Part shown: piece after piece, positions 1-64,000 of the stretch
Position numbering within the stretch: position 1 is the first letter of the stretch
How the letters are laid out: the number at the start of each line of letters is the position of its first letter
Origin: Acidovorax radicis N35
GTDB taxonomy: Bacteria; Pseudomonadota; Gammaproteobacteria; Burkholderiales; Burkholderiaceae_C
Assembly: GCF_000204195.1 (NCBI RefSeq)
Contig: NZ_AFBG01000023.1
Coordinates: 124,001 to 188,000 of the forward strand
DNA: 64,000 bases
Reading direction: 5' to 3'
Notes under the pieces: model-generated
Databases searched by the model: none
What the model was told of the DNA's origin: nothing
The model's input: only the letters and a program-made list of their open reading frames with translations
Translations under genes and position numbers: made by a program

Positions 1-33
1 CAAGGCGGGCACGGATAAAAGACTCTCAGCCTC

Positions 34-513
34 TCAGGCCTCCGTGTCCTCGGCCACGTCGCTGTCCGCGCTCTCCAGCACCTCGGCATGCTTGACGATG
101 GTCACCGGCACCGGGCTGGAATGCGCCACCTCCTGCGACACCGAACCCAGCAGTGCGCTGGTGATAGCGCCCTGGCCCTTCGCGCCGATGATGACCATGT
201 CGCAGCCCGAGCGCTCGATCATGTCCACCAGCGTGTGGGCCACATCGCCCACGCCCACATCGGTTTCGTACGCGACCCCGGCGGCATCCAGCAGCGCCCG
301 CGCCGACGCCATGAGATGGTCACCCGCCTCCAGGCTGGCCGCGGCGATCAGGTCGGGGTCGCGCGTGGTCACCAGTTCGTACAGGGTGGCGGGTTCCTGC
401 ACATTGGCCAGGACCACGCTGGCCTTCAGGCCCTGGCCCACCAGCGCCAGCGCGTGGTGCACGCCATCCAGCGCGAGTTCGGAGCCGTCCACGGCGATGA
501 GGATCTTGAGCAT
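34..513 (-). CDS. Universal stress protein, UspA family
   Basis: This 159-residue, single-domain cytoplasmic protein of the Usp fold starts MLKILIAVDGSE, the typical first beta strand with the ATP-contacting Asp. Near residues 111-126 it has the nucleotide-binding signature G-2x-G-9x-G(S/T), seen as GAKG followed by nine residues and GS. That places it in the ATP-binding UspA/UP12 subgroup. The start is preceded by an AAGGAG ribosome site. It is divergent from tgt, with about 100 bp between them. The acidic tail (SADSDVAEDTEA) is the only unusual part. The family helps survival under starvation or oxidative stress; the specific partner is unknown. Confidence 0.92.
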   Translation of the reverse strand: MLKILIAVDGSELALDGVHHALALVGQGLKASVVLANVQEPATLYELVTTRDPDLIAAASLEAGDHLMASARALLDAAGVAYETDVGVGDVAHTLVDMIERSGCDMVIIGAKGQGAITSALLGSVSQEVAHSSPVPVTIVKHAEVLESADSDVAEDTEA

Positions 514-547
514 GGTGTTCTCCTTGAGTCAGTGAAGACCAGTGTAG

Positions 548-1795
<1,248 letters not shown>

Positions 1796-1802
1796 GCACG
1801 GT

Positions 1803-1860
1803 CAAAAGCTATAAAAATGCTAGCTATCAGCGCTTTATAAATAAGCGCCAGAGGCCAAAA
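1803..1860 (+). repeat. Dispersed repeat family A, copy 1
   Basis: About 58 bp. The core is AGCGCTTTAT, two bases, then ATAAGCGC (an inverted repeat), with an ATAAAAAT/TAGCTAT block on one side and GAGGCCAAAA on the other. Six related copies occur at 8630, 20457, 28525, 37020, 39541 and 58330. This copy lies directly between tgt and the next gene and contains that gene's only plausible Shine-Dalgarno (GAGG at 1851-1854). Confidence 0.8.
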
Positions 1861-1862
1861 TC

Positions 1863-2372
1863 ATTCAAAAATTCCTGCACCACCTCCTGCGCTGGCCTGC
1901 GCGCATACTGACCGGCCTGGGCAGCGGGCTGCTGGCCCTGCTGATCCTGTTCGAGGAATGGGGCTGGGTACCGCTGCAGCAGTTGCTGGCACGCATTGGC
2001 CGCTGGCCAGGCCTGCGCTGGATCGAAGGCTGCGTGCGCGCCCTGCCGCCGTGGGCGGCGGTGGCCGTGTTTGCGTTGCCCACGGCCCTGTTGCTGCCCA
2101 TCAAGCTGCTGGCCCTGTGGGCGGTGGGCCGGGGGCATGTGGTGCTGGGCATGCTGGTGATCGTGCTGGCCAAGGTGGTGGGCACCGCCGTGGTGGCGCG
2201 GCTGTTCACGCTGACGCAGCCAGCACTCATGCAGTTGCACTGGTTTGCCTGGACCTATGCGCGCTGGATGCGCCTCAAGCACACCGTGCTGGAGCGTGCC
2301 CGTGCCTCGTGGGCCTGGCGCGTGGCGCGGGTCATCCGGCGGCAGTGGGCGCAACGCTGGCGCCGCCGCTGA
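1863..2372 (+). CDS. Small membrane protein with basic C-terminus, start uncertain
   Basis: The open frame begins after a stop at 1842 and contains no ATG before the conserved-looking region. From ATT at 1863 it reads IQKFLHHLLRWPARI and gives 169 residues. TTG at 1983 would give 129. The ATT lies eight bases after GAGG, so initiation at ATT is plausible. Hydrophobic segments lie near residues 16-30 and 63-110, and the last 35 residues are Arg/Trp-rich, as in a cytoplasmic amphipathic tail. I do not recognise the family. Codon use is like the neighbours, so the frame is probably real. The upstream end may have been reshaped by the repeat that borders it. Confidence 0.6.
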   Translation: MQKFLHHLLRWPARILTGLGSGLLALLILFEEWGWVPLQQLLARIGRWPGLRWIEGCVRALPPWAAVAVFALPTALLLPIKLLALWAVGRGHVVLGMLVIVLAKVVGTAVVARLFTLTQPALMQLHWFAWTYARWMRLKHTVLERARASWAWRVARVIRRQWAQRWRRR

Positions 2373-2479
2373 GCACTGCGGGAGTTCACGGTAGCGCCTG
2401 TCGCCCCATTCCAGCCAAGATATACAGACATGGTCCACCGCCGCCTGGGACCACAACCAAACCGCCATTGCTCCGCGAC

Positions 2480-3622
2480 ATGGGCCTCCAGCTTGATCTC
2501 CCCACCGTCCTCCTGCTCTACAAGACCGCCCTGGTGGCCGGTGCGCTGAGCATCTTTCACGTCAGCCGGCATTCGTGCCGACCCCAGGGGCTCAAGCCGC
2601 TGGCGGTGGCCTACCTGCTGCTGGCCATAGGGGCCGAACTGGCGGGCCGGGGCGAATACCTGGTGCTGCCCGACTGGCTCTGGACCCACACCAGCCTGCT
2701 GCTGGGGACGGTCGGCTACCCCCTCTTCTGGGCGGGCATGCGGGCATTGAGCGGGCGCAGGCGCATCCCGATGGCGGTGCTCGTCCTGGTCCCCGGTGGC
2801 TGGCTGGTGCTGGGCCTGGTCACGCAGTTTCCGCTGGACAATCTGCTGCGCGCTGGCGCCTTTCACATCACCGCCGCCGTGGCCCTGGTCGGATCGGCCC
2901 ACGAGGTATGGCGTGATCACCGCACGGAACCGCTGCCGTCCCGCCCCCTGCTGGCAGGGCTTCTTCTGCTCAGCGCCAGCATCTTTGCGTTGCGCCTGTT
3001 GTACATCGCCACCGACAACGCAAGTTCCGCAGGATTTGCCCGGGCCTTCTATGTGCAGATGTTCTGCCACTTCGGCATCGCACTCATGGTTTCTTCGCTC
3101 TCCAGCGAGCGGGCCGCAGTGCGCCTGGAACGGGTGGCGCAAACCGACACGCTCACGGGCGCGGGCAACCGCCGCTGGGCCACGTCGATGCTGCCCGCGC
3201 GACTGCCGGCGGGCAGCGCCATCGCGCAGCTCGACCTGGACCACTTCAAGCGCATCAATGACCGCTTTGGCCATGCGGCGGGCGACCGCGTGCTCGTCGC
3301 CTCGGCCCAAGCCCTGCGCAGCCAGCTGCGCGACTCGGACCTGCTGGCCCGCATGGGTGGCGAAGAATTCCTGGTCTATCTGCCAGACGCCACGGCCAGC
3401 GATGCGGCCGCCGTCGCGCAGCGGCTGTGCGCAGCCGTGGAACAGATCCGGCTGTCCGAGCAGGGCGAGGACATCCCCGTCACCGTCAGCATTGGACTGG
3501 CCTGCGTGAACTCCGGTGGCGGAACCTGGGTCGACTGGCTGGGCGCGGCCGACCGGGCGCTGTACGACGCCAAGCGCGCTGGCCGCAACCGTGTCGTGGT
3601 GACGCACGAGCGCACGGCCTGA
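2480..3622 (+). CDS. Membrane-bound diguanylate cyclase (GGDEF)
   Basis: 380 residues that make cyclic di-GMP from GTP. The first ~200 residues hold about seven hydrophobic helices, an unassigned membrane sensor domain. The GGDEF domain covers about 215-375, beginning TDTLTGAGNRR and DLDHFKRINDRFGH. The active-site motif is GGEEF, near residue 295. An RDSD (RxxD) sits exactly five residues before it, so the product-inhibition I-site is intact. No EAL or HD-GYP domain is present. A TTG at 2468 is an alternative start. It precedes a PAS-LuxR gene and a second GGDEF gene on the same strand. Confidence 0.9.
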   Translation: MGLQLDLPTVLLLYKTALVAGALSIFHVSRHSCRPQGLKPLAVAYLLLAIGAELAGRGEYLVLPDWLWTHTSLLLGTVGYPLFWAGMRALSGRRRIPMAVLVLVPGGWLVLGLVTQFPLDNLLRAGAFHITAAVALVGSAHEVWRDHRTEPLPSRPLLAGLLLLSASIFALRLLYIATDNASSAGFARAFYVQMFCHFGIALMVSSLSSERAAVRLERVAQTDTLTGAGNRRWATSMLPARLPAGSAIAQLDLDHFKRINDRFGHAAGDRVLVASAQALRSQLRDSDLLARMGGEEFLVYLPDATASDAAAVAQRLCAAVEQIRLSEQGEDIPVTVSIGLACVNSGGGTWVDWLGAADRALYDAKRAGRNRVVVTHERTA

Positions 3623-3626
3623 ACCG

Positions 3627-3644
3627 GCCCTGGTTCCCCAGGGC
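3627..3644 (+). terminator. Short hairpin after the GGDEF gene
   Basis: GCCCTGG and CCAGGGC flank a TTCC loop, starting five bases after the stop codon. There is no T run, so it may be only a weak terminator or 3' stabiliser. Confidence 0.35.
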
Positions 3645-3677
3645 TGTGCCCATTGGCCTGCGGCAGAATCGCACCCC

Positions 3678-4247
3678 ATGCCCGCACCACCCTTTACCAC
3701 CCCGACCGAAGCGCTGGAGCTGGCTTTCAACTTGGCCCCGGTGGGCATGTGCGTGACGCGCGAACGCAGCATCGAGATCTGCAACGACGCCTTTGCCCAC
3801 ATGTTCGGCCACGAACTGGCCGACCTGCTGGGCCAGCCGCTGGCGCCGCTGTACCCCTCGTTCGACGAGTTCACCCACACCGGCCACCTGGGCCTGCAGG
3901 CCATGAAGGATTCGGGGGCCTATGCCGACGAGCGCATCATGCGGCGGCGCGACGGATCGCTGTTCTGGTGCCACGTGGTGGGCCGTACGCTGGACCGGGC
4001 AGACCCGTTTGCCCGTGCGGTATGGATGTTCGAGGACATCTCGCACCGCCGCCCCGTCAGCACACCGCTGACCCTGCGCGAGCGCGAAATCGCCCAGCAC
4101 ATCGTCACCGGCGCCACCAGCAAGCAGATCGGGCGCTACCTGAACATCAGCCACCGCACGGTGGACGCCCACCGCGCACGGCTCATGCGCAAGCTGGGGG
4201 CCAGCAGCACGGGCGAACTCGTGGCGCTGCTGCTGGGCAGCGCCTAG
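3678..4247 (+). CDS. PAS-domain LuxR-type transcription regulator
   Basis: 189 residues. Residues 10-115 look like a PAS sensor (FNLAPVGMCVTRERSIEICNDAF ... DGSLFWCHVVG). Residues 125-185 are a LuxR/GerE helix-turn-helix with the usual LTLREREIAQHI start and SKQIGRYLNISHRTVDAHRAR recognition region. There is no receiver domain, so the input is the PAS ligand or a redox or small-molecule signal rather than phosphorylation. Short proteins of this design resemble PAS-LuxR regulators widely found in Burkholderiales. The target is unknown; the flanking cyclases suggest, but do not prove, a link to cyclic di-GMP. Confidence 0.85.
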   Translation: MPAPPFTTPTEALELAFNLAPVGMCVTRERSIEICNDAFAHMFGHELADLLGQPLAPLYPSFDEFTHTGHLGLQAMKDSGAYADERIMRRRDGSLFWCHVVGRTLDRADPFARAVWMFEDISHRRPVSTPLTLREREIAQHIVTGATSKQIGRYLNISHRTVDAHRARLMRKLGASSTGELVALLLGSA

Positions 4248-4253
4248 TATCGC

Positions 4254-4399
4254 GTTGCATGCTTGACGGCACATTCAAAACCGATGGATTTTTGGCCAGG
4301 GCAAGGCGCAAACCACAGCGATACCCGCAGGTATCGCGCGGATTTGCGACACAGCTCTGGCCGAAAAGACGCGGTTTTAAGTGCCGGATAGCGTGCAAC
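4254..4399. repeat. 146-bp nested inverted-repeat element
   Basis: The outer arms (about 4254-4283 and 4371-4399) are imperfect reverse complements, both beginning GTTGCA and sharing CGGCAC and AAAACCG. Inside, GGCCAG near 4294 pairs with CTGGCC near 4357. At the centre GCGATACC (4318-4325) pairs perfectly with GGTATCGC (4330-4337) around a CGCA loop. The whole stretch can fold into one long cruciform or RNA hairpin. It fills most of the 307-bp gap between two plus-strand genes and contains no convincing gene. It resembles a MITE or large REP-type element; I see no other copy in the window. Confidence 0.7.
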
Positions 4400-4554
4400 A
4401 CCACACTACCCATAGAGTGAAAACCTTCCCCGGCCCACCCGGAGATCGTCAACAATTGTTTCTGAAGGTTGCGCAGCAGCGTTCCCAACACACCCGGCCC
4501 GGGGACAATCGGCAGGGACCTGGGCGCCGCCCCGCCGCCCCCTGCAGCCCACCT

Positions 4555-5967
4555 ATGTACCGCCCTTTTGTGATCCACCGACCCCTTTCGCCGCCCATGG
4601 CCTGGCTGGGGTTGGCACTGCTGATCTTTGCCGCCTGCCTGGTGGGCATCTTTGCGCGGCCCATCGGCTTTCTGTCGGCCTTCTGGCCCGCCAATGCGCT
4701 GCTGCTCGGGCTGCTGGTGCGCTACCCCACGCTGGCGCGCCCACCGGCCTGGGTGGCGGCCGCCGTGGGCTATGTGGCGGCAGATCTGGTGACGGGCAGC
4801 CACTGGGGCATGGCTCTGTGGCTCAATGCGGCCAACCTGCTGGGCGCCACGGCGGGCTGGCTGGTGCTGCGCCGGCTGGACGAAGGCATCCGGCGCCTGC
4901 AGCGCACCGTGTCGGCGCTCTACCTGCTGCTCGCTGCGCTGGCCGCCAGTGCTGTGGGGGCGCTGGCGGGCTGTGGCGCCGCGCCGGTCTACTTCAACAC
5001 CCCATGGACCGACCTGCTGTCGCTGTGGTTCAGCACCGAACTCATGAACTACATGCTCATCGTGCCGGTGGTGCTGGCTGCGCCGCGCGCAGATGCCCCG
5101 CCCCCCGCGCCGCAGGGCGGTCTGCAGGGTGTGCCAGTGTTCTGGCGCCTGGCCCCCGTCAGCTCGCTGCTGCTGGCCGAGGGCGTACGCACGGTGATCG
5201 GCGGGCCTGGCATGCTGGCCTTTGTGGTGCCGGGGCTGCTGTGGTGCGCGCTCAGCTACAGCCCCTTCATTTCCAGCCTGTTGTCGCTGGTGGTGTGCCT
5301 GTGGACCATGGCCGGGGTGGCCACTGGCGTGCTCAACTTCACACCCGCGCATGCCAGCGATGTGTTCTCGCTGCGCGTGGGCGTCACGCTGCTGGCGCTG
5401 GGGCCGCTGGCTGTGGCCTGCGCCAGTGCCGCACGCGCCGAGGCCCTGCGCCGCCTGGACCACGCAGTGCGCCACGACGACCTGACCGGGGTGCTCGCGC
5501 GGCGCGCGTTCCTGGAGCAGGGTGAGCGGCTGGTGGCACGCTACCAGCGCGAATCCGCCGGGTTGGCGGTGCTGATGGTGGACGTGGACCATTTCAAGCA
5601 GGTCAACGACCAGCTGGGGCACGGTGCGGGCGACCAGCTCCTGATTGGCATCGCCCAGGCCATGACCAGTGCGCTGCGCCCCCAGGACGTGCTGGGCCGC
5701 CTGGGCGGCGAGGAGTTTGCGGTAGTGCTGCCCGATGCCTCGCCCGCCGAGGCGCATGCGATTGCAGAACGGCTGCGCAAGGTGGTGGAACAGTTGCCCT
5801 TTGGCGCCGAAGGCGGTGCCCCGCAACACCACGCCACGGTCAGCGTCGGCCTGGTGCACAGCGCCAGCCTGGGCGGCGATTCCGACATGGAAATGCTGCT
5901 GCTCGCCGCCGATGCTGCGCTCTACCGGGCCAAGGCCCAAGGGCGCAACCAGGTGATGATGGGGTAA
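4555..5967 (+). CDS. MASE1-like membrane diguanylate cyclase (GGDEF)
   Basis: 470 residues. The N-terminal ~290 residues are mostly membrane helices. The FWPANALLLGLLVRYP segment is characteristic of MASE1 sensor domains. The GGDEF domain (about 300-465) has DDLTGVLARRAF, DVDHFKQVNDQLGHGAGD and the catalytic GGEEF. RPQD five residues upstream forms an intact inhibitory I-site. ATG 4555 is chosen because the membrane domain starts right after it; the frame is open further upstream into the hairpin element. No degradation domain is attached. Its substrate is GTP and its product cyclic di-GMP. Confidence 0.9.
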   Translation: MYRPFVIHRPLSPPMAWLGLALLIFAACLVGIFARPIGFLSAFWPANALLLGLLVRYPTLARPPAWVAAAVGYVAADLVTGSHWGMALWLNAANLLGATAGWLVLRRLDEGIRRLQRTVSALYLLLAALAASAVGALAGCGAAPVYFNTPWTDLLSLWFSTELMNYMLIVPVVLAAPRADAPPPAPQGGLQGVPVFWRLAPVSSLLLAEGVRTVIGGPGMLAFVVPGLLWCALSYSPFISSLLSLVVCLWTMAGVATGVLNFTPAHASDVFSLRVGVTLLALGPLAVACASAARAEALRRLDHAVRHDDLTGVLARRAFLEQGERLVARYQRESAGLAVLMVDVDHFKQVNDQLGHGAGDQLLIGIAQAMTSALRPQDVLGRLGGEEFAVVLPDASPAEAHAIAERLRKVVEQLPFGAEGGAPQHHATVSVGLVHSASLGGDSDMEMLLLAADAALYRAKAQGRNQVMMG

Positions 5968-5972
5968 GCCCC

Positions 5973-6002
5973 CAAAGCGGTAAGCCCCAAAAAGCCGCTT
6001 TG
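5973..6002. terminator. Hairpin between convergent genes
   Basis: CAAAGCGG and CCGCTTTG pair perfectly around a 14-base loop, six bases after a stop codon. It lies between the GGDEF gene and the convergent FAD-oxidase gene. There is no T run, so termination is not certain. The rest of the 149-bp gap has a second GC-rich imperfect hairpin around 6019-6052. Confidence 0.4.
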
Positions 6003-6116
6003 CACCTGCGGGCCTGAGGCCGTGCCCGTTTCAGGCGTCGCGGGCGGCACGGTGTGCCCTGAAAAGCCGAAATAGCGTGGGCCGCAAAAGCAGCCCACCC
6101 GCAGCGCCGGTGCACG

Positions 6117-7544
6117 CTACAGATACTGCTTCCACAGCATGTTGGTCATCCGCCCCTCGGGGTCCCAGGCGGCCTTGGTGGCACGAAACCGGTCTGCCTG
6201 CGGGTAGGCCGCCGCGAACTGCGCTTGTGTGGCATGGCGCTGGTAGGGCAGGTAGTAGGTGCCGCCGTGCTGCAGGGCCAGGTCGATCAGCGCACGCGTC
6301 CACAGGCCCACCGCCGTGCGGGCCTCGGGGCTGGTGCCTTGTTTGTAGTACAGCACCCACGAAAACACCTCCTCGCGCGCCCAGGCCATGACGGCATCGG
6401 GGTCGGGCGGCGCGTGGCGCACCGAGATGTTGAGCACCTGCGCACCGTGCTGCTGCAGGATGTGGGCCAAACCCCGCGTGAAAGCGGCGAACCGGGCCAC
6501 GGGCACAAAGTATTCCTGCAGCACATAGGTGGACTGTGCGCGGCTGGCCGGCTCCAAAGAGGCGGCATCCAGGCTGGCCTCGTGGTTGCGCCACACCACG
6601 GGATGTCCACGCAGCAGCGCGGGGCGGACCACCTTGTGCTGCAGCTGGTGGCCGCCCGGCAGCTCCGTCATGGCCCAGATCACGCTCTTGTCTAGGTCAT
6701 ACCGCTGGCCGCGCGGCACCAGGCGCTCGGGCACCGTCACGGGCTTGTCGGTGCGGGTCCAGGTCACCGCAGTGGCGCGGTCAAAGCTGGGGGGCAACAG
6801 GTCGGCGTTGTGCATCACGGCCTGCGCGTTGGCGGCCACCTTGGCGGCAAAGAAACCGGGGTAGTCGTCCAGCGCCACGTGGGCCACGGCGCGCTCCAGG
6901 GCGGTGTTGGCATCCAGGTCCAGCTCCACCTCGGTGATCACGCCCAGCCCGCCATAGCCGCCCAGGGCGGCACGGAACAGGTCAGGGTGCTGCTGGCGGC
7001 TGGCCTCGCGCACGCCTCCGCTGGCCAGCACGATCTGCAGGGCCCGCACGGACGCGCCGATGGGCCCGTGCCCCACATAGCGGCCATGCACGTTCACCGA
7101 CACGGACCCGCCCACCGTGAAGTTCGAATAACTCTGCATGGTGCGCACCGCCAGGTCGTGGGGGTCCAGGTGATCTTGCAGGTCGCGCCAGCGCATGCCG
7201 GCCTGTACGCGCACCTTGCGGCCGGTGGTGTCCAGCCACACCAGCCCCTTCATGCTGCGCATGTCGATGTGCAGGCCGCCCTCCACGCCCACCTGCCCGC
7301 CCATGCTGTAGCGCCCGCCGCCCACGGCCACCGCGCCGGGCCAGTTCTGCACGGCCTGCACCACGTCCTGCACGCTGCCAGGCACCACCACCCGGGATAC
7401 CCGCACGGGGTACAGGCGGGTTACGTTCTCGATCAGCGCCCCGGGAGCGCTGTGGGCCCGCAGCGGCGCCGCGGCCCCCACCAGGCCTGCGGCGGCCAGT
7501 GCACCCAGGAGTTCACGGCGGCGCAGCCCCTTCACGGTGTTCAA
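6117..7544 (-). CDS. Tat-exported FAD-binding oxidase (VAO family)
   Basis: 475 residues. The N-terminus GLRRRELLGALAAAGLVG is a twin-arginine-type signal ending near PLRAHS, so the enzyme is exported folded with its cofactor. Residues ~45-220 form the FAD_binding_4 (PCMH) domain, with VAVGGGRYSMGGQ and SYSNFTVGGSVSVNVHGR as FAD contacts. The rest is a substrate domain ending in YLPYQRHATQ and FRATKAAWDPEGRMTN. The fold is that of vanillyl-alcohol/berberine-bridge/sugar-lactone oxidases; the substrate cannot be read. The His that usually carries covalent FAD is not obvious in the first motif. It lies 12 bp after a zinc-ribbon membrane-protein gene, so the two are probably one operon. Confidence 0.82.
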   Translation of the reverse strand: MNTVKGLRRRELLGALAAAGLVGAAAPLRAHSAPGALIENVTRLYPVRVSRVVVPGSVQDVVQAVQNWPGAVAVGGGRYSMGGQVGVEGGLHIDMRSMKGLVWLDTTGRKVRVQAGMRWRDLQDHLDPHDLAVRTMQSYSNFTVGGSVSVNVHGRYVGHGPIGASVRALQIVLASGGVREASRQQHPDLFRAALGGYGGLGVITEVELDLDANTALERAVAHVALDDYPGFFAAKVAANAQAVMHNADLLPPSFDRATAVTWTRTDKPVTVPERLVPRGQRYDLDKSVIWAMTELPGGHQLQHKVVRPALLRGHPVVWRNHEASLDAASLEPASRAQSTYVLQEYFVPVARFAAFTRGLAHILQQHGAQVLNISVRHAPPDPDAVMAWAREEVFSWVLYYKQGTSPEARTAVGLWTRALIDLALQHGGTYYLPYQRHATQAQFAAAYPQADRFRATKAAWDPEGRMTNMLWKQYL

Positions 7545-7556
7545 GCGTTGCGCCGA

Positions 7557-8612
7557 TCAGTCATCCCGGGCAAGCCGCACGCCGGCACCGGTGCCACAGG
7601 CATGGCAGAACCGCGCAAAAGCGCTCTTGCGGGTGGTGCACTGGCCGCAGTGGTCGAACAGGCCGATGCCGCAGTGCGGGCAAAAGTCGATCTTCTCGTT
7701 CTTGAGGTCCACCGGGCGCTCGCAGCCGGGGCACACGCTTTTGGCCAGGCGGGCCAGGGCCACGTCGTAGCTCAACTCCTTGCGGCGCTCCTGGTCGGGC
7801 AGCGCCTCGGCCAACTTCTGGCGCTCCAGGTAGCGGTTGAGCGCCAGGATGGCGTAGCGCCCCACCAGCGCCGTGATGCCGATGCCCACCACGTAGCGCA
7901 CATAACCGCCGTAACTGGGGAGGTAAGGCACCAGCTCCACGAAGAAGGCGAACAGCGCGAAGAAGATGAAGCCCCATACAAACGGCCAGTAGGTGCCCTT
8001 GCGCTTCTTGGCGAACAGCCAGCCGGCGACCGCCAAGAGCGGCAGGGTGAGGGCCAGGCGGTACAGGAACACGCGCAGCTCCACCTTGCGGCGCTCGGCC
8101 TCCAGCTTGACGTAGCCATCGGCTTCCATGTCGTTCAGGCGCTCCTGCGTGGCTGCCGCTGCCTGGCGTGCGTCCAGCGCGGCCTGCTGCTGCGCCTCGA
8201 CCGCCTGCTGGGTCTTGCGCTCGGCGAGCTTGAGCACGTCCAGCGCCTGGGTGCGCGCCAGGACTTCGGGGTCCTGGTCGGCGCGCTGGGTGGCGTTGCG
8301 CGTGGCCAGCCAGTTGTTGAAGGTCTCGCGCGCGGCCTGCGTTTCGCTGCGGGCCTTGCTGCGCTGCAGCTGGGCCTGGTCCAGCGCGGTCTGCGCATCC
8401 TGCTCGGCCTGGCGCGCGTCCTTGACCTGGGCGCGCAGCCTCTCGGCCGCTGGCTTGTCCAGGAAGTCGTCCACGCGCAGCGGGGTTTCGACCTTGGGCA
8501 AATCGCCCACGATGGTGCCGCCCAGGCCGATGAGGAAGCTGGCAAACACCAGCGCCACCAGCCACAGGCCACGGCGAAACCATTTTTCGGACAGCCGAAG
8601 CGATTTGCTCAT
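7557..8612 (-). CDS. Membrane protein with coiled coil and C-terminal zinc ribbons
   Basis: 351 residues, no characterised family recognised. Order: one N-terminal membrane helix (17-36), a long Ala/Gln/Arg-rich coiled coil (about 55-185), three or four membrane helices (about 190-265), then a cytoplasmic tail. The tail has four CxxC pairs (CPGCERP, CPHCGIG, CGQC, CHACG), that is two zinc ribbons. Zinc-ribbon tails on inner-membrane proteins often act as assembly or interaction modules. The ATG is followed by SKSLRLSEKW. It is the first gene of a likely pair with the Tat-exported oxidase downstream. A family A repeat lies just upstream. Confidence 0.75.
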   Translation of the reverse strand: MSKSLRLSEKWFRRGLWLVALVFASFLIGLGGTIVGDLPKVETPLRVDDFLDKPAAERLRAQVKDARQAEQDAQTALDQAQLQRSKARSETQAARETFNNWLATRNATQRADQDPEVLARTQALDVLKLAERKTQQAVEAQQQAALDARQAAAATQERLNDMEADGYVKLEAERRKVELRVFLYRLALTLPLLAVAGWLFAKKRKGTYWPFVWGFIFFALFAFFVELVPYLPSYGGYVRYVVGIGITALVGRYAILALNRYLERQKLAEALPDQERRKELSYDVALARLAKSVCPGCERPVDLKNEKIDFCPHCGIGLFDHCGQCTTRKSAFARFCHACGTGAGVRLARDD

Positions 8613-8629
8613 GATCGTTTCCCTCAGGA

Positions 8630-8687
8630 AATGCTATGCATTTGATAGCTATTAGCGCTTCTCCATAAAGCGCTGAAGGCCATTTTT
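8630..8687 (-). repeat. Dispersed repeat family A, copy 2
   Basis: Core AGCGCTTCTC ... ATAAAGCGCT, with TAGCTAT on one side and GAAGGCCATTTTTA on the other. It fills the gap between the DUF2145 stop and the start of the zinc-ribbon gene. Confidence 0.78.
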
Positions 8688-8689
8688 AT

Positions 8690-9562
8690 TCAATTCTTCA
8701 CCACCAGCACCACCGGTGCAGCCACCAGCTGCGCCCGTTGCAGCCAGGCCAGCATCGAATCGACGGTCACGGTCTCGATGCGGTCCGAAAACCGTTTCTC
8801 GTTCGGGTGGTCGTCAAATGCGATGTTGGCCGAACCCACGCGCCCGCCCATGCGGGTCAGCGGGCCCAGTTTCAGGGCGGTGGGCTCGTAGCCCTTGAAC
8901 TGCAGCCAGGCCTGCGCCTGGTCGCGTGTGCGCACCGTGGTGGGCTCCATGGCCATCGCCAGGGTCTCCAGCGCCCACTGGTTGGATTGCTGGTACTTGC
9001 GGCCCCACGCGTAGCTGACCATGCTGTAGGGCGGATGCTGCAGCGCCGTGGTGCGGCCCTTGTCCTGCAGCACGGCGATCAGGCGCTGCTGCACCTCGGG
9101 TGTGGGCACGGCGTACACCGCCTCGTAGCGCCACAGGTCGTCCAGGAAGAATTCGCCCAGGCCCTGGCGGTACAGGTGTCCAACGGCCGTGCCACATTCA
9201 TTGAGCTTGTGGGCCACCCACCATGGGCCCTCGGGCGTCTTGTACGCCCAGCCCAGGTGCGAATAGCGCAGGCCGTATTTGCTCAAGTCCTGCCCCGCGC
9301 GGGCGAGCACCACCACCTGGGCGCCGGACCTGGCGTGCTCCGCATCCAGCGCGGCCGAGGCCTGCTGCGCCAGCTGCATGCCGCGCTCGATCACTTTGGC
9401 AGGCACGGGTTTCGCGGCCTCGCAGGAGCGGCCCGCGTGGGCCGCGGGTACCGCCAGCAAGGCCGCGCCAGCCACCAGGGCCAGGCCGAGCATGGCGGGG
9501 TTGAAAGAAGAGCGCACGCGGGCACGCGCCGGGGTCGTCACGGTCATCTGCTGCACATTCAT
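8690..9562 (-). CDS. DUF2145 family exported protein
   Basis: 290 residues from MNVQQMTVTT, with a signal peptide ending near PAAHAG. The mature part matches the DUF2145 pattern: GRSCEAAKPVPAKVIERGMQLAQQ, then YGLRYSHLGWAYK, WWVAHKLNECGTA and YSMVSYAWGRKYQQSNQW. Two Cys in the mature protein could form a disulfide in the periplasm. Conserved His, Tyr and Asn residues (RYSHLG, HKLNECG) suggest an enzyme of papain/NlpC-like type, but the function is not established. Ten bases separate it from the upstream small exported protein gene, so the two are likely co-transcribed and may work together. Confidence 0.82.
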   Translation of the reverse strand: MNVQQMTVTTPARARVRSSFNPAMLGLALVAGAALLAVPAAHAGRSCEAAKPVPAKVIERGMQLAQQASAALDAEHARSGAQVVVLARAGQDLSKYGLRYSHLGWAYKTPEGPWWVAHKLNECGTAVGHLYRQGLGEFFLDDLWRYEAVYAVPTPEVQQRLIAVLQDKGRTTALQHPPYSMVSYAWGRKYQQSNQWALETLAMAMEPTTVRTRDQAQAWLQFKGYEPTALKLGPLTRMGGRVGSANIAFDDHPNEKRFSDRIETVTVDSMLAWLQRAQLVAAPVVLVVKN

Positions 9563-9572
9563 GGCGGTGCCC

Positions 9573-10028
9573 TTACAGACGCTCGTTGTGCAGCAGCGCA
9601 CGGCCGATGGCGTTGGGCACGAAGGCAATCGCCTCGCCCGCCACCGACAGCACCACGCCCGTGCCGATCACGCTGCAGGTCACCACGGTGCCCACGGCGT
9701 GCGCCGATGCGCCCACGCCCCGGCCCGCCACCTCGACGCTGGCCCGGGCGCCGTCCGATGCGCGCTCCAGCAGATACACCGTGCCGGTGGCCGATGCCTC
9801 CACCGTCTTCACCGTCAGCACCGCACCGGCGACCGACAGGGCCGCTGGCACCGTCACGACCGCGCCAGCGGCGGCAGACGCCACCGATGCCGTGCCCACC
9901 ACCGACGCGATGGGCAGCAGCGACAGCGCGGCCGAGGCCTCGCTCTGGGCCCGTGCGGGCAGGGCAGCCAGCGTGCACAGCAGGCCGGCGGCCAGGGCAA
10001 GGGTCAGGATCTTCGACAACTTCTTCAT
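9573..10028 (-). CDS. Small exported Ala/Val-rich protein
   Basis: 151 residues from MKKLSKILTLALAAG, which has a strong GGAGTG ribosome site. The signal peptide ends near LPARAQ. The mature part is dominated by Ala, Val, Gly and Ser (SVASAAAGAVVTVPAAL, GVVLSVAGEAIAF) and has no Cys or charged active-site pattern, giving two or three hydrophobic stretches. I do not recognise the family. It precedes a DUF2145 gene by ten bases, so the two exported proteins look functionally linked. Confidence 0.72.
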   Translation of the reverse strand: MKKLSKILTLALAAGLLCTLAALPARAQSEASAALSLLPIASVVGTASVASAAAGAVVTVPAALSVAGAVLTVKTVEASATGTVYLLERASDGARASVEVAGRGVGASAHAVGTVVTCSVIGTGVVLSVAGEAIAFVPNAIGRALLHNERL

Positions 10029-10047
10029 GGTTTCACTCCTCACAGGA

Positions 10048-10083
10048 GGTGCTGCGCAGTAGCGCTGCAGCACCGGTTTTTTT
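10048..10083. promoter_or_regulatory. Stem-loop in the leader of the small exported protein gene
   Basis: GGTGCTGC (10048-10055) and GCAGCACC (10067-10074) pair perfectly. Read on the plus strand the stem is followed by GG and seven T, the form of an intrinsic terminator facing the gene. On the minus strand it lies about 20 bases upstream of the start codon. It could stop antisense transcription or structure the leader. Confidence 0.45.
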
Positions 10084-10133
10084 CAGGGCAACCTCCGAGC
10101 ATCCGCCGTAGCTCCATGGCGAACGCCAGAAAC

Positions 10134-10628
10134 TCAGCTGGCATTGTTACCAGACGTAGCAGCATGTGCTGCGGCAGCTTCGCGGCGGCCTTGCAGGCGT
10201 GCTTCCAGCAGGTCAGCCTCGTGGCGGTCGCGCAGCATCTTGGCCAGCGTGAACGCGGTGGTGATCAGGTACAGCCAGCTCACACCCAGAAAGGCCTTGT
10301 AGGTCACGTTGATCTCCATGCCGAACAGACCCCAGCCGGTGAGGCCCATGGCCACCACGAAGCCGCCCCAGACCACCAGCTTCCACATGGGCGTGTCGCC
10401 CGCACCGCGGCGCGCGGCGCTCTCGTTGTCCCGCACGAACTTGGCCAGCACGAACGCGGCCGAGAGGCAGAACACATAGCCCATCACCATGAACGCCTGC
10501 TCCAGCTGCTCGCCTGGCAGCCAGGCCAGCCCCACGGCGCACAGGAACACGGCGATGCCGAACGAGACCCACACCTGGAGCTGCCATGCACGGGTGTCAC
10601 GCTGGATGAGGGTGGAAGAAGACGACAT
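10134..10628 (-). CDS. YiaA/YiaB family inner-membrane protein
   Basis: 164 residues with two copies of the YiaA/B two-helix unit. Each has an initial Trp/Gly-rich helix (WVSFGIAVFLCAVGLAW; WGGFVVAMGLTGWGL) and ends in an SAAFVLAKFVRD- or TTAFTLAKMLRD-type motif. In E. coli the relatives are single-domain; here both halves are in one chain, which is common. The C-terminal tail is charged and Ala-rich. The function is unknown, with stress-related roles suggested for the family. It is divergent from the reductase at 10858, with a 229-bp gap between them. Confidence 0.82.
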   Translation of the reverse strand: MSSSSTLIQRDTRAWQLQVWVSFGIAVFLCAVGLAWLPGEQLEQAFMVMGYVFCLSAAFVLAKFVRDNESAARRGAGDTPMWKLVVWGGFVVAMGLTGWGLFGMEINVTYKAFLGVSWLYLITTAFTLAKMLRDRHEADLLEARLQGRREAAAAHAATSGNNAS

Positions 10629-10737
10629 ACGAATGGGGTGGCCTGAAAGGGCCGTGGTTGAACACGGAGCGGATAGTGCCGCGCCGGCCCGCCGCCGCCG
10701 CCAACGGGTTGCGCCAGTGGCGGCTGCCCGGCTCTTC

Positions 10738-10756
10738 GGTATCGAATGGCGATACT
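10738..10756. promoter_or_regulatory. Inverted-repeat operator candidate
   Basis: GGTATCG, five bases, CGATACT, lying in the gap between divergent yiaA/B-like and reductase genes. The architecture is the same as the palindrome at 19592-19610 (GGTATTG, five bases, CGATACC), which abuts an XRE regulator start. A shared regulator is therefore suggested. The remainder of the gap shows no clear promoter. Confidence 0.45.
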
Positions 10757-10857
10757 TTCACCACATGGACCGGGGCACCTGGGCGACATCATTGCACCGG
10801 CTTGTCTTTGACAATCGCAGCCTTTGACTGCTGCAACGCCCGCACGGAGACCGCCCC

Positions 10858-12045
10858 ATGACCACCGCCAAACCTTTTGACATCGTCGTCCACGGCGCCA
10901 CCGGCTTCACCGGCCGCCTGGTCGTCGAATACCTGCTGCAGCGCTACCCCGCCGGCAGCGGCCTGCGCTGGGCCATGGGCGGGCGCAGCGCCGACAAGCT
11001 GGCCGCCGTGCGCGACGAAGTCGGCGCCCCCGCCGACACCCCGCTCATCGTGACCGACAGCACCGACCCCGCCAGCCTGCAGGCCCTGATGACCCAGACC
11101 CGCCTGGTGCTGACCACCGTGGGCCCCTACCAGCTGTACGGCAACGAACTCGTGGCCGCCTGCGCGGCAGCCGGCGTGGACTACGTGGACCTGTGCGGCG
11201 AACCCGCCTGGATGCGCCAGATGATCGACGCGCACGAAGCCACGGCCAAGGCCAGCGGCGCGCGCATCGTGTTCTCGTGCGGGTTCGACTCCATCCCGTT
11301 CGACCTGGGCGTGTTCCTGCTGCAAAAGGAATTTGGCCAGCGCTTTGGTCACCCCGCGCCCAGAGTGCGGGGCCGGGTGCGCAAGATGAAGGGCACGTTC
11401 TCTGGCGGCACAGCCGCCAGCCTGAAGGCCACCATGGCTGCAGCGGCCACCAACCCCGCCGTGCTGGATTTGCTGAAGAACCCGTTCTCGCTCACACCCG
11501 GATTAGACGGGCCGCGCCAGCCCTCGGGCCACAAACCCATGGTGGACGAAGCCCTGGGTGAAGGAGTCTGGGTGGCCCCCTTCGTGATGGCCGCCATCAA
11601 CACGCGCAACGTGCACCGCTCCAACTTCTTGCTGCAGCACGCCTACGGCGCCGACTTCGTCTACGACGAGATGCTGATCACCGGCACCGGCGAGAAGGGC
11701 GAAGCCATCGCCAACGCCGTGGCGGGCGACAAGTCGCTGGGCTCTGACAAGGGCCCCAAACCCGGCGAAGGCCCTTCGCGCGAGGAACGCGAGAACGGTT
11801 TCTACGACGTGCTGTTCCTGGGCACCGACGCCGCTGGCAACAGCCTGCGCGTGGGTGTGAAGGGCGACCGCGACCCGGGCTATGGCTCCACCTCCAAGAT
11901 GATCACCGAAGCCGCCGTCTGCCTGCTGCAGGATGCCACCGAGACTCCGGGCGGCATCTGGACCACGGCCCCCGCGCTGGGTGACAAGCTGATAACGCGG
12001 CTGCAGGCCAACGCTGGGCTGAGCTTCGCGGTCGAATCGGCGTAA
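10858..12045 (+). CDS. Saccharopine-dehydrogenase-like NAD(P)-binding reductase
   Basis: 395 residues. It starts PFDIVVHGATGFTGRLVVEYLLQRY, a Rossmann fold with the GATGFTG dinucleotide site used by the saccharopine dehydrogenase-like and trans-acting enoyl reductase group. Later landmarks are VDYVDLCGEPAWMRQMID, FSCGFDSIPFDLGV and MKGTFSGGTAASLKATM, all typical of that group. The C-terminus YGSTSKMITEAAVCLLQD supports the match. Members reduce lipid or polyketide enoyl groups in mycobacteria, but here the substrate is unknown. The gene stands alone, with good ATG and typical length. Confidence 0.85.
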   Translation: MTTAKPFDIVVHGATGFTGRLVVEYLLQRYPAGSGLRWAMGGRSADKLAAVRDEVGAPADTPLIVTDSTDPASLQALMTQTRLVLTTVGPYQLYGNELVAACAAAGVDYVDLCGEPAWMRQMIDAHEATAKASGARIVFSCGFDSIPFDLGVFLLQKEFGQRFGHPAPRVRGRVRKMKGTFSGGTAASLKATMAAAATNPAVLDLLKNPFSLTPGLDGPRQPSGHKPMVDEALGEGVWVAPFVMAAINTRNVHRSNFLLQHAYGADFVYDEMLITGTGEKGEAIANAVAGDKSLGSDKGPKPGEGPSREERENGFYDVLFLGTDAAGNSLRVGVKGDRDPGYGSTSKMITEAAVCLLQDATETPGGIWTTAPALGDKLITRLQANAGLSFAVESA

Positions 12046-12109
12046 CGTCCCGGAGGTACCGGAGCTTCCCTGCGGGTTTGTCCGTTTTCGCACCACGCTG
12101 GTCCTGAAA

Positions 12110-12130
12110 CGCTCGGCCACCCACCGAGCG
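12110..12130 (+). promoter_or_regulatory. Small hairpin upstream of eamA
   Basis: CGCTCGG and CCGAGCG form a 7-bp stem just before the eamA start, about 65 bases after the preceding stop. It may end transcription of the reductase gene or structure the eamA leader; there is no T run. Confidence 0.3.
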
Positions 12131-12150
12131 AATCCTCCAAAATGCAGGGA

Positions 12151-13065
12151 ATGAACACTGCCCTGCGCCCCCGCGACCTTGCCCTCGCCCTGCTTGTCAT
12201 CGTCGTCTGGGGCTTGAACTTTGCTGTGATCAAGGTCGGCGTGGCCGATGTGCCGCCCATGCTGCTGGGCGCGCTGCGCTACCTGCTGGCGGCGTTTCCA
12301 GCGCTGCTGTTCGTCAAGCCCCCCAAGGTTCCGTTGCGGCTGTACCTGTTGTATGGCATGACCATGGCCGTGGGCCAGTTTGCCCTGCTGTTCACCGCCA
12401 TCCACATCGGCATGCCGTCGGGCCTGGCCTCGCTGGTGCTGCAGGCGCAGTCGTTCTTCACGCTGCTGCTGGCGGCCTGGTGGCTGCGTGAGAAATGGCA
12501 GGGCAACCAGGTGGCGGGCCTGGCGCTGGCAGGCGTGGGGCTGGTGCTGATTGGCAGTGCCCACGGCGCATCGATGCCGTTGGCGGGTTTTGCGCTGACC
12601 GTGGCGGCCGCTGCGATGTGGGGCTGCGGGAATATCGTCACCCGCGCCGTGGGGCGGTATGGGCCGATGAACCAGTTTGCCTTCATCGTCTGGTCCAGCG
12701 TGGTCGCGCCGCTGCCGTTCGTGGCCCTGGCGCTGGTGATGGACGGCCCCACCGCTGTACTGGCAGCCGTGCAGCACCTGTCCTTCAAATCCATGGCCGC
12801 CGTGGCCTATATCGCGTGGATCTCCACGTTGCTGGGCTTCGGGCTGTGGACGTATCTCATGTCGCGCTACCCCGTGAACCGCGTGGCGCCCTTCACCCTG
12901 CTGGTGCCCGTGGTGGGCCTGACCACGGGCTGGTGGGTGTTTGGCGAGCAACTGTTGCCCGTGCACTTTGCGGGTGCGGGGCTGCTGATGGCGGGCCTCG
13001 TGGTCAACGTGTTCGGGGGCCCGGCCTGGGCGGCCGTGATGGGGCGGCTGCGCGGGGCGCAGTGA
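12151..13065 (+). CDS. eamA: EamA-type cysteine/O-acetylserine exporter
   Basis: 304 residues, ten predicted membrane helices in two EamA repeats (DMT superfamily). The sequence tracks E. coli EamA (YdeD) closely along its length: LALLVIVVWGLNFAVIKVG, GMPSGLASLVLQAQSFFT, WGCGNIVTRAV, RYPVNRVAPFTLLVPVVGL. In E. coli this protein exports cysteine-pathway metabolites across the inner membrane; here the substrate is inferred from that similarity only. The start is either ATG 12151 or ATG 12142; the shorter one fits the family N-terminus. It converges on acdR with 15 bp between. Confidence 0.88.
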   Translation: MNTALRPRDLALALLVIVVWGLNFAVIKVGVADVPPMLLGALRYLLAAFPALLFVKPPKVPLRLYLLYGMTMAVGQFALLFTAIHIGMPSGLASLVLQAQSFFTLLLAAWWLREKWQGNQVAGLALAGVGLVLIGSAHGASMPLAGFALTVAAAAMWGCGNIVTRAVGRYGPMNQFAFIVWSSVVAPLPFVALALVMDGPTAVLAAVQHLSFKSMAAVAYIAWISTLLGFGLWTYLMSRYPVNRVAPFTLLVPVVGLTTGWWVFGEQLLPVHFAGAGLLMAGLVVNVFGGPAWAAVMGRLRGAQ

Positions 13066-13080
13066 GCCTCTCCACGGCCG

Positions 13081-13596
13081 CTACAGCGCCAGCGGCAACT
13101 CCGTGGTCGATAGCACATTGCGCAGCACCATGAACGAGCGCACCTGCCGCACTCCGGGCAGGTAGATCAGCTGCTCGGCGTGCAGGCGGTTAAAGCTGTC
13201 GTTGTCACGCGTGCGCACCAGCATGAAGTAATCGAACTCGCCGGTGACCACATGGCACTCCATGCAGCCCGAGATTTTGGCGGCGGCCTTTTCAAACTCG
13301 GCAAACGATTCGGGCGTGGAGCGGTCCAGCACCACGCCAATCATCACCAGCATGCCAGCACCCACGGCCTTGGGGTTGAGCAGTGCCACGACGCCGTCGA
13401 TGAGCCCCAGGCGCTTGAGCCGCTCCACGCGCCGCAGGCAGGCGGGTGCGCTCAGGTGCACCTTCTCGGCCAGCGCGACGTTGGACAGCGAGGCATCACG
13501 CTGCAACTGGCGCAGGATGGCTTTGTCAGTGCGGTCCAGCTCAGCCGACACATCAGCCTGCGGCACATTCTTGGAACGAACTTTTGTTGCGCACAT
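13081..13596 (-). CDS. acdR: Lrp/AsnC-family regulator, AcdR-like
   Basis: 171 residues from MCATKVRSKN; an upstream ATG at 13638 would add 14 residues and reach into the control region. Residues 25-75 are the AsnC helix-turn-helix (LDRTDKAILRQLQRDASLSNVALAEKV, then SAPACLRRVERLKRLGLI). The rest is the RAM ligand-binding domain, with CHVVTGEFDYFMLVRTRD and LPGVRQVRSFMVLR. It is divergent from acdS. That arrangement is established for acdR-acdS, where the Lrp-type protein senses conditions and activates ACC deaminase expression. Confidence 0.88.
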   Translation of the reverse strand: MCATKVRSKNVPQADVSAELDRTDKAILRQLQRDASLSNVALAEKVHLSAPACLRRVERLKRLGLIDGVVALLNPKAVGAGMLVMIGVVLDRSTPESFAEFEKAAAKISGCMECHVVTGEFDYFMLVRTRDNDSFNRLHAEQLIYLPGVRQVRSFMVLRNVLSTTELPLAL

Positions 13597-13759
13597 TTTT
13601 CTTTTCAAGAAATATTTATCGTCGATATTCTGATTCATAAATGAAAAACTCTGAAATACCGATGAAATTCGCAACCACTTGATGCGCGTGTCTTTCTACG
13701 ATGAAGGCACTGCAAGCCACCCCTTGCACCCCATCCCTTCCATCGACCGGAACACCGCC
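13597..13759. promoter_or_regulatory. acdR-acdS divergent control region
   Basis: AT-rich in a GC-rich neighbourhood. TTCAT, AA, ATGAA (13634-13645) is a perfect short palindrome, and ATCGTCGAT-like and ACCGATGAAAT segments flank it. This fits the loose A/T-rich palindromes bound by Lrp proteins. No unique -35/-10 pair could be fixed by eye. Confidence 0.5.
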
Positions 13760-14776
13760 ATGAACCTGCAGAAATTCGCCCGCCACCCGCTCACCTTCGG
13801 GCCCTCGCCCATCACCGCGCTGCCGCGCCTGTCGGCCCACCTGGGCGGCAAGGTGCACCTGTATGCCAAGCGCGAGGACTGCAACTCGGGCCTGGCCTTC
13901 GGCGGCAACAAGACGCGCAAGCTCGAATACCTCATCCCCGAGGCGATTGCGGGCGGCTACGACACGCTGGTCTCCATCGGCGGCATCCAGTCCAACCAGA
14001 CGCGCCAGGTGGCCGCGGTGGCCGCGCACCTGGGCATGAAGTGCGTGCTGGTGCAGGAGAACTGGGTCAACTACTCCGACGCGGTGTACGACCGCGTGGG
14101 CAACATCGAGATGAGCCGCATCATGGGCGCCGACGTGCGCCTGGACGCTGCGGGCTTCGACATCGGCATCCGCCCCAGCTGGGAGCAGGCCATGGACGAC
14201 GTGAAGAAGGCCGGCGGCAAGCCCTTCCCCATTCCCGCAGGCTGCTCCGAGCACCCGTACGGCGGCCTGGGCTTCGTGGGCTTTGCCGAAGAAGTGCGCC
14301 AGCAAGAAAAAGAGCTGGGCTTCCAGTTTGATTACATCGTCGTGTGCTCGGTCACCGGCAGCACGCAGGCCGGCATGGTGGTGGGCTTTGCGGCCGACGG
14401 CCGGGCACGCAAGGTGATCGGCATCGACGCGTCGGCCAAGCCCGAAAAGACCCATGCCCAGGTGCTGCGCATCGCACAGAACACGGCCAAGCTGGTGGAA
14501 CTGGGCCAGGAGATCACGGCCGAGGATGTGGTGCTGGACACGCGCTACGGCGGCCCCGAGTACGGCCTGCCCAACGAGGGCACGCTCGAAGCCATCCGCC
14601 TGTGTGCGCGCCAGGAAGGCATGCTCACCGACCCGGTGTACGAAGGCAAGTCCATGCACGGCATGATCGACATGGTGCGCAAGGGCGAATTCCCCGAAGG
14701 CTCCCGTGTGTTGTACGCGCACCTGGGAGGGGTGCCGGCGTTGAACGCCTACAGCTTTCTTTTTCGCAACGGCTGA
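13760..14776 (+). CDS. acdS: 1-aminocyclopropane-1-carboxylate deaminase
   Basis: PLP enzyme that splits ACC, the ethylene precursor of plants, to 2-oxobutyrate and ammonia. The length, 338 residues, equals that of characterised bacterial enzymes. K51 in [10 protein letters not shown] forms the Schiff base. [21 protein letters not shown] holds the active-site Ser. Y294 and E295 (VYEGKS) and L322 (AHLGG) are present. These last positions separate true ACC deaminases from D-cysteine desulfhydrases, which carry Ser and Thr instead of E295 and L322. The enzyme is cytoplasmic. Together with divergent acdR it suggests a plant- or rhizosphere-associated lifestyle. Confidence 0.96.
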
Positions 14777-14898
14777 TGCCCCGCGCGAGGAGACGGAGCA
14801 GCAGCACCTGTGCCGGCTGGCCGGGCTCTCCGTGATCTGAGCACCTCTGCTTTTTTATCTTTGCGTTTCCTCAGACCCGTGCACGCCGCCGGGTCTCC

Positions 14899-14933
14899 CC
14901 GACATGGCCGGTGCATCCCGCCGGCCATGTCGG
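14899..14933. promoter_or_regulatory. Perfect 13-bp stem-loop
   Basis: CCGACATGGCCGG and its exact reverse complement are separated by nine bases. The hairpin lies in the 288-bp gap between acdS and the Bug receptor gene, about 130 bases before the latter's start. No T run follows, so it may be a rho-dependent end, a protein-binding site or a leader structure. Nothing else stands out in this gap. Confidence 0.45.
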
Positions 14934-15064
14934 CTGACCGAACTTCCGTGGTAGCGACAGGCCCTGGCGGGCCGCCAGAGCGAAACGAAGACTGGCGCAT
15001 CCTGGACCCTGTCCGCAGGTAGCAACGGCTGAACACAACCAGCCCTCATCCGAAGGATCGCCGA

Positions 15065-16066
15065 ATGAACCGCTTGCCTCTGACGCGACGCACTGGCGTC
15101 GCCCTGTCCATCGCTGCGATCGCAGCCACCGCAGGCCTGGGTTTATCGCCCCTGGCCCACGCCGACGGCTACCCCGCCAAACCCGTTCAGCTCATCGTGC
15201 CCTTCCCGCCCGGCGGGGCGGTGGACATCGTGGGCCGGCTCATCAGCAAGAAGCTGGGCGAACGCCTGGGCCAGGCGGTGGTCATCGAAAACAAGGCGGG
15301 CGCGGGCACCATCGTAGGCGCATCGTTTGTGGCCAACGCACCGGCGGACGGCTACACGCTGCTGATCAGCTCGGGCTCCACCTTCACCGTAAACCCCGCG
15401 CTGAACGCCAAGCTACCCTACGACCCCGTCAAGAGCTACGAGCCCGTCGGCCTGGTCGCCCGTGTGCCCTTGATTCTGCTGGCCCACCGCGATGTGCCGG
15501 TCAACAACCTCCGGCAGCTGATCGCCGCCGTGCAGCGCACTCCAGACAAGTTCTCCTACGGCTCGTTCGGCAACGGCACCACGGGGCATTTCGCAGCCGA
15601 GCTGACCTGGTCGGCCGCAGGCATCAAGCTGATGCACGTGCCTTACCGGGGCAGCGCCCCCGCCATGGCCGACCTGATGGGCGGGCAGATCCCCCTCACC
15701 ATCGACACCGTGGCGGCAGCGCTGCCACAGCTCAAGGCGGGCAAGATCAAGGCCATTGCCGTCACAGGCGCCACGCGGGCCACGCAGCTGCCCGACGTGC
15801 CCACGGTGGCAGAAAGTGGCTTTCCGGGGTTCTCGGCCGACTCCTGGCTGGCCGTGGTCGCGCCGCGCGGCCTGCCCACCGAGGCCAAGGCCAAATTGCA
15901 CAAGGCACTGGCCGAGACCCTGGCGGATGCCGAAATCCGCAGCAAGCTGGTGGCCAGCGGGTTGGAGCCCGCCTACGCACCAGGCGATGCCGTGCTGGCG
16001 CAGATCGAGGACGAGCTGCCACGCATGCGGGCGATTGCGCAACGGGCGCAGATTCGTGCGGAGTGA
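15065..16066 (+). CDS. Bug-family (TctC-like) periplasmic solute receptor
   Basis: 333 residues. The signal peptide ends near PLAHAD, and the mature protein opens GYPAKPVQLIVPFPPGGAVDIVGR, the hallmark of Bug receptors. It continues with IENKAGAGTIVGASFVANAPADGYTLL and MHVPYRGSAPAMADLMGGQI, the ligand-loop signature. These receptors capture carboxylates or amides, usually for tripartite tricarboxylate transporters, but no tctAB membrane partners are nearby. It is an orphan receptor of the kind greatly expanded in Burkholderiales. A GAAGGA ribosome site precedes the ATG. Its ligand cannot be predicted; proximity to acdS is the only clue. Confidence 0.92.
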   Translation: MNRLPLTRRTGVALSIAAIAATAGLGLSPLAHADGYPAKPVQLIVPFPPGGAVDIVGRLISKKLGERLGQAVVIENKAGAGTIVGASFVANAPADGYTLLISSGSTFTVNPALNAKLPYDPVKSYEPVGLVARVPLILLAHRDVPVNNLRQLIAAVQRTPDKFSYGSFGNGTTGHFAAELTWSAAGIKLMHVPYRGSAPAMADLMGGQIPLTIDTVAAALPQLKAGKIKAIAVTGATRATQLPDVPTVAESGFPGFSADSWLAVVAPRGLPTEAKAKLHKALAETLADAEIRSKLVASGLEPAYAPGDAVLAQIEDELPRMRAIAQRAQIRAE

Positions 16067-16087
16067 GCGCTGCGCTTTTCCGGAGCC

Positions 16088-16627
16088 TCAGTCCCGCAGC
16101 CAGGTCAGCATGTGGGGATAGGCATGCGGACCGCCAGGCACCTGCTGCGCAGGCAGCAGGGTGAGCCCCGCAGCTGCCAGCCCCGACGCCCCCAGGTACA
16201 CCCCCAGCTCGAAAGCGGTGCGCAGCCCGGCGGACCGCCCGTGGTATCCGCCGTCGTGGAACAGCACAGCGGAATCCATCCTCAGGTGGCACAGCGCGGC
16301 CCACGCCCAGGCGGTTGCCTCGATCTCACCGCCATGGGGCACTGCGGGCAGGTCCTGCAGTGCGTCGTCCAGGGTGGGGCGCTGGGCGGCAGGCACCACC
16401 GCCAAGTGGCCGGCCTCGTGCAGCAGGTCACCGGGCCAGCGCAGCCGCGCCCGGTCCACGCGCAGCCCACCCCGCTCGATGCGGACGCCAGGCAGAAAGC
16501 TGTCGTCGGGCACCTCGGCCTCACAGACCGCAAGGCCGATGCCGCGCAAGAAATCCAGGATGCGATCCGTCAATGCACCGGGGTCCGCTGCCGGCACGGC
16601 CGCGATGGCAACGTCTGCCGTGCTCAT
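16088..16627 (-). CDS. Uncharacterised protein with HExxH motif
   Basis: 179 residues from MSTADVAIAAV; no signal peptide or clear membrane helix. LLHEAGHLAV (about residues 74-83) has the HExxH zinc-protease form. A later EATAWAWAALCHL could supply a third ligand, but a full protease fold cannot be confirmed. The C-terminus is Gly/Ala/Leu-rich with a final HAYPHMLTWLRD. Its ATG overlaps the stop codon of the upstream fusion gene (ATGA), so the two are translationally coupled. I do not recognise the family. Confidence 0.72.
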   Translation of the reverse strand: MSTADVAIAAVPAADPGALTDRILDFLRGIGLAVCEAEVPDDSFLPGVRIERGGLRVDRARLRWPGDLLHEAGHLAVVPAAQRPTLDDALQDLPAVPHGGEIEATAWAWAALCHLRMDSAVLFHDGGYHGRSAGLRTAFELGVYLGASGLAAAGLTLLPAQQVPGGPHAYPHMLTWLRD

Positions 16628-18558
16628 GTTTGCAACAGGTCTGCCACCTGGCTGCGCAGCAGCGCGGGCTGCACGGCCTGAGACGCTACAGGACGGCCCA
16701 CATTGAGCCCCACCCGGCTGTAGAACCCCCTGCGGAACGGCCGCACCATCGCACCGCCCTGCTCGATGCGGCTGAAGTACGAGCCCCACAGGTTGGTCAG
16801 CGCCATGGGGATCACCGGCGCCTCGACGCCCTCTTCGCGCGCACGCTCGATGATCTTCATGATGCCGCCCTTGAACTCCTGCAGCTGGCCGTCCTTGGTG
16901 ATGCCGCCTTCGGGGAAGATGGCCAGCAAGTCGCCCTCACGCAGCACCTGGGCCGCGCGCTCGAAGGCGGCGTCGTAGGTGGCGGGGTCTTCCTTGTACG
17001 GCGCGATCGGGATGGCCTTGGCCAGGCGGAACAGCCAGCCGAGCACCGGCACGCGGAAGATGCGGTGGTCCATCACAAAATAGATCGGCCGCGGGCTCGC
17101 GGCCATGAGCAGCACCGCGTCGATAAAGCTCACGTGGTTGCACGCCAGGATGGCCGCGCCGGTGGTGGGCAGGTTTTCGTCGCCCTGCACCTTGAAGCGG
17201 TACACGAAGCGCGATGACATCCAGGCCACAAAGCGCAGCAGATATTCGGGCACCAGCATGAAGATGTAGAACGCCACCACCGCATTCGCCAGGCCTACGA
17301 ACAAAAAGATCTGCGGCACCGTGAAGCCGGCGCCCAGCAGCGCGCCGGCGATGAGCGAACTCGCAATCATGAACAGCGCGTTCAGGATGTTGTTGGCCGC
17401 GATGATCCGCGCGCGGTGCGTGGGCTGGCTGCGCATCTGGATCAAGGCGTACATCGGCACGCTGTACAGGCCCGCAAACAGGCTGAGCAGCGCCAGGTCG
17501 AGCATCACACGCCAGTGCTGGCTTTGTGCAAGGAAGGCGCCAAGGCCCATGATTTCCGACGGTGGCAGGCTGCGCGCCGCGAAGTACAGGTCGATGGAAA
17601 ACACGCTCATGCCAATGGCACCCAGCGGCACCAGGCCGATCTCGACATGGCGGCGCGAGAGCACCTCGCACAGCAGCGAGCCAATGCCGATGCCGATGGA
17701 GAACACCACCAGCAGCAGCGAAGCCACCTGCTCGTTGCCGTGCAGCACTTCCTTGGCCAGGCTCGGAAACTGCGACAGGAACACCGCGCCGAAGAACCAC
17801 ATCCAGCTGATGCCCAGGAGCGAGCGGAACACCACGATGTTCTCGTGCGCAAGCTTGAGGTTGCGCCAGGTCTCGGTGAAGGGATTCCAGTTGATGGTGA
17901 GCCCCGGGTCGGTGGCCGGCACCGACGGGATGAATTGCGCCACCGCGCGCCCAATCAGCGCGGCCACCACACACGCCACGGCCACCGTGGTGTGGCCGAT
18001 GCCCGGCAGCGCCACCAGCAGTCCGCCCGCCACGTTGCCCAGCAGGATGGCCACGAAGGTGCCCATCTCGACCATGCCGTTGCCGCCGGTGAGCTCACGC
18101 TCGCTGAGTACCTGCGGCATGTAGGCGAACTTGACGGGCCCGAACAGCGTGGAGTGCACGCCCATCAGGAAGGTGCACAGCAGCAGGATGGGCACATTGC
18201 CCGCGATGAACCCGCCCGCCGCCACCAGCATGATGGCGATCTCCAGGTTCTTCACGAAGCGGATCATCTTCGTCTTGTCGTACTTGTCGGTGAGCTGGCC
18301 CGAGGTGGCCGAGAACAGCAGGAACGGCAGGATGAACAGCGCCCCAATCACCAGCCCCGCCATCGCCGGCGGCAGCCACGACACGCTGAGCTGGTAGGTC
18401 ACCATCACGGTGAACGCGAACTTGAACAGGTTGTCGTTGGCGGCGCCTGAAAACTGGGTCCAGAAAAACGGCGCAAACCGCCGTTGGCGCAGCAGGGCGA
18501 ACTGGTTCGGGTCCTCATGCGTTGGCGCAACGCTGGTTGAGGGGGTCTCGGGGTGCAT
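16624..18558 (-). CDS. LplT-like MFS transporter fused to PlsC acyltransferase
   Basis: 644 residues. Residues ~25-420 form a 12-helix MFS domain resembling the lysophospholipid flippase LplT (FWTQFSGAANDNLFKFAFTVMV, TDKYDKTKMIRFVKNLEI). Residues ~440-640 are a 1-acyl-glycerol-phosphate acyltransferase with NHVSFID (H-x4-D) and FPEGGITKDGQ. In E. coli LplT hands lysophospholipid to the separate Aas acyltransferase; here transport and re-acylation are in one chain, without the acyl-ACP synthetase part of Aas. It would sit in the inner membrane with the catalytic domain in the cytoplasm. GAGGAG precedes the ATG. It overlaps the downstream HExxH gene by four bases. Confidence 0.9.
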   Translation of the reverse strand: MHPETPSTSVAPTHEDPNQFALLRQRRFAPFFWTQFSGAANDNLFKFAFTVMVTYQLSVSWLPPAMAGLVIGALFILPFLLFSATSGQLTDKYDKTKMIRFVKNLEIAIMLVAAGGFIAGNVPILLLCTFLMGVHSTLFGPVKFAYMPQVLSERELTGGNGMVEMGTFVAILLGNVAGGLLVALPGIGHTTVAVACVVAALIGRAVAQFIPSVPATDPGLTINWNPFTETWRNLKLAHENIVVFRSLLGISWMWFFGAVFLSQFPSLAKEVLHGNEQVASLLLVVFSIGIGIGSLLCEVLSRRHVEIGLVPLGAIGMSVFSIDLYFAARSLPPSEIMGLGAFLAQSQHWRVMLDLALLSLFAGLYSVPMYALIQMRSQPTHRARIIAANNILNALFMIASSLIAGALLGAGFTVPQIFLFVGLANAVVAFYIFMLVPEYLLRFVAWMSSRFVYRFKVQGDENLPTTGAAILACNHVSFIDAVLLMAASPRPIYFVMDHRIFRVPVLGWLFRLAKAIPIAPYKEDPATYDAAFERAAQVLREGDLLAIFPEGGITKDGQLQEFKGGIMKIIERAREEGVEAPVIPMALTNLWGSYFSRIEQGGAMVRPFRRGFYSRVGLNVGRPVASQAVQPALLRSQVADLLQT

Positions 18559-18623
18559 GCTTTTCTCCTCGTTTCCGATGGGTTTGCTGTGTCTTTGTGT
18601 TTGTGTATCCAGTGCCCCGCCAC

Positions 18624-19487
18624 TCAGGCGCGGAACCTGCGTGCGACACCCACGGTGTGGGCGCCATTCTGCCCGGACAGCGTGACGTGCGGCGCACCCC
18701 GTGCACCGCTGTTGCGCAATGCCGCCAGTGCCAGCAACACCGGCCAGGCAGCGCTGGCAGCGAATACATGCTTGATGCTGTGTCCCGACACCCACTGCGC
18801 TGTGGCGTCAAACACCGCGTGATCGGCGGCCTCGAACAACTTGGCCACGGCATACAGGCCAATGACCGCGCCCAGGTGCACCGCCAGGGCGCCATCGCGC
18901 CGGGGCCAGCAAGCCAGTGCCAGCACCACCAGCATGCCGCCCAGTTGCACCACCGCCCAGGGCATCAGGTTGCCGGCGTGCGACCACCACAGCACGGCCA
19001 GCGGTCCGGCCAGCAGCATCGCGCCCGCCGTGGCCCACCCCGCCCGCTGGCTCACGCGGCTGGTCGCCGCCAGCCCCAACAGGCCCGCAAAAGGCAGCAC
19101 CATGCCCAACCGGTCCCACAGCAGGCCTGCGTCCTGCGGTTGCCAGTGGTACACGCCCGAGCCCATGGCCGTGCACACCAACCCCACGAAAAACAGCGTG
19201 ACCATCGCGTGGGATGTGTGGTCCAGAGCGCCGGCGGCCAGACGGCGCAATGCCCGCAAGCCCCACACCCCTGCGATGGCGAGCGGCAGATTGCTCAGCA
19301 CATCCATCGCACAAGGAATACCCCACAGCGCGCGCTGATCGGCAAAACCGTGCTGGTGCACGCTGGCAGGCAACACCGGCCCGAACACGGCCAGCGCCAG
19401 CAACGCGATCACGCCCAGCAGCAGGCCCGCTTCAGCGCGCGTCACGGGCTTGTGGCGCCGGGTGGGGAGAGAAATCAGAAAGGTCAT
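18624..19487 (-). CDS. CREST/alkaline ceramidase-like membrane protein
   Basis: 287 residues from MTFLISLPTRR, with seven or eight hydrophobic helices. Scattered conserved polar residues match the metal-dependent hydrolase pattern of the CREST group: CAMDVLSNLP, GSGVYHWQPQD, LLWDRLGM and a final FDATAQWVSGHSIKH. CREST enzymes include ceramidases and PgaP-like hydrolases, so a lipid amide or ester substrate is likely but unproven. It is divergent from an XRE regulator whose operator-like palindrome lies in the 124-bp gap. It follows no other gene closely, so it is probably monocistronic. Confidence 0.75.
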   Translation of the reverse strand: MTFLISLPTRRHKPVTRAEAGLLLGVIALLALAVFGPVLPASVHQHGFADQRALWGIPCAMDVLSNLPLAIAGVWGLRALRRLAAGALDHTSHAMVTLFFVGLVCTAMGSGVYHWQPQDAGLLWDRLGMVLPFAGLLGLAATSRVSQRAGWATAGAMLLAGPLAVLWWSHAGNLMPWAVVQLGGMLVVLALACWPRRDGALAVHLGAVIGLYAVAKLFEAADHAVFDATAQWVSGHSIKHVFAASAAWPVLLALAALRNSGARGAPHVTLSGQNGAHTVGVARRFRA

Positions 19488-19591
19488 GGTCTTCGCATCC
19501 GCAGGGTTGGGCAGTGAATGCGGCGCAGTGTGCGCAGCCCACGCCACGCCATCACCAAAAAGTCGCACCGATTGCCGCCAAAGACACCCTC

Positions 19592-19610
19592 GGTATTGAT
19601 AATCGATACC
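19592..19610. promoter_or_regulatory. 19-bp palindrome, probable XRE operator
   Basis: GGTATTGAT, A, ATCGATACC: the arms match at eight of nine positions. It ends one base before the ATG of the XRE gene at 19612 and lies in the promoter gap shared with the divergent CREST-like gene. It can therefore control both genes. A site of the same half-site and spacing occurs at 10738-10756. Confidence 0.6.
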
Positions 19611-19611
19611 C

Positions 19612-20352
19612 ATGAGCACCACAGCCGACCTCGTTCTCGCCCTGAAAAAAGAACTCAAGACCGCCCAGATGACCTACGCCGACCTGGCGCAGGCCCTGGG
19701 CATGGCCGAGTCCAGCGTCAAGCGCATGCTGGCCAAGGGCGACATGCCGCTGTCGCGCATCGACGCGATCTGCCGCGCGCTGGCGCTGGACTTTGCCGAC
19801 CTCGCACGCCGCGTGGCCGAAAACCAGCCCTTGCTCAAGGAGCTGACGCAGGAGCAGGAACGCGCCGTGGTGGCCGACAAGAAGCTGCTGCTGATGGCGA
19901 TTTGCGTGCTCAGCCAATGGACGCTGGAGCAGGTGACCACTACCTACCGGCTCTCCGAGGCCGAGGGCATCAAGTACCTGGCGCAGCTTGACCGCATCGG
20001 CATCATCGAGCTGCGGCCCCTGAACCGCTACCGATTGAAGCTCGCCAAGACCTTCCGCTGGCGGCCCCACGGCCCGGTGATGAACTACTTTCGCGAGCAC
20101 GCGCTGCTCGACTACTTTTCCGGCGGCTTCGACGGCTCGGGCGAAGGTGTGCTGCTCGTGCACGGCACCATCAGCCGGGGCCTGGCGCCCGCGTTCATGG
20201 AACGCATGCAGCGCGTGGCGCAGGACTTTGCGCAGCAGCACTTGGCCGACCAGAAGCTGCCACCGCGGGAGCTTGAGGGCTACACGCTGCTCTTGGCCAT
20301 GCGCAGCTGGGAGTTCGAAGCGTTCACGGGAATGCGGAGGCTGCCCCTTTAA
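19612..20352 (+). CDS. XRE-family regulator with long C-terminal domain
   Basis: 246 residues. Residues 5-60 form a lambda-repressor-like helix-turn-helix (MTYADLAQALGMAESSVKRMLAKGDMPLSRIDAICRALAL). The rest (about 70-246) is an unassigned domain with a second winged-helix-like stretch, VTTTYRLSEAEGIKYLAQLDRIGIIELRPLNRYRLKLA, and a C-terminal part (LLLAMRSWEFEAFTGMRR) that may bind ligand. It is divergent from the CREST-like membrane protein. The palindrome immediately before its ATG suggests autoregulation and almost no untranslated leader. Confidence 0.85.
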   Translation: MSTTADLVLALKKELKTAQMTYADLAQALGMAESSVKRMLAKGDMPLSRIDAICRALALDFADLARRVAENQPLLKELTQEQERAVVADKKLLLMAICVLSQWTLEQVTTTYRLSEAEGIKYLAQLDRIGIIELRPLNRYRLKLAKTFRWRPHGPVMNYFREHALLDYFSGGFDGSGEGVLLVHGTISRGLAPAFMERMQRVAQDFAQQHLADQKLPPRELEGYTLLLAMRSWEFEAFTGMRRLPL

Positions 20353-20456
20353 GCCGCTGCGCGGCGCTCCCCAGTGAGGGAACGACGCGGCGTTGGGGCG
20401 TTTGGCTTGCCGTCGCTCGTTTGAGATCGGGCGATGCAATGGGGTCGCGTGTCATT

Positions 20457-20512
20457 TGCTATGACATTGATAGCAATAAATGTTTATACAATAAGCGCGA
20501 GCGGCCAAAAAG
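20457..20512 (+). repeat. Dispersed repeat family A, copy 3 (degenerate)
   Basis: Recognisable by TAGCAATAAA, ATAAGCGCGAGCGGCCAAAA and the opening TGCTATGA. The left half of the core inverted repeat has decayed (TGTTTATACAATAAGCGC). It lies between the XRE gene and the promoter at 20567; the 100 bases before it show only a GC-rich, family B-like stretch. Confidence 0.6.
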
Positions 20513-20566
20513 CACTGAAATTTCGATGTTCGTGGCCGACTCCACCCTGTCAAAAGTAAAAGAAAC

Positions 20567-20614
20567 TTGACATGGACATCGCCGCGGCACGACAATTTGT
20601 AAAGCAAACTTTAC
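20567..20614 (+). promoter_or_regulatory. Promoter with GTAAAG palindrome
   Basis: TTGACA (20567-20572), 18-base spacer, GACAAT (20591-20596), then GTAAAG, CAAA, CTTTAC (20599-20614), a perfect inverted repeat at the expected transcription start. GTAAAG/CTTTAC palindromes of this kind suit small Xre repressors, and the third gene of the cassette (22078) encodes one. Confidence 0.6.
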
Positions 20615-20628
20615 TTCCTGAGGCCCGC

Positions 20629-21021
20629 ATGAACGAACTTCCCCCTCCCCTGGAACAAATCAGCTACCTGGCCAAGGTGCTCTCCGGCCTGCTCGTGGTG
20701 ATCTTGCTGGGCCTCGCCAGCCTGGAGCTGGCGCACCTGCCGCTGGCGTCGGGCCGGTGGGCGGCGGGGCTGCTGGCGGCAGCGTGTGCGCTGTTGTCGT
20801 GGCTGGGCTATCGCCGCTACCGCCAGCTGGACGAACTGCAGCGCCAGATGCACGGCCGCGCCTGCCAATGGGCGGTGGGGCTGGCGCTGGCCATGCTGCT
20901 GGTGGTGTCCGCGGTACAGGCCTTGGGCATGGCCCCTGCCGTGCACCCGCTGGCCGTGGCCGCCGGGCTGATCGCCGCCTGGGGCTTGGGCCTGTGCATC
21001 ACCCACCACCGGGTGAGCTGA
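20629..21021 (+). CDS. Small four-helix membrane protein
   Basis: 130 residues from MNELPPPLEQISYLAK. There are four hydrophobic helices in two pairs, separated by a charged cytoplasmic loop YRRYRQLDELQRQMHGRACQ. That loop resembles membrane partners that accompany 65-residue Xre regulators. It has no catalytic motif. An upstream ATG at 20572 lies inside the promoter and is rejected. Two bases separate its stop from the SDR gene and the cassette continues to the mini-XRE gene, so all three are one transcript. Its function is unknown. Confidence 0.75.
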   Translation: MNELPPPLEQISYLAKVLSGLLVVILLGLASLELAHLPLASGRWAAGLLAAACALLSWLGYRRYRQLDELQRQMHGRACQWAVGLALAMLLVVSAVQALGMAPAVHPLAVAAGLIAAWGLGLCITHHRVS

Positions 21022-21023
21022 GC

Positions 21024-22067
21024 ATGGCCCGCGTGTTGGTGACCGGCGCGGCCGGATACCTGGCGTCGTGGATCGTGAAGCTGCTGCTGGAGCAGGGCCA
21101 CACGGTGCACGGCACGGTGCGCAGCCTGAAGGACGAGCGCAAGGTCGCGCACCTGCAGCGCCTGGCGCAGGCGCATCCAGGCCAGCTCATGTTGTTTGAG
21201 GCCGACCTGCTCAGTGCGCAGGGCTTTGACGCTGCGATGCAGGGTTGCAGCGCGGTGCTGCACACCGCTTCGCCCTACAAGCTGGGGCCCTCGGCCGACC
21301 CCGAGCGCGAGCTCATCGCCCCCGCTGTGACGGGCACGCGCCACGTGCTGGATGCGGCCAATCGCGCGGCGAGCGTGGAGCGTGTGGTCATCACCAGCAG
21401 TATCGTGGCGATGTTCGGCGACAGCGACGAGCTGCAATCCCGCCCGGGGCATGTGCTCAACGAAAAGGACATCAACCGCACGTCGACCGCGCAAAGCAAT
21501 CCCTACGCGCTCTCCAAGACGCGCGCCGAGGCCCTGGCCTGGGATCTGCAGGCACGGCAAAAACGCTGGTCGCTGGTGAGCGTGCATCCAGGTGCGATCT
21601 TCGGCCCCTCGCTGTCGCAGCGCGACGATGCCACCAGCGTGCAGCTGCTGCGCCAGTTTCTGGACGGGTCCTTCCGCCAGGGCGTGCCGCCGCTGTGGCT
21701 GGGCACGGTGGATGTGCGCGACGTGGCCCAGGCGCACGTCAGCGCCGCGCTGCAGCCGGCAGCCTCGGGCCGCTACCTGGTGGTGGGCGAAAGCCTGCGC
21801 CTGCTGGAGATCGCGCAGCGCCTGCGCCAGAGCCACCCGGACCGCAGCGCCAAGCTGCCCACCAAAGAGGTGCCCCGATGGCTGATGTGGCTCATCGCGC
21901 CCATGGCCGGCATGACGCGCAGCTACGTGCGCCACAACGTGGGTCATCCGCTGCAGTTCGACACCGCACGCAGCCAGGCCGAGTTGGGCGTCCGCTACCG
22001 GCCGGCCAGCGCCACGCTGGGCGAGCACGTGGCGCAGCTGGTGGCCGATGGCCTGGCGCCGGACTGA
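21024..22067 (+). CDS. NAD(P)-dependent epimerase/reductase, extended SDR
   Basis: 347 residues. ARVLVTGAAGYLASWIVKLLLEQGH carries the TGxxGxxx dinucleotide site, with Ala in place of the last Gly. The catalytic YxxxK is in NPYALSKTRAEALAW and the active-site Ser in VVITSSIVAMFG. Spacing and the HTASPYKLG and HPGAIFGPSLS segments resemble dihydroflavonol-4-reductase/ketoreductase relatives (aldehyde or ketone reduction) rather than sugar epimerases. The substrate is unknown. It sits in the middle of the cassette controlled by the promoter at 20567. Confidence 0.87.
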   Translation: MARVLVTGAAGYLASWIVKLLLEQGHTVHGTVRSLKDERKVAHLQRLAQAHPGQLMLFEADLLSAQGFDAAMQGCSAVLHTASPYKLGPSADPERELIAPAVTGTRHVLDAANRAASVERVVITSSIVAMFGDSDELQSRPGHVLNEKDINRTSTAQSNPYALSKTRAEALAWDLQARQKRWSLVSVHPGAIFGPSLSQRDDATSVQLLRQFLDGSFRQGVPPLWLGTVDVRDVAQAHVSAALQPAASGRYLVVGESLRLLEIAQRLRQSHPDRSAKLPTKEVPRWLMWLIAPMAGMTRSYVRHNVGHPLQFDTARSQAELGVRYRPASATLGEHVAQLVADGLAPD

Positions 22068-22077
22068 GGCAACCCGC

Positions 22078-22272
22078 ATGCACAACCACGTCAAAGCCCT
22101 GCGGCAAGACCGCGGGATGACCCAACAAGCCCTGGCCGACGCGCTGGGTGTGAGCCGCCAGACCGTGCACTCGATCGAAGCGGGCAAATACGACCCCAGC
22201 CTGCCCCTGGCCTTCAAGATCGCCACCGTGCTCGGGCGGACCATCGAGCAGGTGTTTGTGCCCGACGACTGA
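22078..22272 (+). CDS. Mini XRE-type regulator (64 residues)
   Basis: Almost the whole protein is a helix-turn-helix: MHNHVKALRQDRGMTQQALADALGVSRQTVHSIEAGKYDPSLPLAFKIATVLGRTIEQVF. This is the compact YgzD/YozG type, which usually represses its own operon. It lies 10 bases after the SDR gene. The GTAAAG/CTTTAC palindrome in the cassette promoter is its likely operator (inference). Confidence 0.85.
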   Translation: MHNHVKALRQDRGMTQQALADALGVSRQTVHSIEAGKYDPSLPLAFKIATVLGRTIEQVFVPDD

Positions 22273-22292
22273 GCCGCAGCCCAGCGCACAGG

Positions 22293-22312
22293 CGAAGGTG
22301 TCTGCACCTTCG
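22293..22312 (+). terminator. Hairpin after the mini XRE gene
   Basis: CGAAGGTG and CACCTTCG pair perfectly around TCTG, about 20 bases past the stop. There is no T run, but the position and the new promoter at 22336 suit a transcript end. Confidence 0.5.
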
Positions 22313-22335
22313 TCGGGCCCATCCTTCGATACCCA

Positions 22336-22392
22336 TTGACGCTTTAATGAAAATTCACTATTCTTTAAATCATTGATTCAACGATTTTAAAG
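22336..22392 (+). promoter_or_regulatory. tetR-operon promoter and operator
   Basis: TTGACG (22336-22341), 17-base spacer, TATTCT (22359-22364). CTTTAAATC (22363-22371) and GATTTTAAAG (22383-22392) form an inverted repeat overlapping the -10 and the start site, the classic place for TetR autorepression. It is strongly A/T-rich compared with surroundings. Confidence 0.65.
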
Positions 22393-22400
22393 ATACCAAA

Positions 22401-23282
22401 GTGAAAACCACCCGCCAACAGCAAGACGCCACCCGCCGCCAGATCGTGGCCAGCGCGGTGGACCTCATGACCCGCCAGGGCTTCGACGGCACGACGATGA
22501 AAGACATCGCGCGCGCCGCCGGCATCGGCGACGCCACGATCTACAAATACTTCCCGACCAAAGACCGCATCGTGCTGGGCTACCTGGACGACGTGGCCCA
22601 CCAGGCGCTGGCCGACACGCTGCAGACGCCGGGATTTGCGGGCTATCAGCTGCAGGAGAAGCTCCAGCGCCTGACCGACGCGGTGCTGGAGCGCCTGCTG
22701 GCCGACCGCGAATTTGTGGCCCAGGTGCGCAGCCTGGCGCGGCGCTCGCCGCTGTCGATGCTGGCAGAGCCCCTGGCGGCACGGCAAAGCCTGCGCGAGG
22801 CCGTCGCCAGCTTTCTGGAAGCCGCCGAGGCCAGCGGCGAGATCGAGCCCTGCGACTTCAAGGGCCTGGCGGGCGGGCTGTACACCGACTACCTGGCCGG
22901 TGTGGTGACGTATTGGCTGGCCGATACCTCAGATGAATTTGCCGACACCACGCAGCTGGTGGACCTGTCGCTGGGTGTGCTGGTGCAGGCGCTGCGCGGT
23001 GGGCTCGTCAACCGCGTGCTGCAGTTGGGCGGCTTTGTGCTGCGCAGCCAGATGGCCCGCATGGTGCAGCACAGCAGCGGCCTGATGGGCATGCTGCAGT
23101 TGGCCAAACAGGCGATGGCCAGTGCGCCTCCCGGCCCTGCGCCCGCCTACACGGCAGGTGCCGCAACATCTCCCTCGCAGGAACCTTCCAAACCGCCGCG
23201 TGCGCCGCGCACCCCCCGCGCTGCCAGCCCGGCAAGCGCTGCAAAGCCAGCGGCCACGCCACGCAAGAGGAAGTCCGCATGA
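22401..23282 (+). CDS. TetR-family regulator
   Basis: 293 residues from GTG; no ATG lies near. Residues 8-60 are the TetR helix-turn-helix (RRQIVASAVDLMTRQGFDGTTMKDIARAAGIGDATIYKYFPTKDRIV). The effector domain is all-helical, with LRSQMARMVQHSSGLMGMLQLAKQ. The last 50 residues are Pro/Ala/Lys-rich and look disordered, making the chain longer than the usual ~200. It begins an operon; its stop overlaps the DUF2867 start (ATGA). The A/T-rich inverted repeat in the promoter is its probable operator. Confidence 0.88.
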   Translation: MKTTRQQQDATRRQIVASAVDLMTRQGFDGTTMKDIARAAGIGDATIYKYFPTKDRIVLGYLDDVAHQALADTLQTPGFAGYQLQEKLQRLTDAVLERLLADREFVAQVRSLARRSPLSMLAEPLAARQSLREAVASFLEAAEASGEIEPCDFKGLAGGLYTDYLAGVVTYWLADTSDEFADTTQLVDLSLGVLVQALRGGLVNRVLQLGGFVLRSQMARMVQHSSGLMGMLQLAKQAMASAPPGPAPAYTAGAATSPSQEPSKPPRAPRTPRAASPASAAKPAATPRKRKSA

Positions 23283-23839
23283 CCACCGACCACACCGTGC
23301 GCGAGGTCCAGGTGCCCTCTGGCACGGTCATCCATGCCACCTTGCATGACGCGGATTTTTTTGACGCCTTCACAACGACCGATCCCCGCCCCGCCGCCAG
23401 TGCACTGCAGACCTGGCTGGACGTCTTGGCTAGGACACCGCGGTGGACGGAGCAACTTCTGGCCGTGCGCAACAAGCTGGTGCGGCTGATGGGTCTCAAG
23501 GACGTGGGGCAGTTGCAGGACGTGCATCCGCTTGCCAGCGGAGCCCCCCCGACCAATGCGCGCAGCTACCGCGTCGGAGACCGCGTGGGCATCTTCCTGA
23601 TTCGCCATCTGAGCGACACCGAGGTGGTGATGGGACAGGACGACAAACACCTGGATGTGCAGGTCTCGCTGACCAAACACGGGCAGCCGGGCAGCGCCCC
23701 CACGGTCGTCATCAGCACCGTGGTGCATATCCACAACACGCTGGGCCATGCCTATATGGCCGTCATCACGCCGTTTCACCGCCGCATCGTGCAGGCCATG
23801 CTGCAGCAGCTGGCCCTTTCAAACCATGGCGCGCGCTGA
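23279..23839 (+). CDS. DUF2867-family protein
   Basis: 186 residues. The core YRVGDRVGIFLIRHLSDTEVVMGQDDKHLDVQVSL is the typical DUF2867 segment. TVVHIHNTLGHAYMAVITPFHRRIVQAML closes the domain. DUF2867 proteins are thought to be lipid- or hydrophobic-ligand-binding folds, but no function is proven. It is coupled to tetR upstream (ATGA) and overlaps the ABC1 kinase gene by 14 bases, so all three are made together. Confidence 0.85.
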   Translation: MTTDHTVREVQVPSGTVIHATLHDADFFDAFTTTDPRPAASALQTWLDVLARTPRWTEQLLAVRNKLVRLMGLKDVGQLQDVHPLASGAPPTNARSYRVGDRVGIFLIRHLSDTEVVMGQDDKHLDVQVSLTKHGQPGSAPTVVISTVVHIHNTLGHAYMAVITPFHRRIVQAMLQQLALSNHGAR

Positions 23840-25145
23840 CGCGCCGCGAACTGGCCGCCTGGCGCGCGGCACCATCACGGGCCTGGCCGCGGCGCGCATC
23901 GGCATGGCCCAGCTGGGGCACCGTGTGCGCACGCCGTCAGCCCAGGCGCAGGCCGACCACGAGGCCGCCCTGGGCCGCATCCTTTTTGGCGCTTTGGGGC
24001 AGCTGCGGGGCTCGGCCCTGAAGGTATCGCAGCTGCTCAGCATGCACCCGGGCCTGCTGCCCGACGGCGTGCGGCAGGAGCTGGCGCGCGCCCACCACCA
24101 GGCACCGCCGCTCAACCGCGCGCTGGTGGGACGCGTGTTCCGCCAGGCTTTCGGGCAGGAGCCCGAGGCGCTGTTTGACCAGTTCGATCCCACCGCCTTC
24201 GCCGCCGCCAGCCTGGGCCAGGTGCACCGCGCTCAACTGGCGGGCCACGGCACGGTGGCCGTCAAGGTGCAGTACCCCGGCATCGCCGCCACCATTGCCA
24301 GCGACATGCAACTGATGCGCACTGCACTGCGCGCCCTGGCCCACACCGACATGCCCCTGCCCGCCAACACCGTGGTGGACAGCGTGATGACAGAGATCGA
24401 AGCCACGCTGCTGCGCGAGGTGGACTACCTGCAGGAGGCAGAGCAGCTGCAATGGTTTGCGCAGCACGCGGCTTTGCCCGGCGTGGTGCTGGCGCAGCCC
24501 ATCCTGTCGCACACACGGGCCCAGGTGCTCACGCAACAGTTCCTGCCGGGCCAGCACCTGCAGGCCTGGCTGGCCACGCAACCCACACAGCAGCAACGCG
24601 ACCTGGCCGGACAGCACCTGTGGGACTGGTTCATGCATTGCATCTTTGTGCTGGGCCGGGTACATGCCGATCCGCACCCCGGCAACTTTCTGTTCGCGCC
24701 CGATGGCACGGTGGGCGTGCTCGACTTTGGCTGCACCCGCAGCCTCTCCGGCGATTTTCTGGCGCAGGTGACACAGGCGTGGTCCGCACTGCTGCGCCCT
24801 CCCACCGACCCACAGCGAGACGCACTGGTGCTGCAGGCCTACCAGGCACTCGGACTCGTCAATGCCAGCCTCACCGTGCCGGCCTACACCGCCGAACTCG
24901 CGCCCGCACTGGCTGACATGCAGGCTTGGCAGATGGAGCCTTTCACGCAACCGGTTTTCGATTTTGGCGTCAAGACGCCGCCACCCATCACCGCCGGACG
25001 CCACCAGCGCGTGCTGGGCGAGCACCTGGTGCAGGTGCCCGGCGAGATGCCTGCGTTCGAGCGCATGTGGATGGGCCTGATGCACCTGCTTACGGGGCTG
25101 GGCGCACGGGTCCACACGCATTGCCCCGCCCTTCTTTCTTCATAG
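23826..25145 (+). CDS. ABC1/ADCK (UbiB-type) atypical kinase
   Basis: 439 residues. Family landmarks in order: the KxGQ region is LKVSQLLSMHPGLLPDGVRQELA, with Ser where the family has Gly. The Ala-rich nucleotide loop is FAAASLGQVHRAQL. VAVKVQYPG carries the ATP Lys, HADPHPGNF is the catalytic loop and LDFGCTRS the metal-binding DFG. The kinase fold is complete, so ATP binding is expected. UbiB-like proteins support quinone synthesis or lipid handling at membranes. Here the partner genes (TetR, DUF2867, two membrane proteins) are unlike the ubi operon, so a separate role is likely. The overlap of the start with DUF2867 supports the operon. Confidence 0.9.
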   Translation: MARADAPRTGRLARGTITGLAAARIGMAQLGHRVRTPSAQAQADHEAALGRILFGALGQLRGSALKVSQLLSMHPGLLPDGVRQELARAHHQAPPLNRALVGRVFRQAFGQEPEALFDQFDPTAFAAASLGQVHRAQLAGHGTVAVKVQYPGIAATIASDMQLMRTALRALAHTDMPLPANTVVDSVMTEIEATLLREVDYLQEAEQLQWFAQHAALPGVVLAQPILSHTRAQVLTQQFLPGQHLQAWLATQPTQQQRDLAGQHLWDWFMHCIFVLGRVHADPHPGNFLFAPDGTVGVLDFGCTRSLSGDFLAQVTQAWSALLRPPTDPQRDALVLQAYQALGLVNASLTVPAYTAELAPALADMQAWQMEPFTQPVFDFGVKTPPPITAGRHQRVLGEHLVQVPGEMPAFERMWMGLMHLLTGLGARVHTHCPALLSS

Positions 25146-25157
25146 GAACCCACCCAC

Positions 25158-25565
25158 ATGACCACCCTGACCTCCCCCTCCCCTGGCTCCACGGCCATAC
25201 CGCTTCGCAACCGCTGGAAGGGCCGGTGGATGCTGGCCGTGGCGCTGCTGCACACGCTGTATGCCGCCGTCGTGTTTCCGACCCAGCTGCAAGAGATCGT
25301 GCGGCGCGGCGTTTTCAACAGCGTGCAAAAAGACCCGGCCGTGGGCGCCGTGGTCTGGTTTGTACTGTTCGGCGTGTTGTTCGCGTTGCTGGGCTGGGCC
25401 ATGTTGCTGATCGAACGCAATGCAGCCCTGGCGCACGTTCCTTTGCGCGGGCTGGGTGCCGGGTTGCTGGCTCTCACGGCGCTGGGCATTGTGCTCATGC
25501 CCACATCGGGTTTCTGGCTGGCGCTGCCGCCCGCGCTGGCCCTGTGCTGCCCCCCAAAGCGTTGA
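25158..25565 (+). CDS. Four-helix membrane protein of the TetR-ABC1 operon
   Basis: 135 residues with four hydrophobic helices starting WMLAVALLHTLYAAVVFP. The spacing and the HTLYAAVVFPTQLQEIVRRGVFNSVQ segment resemble DUF6463-type proteins, which I cannot confirm. No catalytic residues are visible. It begins 12 bases after the kinase gene and is followed 72 bases later by another membrane protein, so it probably belongs to the same transcript. Confidence 0.7.
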   Translation: MTTLTSPSPGSTAIPLRNRWKGRWMLAVALLHTLYAAVVFPTQLQEIVRRGVFNSVQKDPAVGAVVWFVLFGVLFALLGWAMLLIERNAALAHVPLRGLGAGLLALTALGIVLMPTSGFWLALPPALALCCPPKR

Positions 25566-25637
25566 AGGCGACGAAGACGGGTCGATGCGCCGCTTCTGCA
25601 CCTTCCACAGCCATCCTGATTGACTTGAAAACTGTTC

Positions 25638-26018
25638 ATGAATACTCCGCTGGTACTGGCAGCCGGGGGCCTCGCCCTGGTGGGTGTTGCGCACTCGGTG
25701 CTGGGTGAATTCCTCGTGTTTCGCGCTCTGCGCACGCAGGGCATCGTGCCCACCGGAGGGCGGCCCGTACTGCACGAGCGGCAGGTGCGCATCCTCTGGG
25801 GCACCTGGCACCTGGCCACCGTGTTGGGGTGGGCCCTGAGCGCCCTGCTGTGGCGCCTGGGGACCGTGCCAGGAGATACCAACCTGGGGGCCTGGGTGGC
25901 TGATGTGGCGGGGCTGGCCACCCTGATCAGCGGATTGCTGGTGTTCTATGCCACCGACGGCAGGCACCCGGCCTGGTTTGCCTTGCTGGTGGTGGCCGCA
26001 CTGGTGTGGTGGCGCTGA
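25638..26018 (+). CDS. Small membrane protein
   Basis: 126 residues with four helices. It starts MNTPLVLAAGGLALVGVAHSVLGEFLVF and ends ATDGRHPAWFALLVVAALVWWR. The GVAHSVLGE and WGTWHLATVLGWALSALLW stretches put His residues inside the membrane. I do not recognise the family. Last gene of the TetR-led series on this strand. Confidence 0.68.
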   Translation: MNTPLVLAAGGLALVGVAHSVLGEFLVFRALRTQGIVPTGGRPVLHERQVRILWGTWHLATVLGWALSALLWRLGTVPGDTNLGAWVADVAGLATLISGLLVFYATDGRHPAWFALLVVAALVWWR

Positions 26019-26202
26019 GGGCGCCCTCGGCAAGGCACGGGGTGGGCAGTCTGGAGTGTGAGAAAAATCACGGAAACCCCTGTCGACACCGCTGCAGGAA
26101 ACACAACTTCACAAGACTTCGCAATTCGCCTACACCGTCTTGACGCAGCGTCTGCACCATGAAGTCTCCGGTTCCGCAAGGAATCATTTTGAGGAGACCA
26201 TC

Positions 26203-26745
26203 ATGGCCCGCAATGCACTCGCCGCTGTTTCTATCGCCCTGCTGTCGCTGGGTGCCGCTACGGTGGCGCAGGCACAGACCAGCGCCACCGTTGTTATCCA
26301 GTCGGGACAACCCCACCACTACCAAGCGCCCTCGCCCATGGTGGTGCAATACGGCCCGCCACCACCACCCCGCTATGAAGTGGTGCCCCGCCCCCGCCGG
26401 GACATGGTGTGGGTGCCCGGGTACTGGGATTGGCGTGGCCACCGCCACGTCTGGGTCCAGGGCCACTGGATGAAGGCCCGCCCTGGCTACTACTACCGCG
26501 AACCGCGTTGGGTGGAACATGGCGGCCGCTGGGAAATGCGCCCAGGTGGCTGGGACCGGGATGGAGACGGCATCCCCAACCGCTATGACCGCGACCGGGA
26601 TGGCGACGGAATTCCCAACCGCTATGACCGCGATCACCACGACCGGGACCGTGATGGCGTGTCCAACCGCCACGACCGGGACCGCGACGGCGACGGTGTG
26701 CCGAACCGCCACGATCGCCGTCCAGACAACCCGTACCGCAACTGA
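26203..26745 (+). CDS. Exported WXXGXW protein with DxDxDG repeats, copy 1
   Basis: 180 residues from MARNALAAV with GAGGAG upstream. The signal peptide ends near AQAQT. The middle has PPPPPRYEVVPRPRRDMVWVPGYWDWRGHRHVWVQGHWMKARPGYYYREP, which is the WXXGXW repeat family. The C-terminal third is DRDGDGIPNRYDRDRDGDG repeated four to five times. These are thrombospondin type-3-like calcium loops with Asp at positions 1, 3, 5. An exported, probably calcium-binding, envelope protein. A paralogue follows at 26897. Confidence 0.82.
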   Translation: MARNALAAVSIALLSLGAATVAQAQTSATVVIQSGQPHHYQAPSPMVVQYGPPPPPRYEVVPRPRRDMVWVPGYWDWRGHRHVWVQGHWMKARPGYYYREPRWVEHGGRWEMRPGGWDRDGDGIPNRYDRDRDGDGIPNRYDRDHHDRDRDGVSNRHDRDRDGDGVPNRHDRRPDNPYRN

Positions 26746-26896
26746 CGGAGGGGTGAAGGCCGGGGGCGGTCCGGGAAGACCCGGGTGAAGCCGCCCTCTT
26801 CGCCTACGGCTGACCCCGCTCAGCGCCTACGTGGCGCAGCGCGCCGAACCGCCACCATGCACAGACCGATTCCGCAAGGAACATTAGGAGATCACC

Positions 26897-27352
26897 ATGA
26901 CCCGCCAGACATTCACTGCAGCTGCCCTCGCCCTGATGGCACTGCTGCCCCTTGCACCCGCGCACGCTGCACCGCAAGGCACCGTCATCATTCAATCGGG
27001 TCAGCCAGAACGTGGATACCAATCCACGCAGAACTACCAGGTGATTCCCGCCCCCCCACCTCCACGGCATGAAGCCGTGCCACGCCCACGCCGCGGACAG
27101 GTGTGGGAAGAAGGGCATTGGGAATGGCGTGGCAACCGCCACCGCTGGGTTCGGGGCCACTGGGTGCAAGCACGCCATGGCCACCAGTACCGCCAGCCCC
27201 AGTGGGTGGAGCGTGAAGGCCGCTGGGAAATGCAACGCGGTGGCTGGGACCGGGACGGCGATGGCGTTGCCAACCGCAACGACCGCGACCGCGATGGCGA
27301 CGGCGTATCCAATCGCCGTGACAGCCAGCCCGACAACCCGCGTCGCAACTGA
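26897..27352 (+). CDS. Exported WXXGXW protein with DxDxDG repeats, copy 2
   Basis: 151 residues. The signal peptide ends near APAHAAP. The mature part repeats the layout of the gene before it: GTVIIQSGQP, PPPPRHEAVPRPRRGQVWEEGHWEWRGNRHRWVRGHWVQARHG, then WDRDGDGVANRNDRDRDGDG with only two calcium-type loops. Both end in PDNP-R-N. The leaders also match: each has TTCC, GCAA, GGAA (a four-base stem with a GNRA loop) shortly before the ribosome site. The pair therefore arose by duplication including the leader. Confidence 0.82.
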   Translation: MTRQTFTAAALALMALLPLAPAHAAPQGTVIIQSGQPERGYQSTQNYQVIPAPPPPRHEAVPRPRRGQVWEEGHWEWRGNRHRWVRGHWVQARHGHQYRQPQWVEREGRWEMQRGGWDRDGDGVANRNDRDRDGDGVSNRRDSQPDNPRRN

Positions 27353-27384
27353 TGGCGCTGGGGGAGCCTAGCGTTCCCCGCCTG

Positions 27385-28167
27385 TCACACCAGATGAACC
27401 TCGGCGCGTCCGAGGCCTGGAAACTCAGCCACCACCACTGCACCCGGCGCCACCAAGACGGTGCCGGTGCAGGAACCGGTGGTCACCCACTGCCCCGCGC
27501 ACAGCCCACCCAGGCTGCGCGCGCCTTCGTTGGCCAGCCACACCAGCAGCCCGAGCGGATCGCCCGCCGCGTTGCCCCAGGTGGCGTGTTGCACGGCAAC
27601 CATCCCGTTCACTGACACGCTCACCGCTTGCGCCAGGGGCTGCACCGCCGCCACATCGGCCACCCCCGCACCCACGATCAGTGCGCCATGGCAGGCCTGG
27701 TCGGCCAGGCGGCTCCATTCGCCCTGCAGCCCCCAGGCCGCAAACCGCGTATCGCACACCTCGATGGCGGCGCGCACCGAGGTCATGGCAGCCAGCACCT
27801 CGGCCGCACTGTAGGGCGTGGAGCGGGCTGGCAAATCGGCACCCAGCTCGTACACCAGCTCGGCCTCGACCCCCATCACGGCGAACCCTGCAGCAGACAA
27901 ATGCACCGCCTGCACGGTTTGCGCCACAAACACCGAATCACGGGTGAGCGCTGCCCGCGTGGGTTGGGCCTGGGGCGACGCGGCGCCCACCTTCCAGCCT
28001 GCAATCTCCCCCCGCTCGCGCACCACGATGTCTTGCACGGCATAGGCCTGGGTCGCATCGCGCGGGCGCAGCGCTGCGGGCAAATCGAGCGGCCGGGGGG
28101 TGCGCCCCTGGCGGGCCATGGTGATGACGGCCGCGCTGGCAAAGGGATCGAAAGCGGTGTCGGGCAT
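27385..28167 (-). CDS. 2-oxo-pent-4-enoate hydratase-like protein
   Basis: 260 residues of the fumarylacetoacetate hydrolase superfamily, MhpD/hydratase branch. Recognisable segments are IAGWKVGAASPQAQ, VMGVEAELVYELG (metal-binding Glu residues), AAIEVCDTRF and HATWGNAAGDPLGLLVWLANEGARSLGG. Such enzymes add water to 2-hydroxypenta-2,4-dienoate in aromatic meta-cleavage, but no other pathway genes are near, so the substrate is uncertain. It is divergent from the riboswitch-dadA unit, with about 100 bp from its start to the riboswitch promoter. Confidence 0.85.
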   Translation of the reverse strand: MPDTAFDPFASAAVITMARQGRTPRPLDLPAALRPRDATQAYAVQDIVVRERGEIAGWKVGAASPQAQPTRAALTRDSVFVAQTVQAVHLSAAGFAVMGVEAELVYELGADLPARSTPYSAAEVLAAMTSVRAAIEVCDTRFAAWGLQGEWSRLADQACHGALIVGAGVADVAAVQPLAQAVSVSVNGMVAVQHATWGNAAGDPLGLLVWLANEGARSLGGLCAGQWVTTGSCTGTVLVAPGAVVVAEFPGLGRAEVHLV

Positions 28168-28266
28168 AGGGAAAGCGTCCTGGGCTGGGTCAAGTCGCTG
28201 GATTATGGCGACCTGTCACCTCCTACCATCAGCAACGATTGCCACCCATTAGCCGGCAAAAACACT

Positions 28267-28293
28267 TTGCCGCCGCCCGTGCCCTCCTAGAAT
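28267..28293 (+). promoter_or_regulatory. Promoter of the glycine riboswitch-dadA unit
   Basis: TAGAAT (28288-28293) is a good -10, with TTGCCG (28267-28272) as a short-spaced (15 bases) -35. The expected start, about 28300, is exactly where the first aptamer begins. Confidence 0.5.
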
Positions 28294-28299
28294 GGGCCC

Positions 28300-28495
28300 C
28301 GCAGGAGAGCACGGCAGGCCACACGCCCGCCGCTGCACCGAAGGCGCAAACTCCCATACACGCTCAGGTCCCGTACTGCACCATTCATCAAAGCCGTCTG
28401 GAGAGCCGCCACGGGCACACCGTGGCGCACCGAAGGAGCAAACCGCGCGCCATGTGGGCTGTGTGGTGAATCTCTCAGGTACCAAGGACAGGGGG
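28300..28495 (+). promoter_or_regulatory. Tandem glycine riboswitch
   Basis: Two aptamers in series. Aptamer 1 has GGAGAG (28304-28309), ACCGAAGGCGCAA and CTCAGG (28363-28368). Aptamer 2 has GGAGAG (28400-28405), ACCGAAGGAGCAA and CTCAGG (28474-28479). Order, spacing and the short linker are those of classic cooperative tandem glycine riboswitches. The downstream 95 bases before dadA are the expression platform and include a family A repeat. The next gene encodes a D-amino-acid/glycine-type oxidising dehydrogenase, so glycine would most simply switch it on. Confidence 0.93.
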
Positions 28496-28524
28496 AGCGG
28501 CAGCTTGGCGGACGCGCGCCAACT

Positions 28525-28590
28525 GCTTGCTATACAAAAAATAGCTTCTAACGCACGTCCATCAAGCGCTGAACCCTTAAAAGGCTTCAA
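28525..28590 (+). repeat. Dispersed repeat family A, copy 4
   Basis: CTTGCTATAC, AAAAAATAGC (a small hairpin), TAACGCACGTCCATCAAGCGCTGAA in a degenerate core, then TTAAAAGGC. It lies between aptamer 2 and the dadA start, so it is part of the riboswitch's expression region and reaches within three bases of the ATG. Confidence 0.7.
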
Positions 28591-28592
28591 AA

Positions 28593-29909
28593 ATGCGCGT
28601 GATTGTTTTGGGTGCCGGCTTGCTCGGCGTGACTTCGGCTTATTTCCTGCAACAGCTCGGCCACGAAGTGACCGTCATTGACCGCCAGGGAGCCCCCGGC
28701 GCCGAAACCAGCTTTGCCAACGGTGGGCAGATCTCGGTCAGCCACGCCGAACCCTGGGCCAACCCCAGCGCGCCGCTCAAGGTGCTGCAGTGGCTAGGCA
28801 AAGAAGACGCCCCCTTGCTGTTTCGCCTGCGTGCCGACATGCGGCAATGGCTCTGGGGCCTGGCCTTTCTGCGCAACTGCACGCCGGCGCGCACGCGCCA
28901 CAACATCGAGCAGATCGTGAGCCTGGGCACCTACAGCCGCAGCGTGCTGCAGCAGTTGCGTGCAGCCACCGGCATCCAGTACGACCAGCGCACGCAAGGC
29001 ATCCTGCACTTCTACACCAACGCGAAAGAGTTCGCTGGCGCCCTGGCCCCGGCCGAGCAGATGCGCGCCCTGGGCTGCGAGCGCCAGGTCATCAGCGCCG
29101 ACGAGGCCGTGCGCATCGAGCCAGCGCTGGCCCACATCCGCCCGCAGCTGGCAGGCGCCACCTTCACGGCCGAGGACGAATCGGGCGATGCCAACCAGTT
29201 CACGCGCGAGCTGGCCAAACTGTGCGAGGCGGCGGGTGTGCAGTTCCGTCTGGGCCACCACATCACGGCGCTGCGCGAGGCAGGCGGCAACATCGACCAT
29301 GTGGAAGTGACCAACGCCGAGGGCCGCTTCGAGCGCGTGCAGGGCGACGCCTTCGTGCTGGCCATGGGCTCGTTCAGCCCGCTGCTGGCGCAGCCGCTGG
29401 GCATCCACCTGCCGATCTACCCAGCCAAGGGCTATTCGGTGACCATGCCGGTCAAGGACGCGTCCAAGGCGCACCAGGTGAGCCTCACGGACGACGAGTT
29501 CAAGCTCGTGTTCTCGCGCTACACCAGCCAGCAGGGCGATCGTTTGCGCATTGCCGGCACCGCTGAATTGAACGGCTATGACCGCCACCTGAACCAGGTG
29601 CGCTGCGACGCCATCGTGCGCCGCGTGGAGCAGCTTTTTCCTGGCGCGGGCGACGCGAGCCAGGCCCAGTTCTGGACCGGCCTGCGCCCCGCCACGCCCA
29701 GCAATGTGCCGCTGATCGGCAAGACGAAGCTCGCCAACCTGTTCCTCAACACCGGCCACGGCACGCTGGGCTGGACGCACGCCTGCGGCTCGGGCCAGGC
29801 GCTGGCCGACATCGTGAGCGGGCGCGCGCCGCAGGTGGATTTTGACTTCCAGGGGCTGGAACGCGACCGGCGGCCGGCCGCGCTGCTGCCCTCGCGCACG
29901 ACGGCCTGA
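28593..29909 (+). CDS. dadA: D-amino acid dehydrogenase
   Basis: 438-residue FAD flavoprotein that oxidises D-amino acids to 2-oxo acids and ammonia, feeding electrons to the respiratory chain. VIVLGAGLLGVTSAYFLQQLGHEVTVIDR is the FAD-binding GxGxxG fold. GAETSFANGGQISVSHAEPWANPSAP is the DadA signature. YPAKGYSVTMPV and FWTGLRPATPSNVPLIGKT complete the family pattern, and the C-terminal GHGTLGWTHACGSG binds FAD. It is governed by the tandem glycine riboswitch just upstream. That makes glycine a likely physiological inducer and perhaps substrate (inference). No alr or dadX racemase gene is adjacent. Confidence 0.93.
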   Translation: MRVIVLGAGLLGVTSAYFLQQLGHEVTVIDRQGAPGAETSFANGGQISVSHAEPWANPSAPLKVLQWLGKEDAPLLFRLRADMRQWLWGLAFLRNCTPARTRHNIEQIVSLGTYSRSVLQQLRAATGIQYDQRTQGILHFYTNAKEFAGALAPAEQMRALGCERQVISADEAVRIEPALAHIRPQLAGATFTAEDESGDANQFTRELAKLCEAAGVQFRLGHHITALREAGGNIDHVEVTNAEGRFERVQGDAFVLAMGSFSPLLAQPLGIHLPIYPAKGYSVTMPVKDASKAHQVSLTDDEFKLVFSRYTSQQGDRLRIAGTAELNGYDRHLNQVRCDAIVRRVEQLFPGAGDASQAQFWTGLRPATPSNVPLIGKTKLANLFLNTGHGTLGWTHACGSGQALADIVSGRAPQVDFDFQGLERDRRPAALLPSRTTA

Positions 29910-29924
29910 ACCGGCGGCCCGGCG

Positions 29925-30290
29925 TTATGGGGCCGCGCCCGTGGCCTGGGCCACGAAGGCGGCCACGGCCAACATGTCTTTTTCGCTCATGCGCTCGGCA
30001 TACGAGGGCATCGCGCCGATGCCCGCCTTCAACGCCCGCAGCACGCGGCCCGCATCGGGCTTGAGTTCATCCAGCACCGGGCCGACCTGTCCCTCGGCGC
30101 CCGCAGCCTGCAGCGTGTGGCACACGGCGCAGGCGGGCTGGATCTTGGTGAACAGCTCCTTGCCGCGCGCCAGTTCGGCAGGGTCGGCGGCCCAGCTGGC
30201 ACCCGCCCACAACAACGCCACCCCCACCAGCAAGCCACACCCCGGCACCCGATGCCGTCCGATACCGGCGCGCCCCAACACCCGTGCCAC
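29925..30290 (-). CDS. Periplasmic c-type cytochrome, SorB-like
   Basis: 121 residues with a signal peptide ending near ASWAAD. One heme site, CAVCH (about residue 54), with the distal Met in GAMPSYAERMSE. It lies directly downstream of sorA on the same strand, so it is the likely electron acceptor of the sulfite dehydrogenase (SorB role). The first ~18 residues (MARVLGRAGIGRHRVPG) are Arg-rich and may be an over-long start. A family B repeat fills the gap to sorA. Confidence 0.85.
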   Translation of the reverse strand: MARVLGRAGIGRHRVPGCGLLVGVALLWAGASWAADPAELARGKELFTKIQPACAVCHTLQAAGAEGQVGPVLDELKPDAGRVLRALKAGIGAMPSYAERMSEKDMLAVAAFVAQATGAAP

Positions 30291-30295
30291 CGCGG

Positions 30296-30371
30296 ATCTG
30301 GCTCCGCCAGTCCGGGGGTGGCGTCCCCCCCCAGGGGGGAAGGCGCGCAGCGCCTCGAGGGGGGAGCCGCG
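30296..30371 (-). repeat. Dispersed repeat family B, copy 1
   Basis: On the minus strand it reads CCTCGAGGCGCTGCGCGCC, TTCCCCCC and GGGGGGGACGCCACC. The pattern is an inner GC-rich hairpin, a C-run/G-run stem, then GCCACC. Related copies lie at 37136, 57368 and 62487. It fills the gap between sorA and the cytochrome gene and could act as a processing or attenuation hairpin. Confidence 0.7.
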
Positions 30372-31583
30372 TCATGCCACGGTCAACGTGACAGCGTGGT
30401 CCCGCCAGCTGGCGTTGTTGTAGCCGCCCAGGTTTTCCTCTCGCTGCTCGGCCTGCACGTTGCCCGCCGTGTCGGTGGCGCGGCTGGCCAGCACCTGCGT
30501 GCCGGCCTCCAGGCGCACCGGCAGTGCAAACTGCCGCCAGGCAAAGGGGCCCAGGTCCGGTCCGATGAGTTTGGCCGCCTGCCAGGTCTTGCCACCATCG
30601 GCCGAGACCTCTACCCCCTTGATGCCCCGCGTACCCCCAAAGGCCACGCCGTGCACCTGCACCTGGCCCGCCTTGAGCGGGCCCTTGTCGGGCAGGGGGC
30701 CGTTGATCCAGGACTTGACGCCCATCTCCCACACCGAAGGCTGGTCGGGGCTGGCCTTGGAGCCGGGGGGCGACATGCGGTAGCCGTGCGACATGATGCG
30801 CGCCTGTGACTGCGCACTGGCGAAGGCCACGCGCTTGACGTACTTGATGTTGTTCACGCCCTGGTAGCCCGGAACCACCAGCCGCAGCGGCCCACCGTGC
30901 GCCAGGGACAAGGGCTCGCCATTCATCTCCCAGGCCAGCAACGCGTCGTCCAGCGCTTTCACGGGGACCGAGCGCTCTACCAGCACAGACAGCGGGTCCA
31001 CACCTTCTGGCAGTTTTTCGCCACCGGTGCCCGTGAGGTAGGCCGCGCCGTCGGCCAGCCCGCCCAGCGCAGCCACCACGTTGCGCAGCGGCACGCCGCT
31101 CCAGACCACACAACCCGCAGCGCCCACGGACCAGGGCGTGCCACTGGGCTTGCTGGGGAAAAAGCCCCGTCCATTGCCCGAGCATTGCAGCACCGTCGCC
31201 ACGGTCTCGACGCCCAGGGTTCTGAGTTCGGCCAGCGTCAGGCTGCGTGGGTTCTTCACCCCTTCGATGGCGACGCTCCAGGCATCGCGGTTATCCAGGA
31301 TGGCCGCATCAGGCGCGGGCAGGTTGTTGCGCACGTACAGCTGGCTCGACGGGGTGATGACGCTGGTGCCGAACGCGGAGCGCCGGGTTTCCAGGGTGCT
31401 GCTGCTGTGCACGATCAGCGCGTCCGGAGATTTCCATCCCGCATAGGCGGGCAGCGGCTTGGCAGGGCTCGTGGCCTGCTGCGCCCTGGCAGTGCCAGCC
31501 CATCCGGCCAGGCCCAGCGCGCTCAGGGCTGCGGCACTTCCGGCCAGCATGTGGCGGCGTGGCAGGGTCATGGAATCTTTCAT
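30372..31583 (-). CDS. sorA: Sulfite dehydrogenase, molybdopterin subunit
   Basis: 403 residues. PRRHMLAGSAAALSALGLAGWAG is a Tat signal, cut near ARAQQ. The enzyme folds with molybdopterin and acts in the periplasm, oxidising sulfite to sulfate. The Mo-ligand Cys is in VLQCSGNGRGFF (about residue 135). DNRDAWSVAIEGVKNPRSLTLAELR, GVPLRNVV and LRLVVPGYQGVNNIKYVKRV follow the sulfite-oxidase order, and a C-terminal dimerisation domain (GVEVSADGGKTW) is present. There is no heme domain, so it needs a separate cytochrome, supplied downstream. ATG 31571 is an alternative start. A palindrome at 31746 may be its operator. Confidence 0.88.
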   Translation of the reverse strand: MKDSMTLPRRHMLAGSAAALSALGLAGWAGTARAQQATSPAKPLPAYAGWKSPDALIVHSSSTLETRRSAFGTSVITPSSQLYVRNNLPAPDAAILDNRDAWSVAIEGVKNPRSLTLAELRTLGVETVATVLQCSGNGRGFFPSKPSGTPWSVGAAGCVVWSGVPLRNVVAALGGLADGAAYLTGTGGEKLPEGVDPLSVLVERSVPVKALDDALLAWEMNGEPLSLAHGGPLRLVVPGYQGVNNIKYVKRVAFASAQSQARIMSHGYRMSPPGSKASPDQPSVWEMGVKSWINGPLPDKGPLKAGQVQVHGVAFGGTRGIKGVEVSADGGKTWQAAKLIGPDLGPFAWRQFALPVRLEAGTQVLASRATDTAGNVQAEQREENLGGYNNASWRDHAVTLTVA

Positions 31584-31745
31584 GGAAACGTCTCCAGATA
31601 ATGTGGGTGAACAAACGGTTTTCTCCCCGCCCTCGCCTGACAGGGGCATGCCGGGGCGGGCCCAGCCCGCATTCTGTGCGGCAGCCTTTACCGTGGCGCG
31701 CAATGCGTCGTTAACAAAAGTAACAAACACAAAACATCGGAAACA

Positions 31746-31763
31746 TTCGTACACAGGTACGAA
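31746..31763. promoter_or_regulatory. Palindrome between sorA and the rhodanese remnant
   Basis: TTCGTAC, ACAG, GTACGAA is a perfect 7-bp inverted repeat in an A/T-rich stretch (31710-31765) of the 226-bp divergent gap. GTAAC and CGTAC boxes around it also resemble ECF sigma promoter elements. Regulator unknown. Confidence 0.5.
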
Positions 31764-31809
31764 GGCCGTGGGCATATTCGCGCTTTGTTTTGGGGGGGAG
31801 GAAAGCGCA

Positions 31810-32170
31810 ATGAACACAAACAGGAAACCCACCGGCGGCAAATGGGGAGTGCTGCTTTTCCTTTGGCTGAGCTCCAGCGCGGTGCAGGCCCAGCTGACGG
31901 CCATCGTGGCCGTGGAGCCCACCGCCCGAAGGGTTGGAGCGGAATCGGGCGACAAGGCCGCCCCGGCTGCTTGCATGGGCATGAGCCCATGCGGCGCACC
32001 CGAAGCATCCACTCATCCCGATTGCGCTCCAACGCGATCCCCCGCGAGATCGTGAGCAAGTTCTTAAAGCTGCCAAGGTGGCCGCCGCCAAGGGGTTCAA
32101 GTCGGTGTACTGGCTGCGCGGAGGACTGCCCGAGTGGGACGAAACCGGTCTGCCCACCGAAGGTGGCTAG
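31810..32170 (+). pseudogene. Broken exported rhodanese-like gene
   Basis: From ATG 31810 the frame encodes a good signal peptide (LLFLWLSSSAVQAQ) and a Cys-containing stretch, ending at a stop at 32053. In another frame, 32054-32170 encodes EQVLKAAKVAAAKGFKSVYW and then LRGGLPEWDETGLPTEGG. That is the last third of a rhodanese (sulfurtransferase) domain. The active-site half is missing and the frames differ, so it looks like a deletion plus frameshift. It is divergent from sorA, a sensible partner for sulfur oxidation. It could also be two tiny unrelated frames. Confidence 0.6.
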
Positions 32171-32226
32171 GAGCCTGCGCAAGGCCTCTGGCCCCTGTCC
32201 TTACAATTGGTCGCTTCTCAACACCC

Positions 32227-32247
32227 AAGGGCGCGCAAGGCGCCCTT
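32227..32247 (+). promoter_or_regulatory. Hairpin over the ribosome-binding region of the CNNM gene
   Basis: AAGGGCGC and GCGCCCTT pair perfectly around GCAAG and end three bases before ATG 32251. TACAAT at 32202-32207 could be its -10. The stem would hide the translation start, so RNA-level control is possible. Confidence 0.4.
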
Positions 32248-32250
32248 TGT

Positions 32251-33573
32251 ATGGAAATAGCAATACTGTTCGCCCTCATCTTCCTCAACGGCCTGTTTGC
32301 CATGTCAGAGATCGCTCTGGTCACGGCCCGCAAAGCCCGGTTGCAAAAGCTGATTGATGAGGGCGATAGCGGCGCCGCCGCCGCCGTGAAGCTGGGCGAA
32401 GACCCCACGCGTTTTCTGTCCACCATCCAGATCGGCATCACGTCCATCGGTGTCTTGAACGGTATCGTGGGCGAGGCCGCGCTGGCCGCACCGCTGGCTG
32501 CGTGGCTTGAATCGCTGGGCGTGCCCCTGCCCTACGGGGGCTATGCGGCCACCGGGCTGGTGGTGGTGCTGATCACGTATTTCTCCATCGTGGTGGGTGA
32601 ACTGGTGCCCAAGCGCATCGGCCAGTCCTACCCCGAAACCTTTGCCCGCCTGGTCGCACGGCCCATCAACTTTCTCGCACTGGCCACCAAGCCTTTTGTG
32701 CTGCTACTGTCCACCTCCACCCGCACGCTGCTGCGCCTGATGGGTGTGAAGGAAACCAGCGGCAGCCCCGTGACGGAAGAAGAAATCCACGCCATGCTGG
32801 TCGAGGGCACAACGGCCGGGGTGATCGAATCGCACGAGCACACCATGGTGCGCAATGTGTTCCGGCTGGACGACCGCCAGATCGGCTCGCTGATGCTGCC
32901 GCGCGGCGACGTGGTGTGCCTGGACGTCGATGCTCCGTTTGAAGAGAATCTGGCGCGCATCGAGGAGTCGGACCACGCGCGGTTTCCGGTGGTGCGCGGA
33001 GGCATGGACAACATCCTGGGCGTGATCAATGCCCGCCAGTGGCTGGCCCGCGCGCTGCGCGACCGCAGCCAGACCCTGGCCGACCAGACGCTGCAGGCCG
33101 TGCTGTACGTGCCCGAAACCATCACCGGCATGGAGCTGCTGGACAACTTCCGGCTGCAGGACGTGCACATGGCGTTTGTCATCGACGAGTACGGCGAGGT
33201 GCAGGGCATCGTCACGCTGCAGGACCTGATCGAGGCCATCACCGGCGAGTTCCAGCCGCGCGACCCCGAGACCTCGTGGGCGCTGCAGCGCGAGGACGGC
33301 AGCTGGCTGCTGGACGGCCACATCCCGGTGCCCGAGCTAAAAGACCGGCTGAACCTGGACTCCGTGCCCGAGGAAGAACGTGGCCGCTACCACACCCTCA
33401 GCGGCATGATCATGTTGCTGACCGGGCGCCTGCCCAAGGTGACCGACGCAGTGCAATGGGAAGACTGGAAGCTCGAAGTGGTGGACATGGACGGCAAGAC
33501 CATCGACAAGATCCTGGCCACACGCCTGACGCCCGAGGAAAAGGCCGAGGCCGAGGACAGCCCGGCGGCCTGA
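32251..33573 (+). CDS. CNNM/CorC-HlyC family membrane protein
   Basis: 440 residues. The N-terminal DUF21 domain (about 1-175) has three or four helices, with IFLNGLFAMSEIALVTARKARLQKLIDEG as signature. Two CBS domains follow (about 200-320: SLMLPRGDVVCLDVD, FVIDEYGEVQGIVTLQDLIEAITGEF). A CorC_HlyC domain closes it (about 335-425: WLLDGHIPVPELKDRLNL). Related proteins in bacteria and animals are Mg/Co transport or efflux factors, and the older name hemolysin is misleading. The CBS pair would bind adenine nucleotide-Mg. The gene stands alone after the sorA region. Confidence 0.92.
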   Translation: MEIAILFALIFLNGLFAMSEIALVTARKARLQKLIDEGDSGAAAAVKLGEDPTRFLSTIQIGITSIGVLNGIVGEAALAAPLAAWLESLGVPLPYGGYAATGLVVVLITYFSIVVGELVPKRIGQSYPETFARLVARPINFLALATKPFVLLLSTSTRTLLRLMGVKETSGSPVTEEEIHAMLVEGTTAGVIESHEHTMVRNVFRLDDRQIGSLMLPRGDVVCLDVDAPFEENLARIEESDHARFPVVRGGMDNILGVINARQWLARALRDRSQTLADQTLQAVLYVPETITGMELLDNFRLQDVHMAFVIDEYGEVQGIVTLQDLIEAITGEFQPRDPETSWALQREDGSWLLDGHIPVPELKDRLNLDSVPEEERGRYHTLSGMIMLLTGRLPKVTDAVQWEDWKLEVVDMDGKTIDKILATRLTPEEKAEAEDSPAA

Positions 33574-33584
33574 TCACGACGGCC

Positions 33585-34910
33585 CTATTCGCTGTTCACA
33601 AAAACGGTCAGCACCCCGGTGTAGCCGTACAAATGGTGGTGCGCAATTTCACCCCCGGCAAAAAAGCCGGCCAGCGGCACATCGCCCAGCGCGTGGCGCA
33701 CGATCTGCAGCTCGGCACTGGGCCCGCCAAAATGGGGGCCGCCCCGGCCCGAGCAGCTCACATAGATCGCCCCGCAGATGCGCCGCCCGGTCTGGGGCAG
33801 AGCGCTGGTGCCCCGCGCCGCAGCCCCCGGTGCCGCGGCCAGATCGCCCAGGGTGTCTGACGACACCATCGGCGCAGGCTCCAGCTCCTCGGGTTCCAGC
33901 TCCTCGCGAATCTCGGCGCAGATCCGCATCAGGTCGGCGCGCGCCGCTGCCACATTGCGCTGGCAGAACGCCAGGTGCATGCCAGCCTCCACATGGTCGG
34001 CCAGGGCCACGCCCCGGCGGCTGCCGTCGAGCCCCACGATGTGGCGCACGCGCGTATCGGTGCCGAAGTGCCCCGTGCGGCGCTGGCCCAGAGGCTGCTC
34101 GCCCGCGCTGACCAACCCGGCCAGCGTGGCGCGCACCTTGCGCAGCGCGGGCTGGGGGTCTCCACTGTCCAGCGAGACCTGCAGCGTATCGAGCAGCACA
34201 TCCAGCGCGGGCTCGCCATCCAGCGCCAGAACGACATTGTCCTGCGCGGCGGTGATGGTGCGCAGCGCGCCCACGGGCTGGCAGCCCTGCGTGACGCGCG
34301 ACACCAGCGCCACCCCAGCGCCAAACGCCACGCCCGACAAGCCGCCGTCAAACACCCCGCTGGCGCCGCCCTGGCCGGCCATGTTGCCGTCGCCGCCCAC
34401 TGCAAACTGTACGTTGCTCGTGCGGCTGGCGGACAGGCCACCAAACAGGTAGCCGGTGTCGGTGCGTGCGGCCATCTCGGCCAGCAATTCGGTCAGTTCG
34501 GGGGTGCGACCGTCGGCATGCACCAGCGCCGTGTGGGCCACAAAGCCTGCGCCCGGGTGCGGCGCGTGCGTGGGCAGCGGTGCCACTCCGGAGAACACAC
34601 GGTACTGGTCGGCCGGCACATCCAGCAGCATGACCGACAGCGCCGGCTCGTCAAAGTACTCGGCATTGTTGGCCGACACGCCCACACCCACGGTACCGGT
34701 CCAGTCCGTCACCTCGGGCAGCTCGCCACTCAGGTAGTCGAGCAGCGCCTGGGCTTCGTTGCCGTAGTGGTCGGTGACGTAAAGGAGGCCCAGGGTGGGT
34801 GCCGAAGCGTATTCGGGCAGCGCCATCTGGGCGCGCAATTGCGCCAGCACCAGCGCGGCGGCCATACGCCACTGGGGGTGGGTGGCGTGGCCGGAAGGGA
34901 AAAGTTTCAT
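33585..34910 (-). CDS. FIST-domain sensory protein
   Basis: 441 residues from MKLFPSGHATHPQWR. FIST_N covers about 20-215 (LGLLYVTDHYGNEAQALLDYL, YLFGGLSASRTSNVQFAVGGDG). FIST_C covers about 240-430 and ends CGAIYVSCSGRGGPHFGG and LAGFFAGGEIAHHHLYGYTGVLTVF. FIST domains are predicted to bind small ligands such as amino acids and to feed signalling proteins. Here the domain is alone, with no kinase or cyclase attached. An upstream ATG at 34925 would add five residues. The gene converges on the CNNM gene, and phaM lies upstream on the same strand. Confidence 0.88.
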   Translation of the reverse strand: MKLFPSGHATHPQWRMAAALVLAQLRAQMALPEYASAPTLGLLYVTDHYGNEAQALLDYLSGELPEVTDWTGTVGVGVSANNAEYFDEPALSVMLLDVPADQYRVFSGVAPLPTHAPHPGAGFVAHTALVHADGRTPELTELLAEMAARTDTGYLFGGLSASRTSNVQFAVGGDGNMAGQGGASGVFDGGLSGVAFGAGVALVSRVTQGCQPVGALRTITAAQDNVVLALDGEPALDVLLDTLQVSLDSGDPQPALRKVRATLAGLVSAGEQPLGQRRTGHFGTDTRVRHIVGLDGSRRGVALADHVEAGMHLAFCQRNVAAARADLMRICAEIREELEPEELEPAPMVSSDTLGDLAAAPGAAARGTSALPQTGRRICGAIYVSCSGRGGPHFGGPSAELQIVRHALGDVPLAGFFAGGEIAHHHLYGYTGVLTVFVNSE

Positions 34911-34992
34911 GGGGTGGATCTCCATGCCAGGGCGGTGGTGGGCCGATGTTGCGCCCACTTGCGGGTTGTTGCCACACCCGCCCGCGTTGGCG

Positions 34993-35868
34993 TCAGCCCG
35001 CTCGCTTGCGGGCCGCTGGGCTGCGGGTGCTGCTGCTGGCTTTTTTGGCGGCGGGTTTCGCCGTGGTTTTGCGGGCCGCAGGCTTCGGGGTGGCGGTGGT
35101 CTTCTTGGTGGCGCCCGGTGCAGCGGCACGCTTGGCGCCGCCCTGCATGGTCTGCATGCCCTTGGCGGCGAATTGGGTGGCCATGCCGGTGGCCGTCTTG
35201 AGGGCTTCCTTGGCGAGGCCCGTAGCCATGTTCTTGGTGGTGTCGATGGCGGTCTGCTTGGCCGCGTCCTTCATGGCGTTGGCGGCGATCTGCTGGAACT
35301 GGCCGGTGAGCGCGCCCCACCACTGCATCGGGTCCACCACGGTGGGCGCAGCGGCGGCGGCCGATGCCTTGCTGCCCTTCGCCTTGGCCTTGGCAGGCTG
35401 GGCGGCGGGCTCGGCTTCCTCGCGCTCGTCTTCTTCTGCTTCTTCGGCAGCGCTCGCGCGGCCCGTAACACGGGCGGCAGCCCCAGCGACGGCGCCCGCC
35501 GCGCCGCTCACGGTGTCGGCGGCTTTCTGCACACCGCTCATCACGGTGTCGGCGGTCTTGAGCTTGAAGGCATTGGCCACGTCGCCCATGCTGAAGTTCA
35601 TGCCCTTGAGCGTGGCCAGGGTCATCTTCTGCACCTCCAGCGCCTGTATGGTGGCGGCCAGCGCGCGCGAGTTCTGCTCCAGCCAGAACTGCACGGCCTT
35701 GAGTTCGTCGATGCGCTTCTCGAGTTCTTCGACGCTGATGGTGGGCGCCACCCAGTTGCTGAGGTTGGGCAACTGCGGAATGCTGTTGGACGCCCCTTTG
35801 GCCAGGCTCTGCAAAAAGTCAAAACCTGGGACAAGTTTGCCGAAACCGAAATTCGATGTGTCGCTCAT
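34993..35868 (-). CDS. phaM: PHA granule multifunctional regulator PhaM
   Basis: 291 residues. The N-terminus SNFGFGKLVPGFDFLQSLAKG and the coiled coil VEELEKRIDELKAVQFWLEQNSRALAATIQALEVQKMTLATLK are typical of PhaM. WWGALTGQFQQIA follows. The C-terminal 55 residues are Lys/Ala/Pro-rich (KKTTATPKPAARKTT), a histone-like DNA-binding tail. In Ralstonia, PhaM activates PHA synthase, coats polyhydroxyalkanoate granules and ties them to the nucleoid. The presence of the gene implies storage-polymer metabolism in this organism. No phaC is in the window. Confidence 0.9.
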   Translation of the reverse strand: MSDTSNFGFGKLVPGFDFLQSLAKGASNSIPQLPNLSNWVAPTISVEELEKRIDELKAVQFWLEQNSRALAATIQALEVQKMTLATLKGMNFSMGDVANAFKLKTADTVMSGVQKAADTVSGAAGAVAGAAARVTGRASAAEEAEEDEREEAEPAAQPAKAKAKGSKASAAAAAPTVVDPMQWWGALTGQFQQIAANAMKDAAKQTAIDTTKNMATGLAKEALKTATGMATQFAAKGMQTMQGGAKRAAAPGATKKTTATPKPAARKTTAKPAAKKASSSTRSPAARKRAG

Positions 35869-35964
35869 GGCCGCTCCGCAAGAGGTGGACGAGGGTGATC
35901 TGTGGTGGAGGCACAGCTTACTCCAATGCGTTGCGCCCGCGAAGGCGCTGCGGCGGCGAGAACC

Positions 35965-36462
35965 TCAGTGTTTATGCCCATCCATCATGCTGCCCGCAGT
36001 GGCACCACCGGGTGCCGCCGTGCCCACAGGCACTGTCAGGTTGAGCTTGCTTTCCGCACCCTTGGCATCCTGGAACACCAGGGTGATGGGCACCGAGCTG
36101 TCCTTGGCCAGGGGCGCCTTCAGGTCCAGCAGCATGACGTGGTAACCACCGGGCTTGAGCTCCACGGTCTTGCCCGCGGGCAGATCGAGCGTGGGCACGG
36201 CGCGCATCTTCATGATGTCGCCTTCCATCTTCATCTCGTGCACTTCGGTGATGCCAGCGGCGGGCGATTCGGCGCGCACCAGGCGGGCGCCGTCCTTGGC
36301 GGTGAGGCGCATGAAGGCGCCCGTGGCCTTCTGGCCCTGCACGCTGGCACGGGCCCAGGCGCCTTCGACCTTGACGGCGGCGGTCTGGGCCCATGCGGGG
36401 GCGCTGGCCAGTGCTGCGGCCAGTGTGGGAACGAGGGCGGCGCGGTGAAGCAGTTTTTTCAT
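35965..36462 (-). CDS. PCu(A)C-type periplasmic copper chaperone
   Basis: 165 residues with a signal peptide ending near PAWAQT. The copper-site pattern is H-M ... M ... H-x-M: EVHEMKMEGDIMKM, then GGYHVMLLDL. The C-terminus is Met/His-rich (GSMMDGHKH), a second possible copper patch. PCu(A)C proteins carry Cu(I) to the Cu(A) centre of cytochrome oxidase. It is the last gene of a minus-strand copper locus: DUF2946, TonB receptor, YcnI, PCuAC. Confidence 0.93.
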   Translation of the reverse strand: MKKLLHRAALVPTLAAALASAPAWAQTAAVKVEGAWARASVQGQKATGAFMRLTAKDGARLVRAESPAAGITEVHEMKMEGDIMKMRAVPTLDLPAGKTVELKPGGYHVMLLDLKAPLAKDSSVPITLVFQDAKGAESKLNLTVPVGTAAPGGATAGSMMDGHKH

Positions 36463-36525
36463 GATGGATGTCTTTCGGAGGTCAGCTAGAAATGGGGTGG
36501 AGCAGGCGCGGGGCGGACCTGACTG

Positions 36526-37086
36526 TCAATGATTGTGCGCACCGCCGCCGCCCGTGGGCAGAATCTCCAGCGCTGCCGCAGGGGACTTCAGGTCCGAGAG
36601 TTTCTGGCCGGCCTTGGGCACATCGACCCAATCGTTGCGGCCTTCGACACAGGCCTGGCGCACGGGCCAGTACACGGTGCCGGCCTGCTCCGGCGCCTGG
36701 GCCACGAGCACGAACTCGTCGTAATGGGCGCTTTGCAGCATGTCGTCCGGCGTCTTGGCCGTCCAGGTGATGCGCACCACGTCTTCGGTGATGCTGCGGC
36801 CGTGGCTGGTGTACGGCTGTGCGAGTTTTTCGCGCTGTACCTCCAGCGTCCAACCGGGCTTGGGCATGGGGCGCGCGCCGCGCATGCCGGCCGGGATGTC
36901 CACCGCGACCTGCCGCGTGGGCGACGCGCCGCAGCCGTGGCCAACCTTGAAGCTCGCCTTGTAGCTGGCGCCCGCCGGGGCCACCTGGTATTCGAGCACC
37001 ACATGGGCGGATGCAGAGCCAAAAAGGCCTCCAGCGCTTAATAGTAAAGCGGTGGCAGCTATATTTTTCATAGTGTTTGATTTCAT
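36526..37086 (-). CDS. YcnI-like (DUF1775) copper-binding protein
   Basis: 186 residues. The signal peptide ends SASA, so the mature chain starts with His (HVVLEYQVAP). An N-terminal His is the copper ligand in YcnI. GHGCGASPTRQVAVDIP, MPKPGWTLEV and ITWTAKTPDDMLQSAHYDEFVLVAQAP complete the DUF1775 domain. There is no C-terminal membrane helix; it ends HNH instead. Start is ATG 37086 (AAGG before it) or ATG 37071. The coding DNA for the signal peptide (37020-37069) matches dispersed repeat family A, see that entry. It is between the TonB receptor and PCuAC. Confidence 0.9.
   Translation of the reverse strand: MKSNTMKNIAATALLLSAGGLFGSASAHVVLEYQVAPAGASYKASFKVGHGCGASPTRQVAVDIPAGMRGARPMPKPGWTLEVQREKLAQPYTSHGRSITEDVVRITWTAKTPDDMLQSAHYDEFVLVAQAPEQAGTVYWPVRQACVEGRNDWVDVPKAGQKLSDLKSPAAALEILPTGGGGAHNH
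37020..37069 (-). repeat. Dispersed repeat family A, copy 5, inside a coding region
   Basis: On the minus strand: AAAAATATAGCT, CCGCTTTACTATTAAGCGCT, GGAGGCCTTTTTGG. Compare copy 1 (AAAAATGCTAGCT, AGCGCTTTATAAATAAGCGC, GAGGCC). The order and spacing of all blocks agree. It is in frame and spells the YcnI signal peptide from the second residue of MKNIAATALLLSAGGLFGS onward. Confidence 0.7.
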
Positions 37087-37135
37087 ACTCAGACCTTGCG
37101 TTTCAACGATTCATTGCCTTCAACACTGGCGCGCC

Positions 37136-37222
37136 CGAGGCGAGCGCCACCGCGGAACCGGCTTCGCCGGGCCGCTGGAGGCGTCCCCCTTGGGGGAAGC
37201 GGCGCAAGCCGCTCAGGGGGTT
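37136..37222 (-). repeat. Dispersed repeat family B, copy 2
   Basis: On the minus strand: CCCCCTGAGCGGCTTGCGCC, GCTTCCCCC, GGGGGACGCC, then GGCCCGGCGAAGCCGG, TTCCGCGGTGGC. It is the best copy of the family and begins inside the last codons of the TonB receptor, supplying its TGA stop. Confidence 0.78.
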
Positions 37223-39519
37223 ACTTTCAATTCAGCCAGGTAGGTGCGCTGCGGGTAGGGGTGGAAGTTCCAGAACTGGTAGTTGTTGAGGTTGTCGATG
37301 CCCACGGCAGCGCTCACCTGTTTGGTGATCTGGTAGCGCACACGCACGTCGGTGGTGAAGTAGCGGCTGGCGCCCTGGTAGGCAAAACCGTTCACGTCGG
37401 TGTTGTCCAGCGTGCTGTACTGCCTGCCGCTGTAGCGCGCGCCCAGCGTGTATGACCACTTGTCGTCGGGCCGGTACGTGGCCACGGCACTGGCGCGCCA
37501 CTCGGGGATGCGCGGCTGCCACTTGCCCACGCTGGCGGGAAACTTGTCGTTGCGGGTGACCTTGGAGTCCGTCCAGGTCAGGCTTGAACCGAGGTCGAGC
37601 CCACGCAGAAGAACATTGGCGGCCTGGTACGACAGCTCGATGCCCTTGGTGCGGATGGCATCCACGTTCTGCACGTTGGTCACGTTGGGCGCGACGAGCA
37701 CGTTGGTCTGCGAATACAGCGCGTCCTTGGTGCGCTCAAAAAACGCGGTCAGGCGCAGCAGCCCATTGCCCATATCGCGCTCGGCCGTCAGCTCGGTGGT
37801 CCAGCTCTTTTCGGGCCTCAGGTTCGGGTCGTTGTTGATCAGCGTGCCGCTGCCGTTGATGCCACCCTGGTACAGCTCGGCCACGGTGGGCATGCGCACC
37901 GCGCGGCCAGTGGAGGCCTTGAGCACCCACAGGTCGTTGGCCTGGTAGGCCACGGCAGCCTTGGGCGAGAAGTAGGTTTCGTCGCGCTCGGGGTGGCTCA
38001 CGGTGGTGGTGGCATTGCCGGTCTGGCCGTTGCTGGCGCTCCAGCGCTCGGCGCGGGCGCCCAGCACGGCCTTCCACTTTGGTGCGATCTTCCAGGTGTC
38101 TTGCGCCCACAGGCCAATGAGCTGGGTGTCGCCGTTGAAGGCCTGGTTGCGGGCGCCTGCTGCGCCGCTGATCCAGTTCGTCGTGGCGTTCTCCACGGTG
38201 CGCAGCTGGTAGCTGTCGCGCTGCAGGCCAAAGTCCACGATGTGCGTGCCCTGCACCCCATTCGGACGCCAGGTGCCTTTGGCGGCCAGCGTGTTCCAGC
38301 CCGTGCCCTTGTTGTTGACGATGCGCCCTGCCCCGCCGTCCAGCGCTGCAGGCAGCGCCACGGTGGCGGCGCGCAGGGTGTCGGTTTGGTAGTCGTACAG
38401 GCTGGCGGCCACCTCCCAGTCGAACGCGCCCTGGGTGTGGCTTTTGACCGAGAGCCCGTGCATAAAGTGCGTGAGGTTCTCGTTGGAGACATTGAAGTCC
38501 GTGGGCGCGAGCGTGTACGAGCGGCCGTTGATGTTGACCGTGCCGCCGTACACCGCATTGCCATTGGCGTCGCGCAGGTAGCTGGTGGGGCGCCCTTCGG
38601 ATTCGTTGTGCCACCAGCCCAAGGTGTAGGCCGCCCGCACGGTGGGCGAGAAGTCGTAGGCGATCTTGGCCTTGATGTGGTCTTGCTGCGTGTGGTACTG
38701 CGTGGCCGTGCCCAGCAGGTACCAAGGCTGGTTGCTGCGGTTGTTGCCCGGCACCGCGCCGGTCACGGGCGTGCCCGCGTTGCCCACGGTGCCGGCGGAC
38801 ACCAGCCGCGTGGGGAAGGTGAGCGGCTGGCCTTCGCTGTCGGTCTTGTTGAAGTTGAGGAACCACGACCAGTCGCCATTCTTGTTGCCGACGGATGCGC
38901 TGACCTGCTTGCCCGCGTAGGTGGCGTTGGTGCCATACAAATCGAACGGCTGGTGCTGGACGCTGACCTGCCCGTGCGCCTCGAACTGTGTCGGCATGCG
39001 CGTCACATAGTCCACCACGGCACCCACCGAGTTGCCGGCATAGGCGGCGGAGAACGGGCCGTAGAGCACATCCACGCGCTCGATCTCCTCGGGCGTGACC
39101 AGCATCCAGCGCGGCGCGTTGGTGGGGCCGTTGCCCAGGTAGTTGCTCAGCAAGATGCCGTCGGCGAACACCATGGACCGCGCCGGGTTGCCCGTGCCCG
39201 AGGCGCGCGTGGACAACACGGCGTGGTTGTAGTCGCCGATGTAGCGCTTGCGCACCAGCAGGCTGGGCAGGTACTTGAGGGCGTCTTCGCTGTCGGTGGC
39301 GTTGATCGAATGCTCGATTTGCTCGCGCGTCACGCCCTCGATGGTGGTGGGGATCTGCGTGGGCAGCGAGGTGGGCTGGCCGCCGCGGATGGTGACCACG
39401 CCCAGCTCCTTGACGGGTGCGTTGGTGCTGTCAGCGGTCTGGGCCCACACGGGCATAACCCAGGACAGGGCAAGGGGAAAGGCGCTGGCCACGGCCAGCG
39501 CCATGCGGCTTTTGCGCAT
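37213..39519 (-). CDS. TonB-dependent receptor, probable copper receptor
   Basis: 768 residues with a signal peptide ending near PVWAQT. The plug domain covers about 40-170 (VTREQIEHSINATDSEDALKYLPSL, ERVDVLYGPFSAAYAGNSVGAVVDYVTR). A 22-strand barrel follows and the last strand reads RTYLAELKVTP. Outer-membrane receptors of this class bind metal complexes or copper (OprC/NosA-like). The neighbours (DUF2946, YcnI, PCuAC) point to copper. The chain ends VTP rather than the usual terminal Phe or Tyr, because a family B repeat starts there. It is co-directional with ycnI, 127 bp away. Confidence 0.88.
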   Translation of the reverse strand: MRKSRMALAVASAFPLALSWVMPVWAQTADSTNAPVKELGVVTIRGGQPTSLPTQIPTTIEGVTREQIEHSINATDSEDALKYLPSLLVRKRYIGDYNHAVLSTRASGTGNPARSMVFADGILLSNYLGNGPTNAPRWMLVTPEEIERVDVLYGPFSAAYAGNSVGAVVDYVTRMPTQFEAHGQVSVQHQPFDLYGTNATYAGKQVSASVGNKNGDWSWFLNFNKTDSEGQPLTFPTRLVSAGTVGNAGTPVTGAVPGNNRSNQPWYLLGTATQYHTQQDHIKAKIAYDFSPTVRAAYTLGWWHNESEGRPTSYLRDANGNAVYGGTVNINGRSYTLAPTDFNVSNENLTHFMHGLSVKSHTQGAFDWEVAASLYDYQTDTLRAATVALPAALDGGAGRIVNNKGTGWNTLAAKGTWRPNGVQGTHIVDFGLQRDSYQLRTVENATTNWISGAAGARNQAFNGDTQLIGLWAQDTWKIAPKWKAVLGARAERWSASNGQTGNATTTVSHPERDETYFSPKAAVAYQANDLWVLKASTGRAVRMPTVAELYQGGINGSGTLINNDPNLRPEKSWTTELTAERDMGNGLLRLTAFFERTKDALYSQTNVLVAPNVTNVQNVDAIRTKGIELSYQAANVLLRGLDLGSSLTWTDSKVTRNDKFPASVGKWQPRIPEWRASAVATYRPDDKWSYTLGARYSGRQYSTLDNTDVNGFAYQGASRYFTTDVRVRYQITKQVSAAVGIDNLNNYQFWNFHPYPQRTYLAELKVTP

Positions 39520-39540
39520 GGGAACTCCTGAATTTCAAGC

Positions 39541-39600
39541 CAAATAGGCCGTCAGCGCTTATCTATCAAGCGCAAACAGCTATTAAACAAATAGCAATTT
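39541..39600 (-). repeat. Dispersed repeat family A, copy 6
   Basis: AATAGGCCGTC, AGCGCTTATCTATCAAGCGC core, then AGCTATTAAAC and AAATAGC. It lies between the DUF2946 stop and the TonB receptor start and touches the DUF2946 stop codon. Confidence 0.8.
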
Positions 39601-39965
39601 CAGGAGAAGGCCGGAGGCCCGCGCGGCGGCAGTGGCGCGGCGGTGCGCGCAGCAATGTGCGCGGCGGGAATGGGGCGCAGGGCATGCGCCAGGGGATGGA
39701 TTACAGGCAGCTGCGCCTGTGACGATGGGGGAGGAGCGCCCACATGCGCGCACAACGGGCAGTCCAGCGTGTGGCTGGGCAGCTCCTTGGCGCCGTCGTC
39801 GGTCTTGACCAGCACCTTGATGGCGCCCGAGCCCGAACAGATCAGCTCCATCGCCTGCGGATTGACCAGGGGCGACGCCACCGCCACCCCCATGGACAAC
39901 ACAAACCACGCCAGCACAAGGCGGGCGAGCCAGCGAAGGCTACGGATGGTTTGGAGGGAGGGCAT
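39600..39965 (-). CDS. DUF2946-family protein of the copper locus
   Basis: 121 residues. A signal or membrane helix at residues ~10-30 (WLARLVLAWFVLSMGVAVASPL) is followed by LICSGSGAIKVLVKTDDG and LDCPLCAHVGAPPP. The CPLC motif is typical of DUF2946 and could bind copper. The C-terminus is Pro/His/Ala-rich. DUF2946 genes usually sit beside copper receptors, as here. First gene of the minus-strand copper locus; the TonB receptor follows after a family A repeat. Confidence 0.85.
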   Translation of the reverse strand: MPSLQTIRSLRWLARLVLAWFVLSMGVAVASPLVNPQAMELICSGSGAIKVLVKTDDGAKELPSHTLDCPLCAHVGAPPPSSQAQLPVIHPLAHALRPIPAAHIAARTAAPLPPRGPPAFS

Positions 39966-40087
39966 GGGTGCGGATTGTAGGGGGCCGGCGCGCGAACTCC
40001 TTGACGGAGGTCATCTGCGCGACGGACTGCACCCCCGCCCGCACCTAGGATGCGTGCTGCATTCACCACCATGACGGAGACAACACC

Positions 40088-40735
40088 ATGCTGACACTCT
40101 GCGGCTTTTCGGCCAGCAACTACTACAACAAGGTCAAGCTCGCCCTGCTCGAAAAGGGCCTTCCCTTCACCGAGGAACTGGCCTGGGTGGGCGAGACCGA
40201 CCGCAGCGCCAGCCCGCTGGGCAAGGTGCCCTACCTGCGCACCCCCGAGGGCCCGCTGTGCGAATCGGCGGTGATCGCCGACTACATCGAGGCCGCCCAC
40301 CCCGCGCACCCACTGATCCCCGCCGACCCCTACCAGGCCGCCAAGGTGCGCGAGCTGATCACCTTTCTGGAGCTGCACCTGGAGCTGGTGGCGCGCAACC
40401 TGTACCCGCAGGCCTTTTTTGGCGGCACGGTGAGCGATACCGCCAAGGAAAAGGTGGGGGCGCAACTGGAAAAGAACATTGCCGCCTTCGGCCAGCTGGC
40501 GAAGTTCAGCCCCTACGTGGGTGGCAACACCTTCACCCTGGCCGATTGCGCCGCCATCGTGCACTTGCCGCTGGTCAGCTCGGCCACCAAGATCATCTAT
40601 GGCCGCGACTACCTGGCTGGCCTGCCGGTGCGGGATTACCTGACCCGCATGGCCGAGCGCCCGCACGTGCAGCGCGTGAATGCGGATCGCAAGACCAATA
40701 CCGCGGAGATGCTGGCACGGCCGGCCAAGCGCTAA
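40088..40735 (+). CDS. Glutathione S-transferase family protein
   Basis: 215 residues. The N-terminal thioredoxin-like domain (MLTLCGFSASNYYNKVKLALLEKGLPF, GKVPYLRTPEGPLCESAVIADYIE) includes the cis-Pro and the glutathione Glu-Ser pair. The all-helical C-terminal domain ends YVGGNTFTLADCAAIVHLPLV, with the conserved Asp of the N-capping box. The probable catalytic residue is a Ser or Asn in the first motif (FSASNYYN). Cytoplasmic, typical length; substrate unknown. Confidence 0.9.
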   Translation: MLTLCGFSASNYYNKVKLALLEKGLPFTEELAWVGETDRSASPLGKVPYLRTPEGPLCESAVIADYIEAAHPAHPLIPADPYQAAKVRELITFLELHLELVARNLYPQAFFGGTVSDTAKEKVGAQLEKNIAAFGQLAKFSPYVGGNTFTLADCAAIVHLPLVSSATKIIYGRDYLAGLPVRDYLTRMAERPHVQRVNADRKTNTAEMLARPAKR

Positions 40736-40844
40736 GCGCCCTTCTTCCGCAAAGGGCCGGGGCGTCATCCCTTGACCCTGGTCAACCAGGGGCTCTGCAC
40801 GCAGGCGCACCATGCAGGTATCCGCTCACCCGAGGAGACACCAC

Positions 40845-41216
40845 ATGGACAAGACCCAAGCCGCCCCATTCCGCCAACTGTTGCTGGCCCAGCAATCCGG
40901 GCTGCGGGCGCAGTTGGCTGCGCAGCGCGGCGGCGTCATAGGCCGTGCAGAGGCCGCTGCCGACCACTTTGGCCAGCCCGAGGACCCACGGGCCCAGCTG
41001 GCCACCGAGCGTGAACTGGAATTTGCGCTGGACGAACGCGAAACCACCCATCTGGCCGCCGTGGAAGCTGCTTTGGCCCGCATCGAAGACGGCACGTACG
41101 GTGAATGCACGGACTGCGGCACCCACATCACCGCCGCCCGCCTGCATGCCACCCCCGAAGCTGCGCGCTGCGTGCATTGCCAGGAGAAGGCCGAGCAGCA
41201 TCGCCGCGCAGCCTGA
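40845..41216 (+). CDS. DksA/TraR-type zinc-finger protein
   Basis: 123 residues from MDKTQAAPFRQ with CGAGGAGA upstream. An N-terminal coiled coil (about 8-85) is followed by the zinc finger CTDCGTHI ... ARCVHCQ, a four-Cys site. The acidic tip expected in DksA is not clear: ELEFALDERETTHLAAVEAALARIEDGTYGEC. It is probably a TraR/DksA-like protein entering the RNA polymerase secondary channel, but may be a shorter relative without ppGpp function. Confidence 0.85.
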   Translation: MDKTQAAPFRQLLLAQQSGLRAQLAAQRGGVIGRAEAAADHFGQPEDPRAQLATERELEFALDERETTHLAAVEAALARIEDGTYGECTDCGTHITAARLHATPEAARCVHCQEKAEQHRRAA

Positions 41217-41302
41217 ATCGGCGCACGCTGCTCCAGCGTTCCGCCGCCACTTCCAGCAAAACCTCCGCCCACGCACCCATACTGGCTGCTATCCTTTGCA
41301 GG

Positions 41303-41716
41303 ATGCGCAGCCTGTTTCACCTTGCCTTTCACGTGACCGACCTCGATGCCGCCCGCCGCTTCTACGGCGGTGTGCTGGGCTGCCAGGAAGGCCGAAGCAC
41401 CGACACCTGGGTGGATTTTGATTTCTTTGGCCACCAGATCTCGCTGCACCTGGGCACACCCTTTTCCAGCGCCCGCACGGGCCACGTCGGCAATCACCTG
41501 GTGCCCATGCCGCACTTCGGCGCCATCCTGGAATTGCCCGACTGGCATGCGCTGGCCGCACGCCTGAAAGCAGCTGGCACCGCCTTTGTCCTGGAGCCAC
41601 AGGTGCGTTTTGAAGGCCAGCCCGGGGAACAGTGGACGATGTTCTTTCACGACCCGAGCGGTAATCCCATCGAGATCAAGGGCTTTCGCTCGCTGGACGC
41701 GGTGTACGCACCGTGA
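41303..41716 (+). CDS. VOC-family (glyoxalase/dioxygenase-like) protein
   Basis: 137 residues, two beta-alpha-beta3 modules. FHLAFHVTDLDAARRFYGGVLGC opens module 1. ISLHLG and FHDPSGNPIEIKGF close the metal site; His in FHVTD, His in SLHLG and Glu in IEIK are likely ligands. Family members include dioxygenases, lactoylglutathione lyases and resistance proteins, and the reaction cannot be told here. Its stop overlaps the GTG of marC (GTGA), so the two are coupled. Confidence 0.85.
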   Translation: MRSLFHLAFHVTDLDAARRFYGGVLGCQEGRSTDTWVDFDFFGHQISLHLGTPFSSARTGHVGNHLVPMPHFGAILELPDWHALAARLKAAGTAFVLEPQVRFEGQPGEQWTMFFHDPSGNPIEIKGFRSLDAVYAP

Positions 41717-42306
41717 GCTACACCTTCGCATCGGCCACCATCCTGCTGTTGCTGATCACCGATCCGCTGGGCAACATCCCCATTTTTGCCAACGCACTGC
41801 GCGGCGTGGCGCCCGAACGGCGGGCGCGGGTGATCCTGCGGGAAGTGCTGATCGCGTTTGCGCTGCTGATGGTGTTCCTGTTCTTCGGCGCGGAGTTTCT
41901 GCGCGTGATGAACCTGAGCGATCTTTCGCTGCAGATAGCAGGCGCCGTCGTGCTATTTCTGATCGCACTGCGCATGATCTTTCCGCCCGAATCCGGGCCA
42001 CAGGCCGAATTGCCTGGAGAGCCGCTGATCGTGCCACTGGCCATTCCGGCCTTGGCGGGCCCCTCGGCCCTGGCCACGGTGATGTTGCTGGTGGCCCAGG
42101 CCCCCGAGCGCCGTTGGGAATGGGTGGGCGCGCTGTGCGTGACCATGGCCGTGTGCGCCGTGGTGCTGTTGATGGCCGAACGCATCCAGCGCCTGGTGGG
42201 AGAACGCGTGGTGATGGCGTTTGAACGCCTGATGGGCTTGATCCTGGTCGCCATCTCGGTGGAGATGCTGATCCGGGGGATCAAGCAGCTCGCACAGCAG
42301 CTGTAG
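41713..42306 (+). CDS. MarC/YhgN-family inner-membrane protein
   Basis: 197 residues, six helices, GTG start. LLLLITDPLGNIPIFANAL and FERLMGLILVAISVEMLIRGI are the family signature and match E. coli YhgN better than MarC. Despite the MarC name, no role in multidrug resistance is established; the function is unknown. It is translated together with the VOC protein and converges on the Rrf2 gene. Confidence 0.9.
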   Translation: MSYTFASATILLLLITDPLGNIPIFANALRGVAPERRARVILREVLIAFALLMVFLFFGAEFLRVMNLSDLSLQIAGAVVLFLIALRMIFPPESGPQAELPGEPLIVPLAIPALAGPSALATVMLLVAQAPERRWEWVGALCVTMAVCAVVLLMAERIQRLVGERVVMAFERLMGLILVAISVEMLIRGIKQLAQQL

Positions 42307-42370
42307 TCGCCGCTCGCCCCCAACAGCGAGGGAGGGGAACCGGGGATTCCACCTCCGCTCCGCCCTGAGG

Positions 42371-42384
42371 GCTGGCATGCCAGC
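42371..42384. terminator. Palindrome between convergent genes
   Basis: GCTGGCATGCCAGC is a perfect 14-base palindrome in the 106-bp gap between marC and the Rrf2 gene. A second GC-rich palindrome, GCGCCGCCGGCGCGC, follows. No T run; perhaps a bidirectional end. Confidence 0.35.
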
Positions 42385-42412
42385 AACTACAGTGCGCCGC
42401 CGGCGCGCAAGC

Positions 42413-42958
42413 TCAACGGCGTTGCAGCAACGGGATGGTGCCCAGTGCGAACACCGAGTTGGGCACCCCCACCCGCGCCATCAAAGGGCGTGGCTTGGCG
42501 TTCAGCTTGGGTCGGGGTGCGACAGGCGCCATCTCCTCAGCAACCACCCCCTTGGCATGCTGCTCGGCCACAAGGTCCTGCAAAGTCACTGACTGCAGGT
42601 ACTCCATGACCCGCGCGTTGAAGGTGGACCAAAGTTCACCCGTCATCGACTTCACCTGGGCAGCCTGGCCGACATCCAGGCTTTGCAGATCGTCAGTCTT
42701 GAGGTTTTCGACGGCCAGGATGATCTCGGCAACCGAGATCTGGTCGGTGTTCCGGGCCAGGGTGTAGCCGCCGCCAGGGCCGCGTGTGCTGTCCACGAGC
42801 CCGGCACGCCGCAGGGCACTGAACAGCTGCTCCAGGTACGACAGCGAGGTGCCCTGCCGTGCGCTGATCGTCGACAGTGCTACCGGCCGCATCTTCTGGC
42901 GCAGTGCCAAATCCGTCATTGCCGATACCGCAAGTTGTCCTCGGGTGGTGATCCGCAT
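42413..42958 (-). CDS. Rrf2-family regulator lacking cluster cysteines
   Basis: 181 residues. Residues 1-80 are the winged helix of IscR-type proteins (MRITTRGQLAVSAMTDLALRQ, TISARQGTSLSYLEQLFSALRRAGLVDSTRGPGGGYTLAR). Where IscR has its three Fe-S cysteines this protein reads LKTDDLQSLDVGQAAQVKSMTGELW, with none. The whole chain has no Cys. It should therefore act without a cluster or through another signal. The C-terminus (PRPKLNAKPRPLMARV) is an Arg/Pro tail. It is divergent from nhaR. Confidence 0.88.
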   Translation of the reverse strand: MRITTRGQLAVSAMTDLALRQKMRPVALSTISARQGTSLSYLEQLFSALRRAGLVDSTRGPGGGYTLARNTDQISVAEIILAVENLKTDDLQSLDVGQAAQVKSMTGELWSTFNARVMEYLQSVTLQDLVAEQHAKGVVAEEMAPVAPRPKLNAKPRPLMARVGVPNSVFALGTIPLLQRR

Positions 42959-43046
42959 CGTTGCTACTCCTTGTGAACGTTGACAGTTCCAGACCGCAGC
43001 GCGAACCGCTGCGGAAAGGGGCCAAGGGTTCAATGTAGGACGTTTG

Positions 43047-43059
43047 ATACTTCGCGTAT
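43047..43059. promoter_or_regulatory. Operator-like palindrome, Rrf2-nhaR gap
   Basis: ATAC, TTCGC, GTAT: a short inverted repeat with the T-N11-A form of LysR sites, in the 151-bp A/T-rich divergent gap. It could serve NhaR, the Rrf2 protein, or both. Confidence 0.45.
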
Positions 43060-43109
43060 ATTCGTTTTATTGGAGCAAATAATTCGCTTTTTCCGCAGTA
43101 TCTACCCCC

Positions 43110-44006
43110 ATGAACTTTAAACACCTCCGATATTTCTGGACAGTTGCCAAAGCCGGCGGCGTCATGCGGGCTGGTGAACAACTGCACACCACGCCCCAGA
43201 CGCTGTCCGGCCAGATCAAGCAACTGGAGGAATGGCTGGGCCACGACCTGTTTCGCAAGCGCGGGCGCGGGCTTGAACTCACCAGCGAAGGCCGTGTCGC
43301 CCTGGGATACGCCGAACAGATCTTTGCGCTGGGTGACGAGTTGGAGAAATCCATCCGCCTCTCGCGTGGCCAGGCCAAGCCGCTGGAATTTCGTGTGGGG
43401 GTGGCCGACTCCATTGCCAAATCCGTGGCGTATCACCTTCTGGAGCCGGCGCTTGGAATGCCTGAGCAGGTGCACATGACCTGCCAGGAGGGGAAATTTC
43501 CAGAACTGATTGCACAACTGAGCCTGCACAAGCTCGATCTGGTGCTCGCGGACGAGCCGGTCTCCAAGAAGATCGGTGTCAAGGCGTTCAACCACCCTTT
43601 GGGAACCAGCGGCATGAGTTTTTTCAGCGCGCCTGGCCTGAGGGCGCAGCTGGACGGAACATTCCCCCAATGCCTCCAAGGAGCCCCCATGCTCATCCAG
43701 GGGCCCATGTCCTCTGTGCGCCAGCAGCTCGACCACTGGCTCAATAAACACCATCTTCAGCCCCGGATCGTGGGAGAGTTCGATGACAGCGCCCTCATGA
43801 ACGCCTTCGGCCGCGAAGGCCGGGGAGTTTTTACCTCACCCACGGTTCTGGACGCGGAAACCACCACCCAGTTCGGTGTCGAGGTGATCGGTCGCACTAC
43901 AGAGCTGGTCGAGGAGTTTTTTGCAATCTCCGTGGAGCGGCGCATCACGCACCCTTGCGTGGTGGCAATTACCAAGGCGGCAAAGGCCGATCTTTTTGGG
44001 AGATGA
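43110..44006 (+). CDS. nhaR: LysR-family transcription regulator NhaR
   Basis: 298 residues. The helix-turn-helix is MNFKHLRYFWTVAKAGGVMRAGEQLHTTPQTLSGQIKQLEEWLGHDLFRKRGRGLELT. The effector domain keeps NhaR landmarks such as VGVADSIAKSV, LSLHKLDLVLADEPV and ILGEFDDAALM-like IVGEFDDSALMNAFG. E. coli NhaR senses sodium and activates nhaA, but no nhaA is nearby. Here its partner is the divergent cysteine-free Rrf2 regulator. The target genes are unknown. Confidence 0.9.
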   Translation: MNFKHLRYFWTVAKAGGVMRAGEQLHTTPQTLSGQIKQLEEWLGHDLFRKRGRGLELTSEGRVALGYAEQIFALGDELEKSIRLSRGQAKPLEFRVGVADSIAKSVAYHLLEPALGMPEQVHMTCQEGKFPELIAQLSLHKLDLVLADEPVSKKIGVKAFNHPLGTSGMSFFSAPGLRAQLDGTFPQCLQGAPMLIQGPMSSVRQQLDHWLNKHHLQPRIVGEFDDSALMNAFGREGRGVFTSPTVLDAETTTQFGVEVIGRTTELVEEFFAISVERRITHPCVVAITKAAKADLFGR

Positions 44007-44267
44007 GAGACCTCCCAATGCGGGCAGGGAATTCCTCCCCTGTCACAGCCAAAGCGGCTTTGCTCTGGCTACAGAAAACCGGTGCTCAGCAATGGGGTCA
44101 GTTGGCGCAATAGCTGAACACAGCCACCACCTCCCTGAGCCACCAGGGTATTTGCCCCGTTGAGTACGCGCGACGGGCTAACGGAGGGCTGCCGCATCAC
44201 TTGCCCCAGCAGGACACAGCAATTGCCTGACACGTGTGGACGCAGCGCCAGCCAAGGCCCACAAACG
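44007..44267. other. Intergenic stretch without a recognised gene
   Basis: Between nhaR and the terminator of the tRNA/ribosomal transcript. Small imperfect hairpins occur around 44048-44072 and 44150-44180. I find no credible coding frame, tRNA or riboswitch. Confidence 0.6.
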
Positions 44268-44295
44268 AAAACGCCCACTATAGAGTGGGCGTTTT
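44268..44295. terminator. Bidirectional intrinsic terminator
   Basis: AAAACGCCCACT, ATAG, AGTGGGCGTTTT: a perfect 12-base stem with A and T runs at its ends, so it works on both strands. It ends the rplQ-tRNA transcript and possibly nhaR. Confidence 0.88.
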
Positions 44296-44320
44296 GCTTA
44301 GCAGATGCCTGCTATTTTTT

Positions 44321-44397
<77 letters not shown>

Positions 44398-44419
44398 GTA
44401 AGAAATAAATTATACCCTA

Positions 44420-44812
44420 TTATTCAGCTGCTGCCGAATTATTTTCAGTTTCAGCTGCACGATCCACCAGTTCAACCAGGGCCATAGGGGCGTTGTCGCC
44501 CACGCGGAAGCCCATCTTCAGAATACGGGTGTAACCACCGGGACGCGCATTGAAGCGGGGACCCAGGTCGTTGAACAGCTTGGTGACGCTGTCACGATCA
44601 CGCAGGCGGTTAAAAGCCAGGCGGCGATTGGCAACGGTGTCCACCTTGGCGAGGGTGATCATGGGTTCGATCACACGGCGCAGTTCCTTGGCCTTGGGGA
44701 CGGTGGTCTTGATGACTTCGTGCTCGATGATCGAGTTCATCATGTTCTGCAGCATCGCAAGGCGGTGCGAGCTAGTGCGATTGAGTTTGCGGAGGCCGTG
44801 ACCGTGACGCAT
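44420..44812 (-). CDS. rplQ: 50S ribosomal protein L17
   Basis: 130 residues: [24 protein letters not shown] is the typical start and [27 protein letters not shown] the conserved core. L17 sits at the large-subunit tunnel exit. Last protein gene of the alpha operon, 120 bp after rpoA. That gap holds a CTCTCC ... GGAGGG hairpin followed by CTCGGTTTTT, an attenuator-like structure. tRNA-fMet follows. Confidence 0.98.
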
Positions 44813-44932
44813 GGTGCTTTTTCCTTATTTAAAATTAAATCAGGCAGCCGTATAAGGTACTGCCCGAGGCACTGTCCCCTTCAAGGGAACCAAAAACCGA
44901 GCCCTCCTATTCGGAGAGCCCAGAATTATAAC

Positions 44933-45925
44933 TTAACGCTTGTCCAGACCGGCTGGTGGCCAGTTCTCCAATTTCATGCCCAGCGTGAGACCACGCGATG
45001 CGAGCACTTCCTTGATCTCGTTCAGCGACTTACGGCCCAGGTTAGGCGTCTTGAGCAACTCGTTCTCGGTGCGCTGGATCAGGTCACCGATGTAGTAGAT
45101 GTTCTCAGCCTTCAGGCAGTTGGCCGAACGCACGGTCAGTTCAAGCTCGTCCACAGGACGCAGCAGGATCGGATCGAACGTGGCGTTGCCGCGTGGACCT
45201 GCAGGTGCATCGAACGCGGCCAGCTCGCCGCCTTCCAGCTGTGCAAACACAGCCAGTTGTTCCACCAGGATCTTGGCCGATGCACGCACTGCGTCTTCGG
45301 CAGTGATAGCACCATTGGTCTCGATCTCGACGACCAGCTTGTCCAGGTCGGTACGCTGCTCCACGCGGGCGCTTTCCACCGTGTAGCTCACGCGCTTCAC
45401 AGGGGAGAACGATGCGTCCAGCACAATACGCCCAATCGACTTGGTCGATTCGTCTGCATAGCGGCGCAGGCTGCCAGGCACGTAGCCACGGCCCTTCTCA
45501 ACCTTGATCTGCATGTCCAGCTTGCCGCCAGCCGACAGGTTGGCAATCACATGGTCAGGGTTGACGATTTCCACGTCATGAGGGGTCTGGATATCACGCG
45601 CCGTGACCACACCTTCACCATCCTTGCGCAGGCTCAACGTGACTTCGTCACGGTTGTGCAGCTTGAACACCACGCCCTTGAGGTTCAGCAGGATGTTGAC
45701 CACATCTTCTTGAACGCCGTCAATGGACGAGTACTCATGCAGAACGCCTGCAATGGTGACTTCCGTCGCTGCGTAACCCACCATGGACGAGAGCAGGACG
45801 CGCCGAATGGCGTTGCCCAGCGTGTGGCCGTACCCACGCTCGAACGGCTCCAGTGCGACCTTGGCACGATTGTGGCCAAGCTGCTCGACATTGATCGCCT
45901 TGGGTTTCAGCAAATTGGTTTGCAT
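44933..45925 (-). CDS. rpoA: RNA polymerase alpha subunit
   Basis: 330 residues. The assembly domain (about 1-235) contains [23 protein letters not shown]. The C-terminal DNA- and activator-binding domain (about 250-325) contains [51 protein letters not shown]. Length and motifs are standard. It lies between rpsD (112 bp before) and rplQ. Confidence 0.98.
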
Positions 45926-45979
45926 TCAGACTTCCTCTCAATACCCCCAGCTCGTTACACCGGTAAGGCTGGTGAAGCG

Positions 45980-46007
45980 CCTAAACCGCGATGCCTCGCG
46001 GTTTAGG
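45980..46007 (-). promoter_or_regulatory. Perfect 11-bp hairpin between rpsD and rpoA
   Basis: CCTAAACCGCG and its exact complement around ATGCCT. On the minus strand it follows the rpsD stop and precedes rpoA by about 55 bases. No T run follows, so it is more likely a processing or translational signal than a terminator. Confidence 0.55.
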
Positions 46008-46037
46008 GACGGTTTTCTCGAAATACGTACCGAGCGA

Positions 46038-46661
46038 TTAGCGCGAGTACAACTCAACGATCAGGGATTCGTTGATGTCGGCGCCAAACTCATCACGGTC
46101 TGGCACCTTCTTGAAGATGCCTTCAGCCTTTTCAGCATTCACTTCCACCCAAGCCGGCATGCCTACTTGAGCGGCGAGTTGCAGAGCTTCCACAACGCGG
46201 TTTTGTTTCTTCGACTTTTCACGCACTGCAACCACGTCACCCGTCTTCACGAGGTACGAAGCGATGTTCACGGACTTGCCGTTCACGGTGATCGCCTTGT
46301 GGGACACCAGCTGACGCGCTTCAGCGCGGGTCGAGCCGAAACCCATGCGGTACACCACATTGTCCAGACGCGATTCCAGCAGGAACAGCAGGTTGGCGCC
46401 GGTGTTGCCCTTTTTGCCGTCAGCGGCTTCGAAGTAGCGACGGAATTGCTTCTCCAGCACGCCGTACATGCGCTTGACCTTCTGCTTTTCACGCAGTTGC
46501 AGACCATAGTCAGAGGTACGGGCACCAGAGGTGCGGCCGTGCTGACCAGGCTTGGAGTCGAATTTGGACTTGTCGGCGATCGAGCGACGGGCGCTCTTCA
46601 GGAACAGGTCCGTGCCTTCACGGCGGGAGAGTTTGGCCTTGGGGCCGAGGTAACGTGCCAC
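46038..46661 (-). CDS. rpsD: 30S ribosomal protein S4
   Basis: 207 residues: [23 protein letters not shown], then the S4 RNA-binding domain at about 97-160 ([31 protein letters not shown]). There are no N-terminal zinc cysteines, so it is the Cys-free form. S4 starts small-subunit assembly and in E. coli represses the alpha operon. The 90-bp gap to rpsK carries hairpins around 46685-46700 and 46704-46734. Confidence 0.98.
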
Positions 46662-46751
46662 TTGAGCTTCCTTTGTGTCATCTACCGCAAACCATTGCGG
46701 GAGCCGCCTGAGGCGCTTGCGCGTTCACAGGCGGCGGTGGGCTTAGAGAGA

Positions 46752-47156
46752 TTAGATACGACGACGCTTTTGAGGGCGGCAGCCGTTGTGGGGCACCGGG
46801 GTCACGTCAGAAATCGACGTGATGCGGATGCCCAGTGCGCCCAGTGCGCGCACCGAAGATTCACGGCCAGGACCAGGGCCCTTGATTTCAACGTCAAGGT
46901 TCTTGATACCTTGGTCGATGGCAGCGCGGCCAGCCACTTCCGAAGCCACTTGAGCTGCGAAAGGAGTGGACTTGCGTGAGCCCTTGAAACCTTGGCCACC
47001 GGACGAAGCCCACGACAAGGCATTGCCTTGGCGATCGGTGATCGTGATGATGGTGTTGTTGAACGAGGCGTGCACGTGTGCAATACCGTCCGAAACGTTC
47101 TTCCGGACCTTCTTGCGAACGCGCTGAGCTGCGTTATTGGCAGGAGACTTAGCCAT
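46752..47156 (-). CDS. rpsK: 30S ribosomal protein S11
   Basis: 134 residues: [48 protein letters not shown] and the terminal [15 protein letters not shown] are family constants. S11 lines the mRNA exit platform of the small subunit. Sixteen bases separate it from rpsM, with a further 90-bp hairpin-containing gap before rpsD. Confidence 0.98.
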
Positions 47157-47172
47157 GATGATCTTTCAATCT

Positions 47173-47538
47173 TTATTTCTTCAGTGCAGCTGCACCCTTG
47201 CGCGGACCCTTGCGAGTGCGTGCATTGGTACGGGTGCGCTGACCACGCATTGGCAGACCGCGGCGATGGCGGAAGCCACGATAGCAGCCGATGTCCATCA
47301 ATCGCTTGATGTTCATGGTGGTTTCGCGGCGCAGGTCACCTTCAATGGTGAACTGCTCGATTTGCTCGCGAATTTTTTCCAGATCACCGTCCGTCAGATC
47401 CTTGATCTTCTTGGAGTAAGCGATACCAGTTGCTTCGCAAATCTTGCGAGCGCGGGTGCGACCAATGCCAAAAATGGCGGTCAAACCGATTTCCGCGTGC
47501 TTGTGCGGCGGAATGTTAATGCCAGCGATACGTGCCAT
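47173..47538 (-). CDS. rpsM: 30S ribosomal protein S13
   Basis: 121 residues: [34 protein letters not shown], then [21 protein letters not shown] at the basic end. S13 contacts the P-site tRNA and the large subunit. First gene of the alpha group; rpmJ ends 23 bp upstream, so the spc and alpha units are continuous here. Confidence 0.98.
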
Positions 47539-47561
47539 ATGCGTCCTCTAATACTTTCCAA

Positions 47562-47675
47562 TCAACCTTGGCGCTGCTTGTGACGCAGATCCGTGCAGAT
47601 CACGCGCACCACACCCTTGCGGCGGATGATCTTGCAGTTGCGGCAGATTTTTTTGACCGAAGCCGAAACTCTCAT
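47562..47675 (-). CDS. rpmJ: 50S ribosomal protein L36
   Basis: 37 residues, too short for most gene tables: [19 protein letters not shown] then [18 protein letters not shown]. The zinc ligands C11, C14, C27 and H32 are present, so this is the zinc-binding form. AGGAGA lies five bases before the ATG. It sits between rpsM and an infA remnant. Confidence 0.96.
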
Positions 47676-47684
47676 TGCATTCTC

Positions 47685-47807
47685 CTAAAACTTGTCCATC
47701 CGTCCCGGCTGTTTCGCACGGAACACAATTTGTGCCCGCGAAAAATCGTGGGGCGCCAACTCAACCGATATCCAGTTCTTGCAGGCGGTGTCGCGATGCG
47801 AACACTA
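47685..47807 (-). pseudogene. infA: 3' remnant of infA (translation initiation factor IF-1)
   Basis: This 40-codon open stretch follows a TAG and has no start codon in its first half. It reads WISVELAPHDFSRAQIVFRAK and then QPGRMDKF before its stop. This is the last third of spc-type IF-1 (VTVELTPYDLSRARIVFRAK in relatives). Only 145 bases separate secY from rpmJ, too few for the usual 72 codons, so the 5' part is deleted. The position between secY and rpmJ is exactly where infA sits in other betaproteobacteria. The organism must have IF-1 elsewhere. Confidence 0.78.
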
Positions 47808-47819
47808 CCTTCCTCATCA

Positions 47820-49142
47820 TCAACCGCCACCTGCATTGCCTTTGAAGTTGGCCTTCTTGAGCAGCGATTCGTACTGTTGCGACATCATGTAGTTTTGAAC
47901 CTGGGCCATGAAGTCCATGGTCACAACCACAATGATCAGCAGCGAGGTTCCACCAAAGTAGAACGGAACGTTGTACTTCAAGATCAGGAACTCTGGCAAC
48001 AAACACACAAAGGTGATGTAGACAGCGCCCGCCAGAGTCAGGCGAACCAGAATCTTGTCGATATAACGTGCCGTTTGCTCACCCGGGCGGATGCCTGGAA
48101 TGAACGCACCGCTCTTCTTCAGGTTGTCTGCAGTTTCCCGGCTGTTGAAAACCAGGGCCGTGTAGAAAAAGCAGAAGAAGATGATTGCAGCGGCATAGAA
48201 CATCACGTAGATCGGCTGACCTGGGGTCAGTGCGCCCGAAATGTCCTTCAACCAGCGCATCGATTCACCCGCGCTGAACCAATTCACTACGGTTGCCGGC
48301 AACAGGATGATCGACGAAGCAAAGATCGGGGGAATCACGCCTGCCATGTTGAGCTTCAAGGGCAAATGCGACGACTGACCGCCATAGACCTTGTTACCCA
48401 CCTGCCGACGAGCGTAATTCACCAATATCTTGCGTTGGCCACGTTCCACGAACACCACGAAGTAGGTCACCAGACCAACCACGAGGACGATGAAGATAGC
48501 AGCCAGAATGCTCATGGCACCTGTACGAACCAATTCCAGAAGACCACCGATGGAACTTGGCAGGCCAGCAGCGATACCTGCAAAGATCAGGATCGAGATT
48601 CCGTTGCCCAAACCCCGCTCTGTGATCTGCTCACCCAGCCACATCAGAAACATCGTGCCAGCTGTCAGGCTGACAACAGCCGTCATGCGGAACCCGAAAC
48701 CAGGACTGAGCACAAGACCTGCAGAACTTTCCAGCGCCACCGCAATACCCAACGACTGGAACAGAGCAAGACCCAAGGTGCCATACCGCGTGTACTGCGT
48801 GATTTTCCTGCGACCGGCTTCGCCTTCCTTCTTCAACTGCTCGAATGTGGGAACCACATAAGTCATCAGCTGCATGATGATCGATGCCGAGATGTACGGC
48901 ATGATCCCCAGCGCGAAAACCGTGAAACGCGAAAGCGCGCCACCCGAGAACATGTTGAACAGATTCAGTATCCCGCCTTGCTGGCCACTGAAGAGCTGCT
49001 GGAGTTGGGCTGGATCGATACCGGGCACAGGGATATGAGCCCCGATGCGATACACGACCAGCGCAAGCAACAGAAAAACCAGACGACGGCGCAGGTCGCC
49101 GAACTTACCGGTCTTTGCAATTTGAGCTGCGCTAGTAGCCAC
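47820..49142 (-). CDS. secY: Preprotein translocase subunit SecY
   Basis: 440 residues, ten helices. It opens [31 protein letters not shown]. Conserved loops are [29 protein letters not shown] and [25 protein letters not shown]. It forms the inner-membrane protein channel with SecE and SecG. It is co-transcribed with rplO, 24 bp upstream. A short 18-codon frame overlaps its stop (TGATG) and leads into the infA remnant; I do not count it as a gene. Confidence 0.98.
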
Positions 49143-49166
49143 AGATGCCTTCCTTCAGAGTCACAC

Positions 49167-49598
49167 TCAGGCGACGCTGCCGCCAGCAGCTTCAATCGCT
49201 GCCTTGGCACCAGCCGTAGCGCCCACGCCATTCAGCTTGACAGCCTTGGTCAGGGAACCGCTCTTGATGACCTTCACCACCTTAGCCAGTTCACCGATCA
49301 GACCAGCTTGCTTCAGAGCCAGCACATCCACTTCGGCCAGGCCGAGTTGATCCAATGCCGTCAACGTCACTTCTGCGTTGAACTTGAGCAAGTGCGACTT
49401 GAAGCCACGCTTGGGCAAGCGGCGTTGCAAAGGCATTTGACCGCCTTCAAAACCAACCTTATGGTAACCACCGGCGCGAGACTTCTGACCCTTGTGACCA
49501 CGGCCAGCGGTCTTGCCCAGGCCGGAGCCGATACCACGGCCTACGCGGCGCTTGGCATGCTTGGCGCCGTCTGCGGGCTTGATGCTATTGAGTTCCAT
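49167..49598 (-). CDS. rplO: 50S ribosomal protein L15
   Basis: 143 residues: [44 protein letters not shown] is the extended N-terminal arm that runs into 23S rRNA. The globular end has [23 protein letters not shown]. Standard spc-operon position, ten bases after rpmD. Confidence 0.98.
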
Positions 49599-49608
49599 GA
49601 TCTATCTC

Positions 49609-49791
49609 TCAGAGGACTTTGACCAGATAGCTGATCTTGTTAATCATGCCGCGCACTTCGGGCGAGTCCTGCAGTTCGCTCACGCTATTGAGCTTGCGCA
49701 GACCCAGGCCACGAACGGTAGCGCGGTGCGATTCCTTGGTGCCAATCGGGCTGCGCACCAGTTGAATCTTGACGGTTTGTTGCGTAGTCAT
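49609..49791 (-). CDS. rpmD: 50S ribosomal protein L30
   Basis: 60 residues: [50 protein letters not shown]. The frame is open further upstream into rpsE, but the ATG at 49791, just after the rpsE stop, gives the family length. Between rpsE (13 bp) and rplO (10 bp). Confidence 0.96.
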
Positions 49792-49804
49792 TTCCAGCTT
49801 CCTA

Positions 49805-50323
49805 TCAGGCGAAGATGTCTTCGACCGTCTTGCCGCGCTTGGCTGCCACATTCGACGGGGTGGTCGAATTGACGAGCGCATCAAAGGTGGCACGGACCAT
49901 GTTGTAGGGGTTCGACGAACCATGGCTCTTGGCCACGATGTCGGTGATGCCCACCACTTCGAAAACAGCGCGCATGGGGCCGCCAGCGATGATGCCGGTA
50001 CCCTTGGGAGCTGGGTGGAGTTCCACCGAAGCCGCACCGTGGTGACCCTTCACCGAGTGGTGAATGGTGCCGCTCTTGAGCGAAACCTTGACCAGGTTGC
50101 GACGGCATTCTTCCATCGCTTTTTGCACAGCTGCAGGCACTTCCTTGGACTTGCCCTTGCCCATGCCGACGCGGCCGTCACCGTCGCCAACCACAGTCAG
50201 TGCAGCGAAACCGAGAATACGGCCGCCCTTCACGACTTTGGTCACGCGGTTGACCGCGATCATTTTTTCGCGCAGACCGTCGTCTTGACCTTCGGTCTGC
50301 ACTTTGGGTTGAAATTTAGCCAT
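49805..50323 (-). CDS. rpsE: 30S ribosomal protein S5
   Basis: 172 residues. The N-terminal double-stranded-RNA-binding fold has [39 protein letters not shown]. The C-terminal domain has [48 protein letters not shown]. Involved in decoding accuracy and mRNA unwinding. Seventeen bases after rplR. Confidence 0.98.
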
Positions 50324-50340
50324 TTTTTATTCCGCTCCGC

Positions 50341-50706
50341 TTAGAACTGCAGGCCGGCTTCACGGGCTGCGTCGGCCAGGGCCTTGACGCGACCGTGGTA
50401 GGCAAAGCCTGCGCGATCAAATGCAACCTTCTCGACGCCTGCAGCCTTTGCCTTTTCAGCAATGCGCTTGCCAATGGCCGTGGCGGCGGCGGCGTTGCCA
50501 CCCTTGCCCGAACCACCGAGTTCCTTGCGCACGTCGGCTTCTGCAGTGGAGGCACTGGCCAACACCTTGCTGCCGTCGCCAGAAATCACGCTGGCATAGA
50601 TATGGAGGTTCGTGCGGTTCACGGTGAGACGCGCCACGCCTTGCTGTGCAATGCGGATGCGTGTCTGGCGCGAACGACGAAGACGCTGCTCTTTCTTGGT
50701 CAACAT
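50341..50706 (-). CDS. rplR: 50S ribosomal protein L18
   Basis: 121 residues: [41 protein letters not shown], then [37 protein letters not shown]. It binds 5S rRNA with L5. Eleven bases after rplF. Confidence 0.98.
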
Positions 50707-50717
50707 GTTGCAGCTCC

Positions 50718-51251
50718 TTATTTCTTCTTGGTCTCTTTGATCGTGATCTTTTCGTCCGCGTAGCGGATACCCTTGCCCTTGTAAGGCTCGGGAGGACGAA
50801 CAGCACGAATCTCAGCAGCGATTTGACCGACGCGTTGACGATCGGCACCCTTGACCACCACTTCAGTGGGGGTTGGGGTAGCCACCGTAATACCAGCGGG
50901 CATTTCGATATTGACCGGATGCGAATAACCAACAGCCAGGTTCAGCTTGGAACCCGAAGCAGCGGCCTTGTAACCCACGCCAACCAAGCTCAGTTTCTTT
51001 TCGAAACCTTTGCTGACGCCGACCACCATGTTGTTGACCAACTGACGAATCGTGCCGCTCATGGCATTGGCTTCGCGGGAGTCATTGACAGGCTCAAAGC
51101 TGAGCTTGCCTTCATTGCTCGACACCTTCACCAGCACATTTTGTGCAAGCGACAGGGCGCCGCCAGAACCCTTGACAGAGATCTGGTCATCTTTCACGGA
51201 CACATCCACGCCAGCGGGGATGGTCACGGGCATTTTTCCTACTCGGGACAT
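50718..51251 (-). CDS. rplF: 50S ribosomal protein L6
   Basis: 177 residues with the two L6 repeats: [33 protein letters not shown], and [32 protein letters not shown]. The end [24 protein letters not shown] is standard. It lies near the GTPase centre of the ribosome. Twenty-five bases after rpsH. Confidence 0.98.
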
Positions 51252-51276
51252 TTCAGTTTCTCCTCAATGCCGCGGG

Positions 51277-51672
51277 TTAGGCCACGTAGCAGAGCACTTC
51301 GCCACCGACACCGGTAGCACGCGCTTTGCGATCAGTCATCACGCCCTTGGGCGTCGTGACAATTGCCACACCCAGACCGTTCATGACTTGTGGAATGGAA
51401 TCACGGCCTTTGTAGACACGCAGTCCGGGGCGGCTGACACGCTCGATGCGCTCAATCACGGGACGACCTGCGTAGTACTTCAGGGCAATTTCGAGTTCCG
51501 ACTTGCCAGCTTCGGTTTTCACCTGGAAGCCGTCGATATAACCTTCGTCCTTCAGCACCTGGGCGATGGCAATCTTCACTTTGGAAGAAGGCACCAGAAC
51601 CGTGGCCTTGGCGACCATCTGTGCATTACGGATGCGGGTCAGCAAGTCAGCGATGGGATCACTCATGCTCAT
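51277..51672 (-). CDS. rpsH: 30S ribosomal protein S8
   Basis: 131 residues: [46 protein letters not shown], and [31 protein letters not shown]. In E. coli S8 binds spc mRNA and represses this operon, so the long leader before rplN is where to look for a similar site here. The second ATG (51666) is an alternative start. Confidence 0.98.
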
Positions 51673-51692
51673 GTTTAATCTCTCCTGCCTGC

Positions 51693-51998
51693 TTACCAGC
51701 TGGCCTTGGTGACACCGGGGATGTCGCCTGCAAAAGCCAGTTCGCGGATCTTGGCGCGAGCCAGACCGAATTGACGGAAGGTGCCACGTGGACGACCGGT
51801 GATTTCGCAACGGTTGCGCTGACGCGTGGGATTTGCATTGCGTGGGAGCTTTTGCAGACCCAAACGGGCTGCATCACGCTCTTCGTCGCTGCGCTTGGCA
51901 TCGCCAGCAATTGCCTTCAGTTCCGCATACTTGGTTGCGTACTTGGCCGCCAGTTTTTCGCGCTTCAGTTCGCGCTGGATCAAAGCTACTTTAGCCAT
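51693..51998 (-). CDS. rpsN: 30S ribosomal protein S14, zinc-free type
   Basis: 101 residues: [32 protein letters not shown], and [38 protein letters not shown]. The long form without CxxC pairs, which does not need zinc. Between rplE (eight bp) and rpsH. Confidence 0.98.
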
Positions 51999-52006
51999 GC
52001 TTCGCC

Positions 52007-52546
52007 TCAGTTCTTGAACGGGAAACGGAAGCCAGCGAGAAGCGCCTTGGCTTCTTCATCGGTCTGGGCCGTCGTGGTGATGCTGATATTGAGACCGCGC
52101 AGGGCGTCGACCTTGTCGTACTCAATTTCAGGGAAAATGATCTGCTCTTTCACGCCGATGTTGTAGTTACCGCGGCCGTCAAAAGCACGACCGGAGATAC
52201 CACGGAAGTCACGGACACGGGGCAGAGCCACGGTCACGAAACGGTCCAGGAACTCATACATCTGCACGCCACGCAGCGTGACCATGCAACCGATGGCCTG
52301 ACCTTCGCGGATCTTGAAACCAGCGATAGCCTTCTTGGCCTTGGTCACCACAGGCTTTTGACCAGCAATCTTGGTCAGATCAGCCACAGCGTTGTCCATC
52401 ACCTTCTTGTCCGAGACTGCCTCGCTCACGCCCATGTTCAGGGTGATCTTGGTCAGACGGGGAACCTGCATCGGCGAGGTGTAGCCGAACTGCTTGATCA
52501 GTTCGGGAGCGACTTTGTCGCGGTAAATTTCTTGCAGTCGTGCCAT
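52007..52546 (-). CDS. rplE: 50S ribosomal protein L5
   Basis: 179 residues: [43 protein letters not shown], and [32 protein letters not shown]. Binds 5S rRNA and the P-site tRNA elbow. Nine bases after rplX. Confidence 0.98.
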
Positions 52547-52555
52547 GTTTACCCC

Positions 52556-52876
52556 TTAGGCCGCCTTGATTTCAGCGCCGCTGGACTTGAACACGCGAAT
52601 GCGCGAACCGTCGGCCTGCACCTTGATGCCCACGCGATCAGCCTTGCCAGTAGCGGCATTGAAGATGGCAATGTTGGACTGATGAATTGGCATGGACTTT
52701 TCAACGATGCCGCCCGTCGTACCCTTCATGGGGTTTGGCTTGGCGTGCTTCTTGACCATGTTGATGCCGTCGATGACCACGTAGGAGTCATCCTTGCGCA
52801 GCGACACTGTGCCGCGCTTGCCCTTATCGCGCCCTGTCAGCACGATGACTTCGTCGCCCTTGCGAATCTTGTTCAT
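52556..52876 (-). CDS. rplX: 50S ribosomal protein L24
   Basis: 106 residues: [49 protein letters not shown]. The KOW motif is at the N-terminus. An early assembly protein of the large subunit. Nine bases after rplN. Confidence 0.98.
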
Positions 52877-52885
52877 GGCGCGTCC

Positions 52886-53254
52886 TTAGAGAACTTCAGG
52901 AGCCAGGGACACGATCTTCATGAACTTCTCGGTACGCAGTTCACGCGTCACGGGTCCAAAGATGCGGGTGCCGATAGGCTCCAACTTTGCATTCAGCAAC
53001 ACTGCTGCGTTGCCGTCGAATTTGACGAGCGAGCCATCACCGCGGCGGATGCCCTTTGCGGTACGAACGACCACTGCGCTATAAACCTCGCCTTTTTTGA
53101 CGCGGCCACGCGGAGCGGCTTCTTTGATACTCACCTTGATGATGTCGCCAACGCTTGCATAGCGACGCTTCGAGCCACCCAGCACCTTGATGCAAAGGAC
53201 GGACTTGGCGCCGGTATTGTCGGCAACCTCTAACCGAGATTCTGTCTGGATCAT
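52886..53254 (-). CDS. rplN: 50S ribosomal protein L14
   Basis: 122 residues: [46 protein letters not shown]. First gene of the spc series. In many bacteria rpsQ lies directly upstream as the end of the S10 operon, but here the next gene is glpD and a promoter at 53413 drives rplN alone. The S10 part must be elsewhere. Confidence 0.98.
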
Positions 53255-53412
53255 TTCAATATTCCCAACTTGCACCAGAAGACCACGGCCCCAGAGAACT
53301 TCTCAAGGGCTGCAAATCAGCCAGTCAGTCTTGGGCCCGTCGTCCGCACCGCAAACCATTTGCAGCACTTCCCGCTGGGCAGAAACTTCACGTAGGAAAC
53401 GCGAAGCCCTCG

Positions 53413-53441
53413 ATTATTGCCAAAAGCTTTGGAGAAGTCAA
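53413..53441 (-). promoter_or_regulatory. Promoter of the spc-alpha ribosomal operon
   Basis: On the minus strand: TTGACT (53441-53436), 17-base spacer, AATAAT (53418-53413). Both boxes are close to sigma-70 consensus. Transcription would start near 53405, leaving a leader of about 150 bases before rplN that could carry an S8 site. Confidence 0.75.
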
Positions 53442-53449
53442 GCGCCCTA

Positions 53450-55057
53450 TCACACCGGCACGTGCAAATACTGTTGCGCCAGTGCCAGAAAGGCTTCGAG
53501 CTGCGGATCTGCCCCCAGTTCTTCGCGCAACAGCTCTGCGACAGAAGGCGCCAAAGCCATCGCCTTGCGGGCGTCCAAGAACAGCAACCGGGAACGGCGG
53601 GCAAGAACGTCTTCCACCGTACGGGCGTACTCAAAACGCGCGGCAAATCGCACCATGGCGACGGTCAATCCGCCTCCAAGCGCAGTCTGCGCACCGGGGA
53701 GCCCCAAAACGGCAGCCGCCTCCCCGCCATAGGAATGCAACCCCTGGGCATCGCTGATGCGGTGCTTGACAGCTTCTTTGGGCGTTCCGACCAAGGGCAA
53801 ATGGTTCGTGACACCGGCTGGCTTTTCCGGAAGCAGTCCCGTGCTGAAGCATTTTTGCAACACATCTTCAGCCATCGCACGGTAAGTGGTCCATTTGCCG
53901 CCCGTCACGGTGATCAGGCCGCTGCGACTGGCCAGCACCGTGTGCTCCCGGCTGATCTTCTTGGTGTTGTCGCCATCATCGTCCTGCGGCTTGACCAGAG
54001 GGCGCAGACCGACCCAGATACTCCGGATGTCCTCCACCTTGGGGGCCCGGGTGAGATAGCGGGCCGACTCTTCCAGAATGAAACGGACCTCCTCCCCAAA
54101 TGGCTCGGGCTCGCGCACGATGTCCTGGCGCGGACTGTCCGTAGTTCCCAGAATGAGCTTGCCCAGCCATGGCACCGCAAACAGGACCCGACCGTCGGCG
54201 GTCTTGGGCACCATCAAGGCGTGGTCGGACGGGAGAAACTCCCGGTCCACCACGATATGAACCCCCTGGCTTGGCGCCACGATGGGCTTGACGGGCCGCC
54301 CGATGGCCTCGCCATCCATCTGGCGCAAGGTGTCCACCCAAACTCCGGTGGCATTGACCACGGTGCGTGCGCGCACCGTGAATTGCTGCCCGCTGTCGGA
54401 GTCTTCACAAGTAAATCCAACCACCTTGCCAGCCTCATGCACCAAGGCACGCGCGGGACAGTAATTGACCAGCAAGGCACCCAGACTCGCCGCAGTCCGC
54501 GCCAGCGCCAGGGCAAGACGGGCATCGTCGAACTGGCCATCCCAGTACTTGACGCCACCCTTGAGCCCCTCGGCACGGGCTGTGGGCAGGCATTCAAGGG
54601 TGCGGGCACGGCCCAGAAATTGGGTCGCGCCAAGCCCGGCTTTTCCAGCCAGTGCGTCATACATCATGAGTCCGATGCCGTAGAAAGGCGTCTCCCAGAA
54701 TCGGTACGACGGCATGACGAACGGAAGAGGCTGCGCCAGATGCGGCGCATTGTTTAGCAGCGTTGTGCGCTCGTGCAACGCTTCACGGACCAGAGCAATG
54801 TTTCCCTGCGCCAGATAACGAACCCCCCCGTGCACCAGCTTGGTGGCGCGGGAAGAGGTCCCCTTGGCAAAGTCGTGGGAATCCACCAAAACCACGCTGA
54901 AACCACGCGCCGCCGCATCCAGTGCGACACCAAGCCCTGTCGCCCCGCCGCCAATCACAGCGAGGTCGTATTGGTGCGGCTCGGCCAGACGGGCCAGCAG
55001 GTCGGCGCGTCGTGTGGGAAGGAGGGCTGTGGCAATGGTCATGGGGTGATTGTCCAT
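53450..55057 (-). CDS. glpD: Aerobic glycerol-3-phosphate dehydrogenase
   Basis: 535 residues from ATG 55057 (ATG 55042 and TTG 55069 are alternatives; none has a strong ribosome site). The FAD fold is YDLAVIGGGATGLGVALDAAARGFSVVLVDSHDFAKGTSSRATKLVHGGVRYL. The enzyme core holds VNATGVWVDTLRQ, LGTTDSPRQDI and VTGGKWTTYRAMAEDVL. The GlpD C-terminal helical domain is present. It oxidises glycerol-3-phosphate to dihydroxyacetone phosphate at the inner membrane, passing electrons to quinone. It has its own promoter region with a 24-bp GlpR-type palindrome and is separated from glpV by a terminator. Confidence 0.96.
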   Translation of the reverse strand: MDNHPMTIATALLPTRRADLLARLAEPHQYDLAVIGGGATGLGVALDAAARGFSVVLVDSHDFAKGTSSRATKLVHGGVRYLAQGNIALVREALHERTTLLNNAPHLAQPLPFVMPSYRFWETPFYGIGLMMYDALAGKAGLGATQFLGRARTLECLPTARAEGLKGGVKYWDGQFDDARLALALARTAASLGALLVNYCPARALVHEAGKVVGFTCEDSDSGQQFTVRARTVVNATGVWVDTLRQMDGEAIGRPVKPIVAPSQGVHIVVDREFLPSDHALMVPKTADGRVLFAVPWLGKLILGTTDSPRQDIVREPEPFGEEVRFILEESARYLTRAPKVEDIRSIWVGLRPLVKPQDDDGDNTKKISREHTVLASRSGLITVTGGKWTTYRAMAEDVLQKCFSTGLLPEKPAGVTNHLPLVGTPKEAVKHRISDAQGLHSYGGEAAAVLGLPGAQTALGGGLTVAMVRFAARFEYARTVEDVLARRSRLLFLDARKAMALAPSVAELLREELGADPQLEAFLALAQQYLHVPV

Positions 55058-55069
55058 GGGTGGAAGCAA

Positions 55070-55093
55070 AATTTAAGGGTTTACCCTTAAATT
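55070..55093. promoter_or_regulatory. GlpR operator candidate of glpD
   Basis: A perfect 24-base palindrome: AATTTAAGGGT, TT, ACCCTTAAATT. It lies 13 bases before the glpD start. Thirteen bases in the middle (GGTTTACCCTTAA) recur at 61646-61658 in the glpR/glpS gap. Confidence 0.75.
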
Positions 55094-55155
55094 CTTGGCA
55101 CTTCCAAAAGAGAAAATGCGCCTTCGGGCCAGAGACACCGAGGGCGATATGGAGC

Positions 55156-55193
55156 GAAAAAGGCAGCCAGAGACCTTGTGAGCCCTGGCTGCC
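55156..55193 (-). terminator. Terminator of the glpS-V operon
   Basis: On the minus strand GGCAGCCAG and CTGGCTGCC pair perfectly (9 bp) and are followed by TTTTT. It lies 36 bases past the glpV stop and separates the ABC operon from glpD. Confidence 0.88.
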
Positions 55194-55228
55194 GTCGGCG
55201 GGGTCGTCAGGAACGCGACCTCAGGAGA

Positions 55229-56959
<1,731 letters not shown>

Positions 56960-57056
56960 AGTGCCTGTCTCCTCATAGTCATCTCCCCTTTTGGATGCAA
57001 GGGCCGCGTGGCTCCGGGGAAGGATCGAGCCGCGCGACGGGAACCTTGGTGGCCGC

Positions 57057-57365
57057 TCAGCCTTTGCGCATGATCAGCGCGAGCAGCAGCATGGACAGCA
57101 CGAAGCTGAACCAGATCGATGGGTCTTCGCCGAGGCTGAACCACTGCGCCAGCTTGCCGCTGATGCCCACAAAAATCAGATTCACATACGCGGCTGAGAG
57201 CAGGCCGATGAACAGGCGATCGCCGCGCGTGGTTTCCAGCGGCAGGAACCCCTTGCGCATCGCCGTGGGGGACTTGAGCTCCCACACCGTCATGCCCACC
57301 AGCATCAGCACGATGCATGTGAAGAACACTGCCACCGGCAGGGTCCAGGCCATCCACTCAAACAT
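57057..57365 (-). CDS. glpU: Small membrane protein DUF2160 of the glycerol operon
   Basis: 102 residues with three helices: MFEWMAWTLPVAVFFTCIVLMLVGMTVWEL, the loop KSPTAMRKGFLPLETTRGDRLFIGLLSAAYVNLIF, and WFSFVLSMLLLALIMRKG. Always found between the permease and binding-protein genes of this transporter type; in Rhizobium that place is named glpU. Its job is unproven. A family B repeat lies between it and glpQ. Confidence 0.85.
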   Translation of the reverse strand: MFEWMAWTLPVAVFFTCIVLMLVGMTVWELKSPTAMRKGFLPLETTRGDRLFIGLLSAAYVNLIFVGISGKLAQWFSLGEDPSIWFSFVLSMLLLALIMRKG

Positions 57366-57495
57366 TTGTACCCCCCTGAGCGCCTGCGGCGCTTCCCCCC
57401 AGGGGGGCGCCGCTAGTGGTCGGGCGAAGCCCGTTCCACGGCTGCCGCTGGCGTCGGAAGGCCTGCGCACTCTGCAGCGAACTGGTGTAGTTCAT
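57358..57495 (-). CDS. Possible 45-residue peptide spanning a repeat
   Basis: ATG 57495 has GGAGACAG just before it. The peptide opens MNYTSSLQSAQAFRRQRQ and runs through the family B repeat (PLGGSAAGAQGG). It stops overlapping the DUF2160 ATG (ATGTTTGA). Possibly only a coupling leader or chance frame. Confidence 0.28.
   Translation of the reverse strand: MNYTSSLQSAQAFRRQRQPWNGLRPTTSGAPLGGSAAGAQGGTNV
57368..57455 (+). repeat. Dispersed repeat family B, copy 3
   Basis: Reads CCCCCCTGAGCGCC, TGCGGCGCTTCCCCCC, GGGGGGCGCCGC, then GGGCGAAGCCCG, TTCCACGGCTGCCGC. It occupies most of the gap between glpQ and the DUF2160 gene inside the glycerol operon. Confidence 0.75.
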
Positions 57496-57514
57496 GGTTC
57501 TGTCTCCCTTCACG

Positions 57515-58327
57515 CTAGACGCGGCCCATCGCGAAACCCTTCGCGATGTAGTGCCGCACAAACCAGATCACGATGGCGCCCGGCACGATGGTCAGCACGC
57601 CAGCGGCGGCCAGCGTCGCCCAGTCCATGCCACTGGCGCTCACCGTGCGCGTCATGGTGGCCACGATGGGCTTGGCGTTCACGCTGGTCAGCGTGCGGGC
57701 CAGCAGCAGCTCAACCCAGCTGAACATGAAGCAGAAGAACGCTGCCACGCCCACGCCCGCCTTGATCAGCGGCAGGAACACCGTCATGAAAAACCGCGGA
57801 AAGCTGTAGCCGTCGATGTACGCCGTCTCGTCGATCTCGCGCGGGATGCCGCTCATGAAGCCTTCCAGGATCCACACCGCCAGCGGCACGTTGAACAGCA
57901 AGTGCGCCAGCGCCACGGCAATGTGCGTGTCCATCAGCCCCACGGTGGTGTAGAGCTGAAAGAACGGCAGCAGGAACACGGCCGGTGGCGTCATGCGGTT
58001 GGTCAGCAGCCAGAAGAACACATGCTTGTCACCCAGGAACTGGTAGCGGCTGAACGCATACGCCGCCGGCAGCGCCACGGTGAGCGAGATCACCGTGTTG
58101 ATGCCCACGTAGATCAGGCTGTTGATATAGCCCGAGTACCAGGACTCATCGGTGAAGATGGTCTTGTAGTTGTCCCAGGTGAAGTTCTGCGGGAAGAACG
58201 AGAACGTCGACAAGATCTCGGCGTTCGTCTTGAAGCTCATGTTGACCATCCAGTAGATGGGCAGCACCGCAAACACCAGGTACGCCAGCAGAAAGATCGT
58301 CCGCTTGCGGAATCTGCGCTCAGGCAT
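57515..58327 (-). CDS. glpQ: Glycerol ABC transporter permease (MalG-type)
   Basis: 270 residues, six helices, MalG-like. The EAA loop is REIDETAYIDGYSFPRFFMTVFLPLIKAG, which contacts the ATPases. It starts MPERRFRKRTIFLLAYLVFAVLPIYWMVNMSFK. With GlpP it forms the membrane channel. The 63-bp gap to glpP is filled by a family A repeat. Confidence 0.93.
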   Translation of the reverse strand: MPERRFRKRTIFLLAYLVFAVLPIYWMVNMSFKTNAEILSTFSFFPQNFTWDNYKTIFTDESWYSGYINSLIYVGINTVISLTVALPAAYAFSRYQFLGDKHVFFWLLTNRMTPPAVFLLPFFQLYTTVGLMDTHIAVALAHLLFNVPLAVWILEGFMSGIPREIDETAYIDGYSFPRFFMTVFLPLIKAGVGVAAFFCFMFSWVELLLARTLTSVNAKPIVATMTRTVSASGMDWATLAAAGVLTIVPGAIVIWFVRHYIAKGFAMGRV

Positions 58328-58329
58328 GA

Positions 58330-58388
58330 TTGATCCTATTTTTATAGCTATCAGCGCTTATCCAATAAGCGCTAACGGCATTTTTAAT
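58330..58388 (-). repeat. Dispersed repeat family A, copy 7
   Basis: The cleanest core: AGCGCTTAT, CCA, ATAAGCGCT, a perfect 9-bp inverted repeat. It is flanked by TTTTTATAGCTAT and AACGGCATTTTTAA. It occupies essentially the whole gap between glpP and glpQ. Confidence 0.85.
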
Positions 58389-58390
58389 GC

Positions 58391-59281
58391 TCATTCCTGC
58401 ACCTCGGGCTGCTGGGTGCCCACGCGCTGCATCCAGTTGTAGAGGATGAAGCACAGCAGCAGGATGATGAAGAAGTAGATCAGCGAAAACGCCGCCGCCG
58501 GCCCCAGGTCGAACTGGCCCACGGCCTTGGTCGTGAGGTACTGGCTGAGGAAGGTGGTCGCATTGCCCGGCCCGCCGCCCGTCAGCACAAACGGCTCGGT
58601 ATAGATCATGAAACTGTCCATGAAGCGCAGCAGCACCGCGATCATCAGCACGCCGCGCATCTTGGGCAGCTGGATGTAGCGGAACACCGCAAACTTGCTG
58701 GCGCCGTCGATGCGCGCGGCCTGGTAGTAAGCGTCGGGGATCGAGCGCAGCCCGGCAAATGCCAGCAGCGCCACCAGCGGGGTCCAGTGCCATACGTCCA
58801 TCAGCAGCACCGTCAGCCAGGCCTGTGTGGCGTTGCCGGTGTAGCTGTATTCAATGCCGATCTCTTGCAGCATGCGGCCCATGAGCCCGATGTCGGCCCG
58901 GCCATAGATCTGCCAGATGGTGCCCACGACGTTCCACGGGATCAGCAGCGACAGGGCCACCACCACCAGCACGGCGGACGACTTCCAACCCTGGGCGGGC
59001 ATGGACAGGGCCAGCGCGATACCGAGCGGGATCTCCACCGCCAGCACCGACAGCGAGAACGTGATCTGCCGCCACAGCGCGGCATGCAGCTCCTCGTCAC
59101 GCATCACGGCGGCAAACCATTCGGTGCCGACAAACACGCGCCGCTCGGGCGAGATGATGTCCTGCACCGAGTAGTTCACCACCGTCATCAACGGCAGGAT
59201 GGCCGAGAAGGCCACGCAGATGATGACCGGCAGGATCAGGAACCAGGCCTTCTGGTTCACGGGCTTGGTCGTCGTGCTCAT
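58391..59281 (-). CDS. glpP: Glycerol ABC transporter permease (MalF-type)
   Basis: 296 residues, six helices, from MSTTTKPVNQKAWFL with GGAGG upstream. It carries the EAA loop SIPDAYYQAARIDGASKFAVFRYIQLPKMRGV. The pore partner of GlpQ. An upstream frame extension into glpT is not used. Between glpT (58 bp) and glpQ. Confidence 0.93.
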   Translation of the reverse strand: MSTTTKPVNQKAWFLILPVIICVAFSAILPLMTVVNYSVQDIISPERRVFVGTEWFAAVMRDEELHAALWRQITFSLSVLAVEIPLGIALALSMPAQGWKSSAVLVVVALSLLIPWNVVGTIWQIYGRADIGLMGRMLQEIGIEYSYTGNATQAWLTVLLMDVWHWTPLVALLAFAGLRSIPDAYYQAARIDGASKFAVFRYIQLPKMRGVLMIAVLLRFMDSFMIYTEPFVLTGGGPGNATTFLSQYLTTKAVGQFDLGPAAAFSLIYFFIILLLCFILYNWMQRVGTQQPEVQE

Positions 59282-59339
59282 TGGAAACCTCCGTGCTGCG
59301 CACTGCGGTGCTGAGCGCCTTCGGGCGGCCGGGCGGCGC

Positions 59340-60431
<1,092 letters not shown>

Positions 60432-60432
60432 C

Positions 60433-61521
60433 TCAACGCCCTCCTTGTACGGCGCGGTGTCGCGCGGGCGCCCAAACCAGGCGGCCGTCGGCGCCAAACA
60501 CGTAGGCCTGCGACGGGTCCAGATGCAGCGTGATGGCCGCCCCCAATTCAAAGTAATGCACGCCGGTCAGCTGCGCGACCAGGTCACCCCACGGCGTGGA
60601 TGCGTGCACGAAGGTGTCGGAACCCGAAATCTCGGCCAGTTCAACCGTGCCGTTCACGCCTGCGTCGCCGGGACGGGCGTGAACGCGCAGCGCACTGGCG
60701 CGCACGCCCACGGTGACGCCACCCGCCGTCGCACCCTGGGGCAGCGGGATCGACAGCACCGTGCCGCCTGGAAGCTGCACCCCCCGCGCGGCCACCGTGG
60801 CGGGCAGCAGATTCATCGGCGGATCGCTAAAGGCGCGCGCCACGCGCAGCGAGTTGGGCGCGTGGAAGACCTCGGCCGTGGGGCCGTACTGCAGCAGCTG
60901 CCCTTCGTCGAGCACCGCGGTGTAGCCGCCCAGCAGCAGGGCCTCGCCCGGCTCGGTCGTGGCATAGACCACCGTGGACTGCCCTGCGGCAAACAGTTGC
61001 GTGAGTTCTTCGCGCAGTTCTTCGCGCAGCTTGTAGTCCAGGTTCACCAGGGGCTCATCGAGCAGCATCAGCGGCGCGCCCTTGGCCAACGCACGGGCCA
61101 GCGCCACGCGCTGCTGCTGCCCGCCCGACAGCTCGGCCGGATAGCGGTCCAGGAACATGTCGATGTGCAGGCGGCTGGCGATCTCGCGCACCCGGGCATC
61201 GATGTTCTTTTCGCCGCGCAGCTTGAGCGGCGACGCAATGTTGGCCGCCACCTTCATCGAGGGGTAGTTGATGAACTGCTGGTACACCATGGCCACGTTG
61301 CGGTCGCGCACCGGCATGCCGGTCACATCCACGCCGTCGACTGTCACGCGGCCTGCCGTGGGGGTGTCCAGCCCGGCCATGATGCGCATCAGGCTGGTCT
61401 TGCCCGCCTGCGTGGCACCCAGCAGCACCGTAACGGCGCCGCTGTGCAGCGCCAGGCTCATGTCATGAAGCCAGGTCTGCGGTCCTACCTTTTTGCTGAT
61501 GCTGTCCAGTGCCAGCTGCAT
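60433..61521 (-). CDS. glpS: Glycerol ABC transporter ATPase, degenerate H-loop
   Basis: 362 residues from ATG 61521 (GTG 61524 is an alternative). Walker A GATQAGKTS (35-43), signature LSGGQ (131-135) and Walker B LMLLDEP with E156 are standard. The H-loop reads YATTEP, with Thr at the position of the catalytic His (about 189). The regulatory C-terminal domain is MalK-like (GVTVGVRASALRVHARPG). Paired with GlpT it would give one intact and one degenerate ATP site. First ATPase gene of the operon, opposite glpR. Confidence 0.93.
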   Translation of the reverse strand: MQLALDSISKKVGPQTWLHDMSLALHSGAVTVLLGATQAGKTSLMRIMAGLDTPTAGRVTVDGVDVTGMPVRDRNVAMVYQQFINYPSMKVAANIASPLKLRGEKNIDARVREIASRLHIDMFLDRYPAELSGGQQQRVALARALAKGAPLMLLDEPLVNLDYKLREELREELTQLFAAGQSTVVYATTEPGEALLLGGYTAVLDEGQLLQYGPTAEVFHAPNSLRVARAFSDPPMNLLPATVAARGVQLPGGTVLSIPLPQGATAGGVTVGVRASALRVHARPGDAGVNGTVELAEISGSDTFVHASTPWGDLVAQLTGVHYFELGAAITLHLDPSQAYVFGADGRLVWAPARHRAVQGGR

Positions 61522-61533
61522 CACGCAACCTTT

Positions 61534-61614
61534 CTAGTAGGCCCCTCCCGGGGCCGTAGGGATCTGGCGCCGACTGCGCACGCAGTCCAGCACCTCGTTT
61601 TCGATTGCGTTCAT
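61534..61614 (-). CDS. Possible 26-residue leader peptide ahead of glpS
   Basis: ATG 61614 to TAG 61534 encodes MNAIENEVLDCVRSRRQ and ends nine residues later, 12 bases before glpS. A weak AAAAG site precedes it. Codon use resembles the operon. It may couple translation of glpS or be a chance frame. Confidence 0.25.
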   Translation of the reverse strand: MNAIENEVLDCVRSRRQIPTAPGGAY

Positions 61615-61638
61615 TTTTGTTCTTTTCTGATCGTATTG

Positions 61639-61660
61639 AATCAAGGTTTACCCTTAATTG
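61639..61660. promoter_or_regulatory. GlpR operator candidate, glpR/glpS divergent gap
   Basis: Contains GGTTTACCCTTAA (61646-61658), identical to the centre of the glpD palindrome. Its left arm is less perfect (ATCAAGGT). It lies in the 191-bp gap between divergent glpS and glpR, where one repressor could control both directions. Confidence 0.62.
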
Positions 61661-61712
61661 GTTCCTTTTTGTTCGATTTAAAGTATCCGCACCCCATAGC
61701 CAATTAATACGC

Positions 61713-62477
61713 GTGAATACGAATCCTCGACAACTGCTGCTGCTGGAAGAAGTCCGCGCGCGCAAATCTGCCACGGTCGAGCAACTGGCCGATACCCTCG
61801 GCGTGACGCTGCAGACCGTGCGCCGCGACGTGCAGCGCCTGGCCGAATCCGGGCTGCTCACGCGTTTTCATGGCGGCGTGCGCGTGCCCAGCTCCACCGT
61901 GGAGAACCTGGCCCACACCCAGCGCGAAACGCTGCATGCCGAGGGCAAAGCGCGCATTGCCCGCGCCGTGGCGAGCCAGGTGCCCAATGACTGTTCGCTG
62001 ATCCTGAACATCGGCACCACCACCGAAGCCATTGCCAAGGCCTTGCTGCACCACCGCGGCCTGCGCGTGATCACCAACAACCTCAATGTGGCCGCCATCC
62101 TGAGCGGCAACCCCGAGTGCGAAGTCATCGTGGCCGGCGGCGTGGTGCGCACCCGCGATCGCGGCATCGTGGGCGAGGCGGCGGTGGACTTCATCCGCCA
62201 GTTCAAGGTCGACATCGCGCTCATCGGCATCTCAGGCGTGGAGCCCGACGGCTCGCTGCGCGACTTCGACTACCGAGAGGTGAAGGTCGCACAAACCATC
62301 ATCGAACAGTCGCGCGAGGTCTGGCTGGCGGCCGACCACAGCAAGTTCAACCGCCCGGCAATGGTGCAGCTGGCCACGCTGGCGCAGATCGACCGCCTGT
62401 TCACCGACGCGCCGCCACCGGAGCCCTTCCCCGCCCTTTTGCAGGACGCCGAAGTCATCTGTACCGTCGCCGCATAG
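61713..62477 (+). CDS. glpR: DeoR-family repressor GlpR
   Basis: 254 residues from GTG 61713, the usual length; the frame is open further upstream. The DeoR helix-turn-helix is at about 5-55 (RQLLLLEEVRARKSATVEQLADTLGVTLQTVRRDVQRLAESGLLTRFHGG). The sugar-phosphate-binding domain shows NIGTTTEAIAKALL, ITNNLNVAAIL, DIALIGISGVEPDGSLRDFDYREV and LAADHSKFNRPAMV. It follows E. coli GlpR along its length. It should release DNA when glycerol-3-phosphate binds. glpK follows in the same direction. Confidence 0.95.
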   Translation: MNTNPRQLLLLEEVRARKSATVEQLADTLGVTLQTVRRDVQRLAESGLLTRFHGGVRVPSSTVENLAHTQRETLHAEGKARIARAVASQVPNDCSLILNIGTTTEAIAKALLHHRGLRVITNNLNVAAILSGNPECEVIVAGGVVRTRDRGIVGEAAVDFIRQFKVDIALIGISGVEPDGSLRDFDYREVKVAQTIIEQSREVWLAADHSKFNRPAMVQLATLAQIDRLFTDAPPPEPFPALLQDAEVICTVAA

Positions 62478-62486
62478 GATGAGAAG

Positions 62487-62570
62487 CCCCCCTGAAGCGC
62501 TGCGCGCTTTCCCCCGAGGGGGGACGCCACCCCTGGCCCGGCAAAGCTGGTTCCACGGTAGCACTGGCAT
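62487..62570 (+). repeat. Dispersed repeat family B, copy 4
   Basis: Reads CCCCCCTGAAGCGCTGCGCG, CTTTCCCCC, GGGGGGACGCCACC, then GGCCCGGCAAAGCTGG, TTCCACGGTAGCACTGG. It starts ten bases after the glpR stop and lies before glpK. Confidence 0.75.
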
Positions 62571-62629
62571 GTACGCGCCCGCCGCAGCGCAAGTGCACAA
62601 CACATCAAACCCCTGATACCTTTCGCACC

Positions 62630-64000
62630 ATGACCTACCTGCTCGCACTCGACCAAGGCACTTCCAGCTCCCGCAGCATCGTCTTTGACGAGCAGGGCCA
62701 CATCGTGGCGCAGGCGCAGCTGGAGCTGCCGCAGATCTACCCCCAGCCCGGCTGGGTGGAACATGACCCGCTGGAGATCTGGCGCACCCAGCTGGCTACG
62801 GCGCGCGATGCGTTGGCCAAGGCCGGCATTGCCGCCAGTGCCGTGCGCGCCGTGGGCATCACCAACCAGCGCGAGACCACCGTGCTGTGGAACCGCAAGA
62901 CTGGCCAACCCGTGCACCACGCCATCGTCTGGCAGGACCGGCGCGCGGAGCCCGCCTGCGCCCAGCTGCGCGAACAAGGCCACGCAGCCAACATCCAGGC
63001 CAAGACCGGGCTGCTGGTGGATGCGTATTTCTCGGGCACCAAGCTGCAGTGGCTGCTGGACCACGTGCCCGGCGCGCGCGATGCGGCCGAACGCGGCGAG
63101 CTGGCCTTTGGCACGGTGGACAGCTGGCTGATGTGGAAGCTCACCCACGGACAGGTGCATGTGACGGACGTGAGCAACGCCTCGCGCACCATGCTGTTCA
63201 ACGTGCACACCAACCAGTGGGACGATGAGCTGCTGGCGCTGCTGCGCATCCCCAGATCGCTGATGCCCGAGGTACAGCCATCAAGCTCGCACTTTTGCGA
63301 CATCGCCGCCGACCTGCTGGGCCACGCCGCGCCCGTGGGCGGTGTGGCAGGCGACCAGCAAAGCGCGCTGTTCGGCCAGGCCTGTTTTACCGCCGGCATG
63401 GCCAAGAACACCTATGGCACGGGCTGCTTCATGCTGATGCACACGGGCGGCAAGTTCCAGACATCGCACAACGGCCTGCTCACCACCAGTGCAGCGCAGA
63501 CGGGCCGCCAGCCCGAGTTTGCGATGGAGGGCAGCGTCTTCGTCGGCGGCGCCGTGGTGCAGTGGCTGCGCGACGGTCTGCGCGCCATCTCGACCAGCAA
63601 CGAGGTCGAATCGCTGGCGCAAAGCGTGCCGGATTCGGGCGGCGTGATGATGGTGCCGGCCTTCACCGGCCTGGGCGCCCCGTACTGGAAGCCCGACTCG
63701 CGCGGCACCATCACGGGCCTCACGCGCGGCACCACGCTGGGCCACATTGCCCGCGCCGCCCTGGAGAGCATTGCCTACCAAAGCGCCGCCCTGCTTTTGG
63801 CCATGAGCCGCGATGCCGTGGCCGCTGGCGGCGCACCGGTCAGCGAGCTGCGCGTGGACGGCGGTGCCTGCATCAACGACCTGCTCATGCAGTTCCAGGC
63901 CGACCTGCTGGGCATCCCTGTGGTGCGCCCTGCGGTCATCGAGACCACTGCGCTGGGCGCCGCCTACCTGGCAGGGCTTTCGAGCGGCGTGTACCGCAGC
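62630..64000 (+). CDS. glpK: Glycerol kinase, 5' part (runs off the window)
   Basis: 457 codons are visible and the C-terminus is beyond the window; the family is about 500 residues. It starts [20 protein letters not shown], the FGGY phosphate-1 region. [58 protein letters not shown] and [14 protein letters not shown] follow the kinase order. It phosphorylates glycerol with ATP in the cytoplasm, feeding GlpD. It lies downstream of glpR, after a family B repeat. Confidence 0.96.

Follow-up and report, generated by a model that had tools for sequence, protein, structure and literature searches.

The ycnI gene and its signal peptide

The window, that is the whole stretch of 64,000 nucleotides analysed here (C8:124001-188000 of the genome of Acidovorax radicis N35), carries the gene ycnI on its minus strand (36526-37086). 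It codes for a protein of 186 amino acids, in which Pfam recognises the YcnI domain DUF1775 (PF07987, E 1.5e-42, residues 28-175). Downstream of ycnI lies a gene for a PCuAC copper chaperone (35965-36462, minus strand; PF04314, E 4.7e-36), and upstream a gene for a TonB-dependent receptor (37213-39519, minus strand; PF00593 and PF07715).

A Sec signal peptide consists of a positively charged n-region and a hydrophobic h-region, with an A-x-A motif before the cleavage site. All three elements are recognised by eye at the start of YcnI, whose first 27 codons (37006-37086, minus strand) are predicted to form such a peptide, MKSNTMKNIAATALLLSAGGLFGSASA. The putative cleavage site lies before His28 (codon 37003-37005), as suggested by the position of this histidine directly after the motif SASA and by its presence in the orthologues compared. 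The YcnI protein of B. subtilis, which shares DUF1775, binds Cu(II) with the N-terminal histidine of the mature protein (PMC8424229), so that precise cleavage should matter for YcnI; the available part of that paper treats copper binding, not the origin of the signal peptide.

The repeat family and its copy in ycnI

The signal peptide of YcnI coincides with a copy of a palindromic repeat that is dispersed over the genome, measures about 64 bp and consists of a left arm, nGCTATnAAAnnnATAGCT, a core, AGCGCTT-7 nt-AAGCGCT, and a right arm, AGMGGCCnnTTT. A strict-core pattern has 94 matches in the 5.5 Mb genome of A. radicis, against none for the same pattern reversed as a control. Forty of these 94 places, fetched with their flanks and with ycnI left out, served as a training set from which we built an oriented profile (a position matrix), an alignment and a covariance model with seven core pairs; the core is intact in all 40 copies by selection. 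Their leave-one-out matrix scores range from 33.7 to 78.7 bits, with a median of 68.3. The covariance model lists at least 150 repeat matches in this genome, and from 0 to at least 109 per genome over the 47 genomes of the genus, 43 of which have at least one match at E up to 1e-6. The family resembles MITE and RPE-like elements in its many dispersed copies; copy number and palindromic core are the features seen. For the seven full-length matches of the window on the main strand, the GC content is 0.34-0.46 (68 columns).

Six genomes of the genus (G001, G008, G013, G016, G020 and G044) have 0-1 model matches, whereas the other 41 have from 17 to at least 109; the family is lost from these six genomes, or never expanded in them.

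In the window, the ycnI segment (37009-37076, minus strand) ranks fifth among the 12 matches listed by the covariance-model scan, with 51.0 bits and an E-value of 4.7e-9. Other copies lie on the plus strand at 1806-1873 (57.1 bits), 8631-8698 (62.8 bits) and 58330-58397 (62.3 bits), together with two degenerate ones at 20456-20523 (27.5 bits) and 28527-28594 (23.5 bits). An intergenic copy on the minus strand (39530-39597, 61.4 bits) sits in the leader of the TonB-dependent receptor gene and ends 10 bases before the reading frame begins (39519).

The sequence-only reading had recognised three blocks of the repeat, which it called family A, at 37069-37020 on the coding strand. These blocks are indeed there when the letters are read again, but the repeat begins earlier than had been noted. 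The match of ycnI to the profile of the 40 other copies is gapless over 64 columns with the matrix and 68 with the covariance model, covers at most 37076-37009, and codes for residues 4-26 of the precursor, including the codon of Met6 (ACTATG); it stops shortly before the predicted cleavage site. In support of that reading, the repeat codes for the n- and h-region of the predicted signal peptide, up to SASA-His; the similarity is one of nucleotides, and the segment keeps the register of true copies.

The matrix score of the ycnI segment, 52.9 bits, falls inside the leave-one-out range of the training copies, and it is far above what is expected of chance signal-peptide DNA, a comparison that the same reading had called for. 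When the first 32 codons were rewritten so as to code for the same protein, 0 of 2000 sequences reached the native score, be it with local codon usage (maximum 7.0 bits), with uniform codons (27.7 bits) or by permutation of the codons present (44.8 bits), and the best of 5000 base shuffles scored -30.4. We also scored 1232 starts of open reading frames of at least 150 amino acids from the window and 80 named loci: the values above 0 are found at ycnI, where some are counted twice as a result of overlapping frames, and at four other frames (L119 at 605, L092 at 628 and, on the minus strand, L082 at 5818 and L113 at 3442). Judged by its letters, its register and its frame, the ycnI segment belongs to the dispersed family by nucleotide descent. 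Its core has one mismatch (ACCGCTT) and is no longer an intact palindrome, so that the segment reads as a decayed copy, a descendant of the family rather than an intact member.

The frame used in ycnI is the most open sense frame of the repeat, which spells approximately (T)IKxIAASALWISASGxF, with a lysine ahead of a hydrophobic stretch. The A. radicis genome has 119 copies that score above 30 bits; this frame stays open in 53 of them, and in 21 it is open and hydrophobic (Kyte-Doolittle mean over 12 residues above 1.5). The latter combination is found in 94 of 2380 base shuffles, and in 13/119 and 2/119 for frames of the opposite strand. The repeat is therefore a better starting point for a signal peptide than random sequence with the same composition.

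In ycnI, this short stretch is at once a repeat copy and working coding DNA. Over 30 ycnI genes of the genus, the segment has no stop in the coding frame (0/30), while stops occur in 30/30 and 6/30 segments in the other two frames. In the segments of these 30 genes, 43 of 62 isoleucine codons are ATA, whereas none of 127 are in their mature parts. The seven core pairs are all complete in only 2 of the 30 ycnI copies, compared to 70 of 118 other copies of the A. radicis genome; such a decay of the core hairpin would be expected under present selection for the coding sequence. Where residues are shared, codon identity in the segment is 0.80; the values for the mature part (0.74) and for its first 21 codons (0.76) are only slightly lower.

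Repeat-coded N-termini in the genus and beyond

The gene ycnI is found in 36 of the 47 genomes of the genus, and all 36 sequences were scored (30 obtained as loci, and six added afterwards). The nucleotide score exceeds 17 bits in 33 of the 36 and 0 in 35. Among the first 30, 29 are above 21 bits and one, L061, has 3.6; the six further genes have 48.5, 37.4, 32.8, 20.0, 7.9 and -9.3 bits, the last value, from G021 (the place of L091), being the only negative one in the genus. The sequence-only reading had considered that orthologues with the same residues and no nucleotide similarity to the repeat would speak against its proposal: such genes do exist outside the genus, in Polaromonas (L112, L116 and L117), but within it the nucleotide match is positive in all but that one gene. 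The proposal that the repeat is the source of the predicted export signal of ycnI is supported, as an old and genus-wide event, not as a recent one.

Among 92 distinct ycnI 5' ends from the genus and beyond, 27 score above 30 bits, 34 above 17 and 38 above 0, and four more are between -25 and 0. The boundary of the repeat-bearing genes is not sharp, since values of -9.3, 3.6 and 7.9 occur in the genus, and L092, L093 and L138, which are not among the 36, lie between -25 and 0. The highest score, 61.1 bits, is that of L067, which looks like a true copy; it is followed by the gene of Simplicispira hankyongi (L113, 53.9 bits) and then by that of the window. The ycnI genes of Limnohabitans and Comamonas are below -50, as are five of the seven from Ramlibacter, and four of the six Polaromonas genes are at -49 or lower.

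In a tree of the mature proteins (90 rows), the repeat-bearing genes occur in more than one part, so that a single old insertion and several separate ones fit alike. In two Rhodoferax genes (L135, 4.2 bits, and L146, 2.5 bits), reading of the alignment places the match nearer to the histidine than in Acidovorax; separate insertions are therefore possible in these two.

The ycnI case is real, but it is not unique: it is one of at least six in the genome of A. radicis. On the same strand and in the same frame, the repeat codes for the N-termini of five other proteins predicted to be exported, which we found by a peptide search of the genome, profile searches and a scan of its 124 copies above 15 bits. 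The queries were signal peptides, so that it is partly built in that all cases are export signals, and their number is a lower bound drawn from the matches listed; there may be more.

Four of the five proteins have a Pfam match above the cut-off. They are a cupredoxin (L154, 46.2 bits), whose N-terminus is MKTIKLIAACALWISASTSFG-HEN, an ABC_trans_aux lipoprotein (L169, 54.3 bits), an M16 peptidase (L170/L265, 58.8 bits), and a chalcone-isomerase-like protein of the Chalcone_3 family (L168/L276, 54.6 bits); for the last two, it is the protein of a relative that was scanned, and the match of the M16 peptidase concerns the C-terminal domain only. In the lipoprotein the repeat is followed by LGIAGC, which we take to be lipobox-like. 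The fifth protein is plastocyanin-like (L325, 51.3 bits), and only Copper-bind passes its cut-off there, narrowly (22.9 vs 21.2). The six in-gene copies score 46-59 bits, in every case less than the training median of 68.3.

Of 20 more loci of the A. radicis genome, picked among 117 matches listed, only L325 was convincing as a new signal peptide. Among 40 loci with long frames over the repeat, 25 were judged to be real gene starts (10 of M16 peptidases, 9 of cupredoxins, 5 of Chalcone_3 proteins and 1 of an ABC_trans_aux protein), and the other 15 were rejected as read-through of intergenic or antisense DNA.

Close orthologues of the plastocyanin-like gene were scored in 36 genomes of the genus, and 31 of them are above 13 bits. 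The five low ones, between -32 and -59, are those of G013, G016, G020, G044 and G040, the first four being repeat-poor genomes. In G040, which does carry the repeat, the plastocyanin-like gene (L339, -32.3 bits) codes for residues like those of the repeat but uses GC-rich codons for them, which looks like drift of the DNA under a conserved peptide. In four other genomes (G025, G029, G045 and G046; L373-L376), the plastocyanin-like precursor has several more codons ahead of the repeat than that of A. radicis, which may reflect a different start codon or a different event.

For the other four genes, twelve genomes were searched and the best match per genome was retained. In the six genomes with 0-1 model matches, none of 21 matches is positive (-4.4 to -71.5). 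In six repeat-bearing genomes (G000, G012, G021, G023, G041 and G046), 18 of the 24 best matches are positive; the negative ones are the M16 peptidase of G012, the Chalcone_3 proteins of G012, G021 and G041, and the cupredoxins of G021 and G041. The M16 gene of G012 resembles the repeat except for an in-frame deletion of 3 bases, which defeats the gapless score, and the cupredoxin match of G041 (47%) is perhaps a paralogue. In the repeat-poor genomes, the N-termini of the cupredoxin, of the Chalcone_3 protein and, mostly, of the ABC lipoprotein look unrelated. The M16 peptidases of these genomes have similar residues without the nucleotides, for instance MINFKKLAVGTVLASSSALFYCGSAWALLP in G013 vs MITLKNIAARALLISAGAVFYSNSAWALLP in A. 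radicis; residues are similar with little or no nucleotide match in G008, G013, G016 and G044. Such residue-only orthologues may be repeats that were worn down by GC drift, or may retain an older similar peptide that was overwritten by the repeat elsewhere.

Origin of the signal peptides and relation to known elements

We hold it to be very probable that the repeat came to the start of ycnI in an ancestor of the genus and has served as an export signal since then, the same frame being reused in five or more other proteins that are predicted to be exported. The repeat, presumably a mobile one, would have reached the gene with an open and hydrophobic frame that amounts to a ready-made n- and h-region of a Sec signal peptide. 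By joining a start codon, which is probably the one a few codons upstream, to the SASA-His cleavage site downstream, this frame would have given a peptide able to direct YcnI to the Sec pathway, and the copy would since have drifted as protein-coding DNA. The same frame would have been exapted repeatedly, at no fewer than five other genes of A. radicis. In more general terms, a single palindromic family, open and hydrophobic in one frame, probably acts as a recurrent signal-peptide module, which would have replaced the earlier signals of at least six unrelated families of exported proteins of Acidovorax (three of them of the copper/cupredoxin type) and been kept over most of the genus. The descent from the repeat at the nucleotide level, the common register and frame, the conservation over the genus and the recurrence at other genes can all be read in the sequences themselves.

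The alternative that survives best, although we find it rather unlikely, is that the repeat did not create the signal: gene conversion or template switching would have copied it over an older signal peptide whose residues were similar. The normal length of the YcnI signal peptide (27 amino acids), which is not extended by 20 added residues, is in favour of this mechanism, and so are the orthologues that resemble the repeat in their residues and not in their nucleotides (M16 peptidases of repeat-poor genomes, ycnI of Polaromonas, L339). However, worn-down repeats would look the same as such an older peptide, and the repeat-poor genomes have unrelated N-termini in the cupredoxin, the Chalcone_3 protein and mostly the ABC lipoprotein.

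It is very unlikely that the segment is instead kept as a DNA or RNA element, such as a hairpin or a regulator of translation, the coding being incidental. Its position at the start of the gene and the retention of the ATA codons would fit, but it is the core hairpin that has decayed in ycnI and the frame that has stayed intact, and without the segment no signal peptide would be visible in the protein. A scan of 34000-41000 against Rfam gave no credible match, the one match being mir-7918 (E 0.94; 21 bits, where the gathering score is 80).

Convergence is more improbable still. Signal peptides rich in Ala, Leu, Ile and Ser, written in AT-rich 5' codons, could resemble an AT-rich repeat by chance; the composition of the h-region fits, and permutation of the codons can indeed reach 44.8 bits. 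On the contrary, the native score was matched by none of the recodings in any of the three schemes, scores above 0 are confined to ycnI and four others among the 1232 starts, the register is gapless, and six separate genes share one frame. Last, that the family derives from a gene segment for a signal peptide that spread is hardly credible: the in-gene copies at gene starts do share one frame, but the family is palindromic, the six in-gene copies score below the training median, and only 53 of 119 copies are open in that frame.

Repeats that form part of predicted signal peptides are already known. In Yersinia, the predicted signal peptide of YPO1552 is formed partly by the RU-2/YPAL element (Delihas 2007, PMC2759123; reviewed in PMC2229807), and relatives of this protein have unrelated signal sequences. 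YPO1552 is the main example in these two papers; RU-2 and a frame-shifted reading of RU-1 account for a few more segments predicted to be signals or membrane-spanning, mostly in small putative proteins. RU-2/YPAL differs from the Acidovorax repeat by its description (168 bp vs about 64 bp), and the latter concerns six conserved protein families and is kept over most of a genus. The Rickettsia palindromic elements are also palindromic repeats found in frame inside conserved protein genes, but they are described as 105-146 bp long, and the part of the review (PMC2229807) available to us does not describe their 19 insertions in reading frames as export signals.

The beta-proteobacterial repeat element BRE is likewise dispersed in Comamonadaceae, with some copies in open reading frames. 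According to its description (PMC3110155), it is 75-91 bp long, often in tandem, has 69% GC on average in Bordetella, and is present in 1 copy in Acidovorax sp. JS42 and in 4 copies in A. avenae subsp. citrulli. We rejected an identity with BRE, considering the 34-46% GC of the present repeat, its other layout and its at least 150 matches in one genome. In the openly licensed literature, we found no report of the letters of this repeat, nor, with in-frame repeat signal peptides and Comamonadaceae repeats as subjects, of the present case.

A survey of signal-peptide gain and loss in Enterobacterales also asked how whole signal peptides arise; transposable elements were sought at the N-termini and none was found, as far as the available part of the report goes (PMC5952966). 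In Acidovorax, on the contrary, a repeat sits at the site, and the source of whole signal peptides is visible many-fold, since six families of predicted exported proteins begin with one and the same repeat, read on one strand and in one frame. Since orthologues without the repeat also exist, the gain of a signal peptide is here directly testable with reporters.

We finally mention two observations on the repeat itself. The core and its 7-nt loop have one direction with respect to the two unlike arms in 20 copies of the A. radicis genome (L003-L042) and the other direction in 20, as if the core flipped inside the element; some of these assignments are soft, a few loops being near-symmetric. Moreover, a copy of 43.0 bits lies inside cobS (L315:252-1058, plus strand; Pfam CobS, E 3.8e-53). 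It was rejected as a signal-peptide case, the frame concerned being antisense, and in the frame of the opposite strand it appears to code for part of a membrane segment of CobS.
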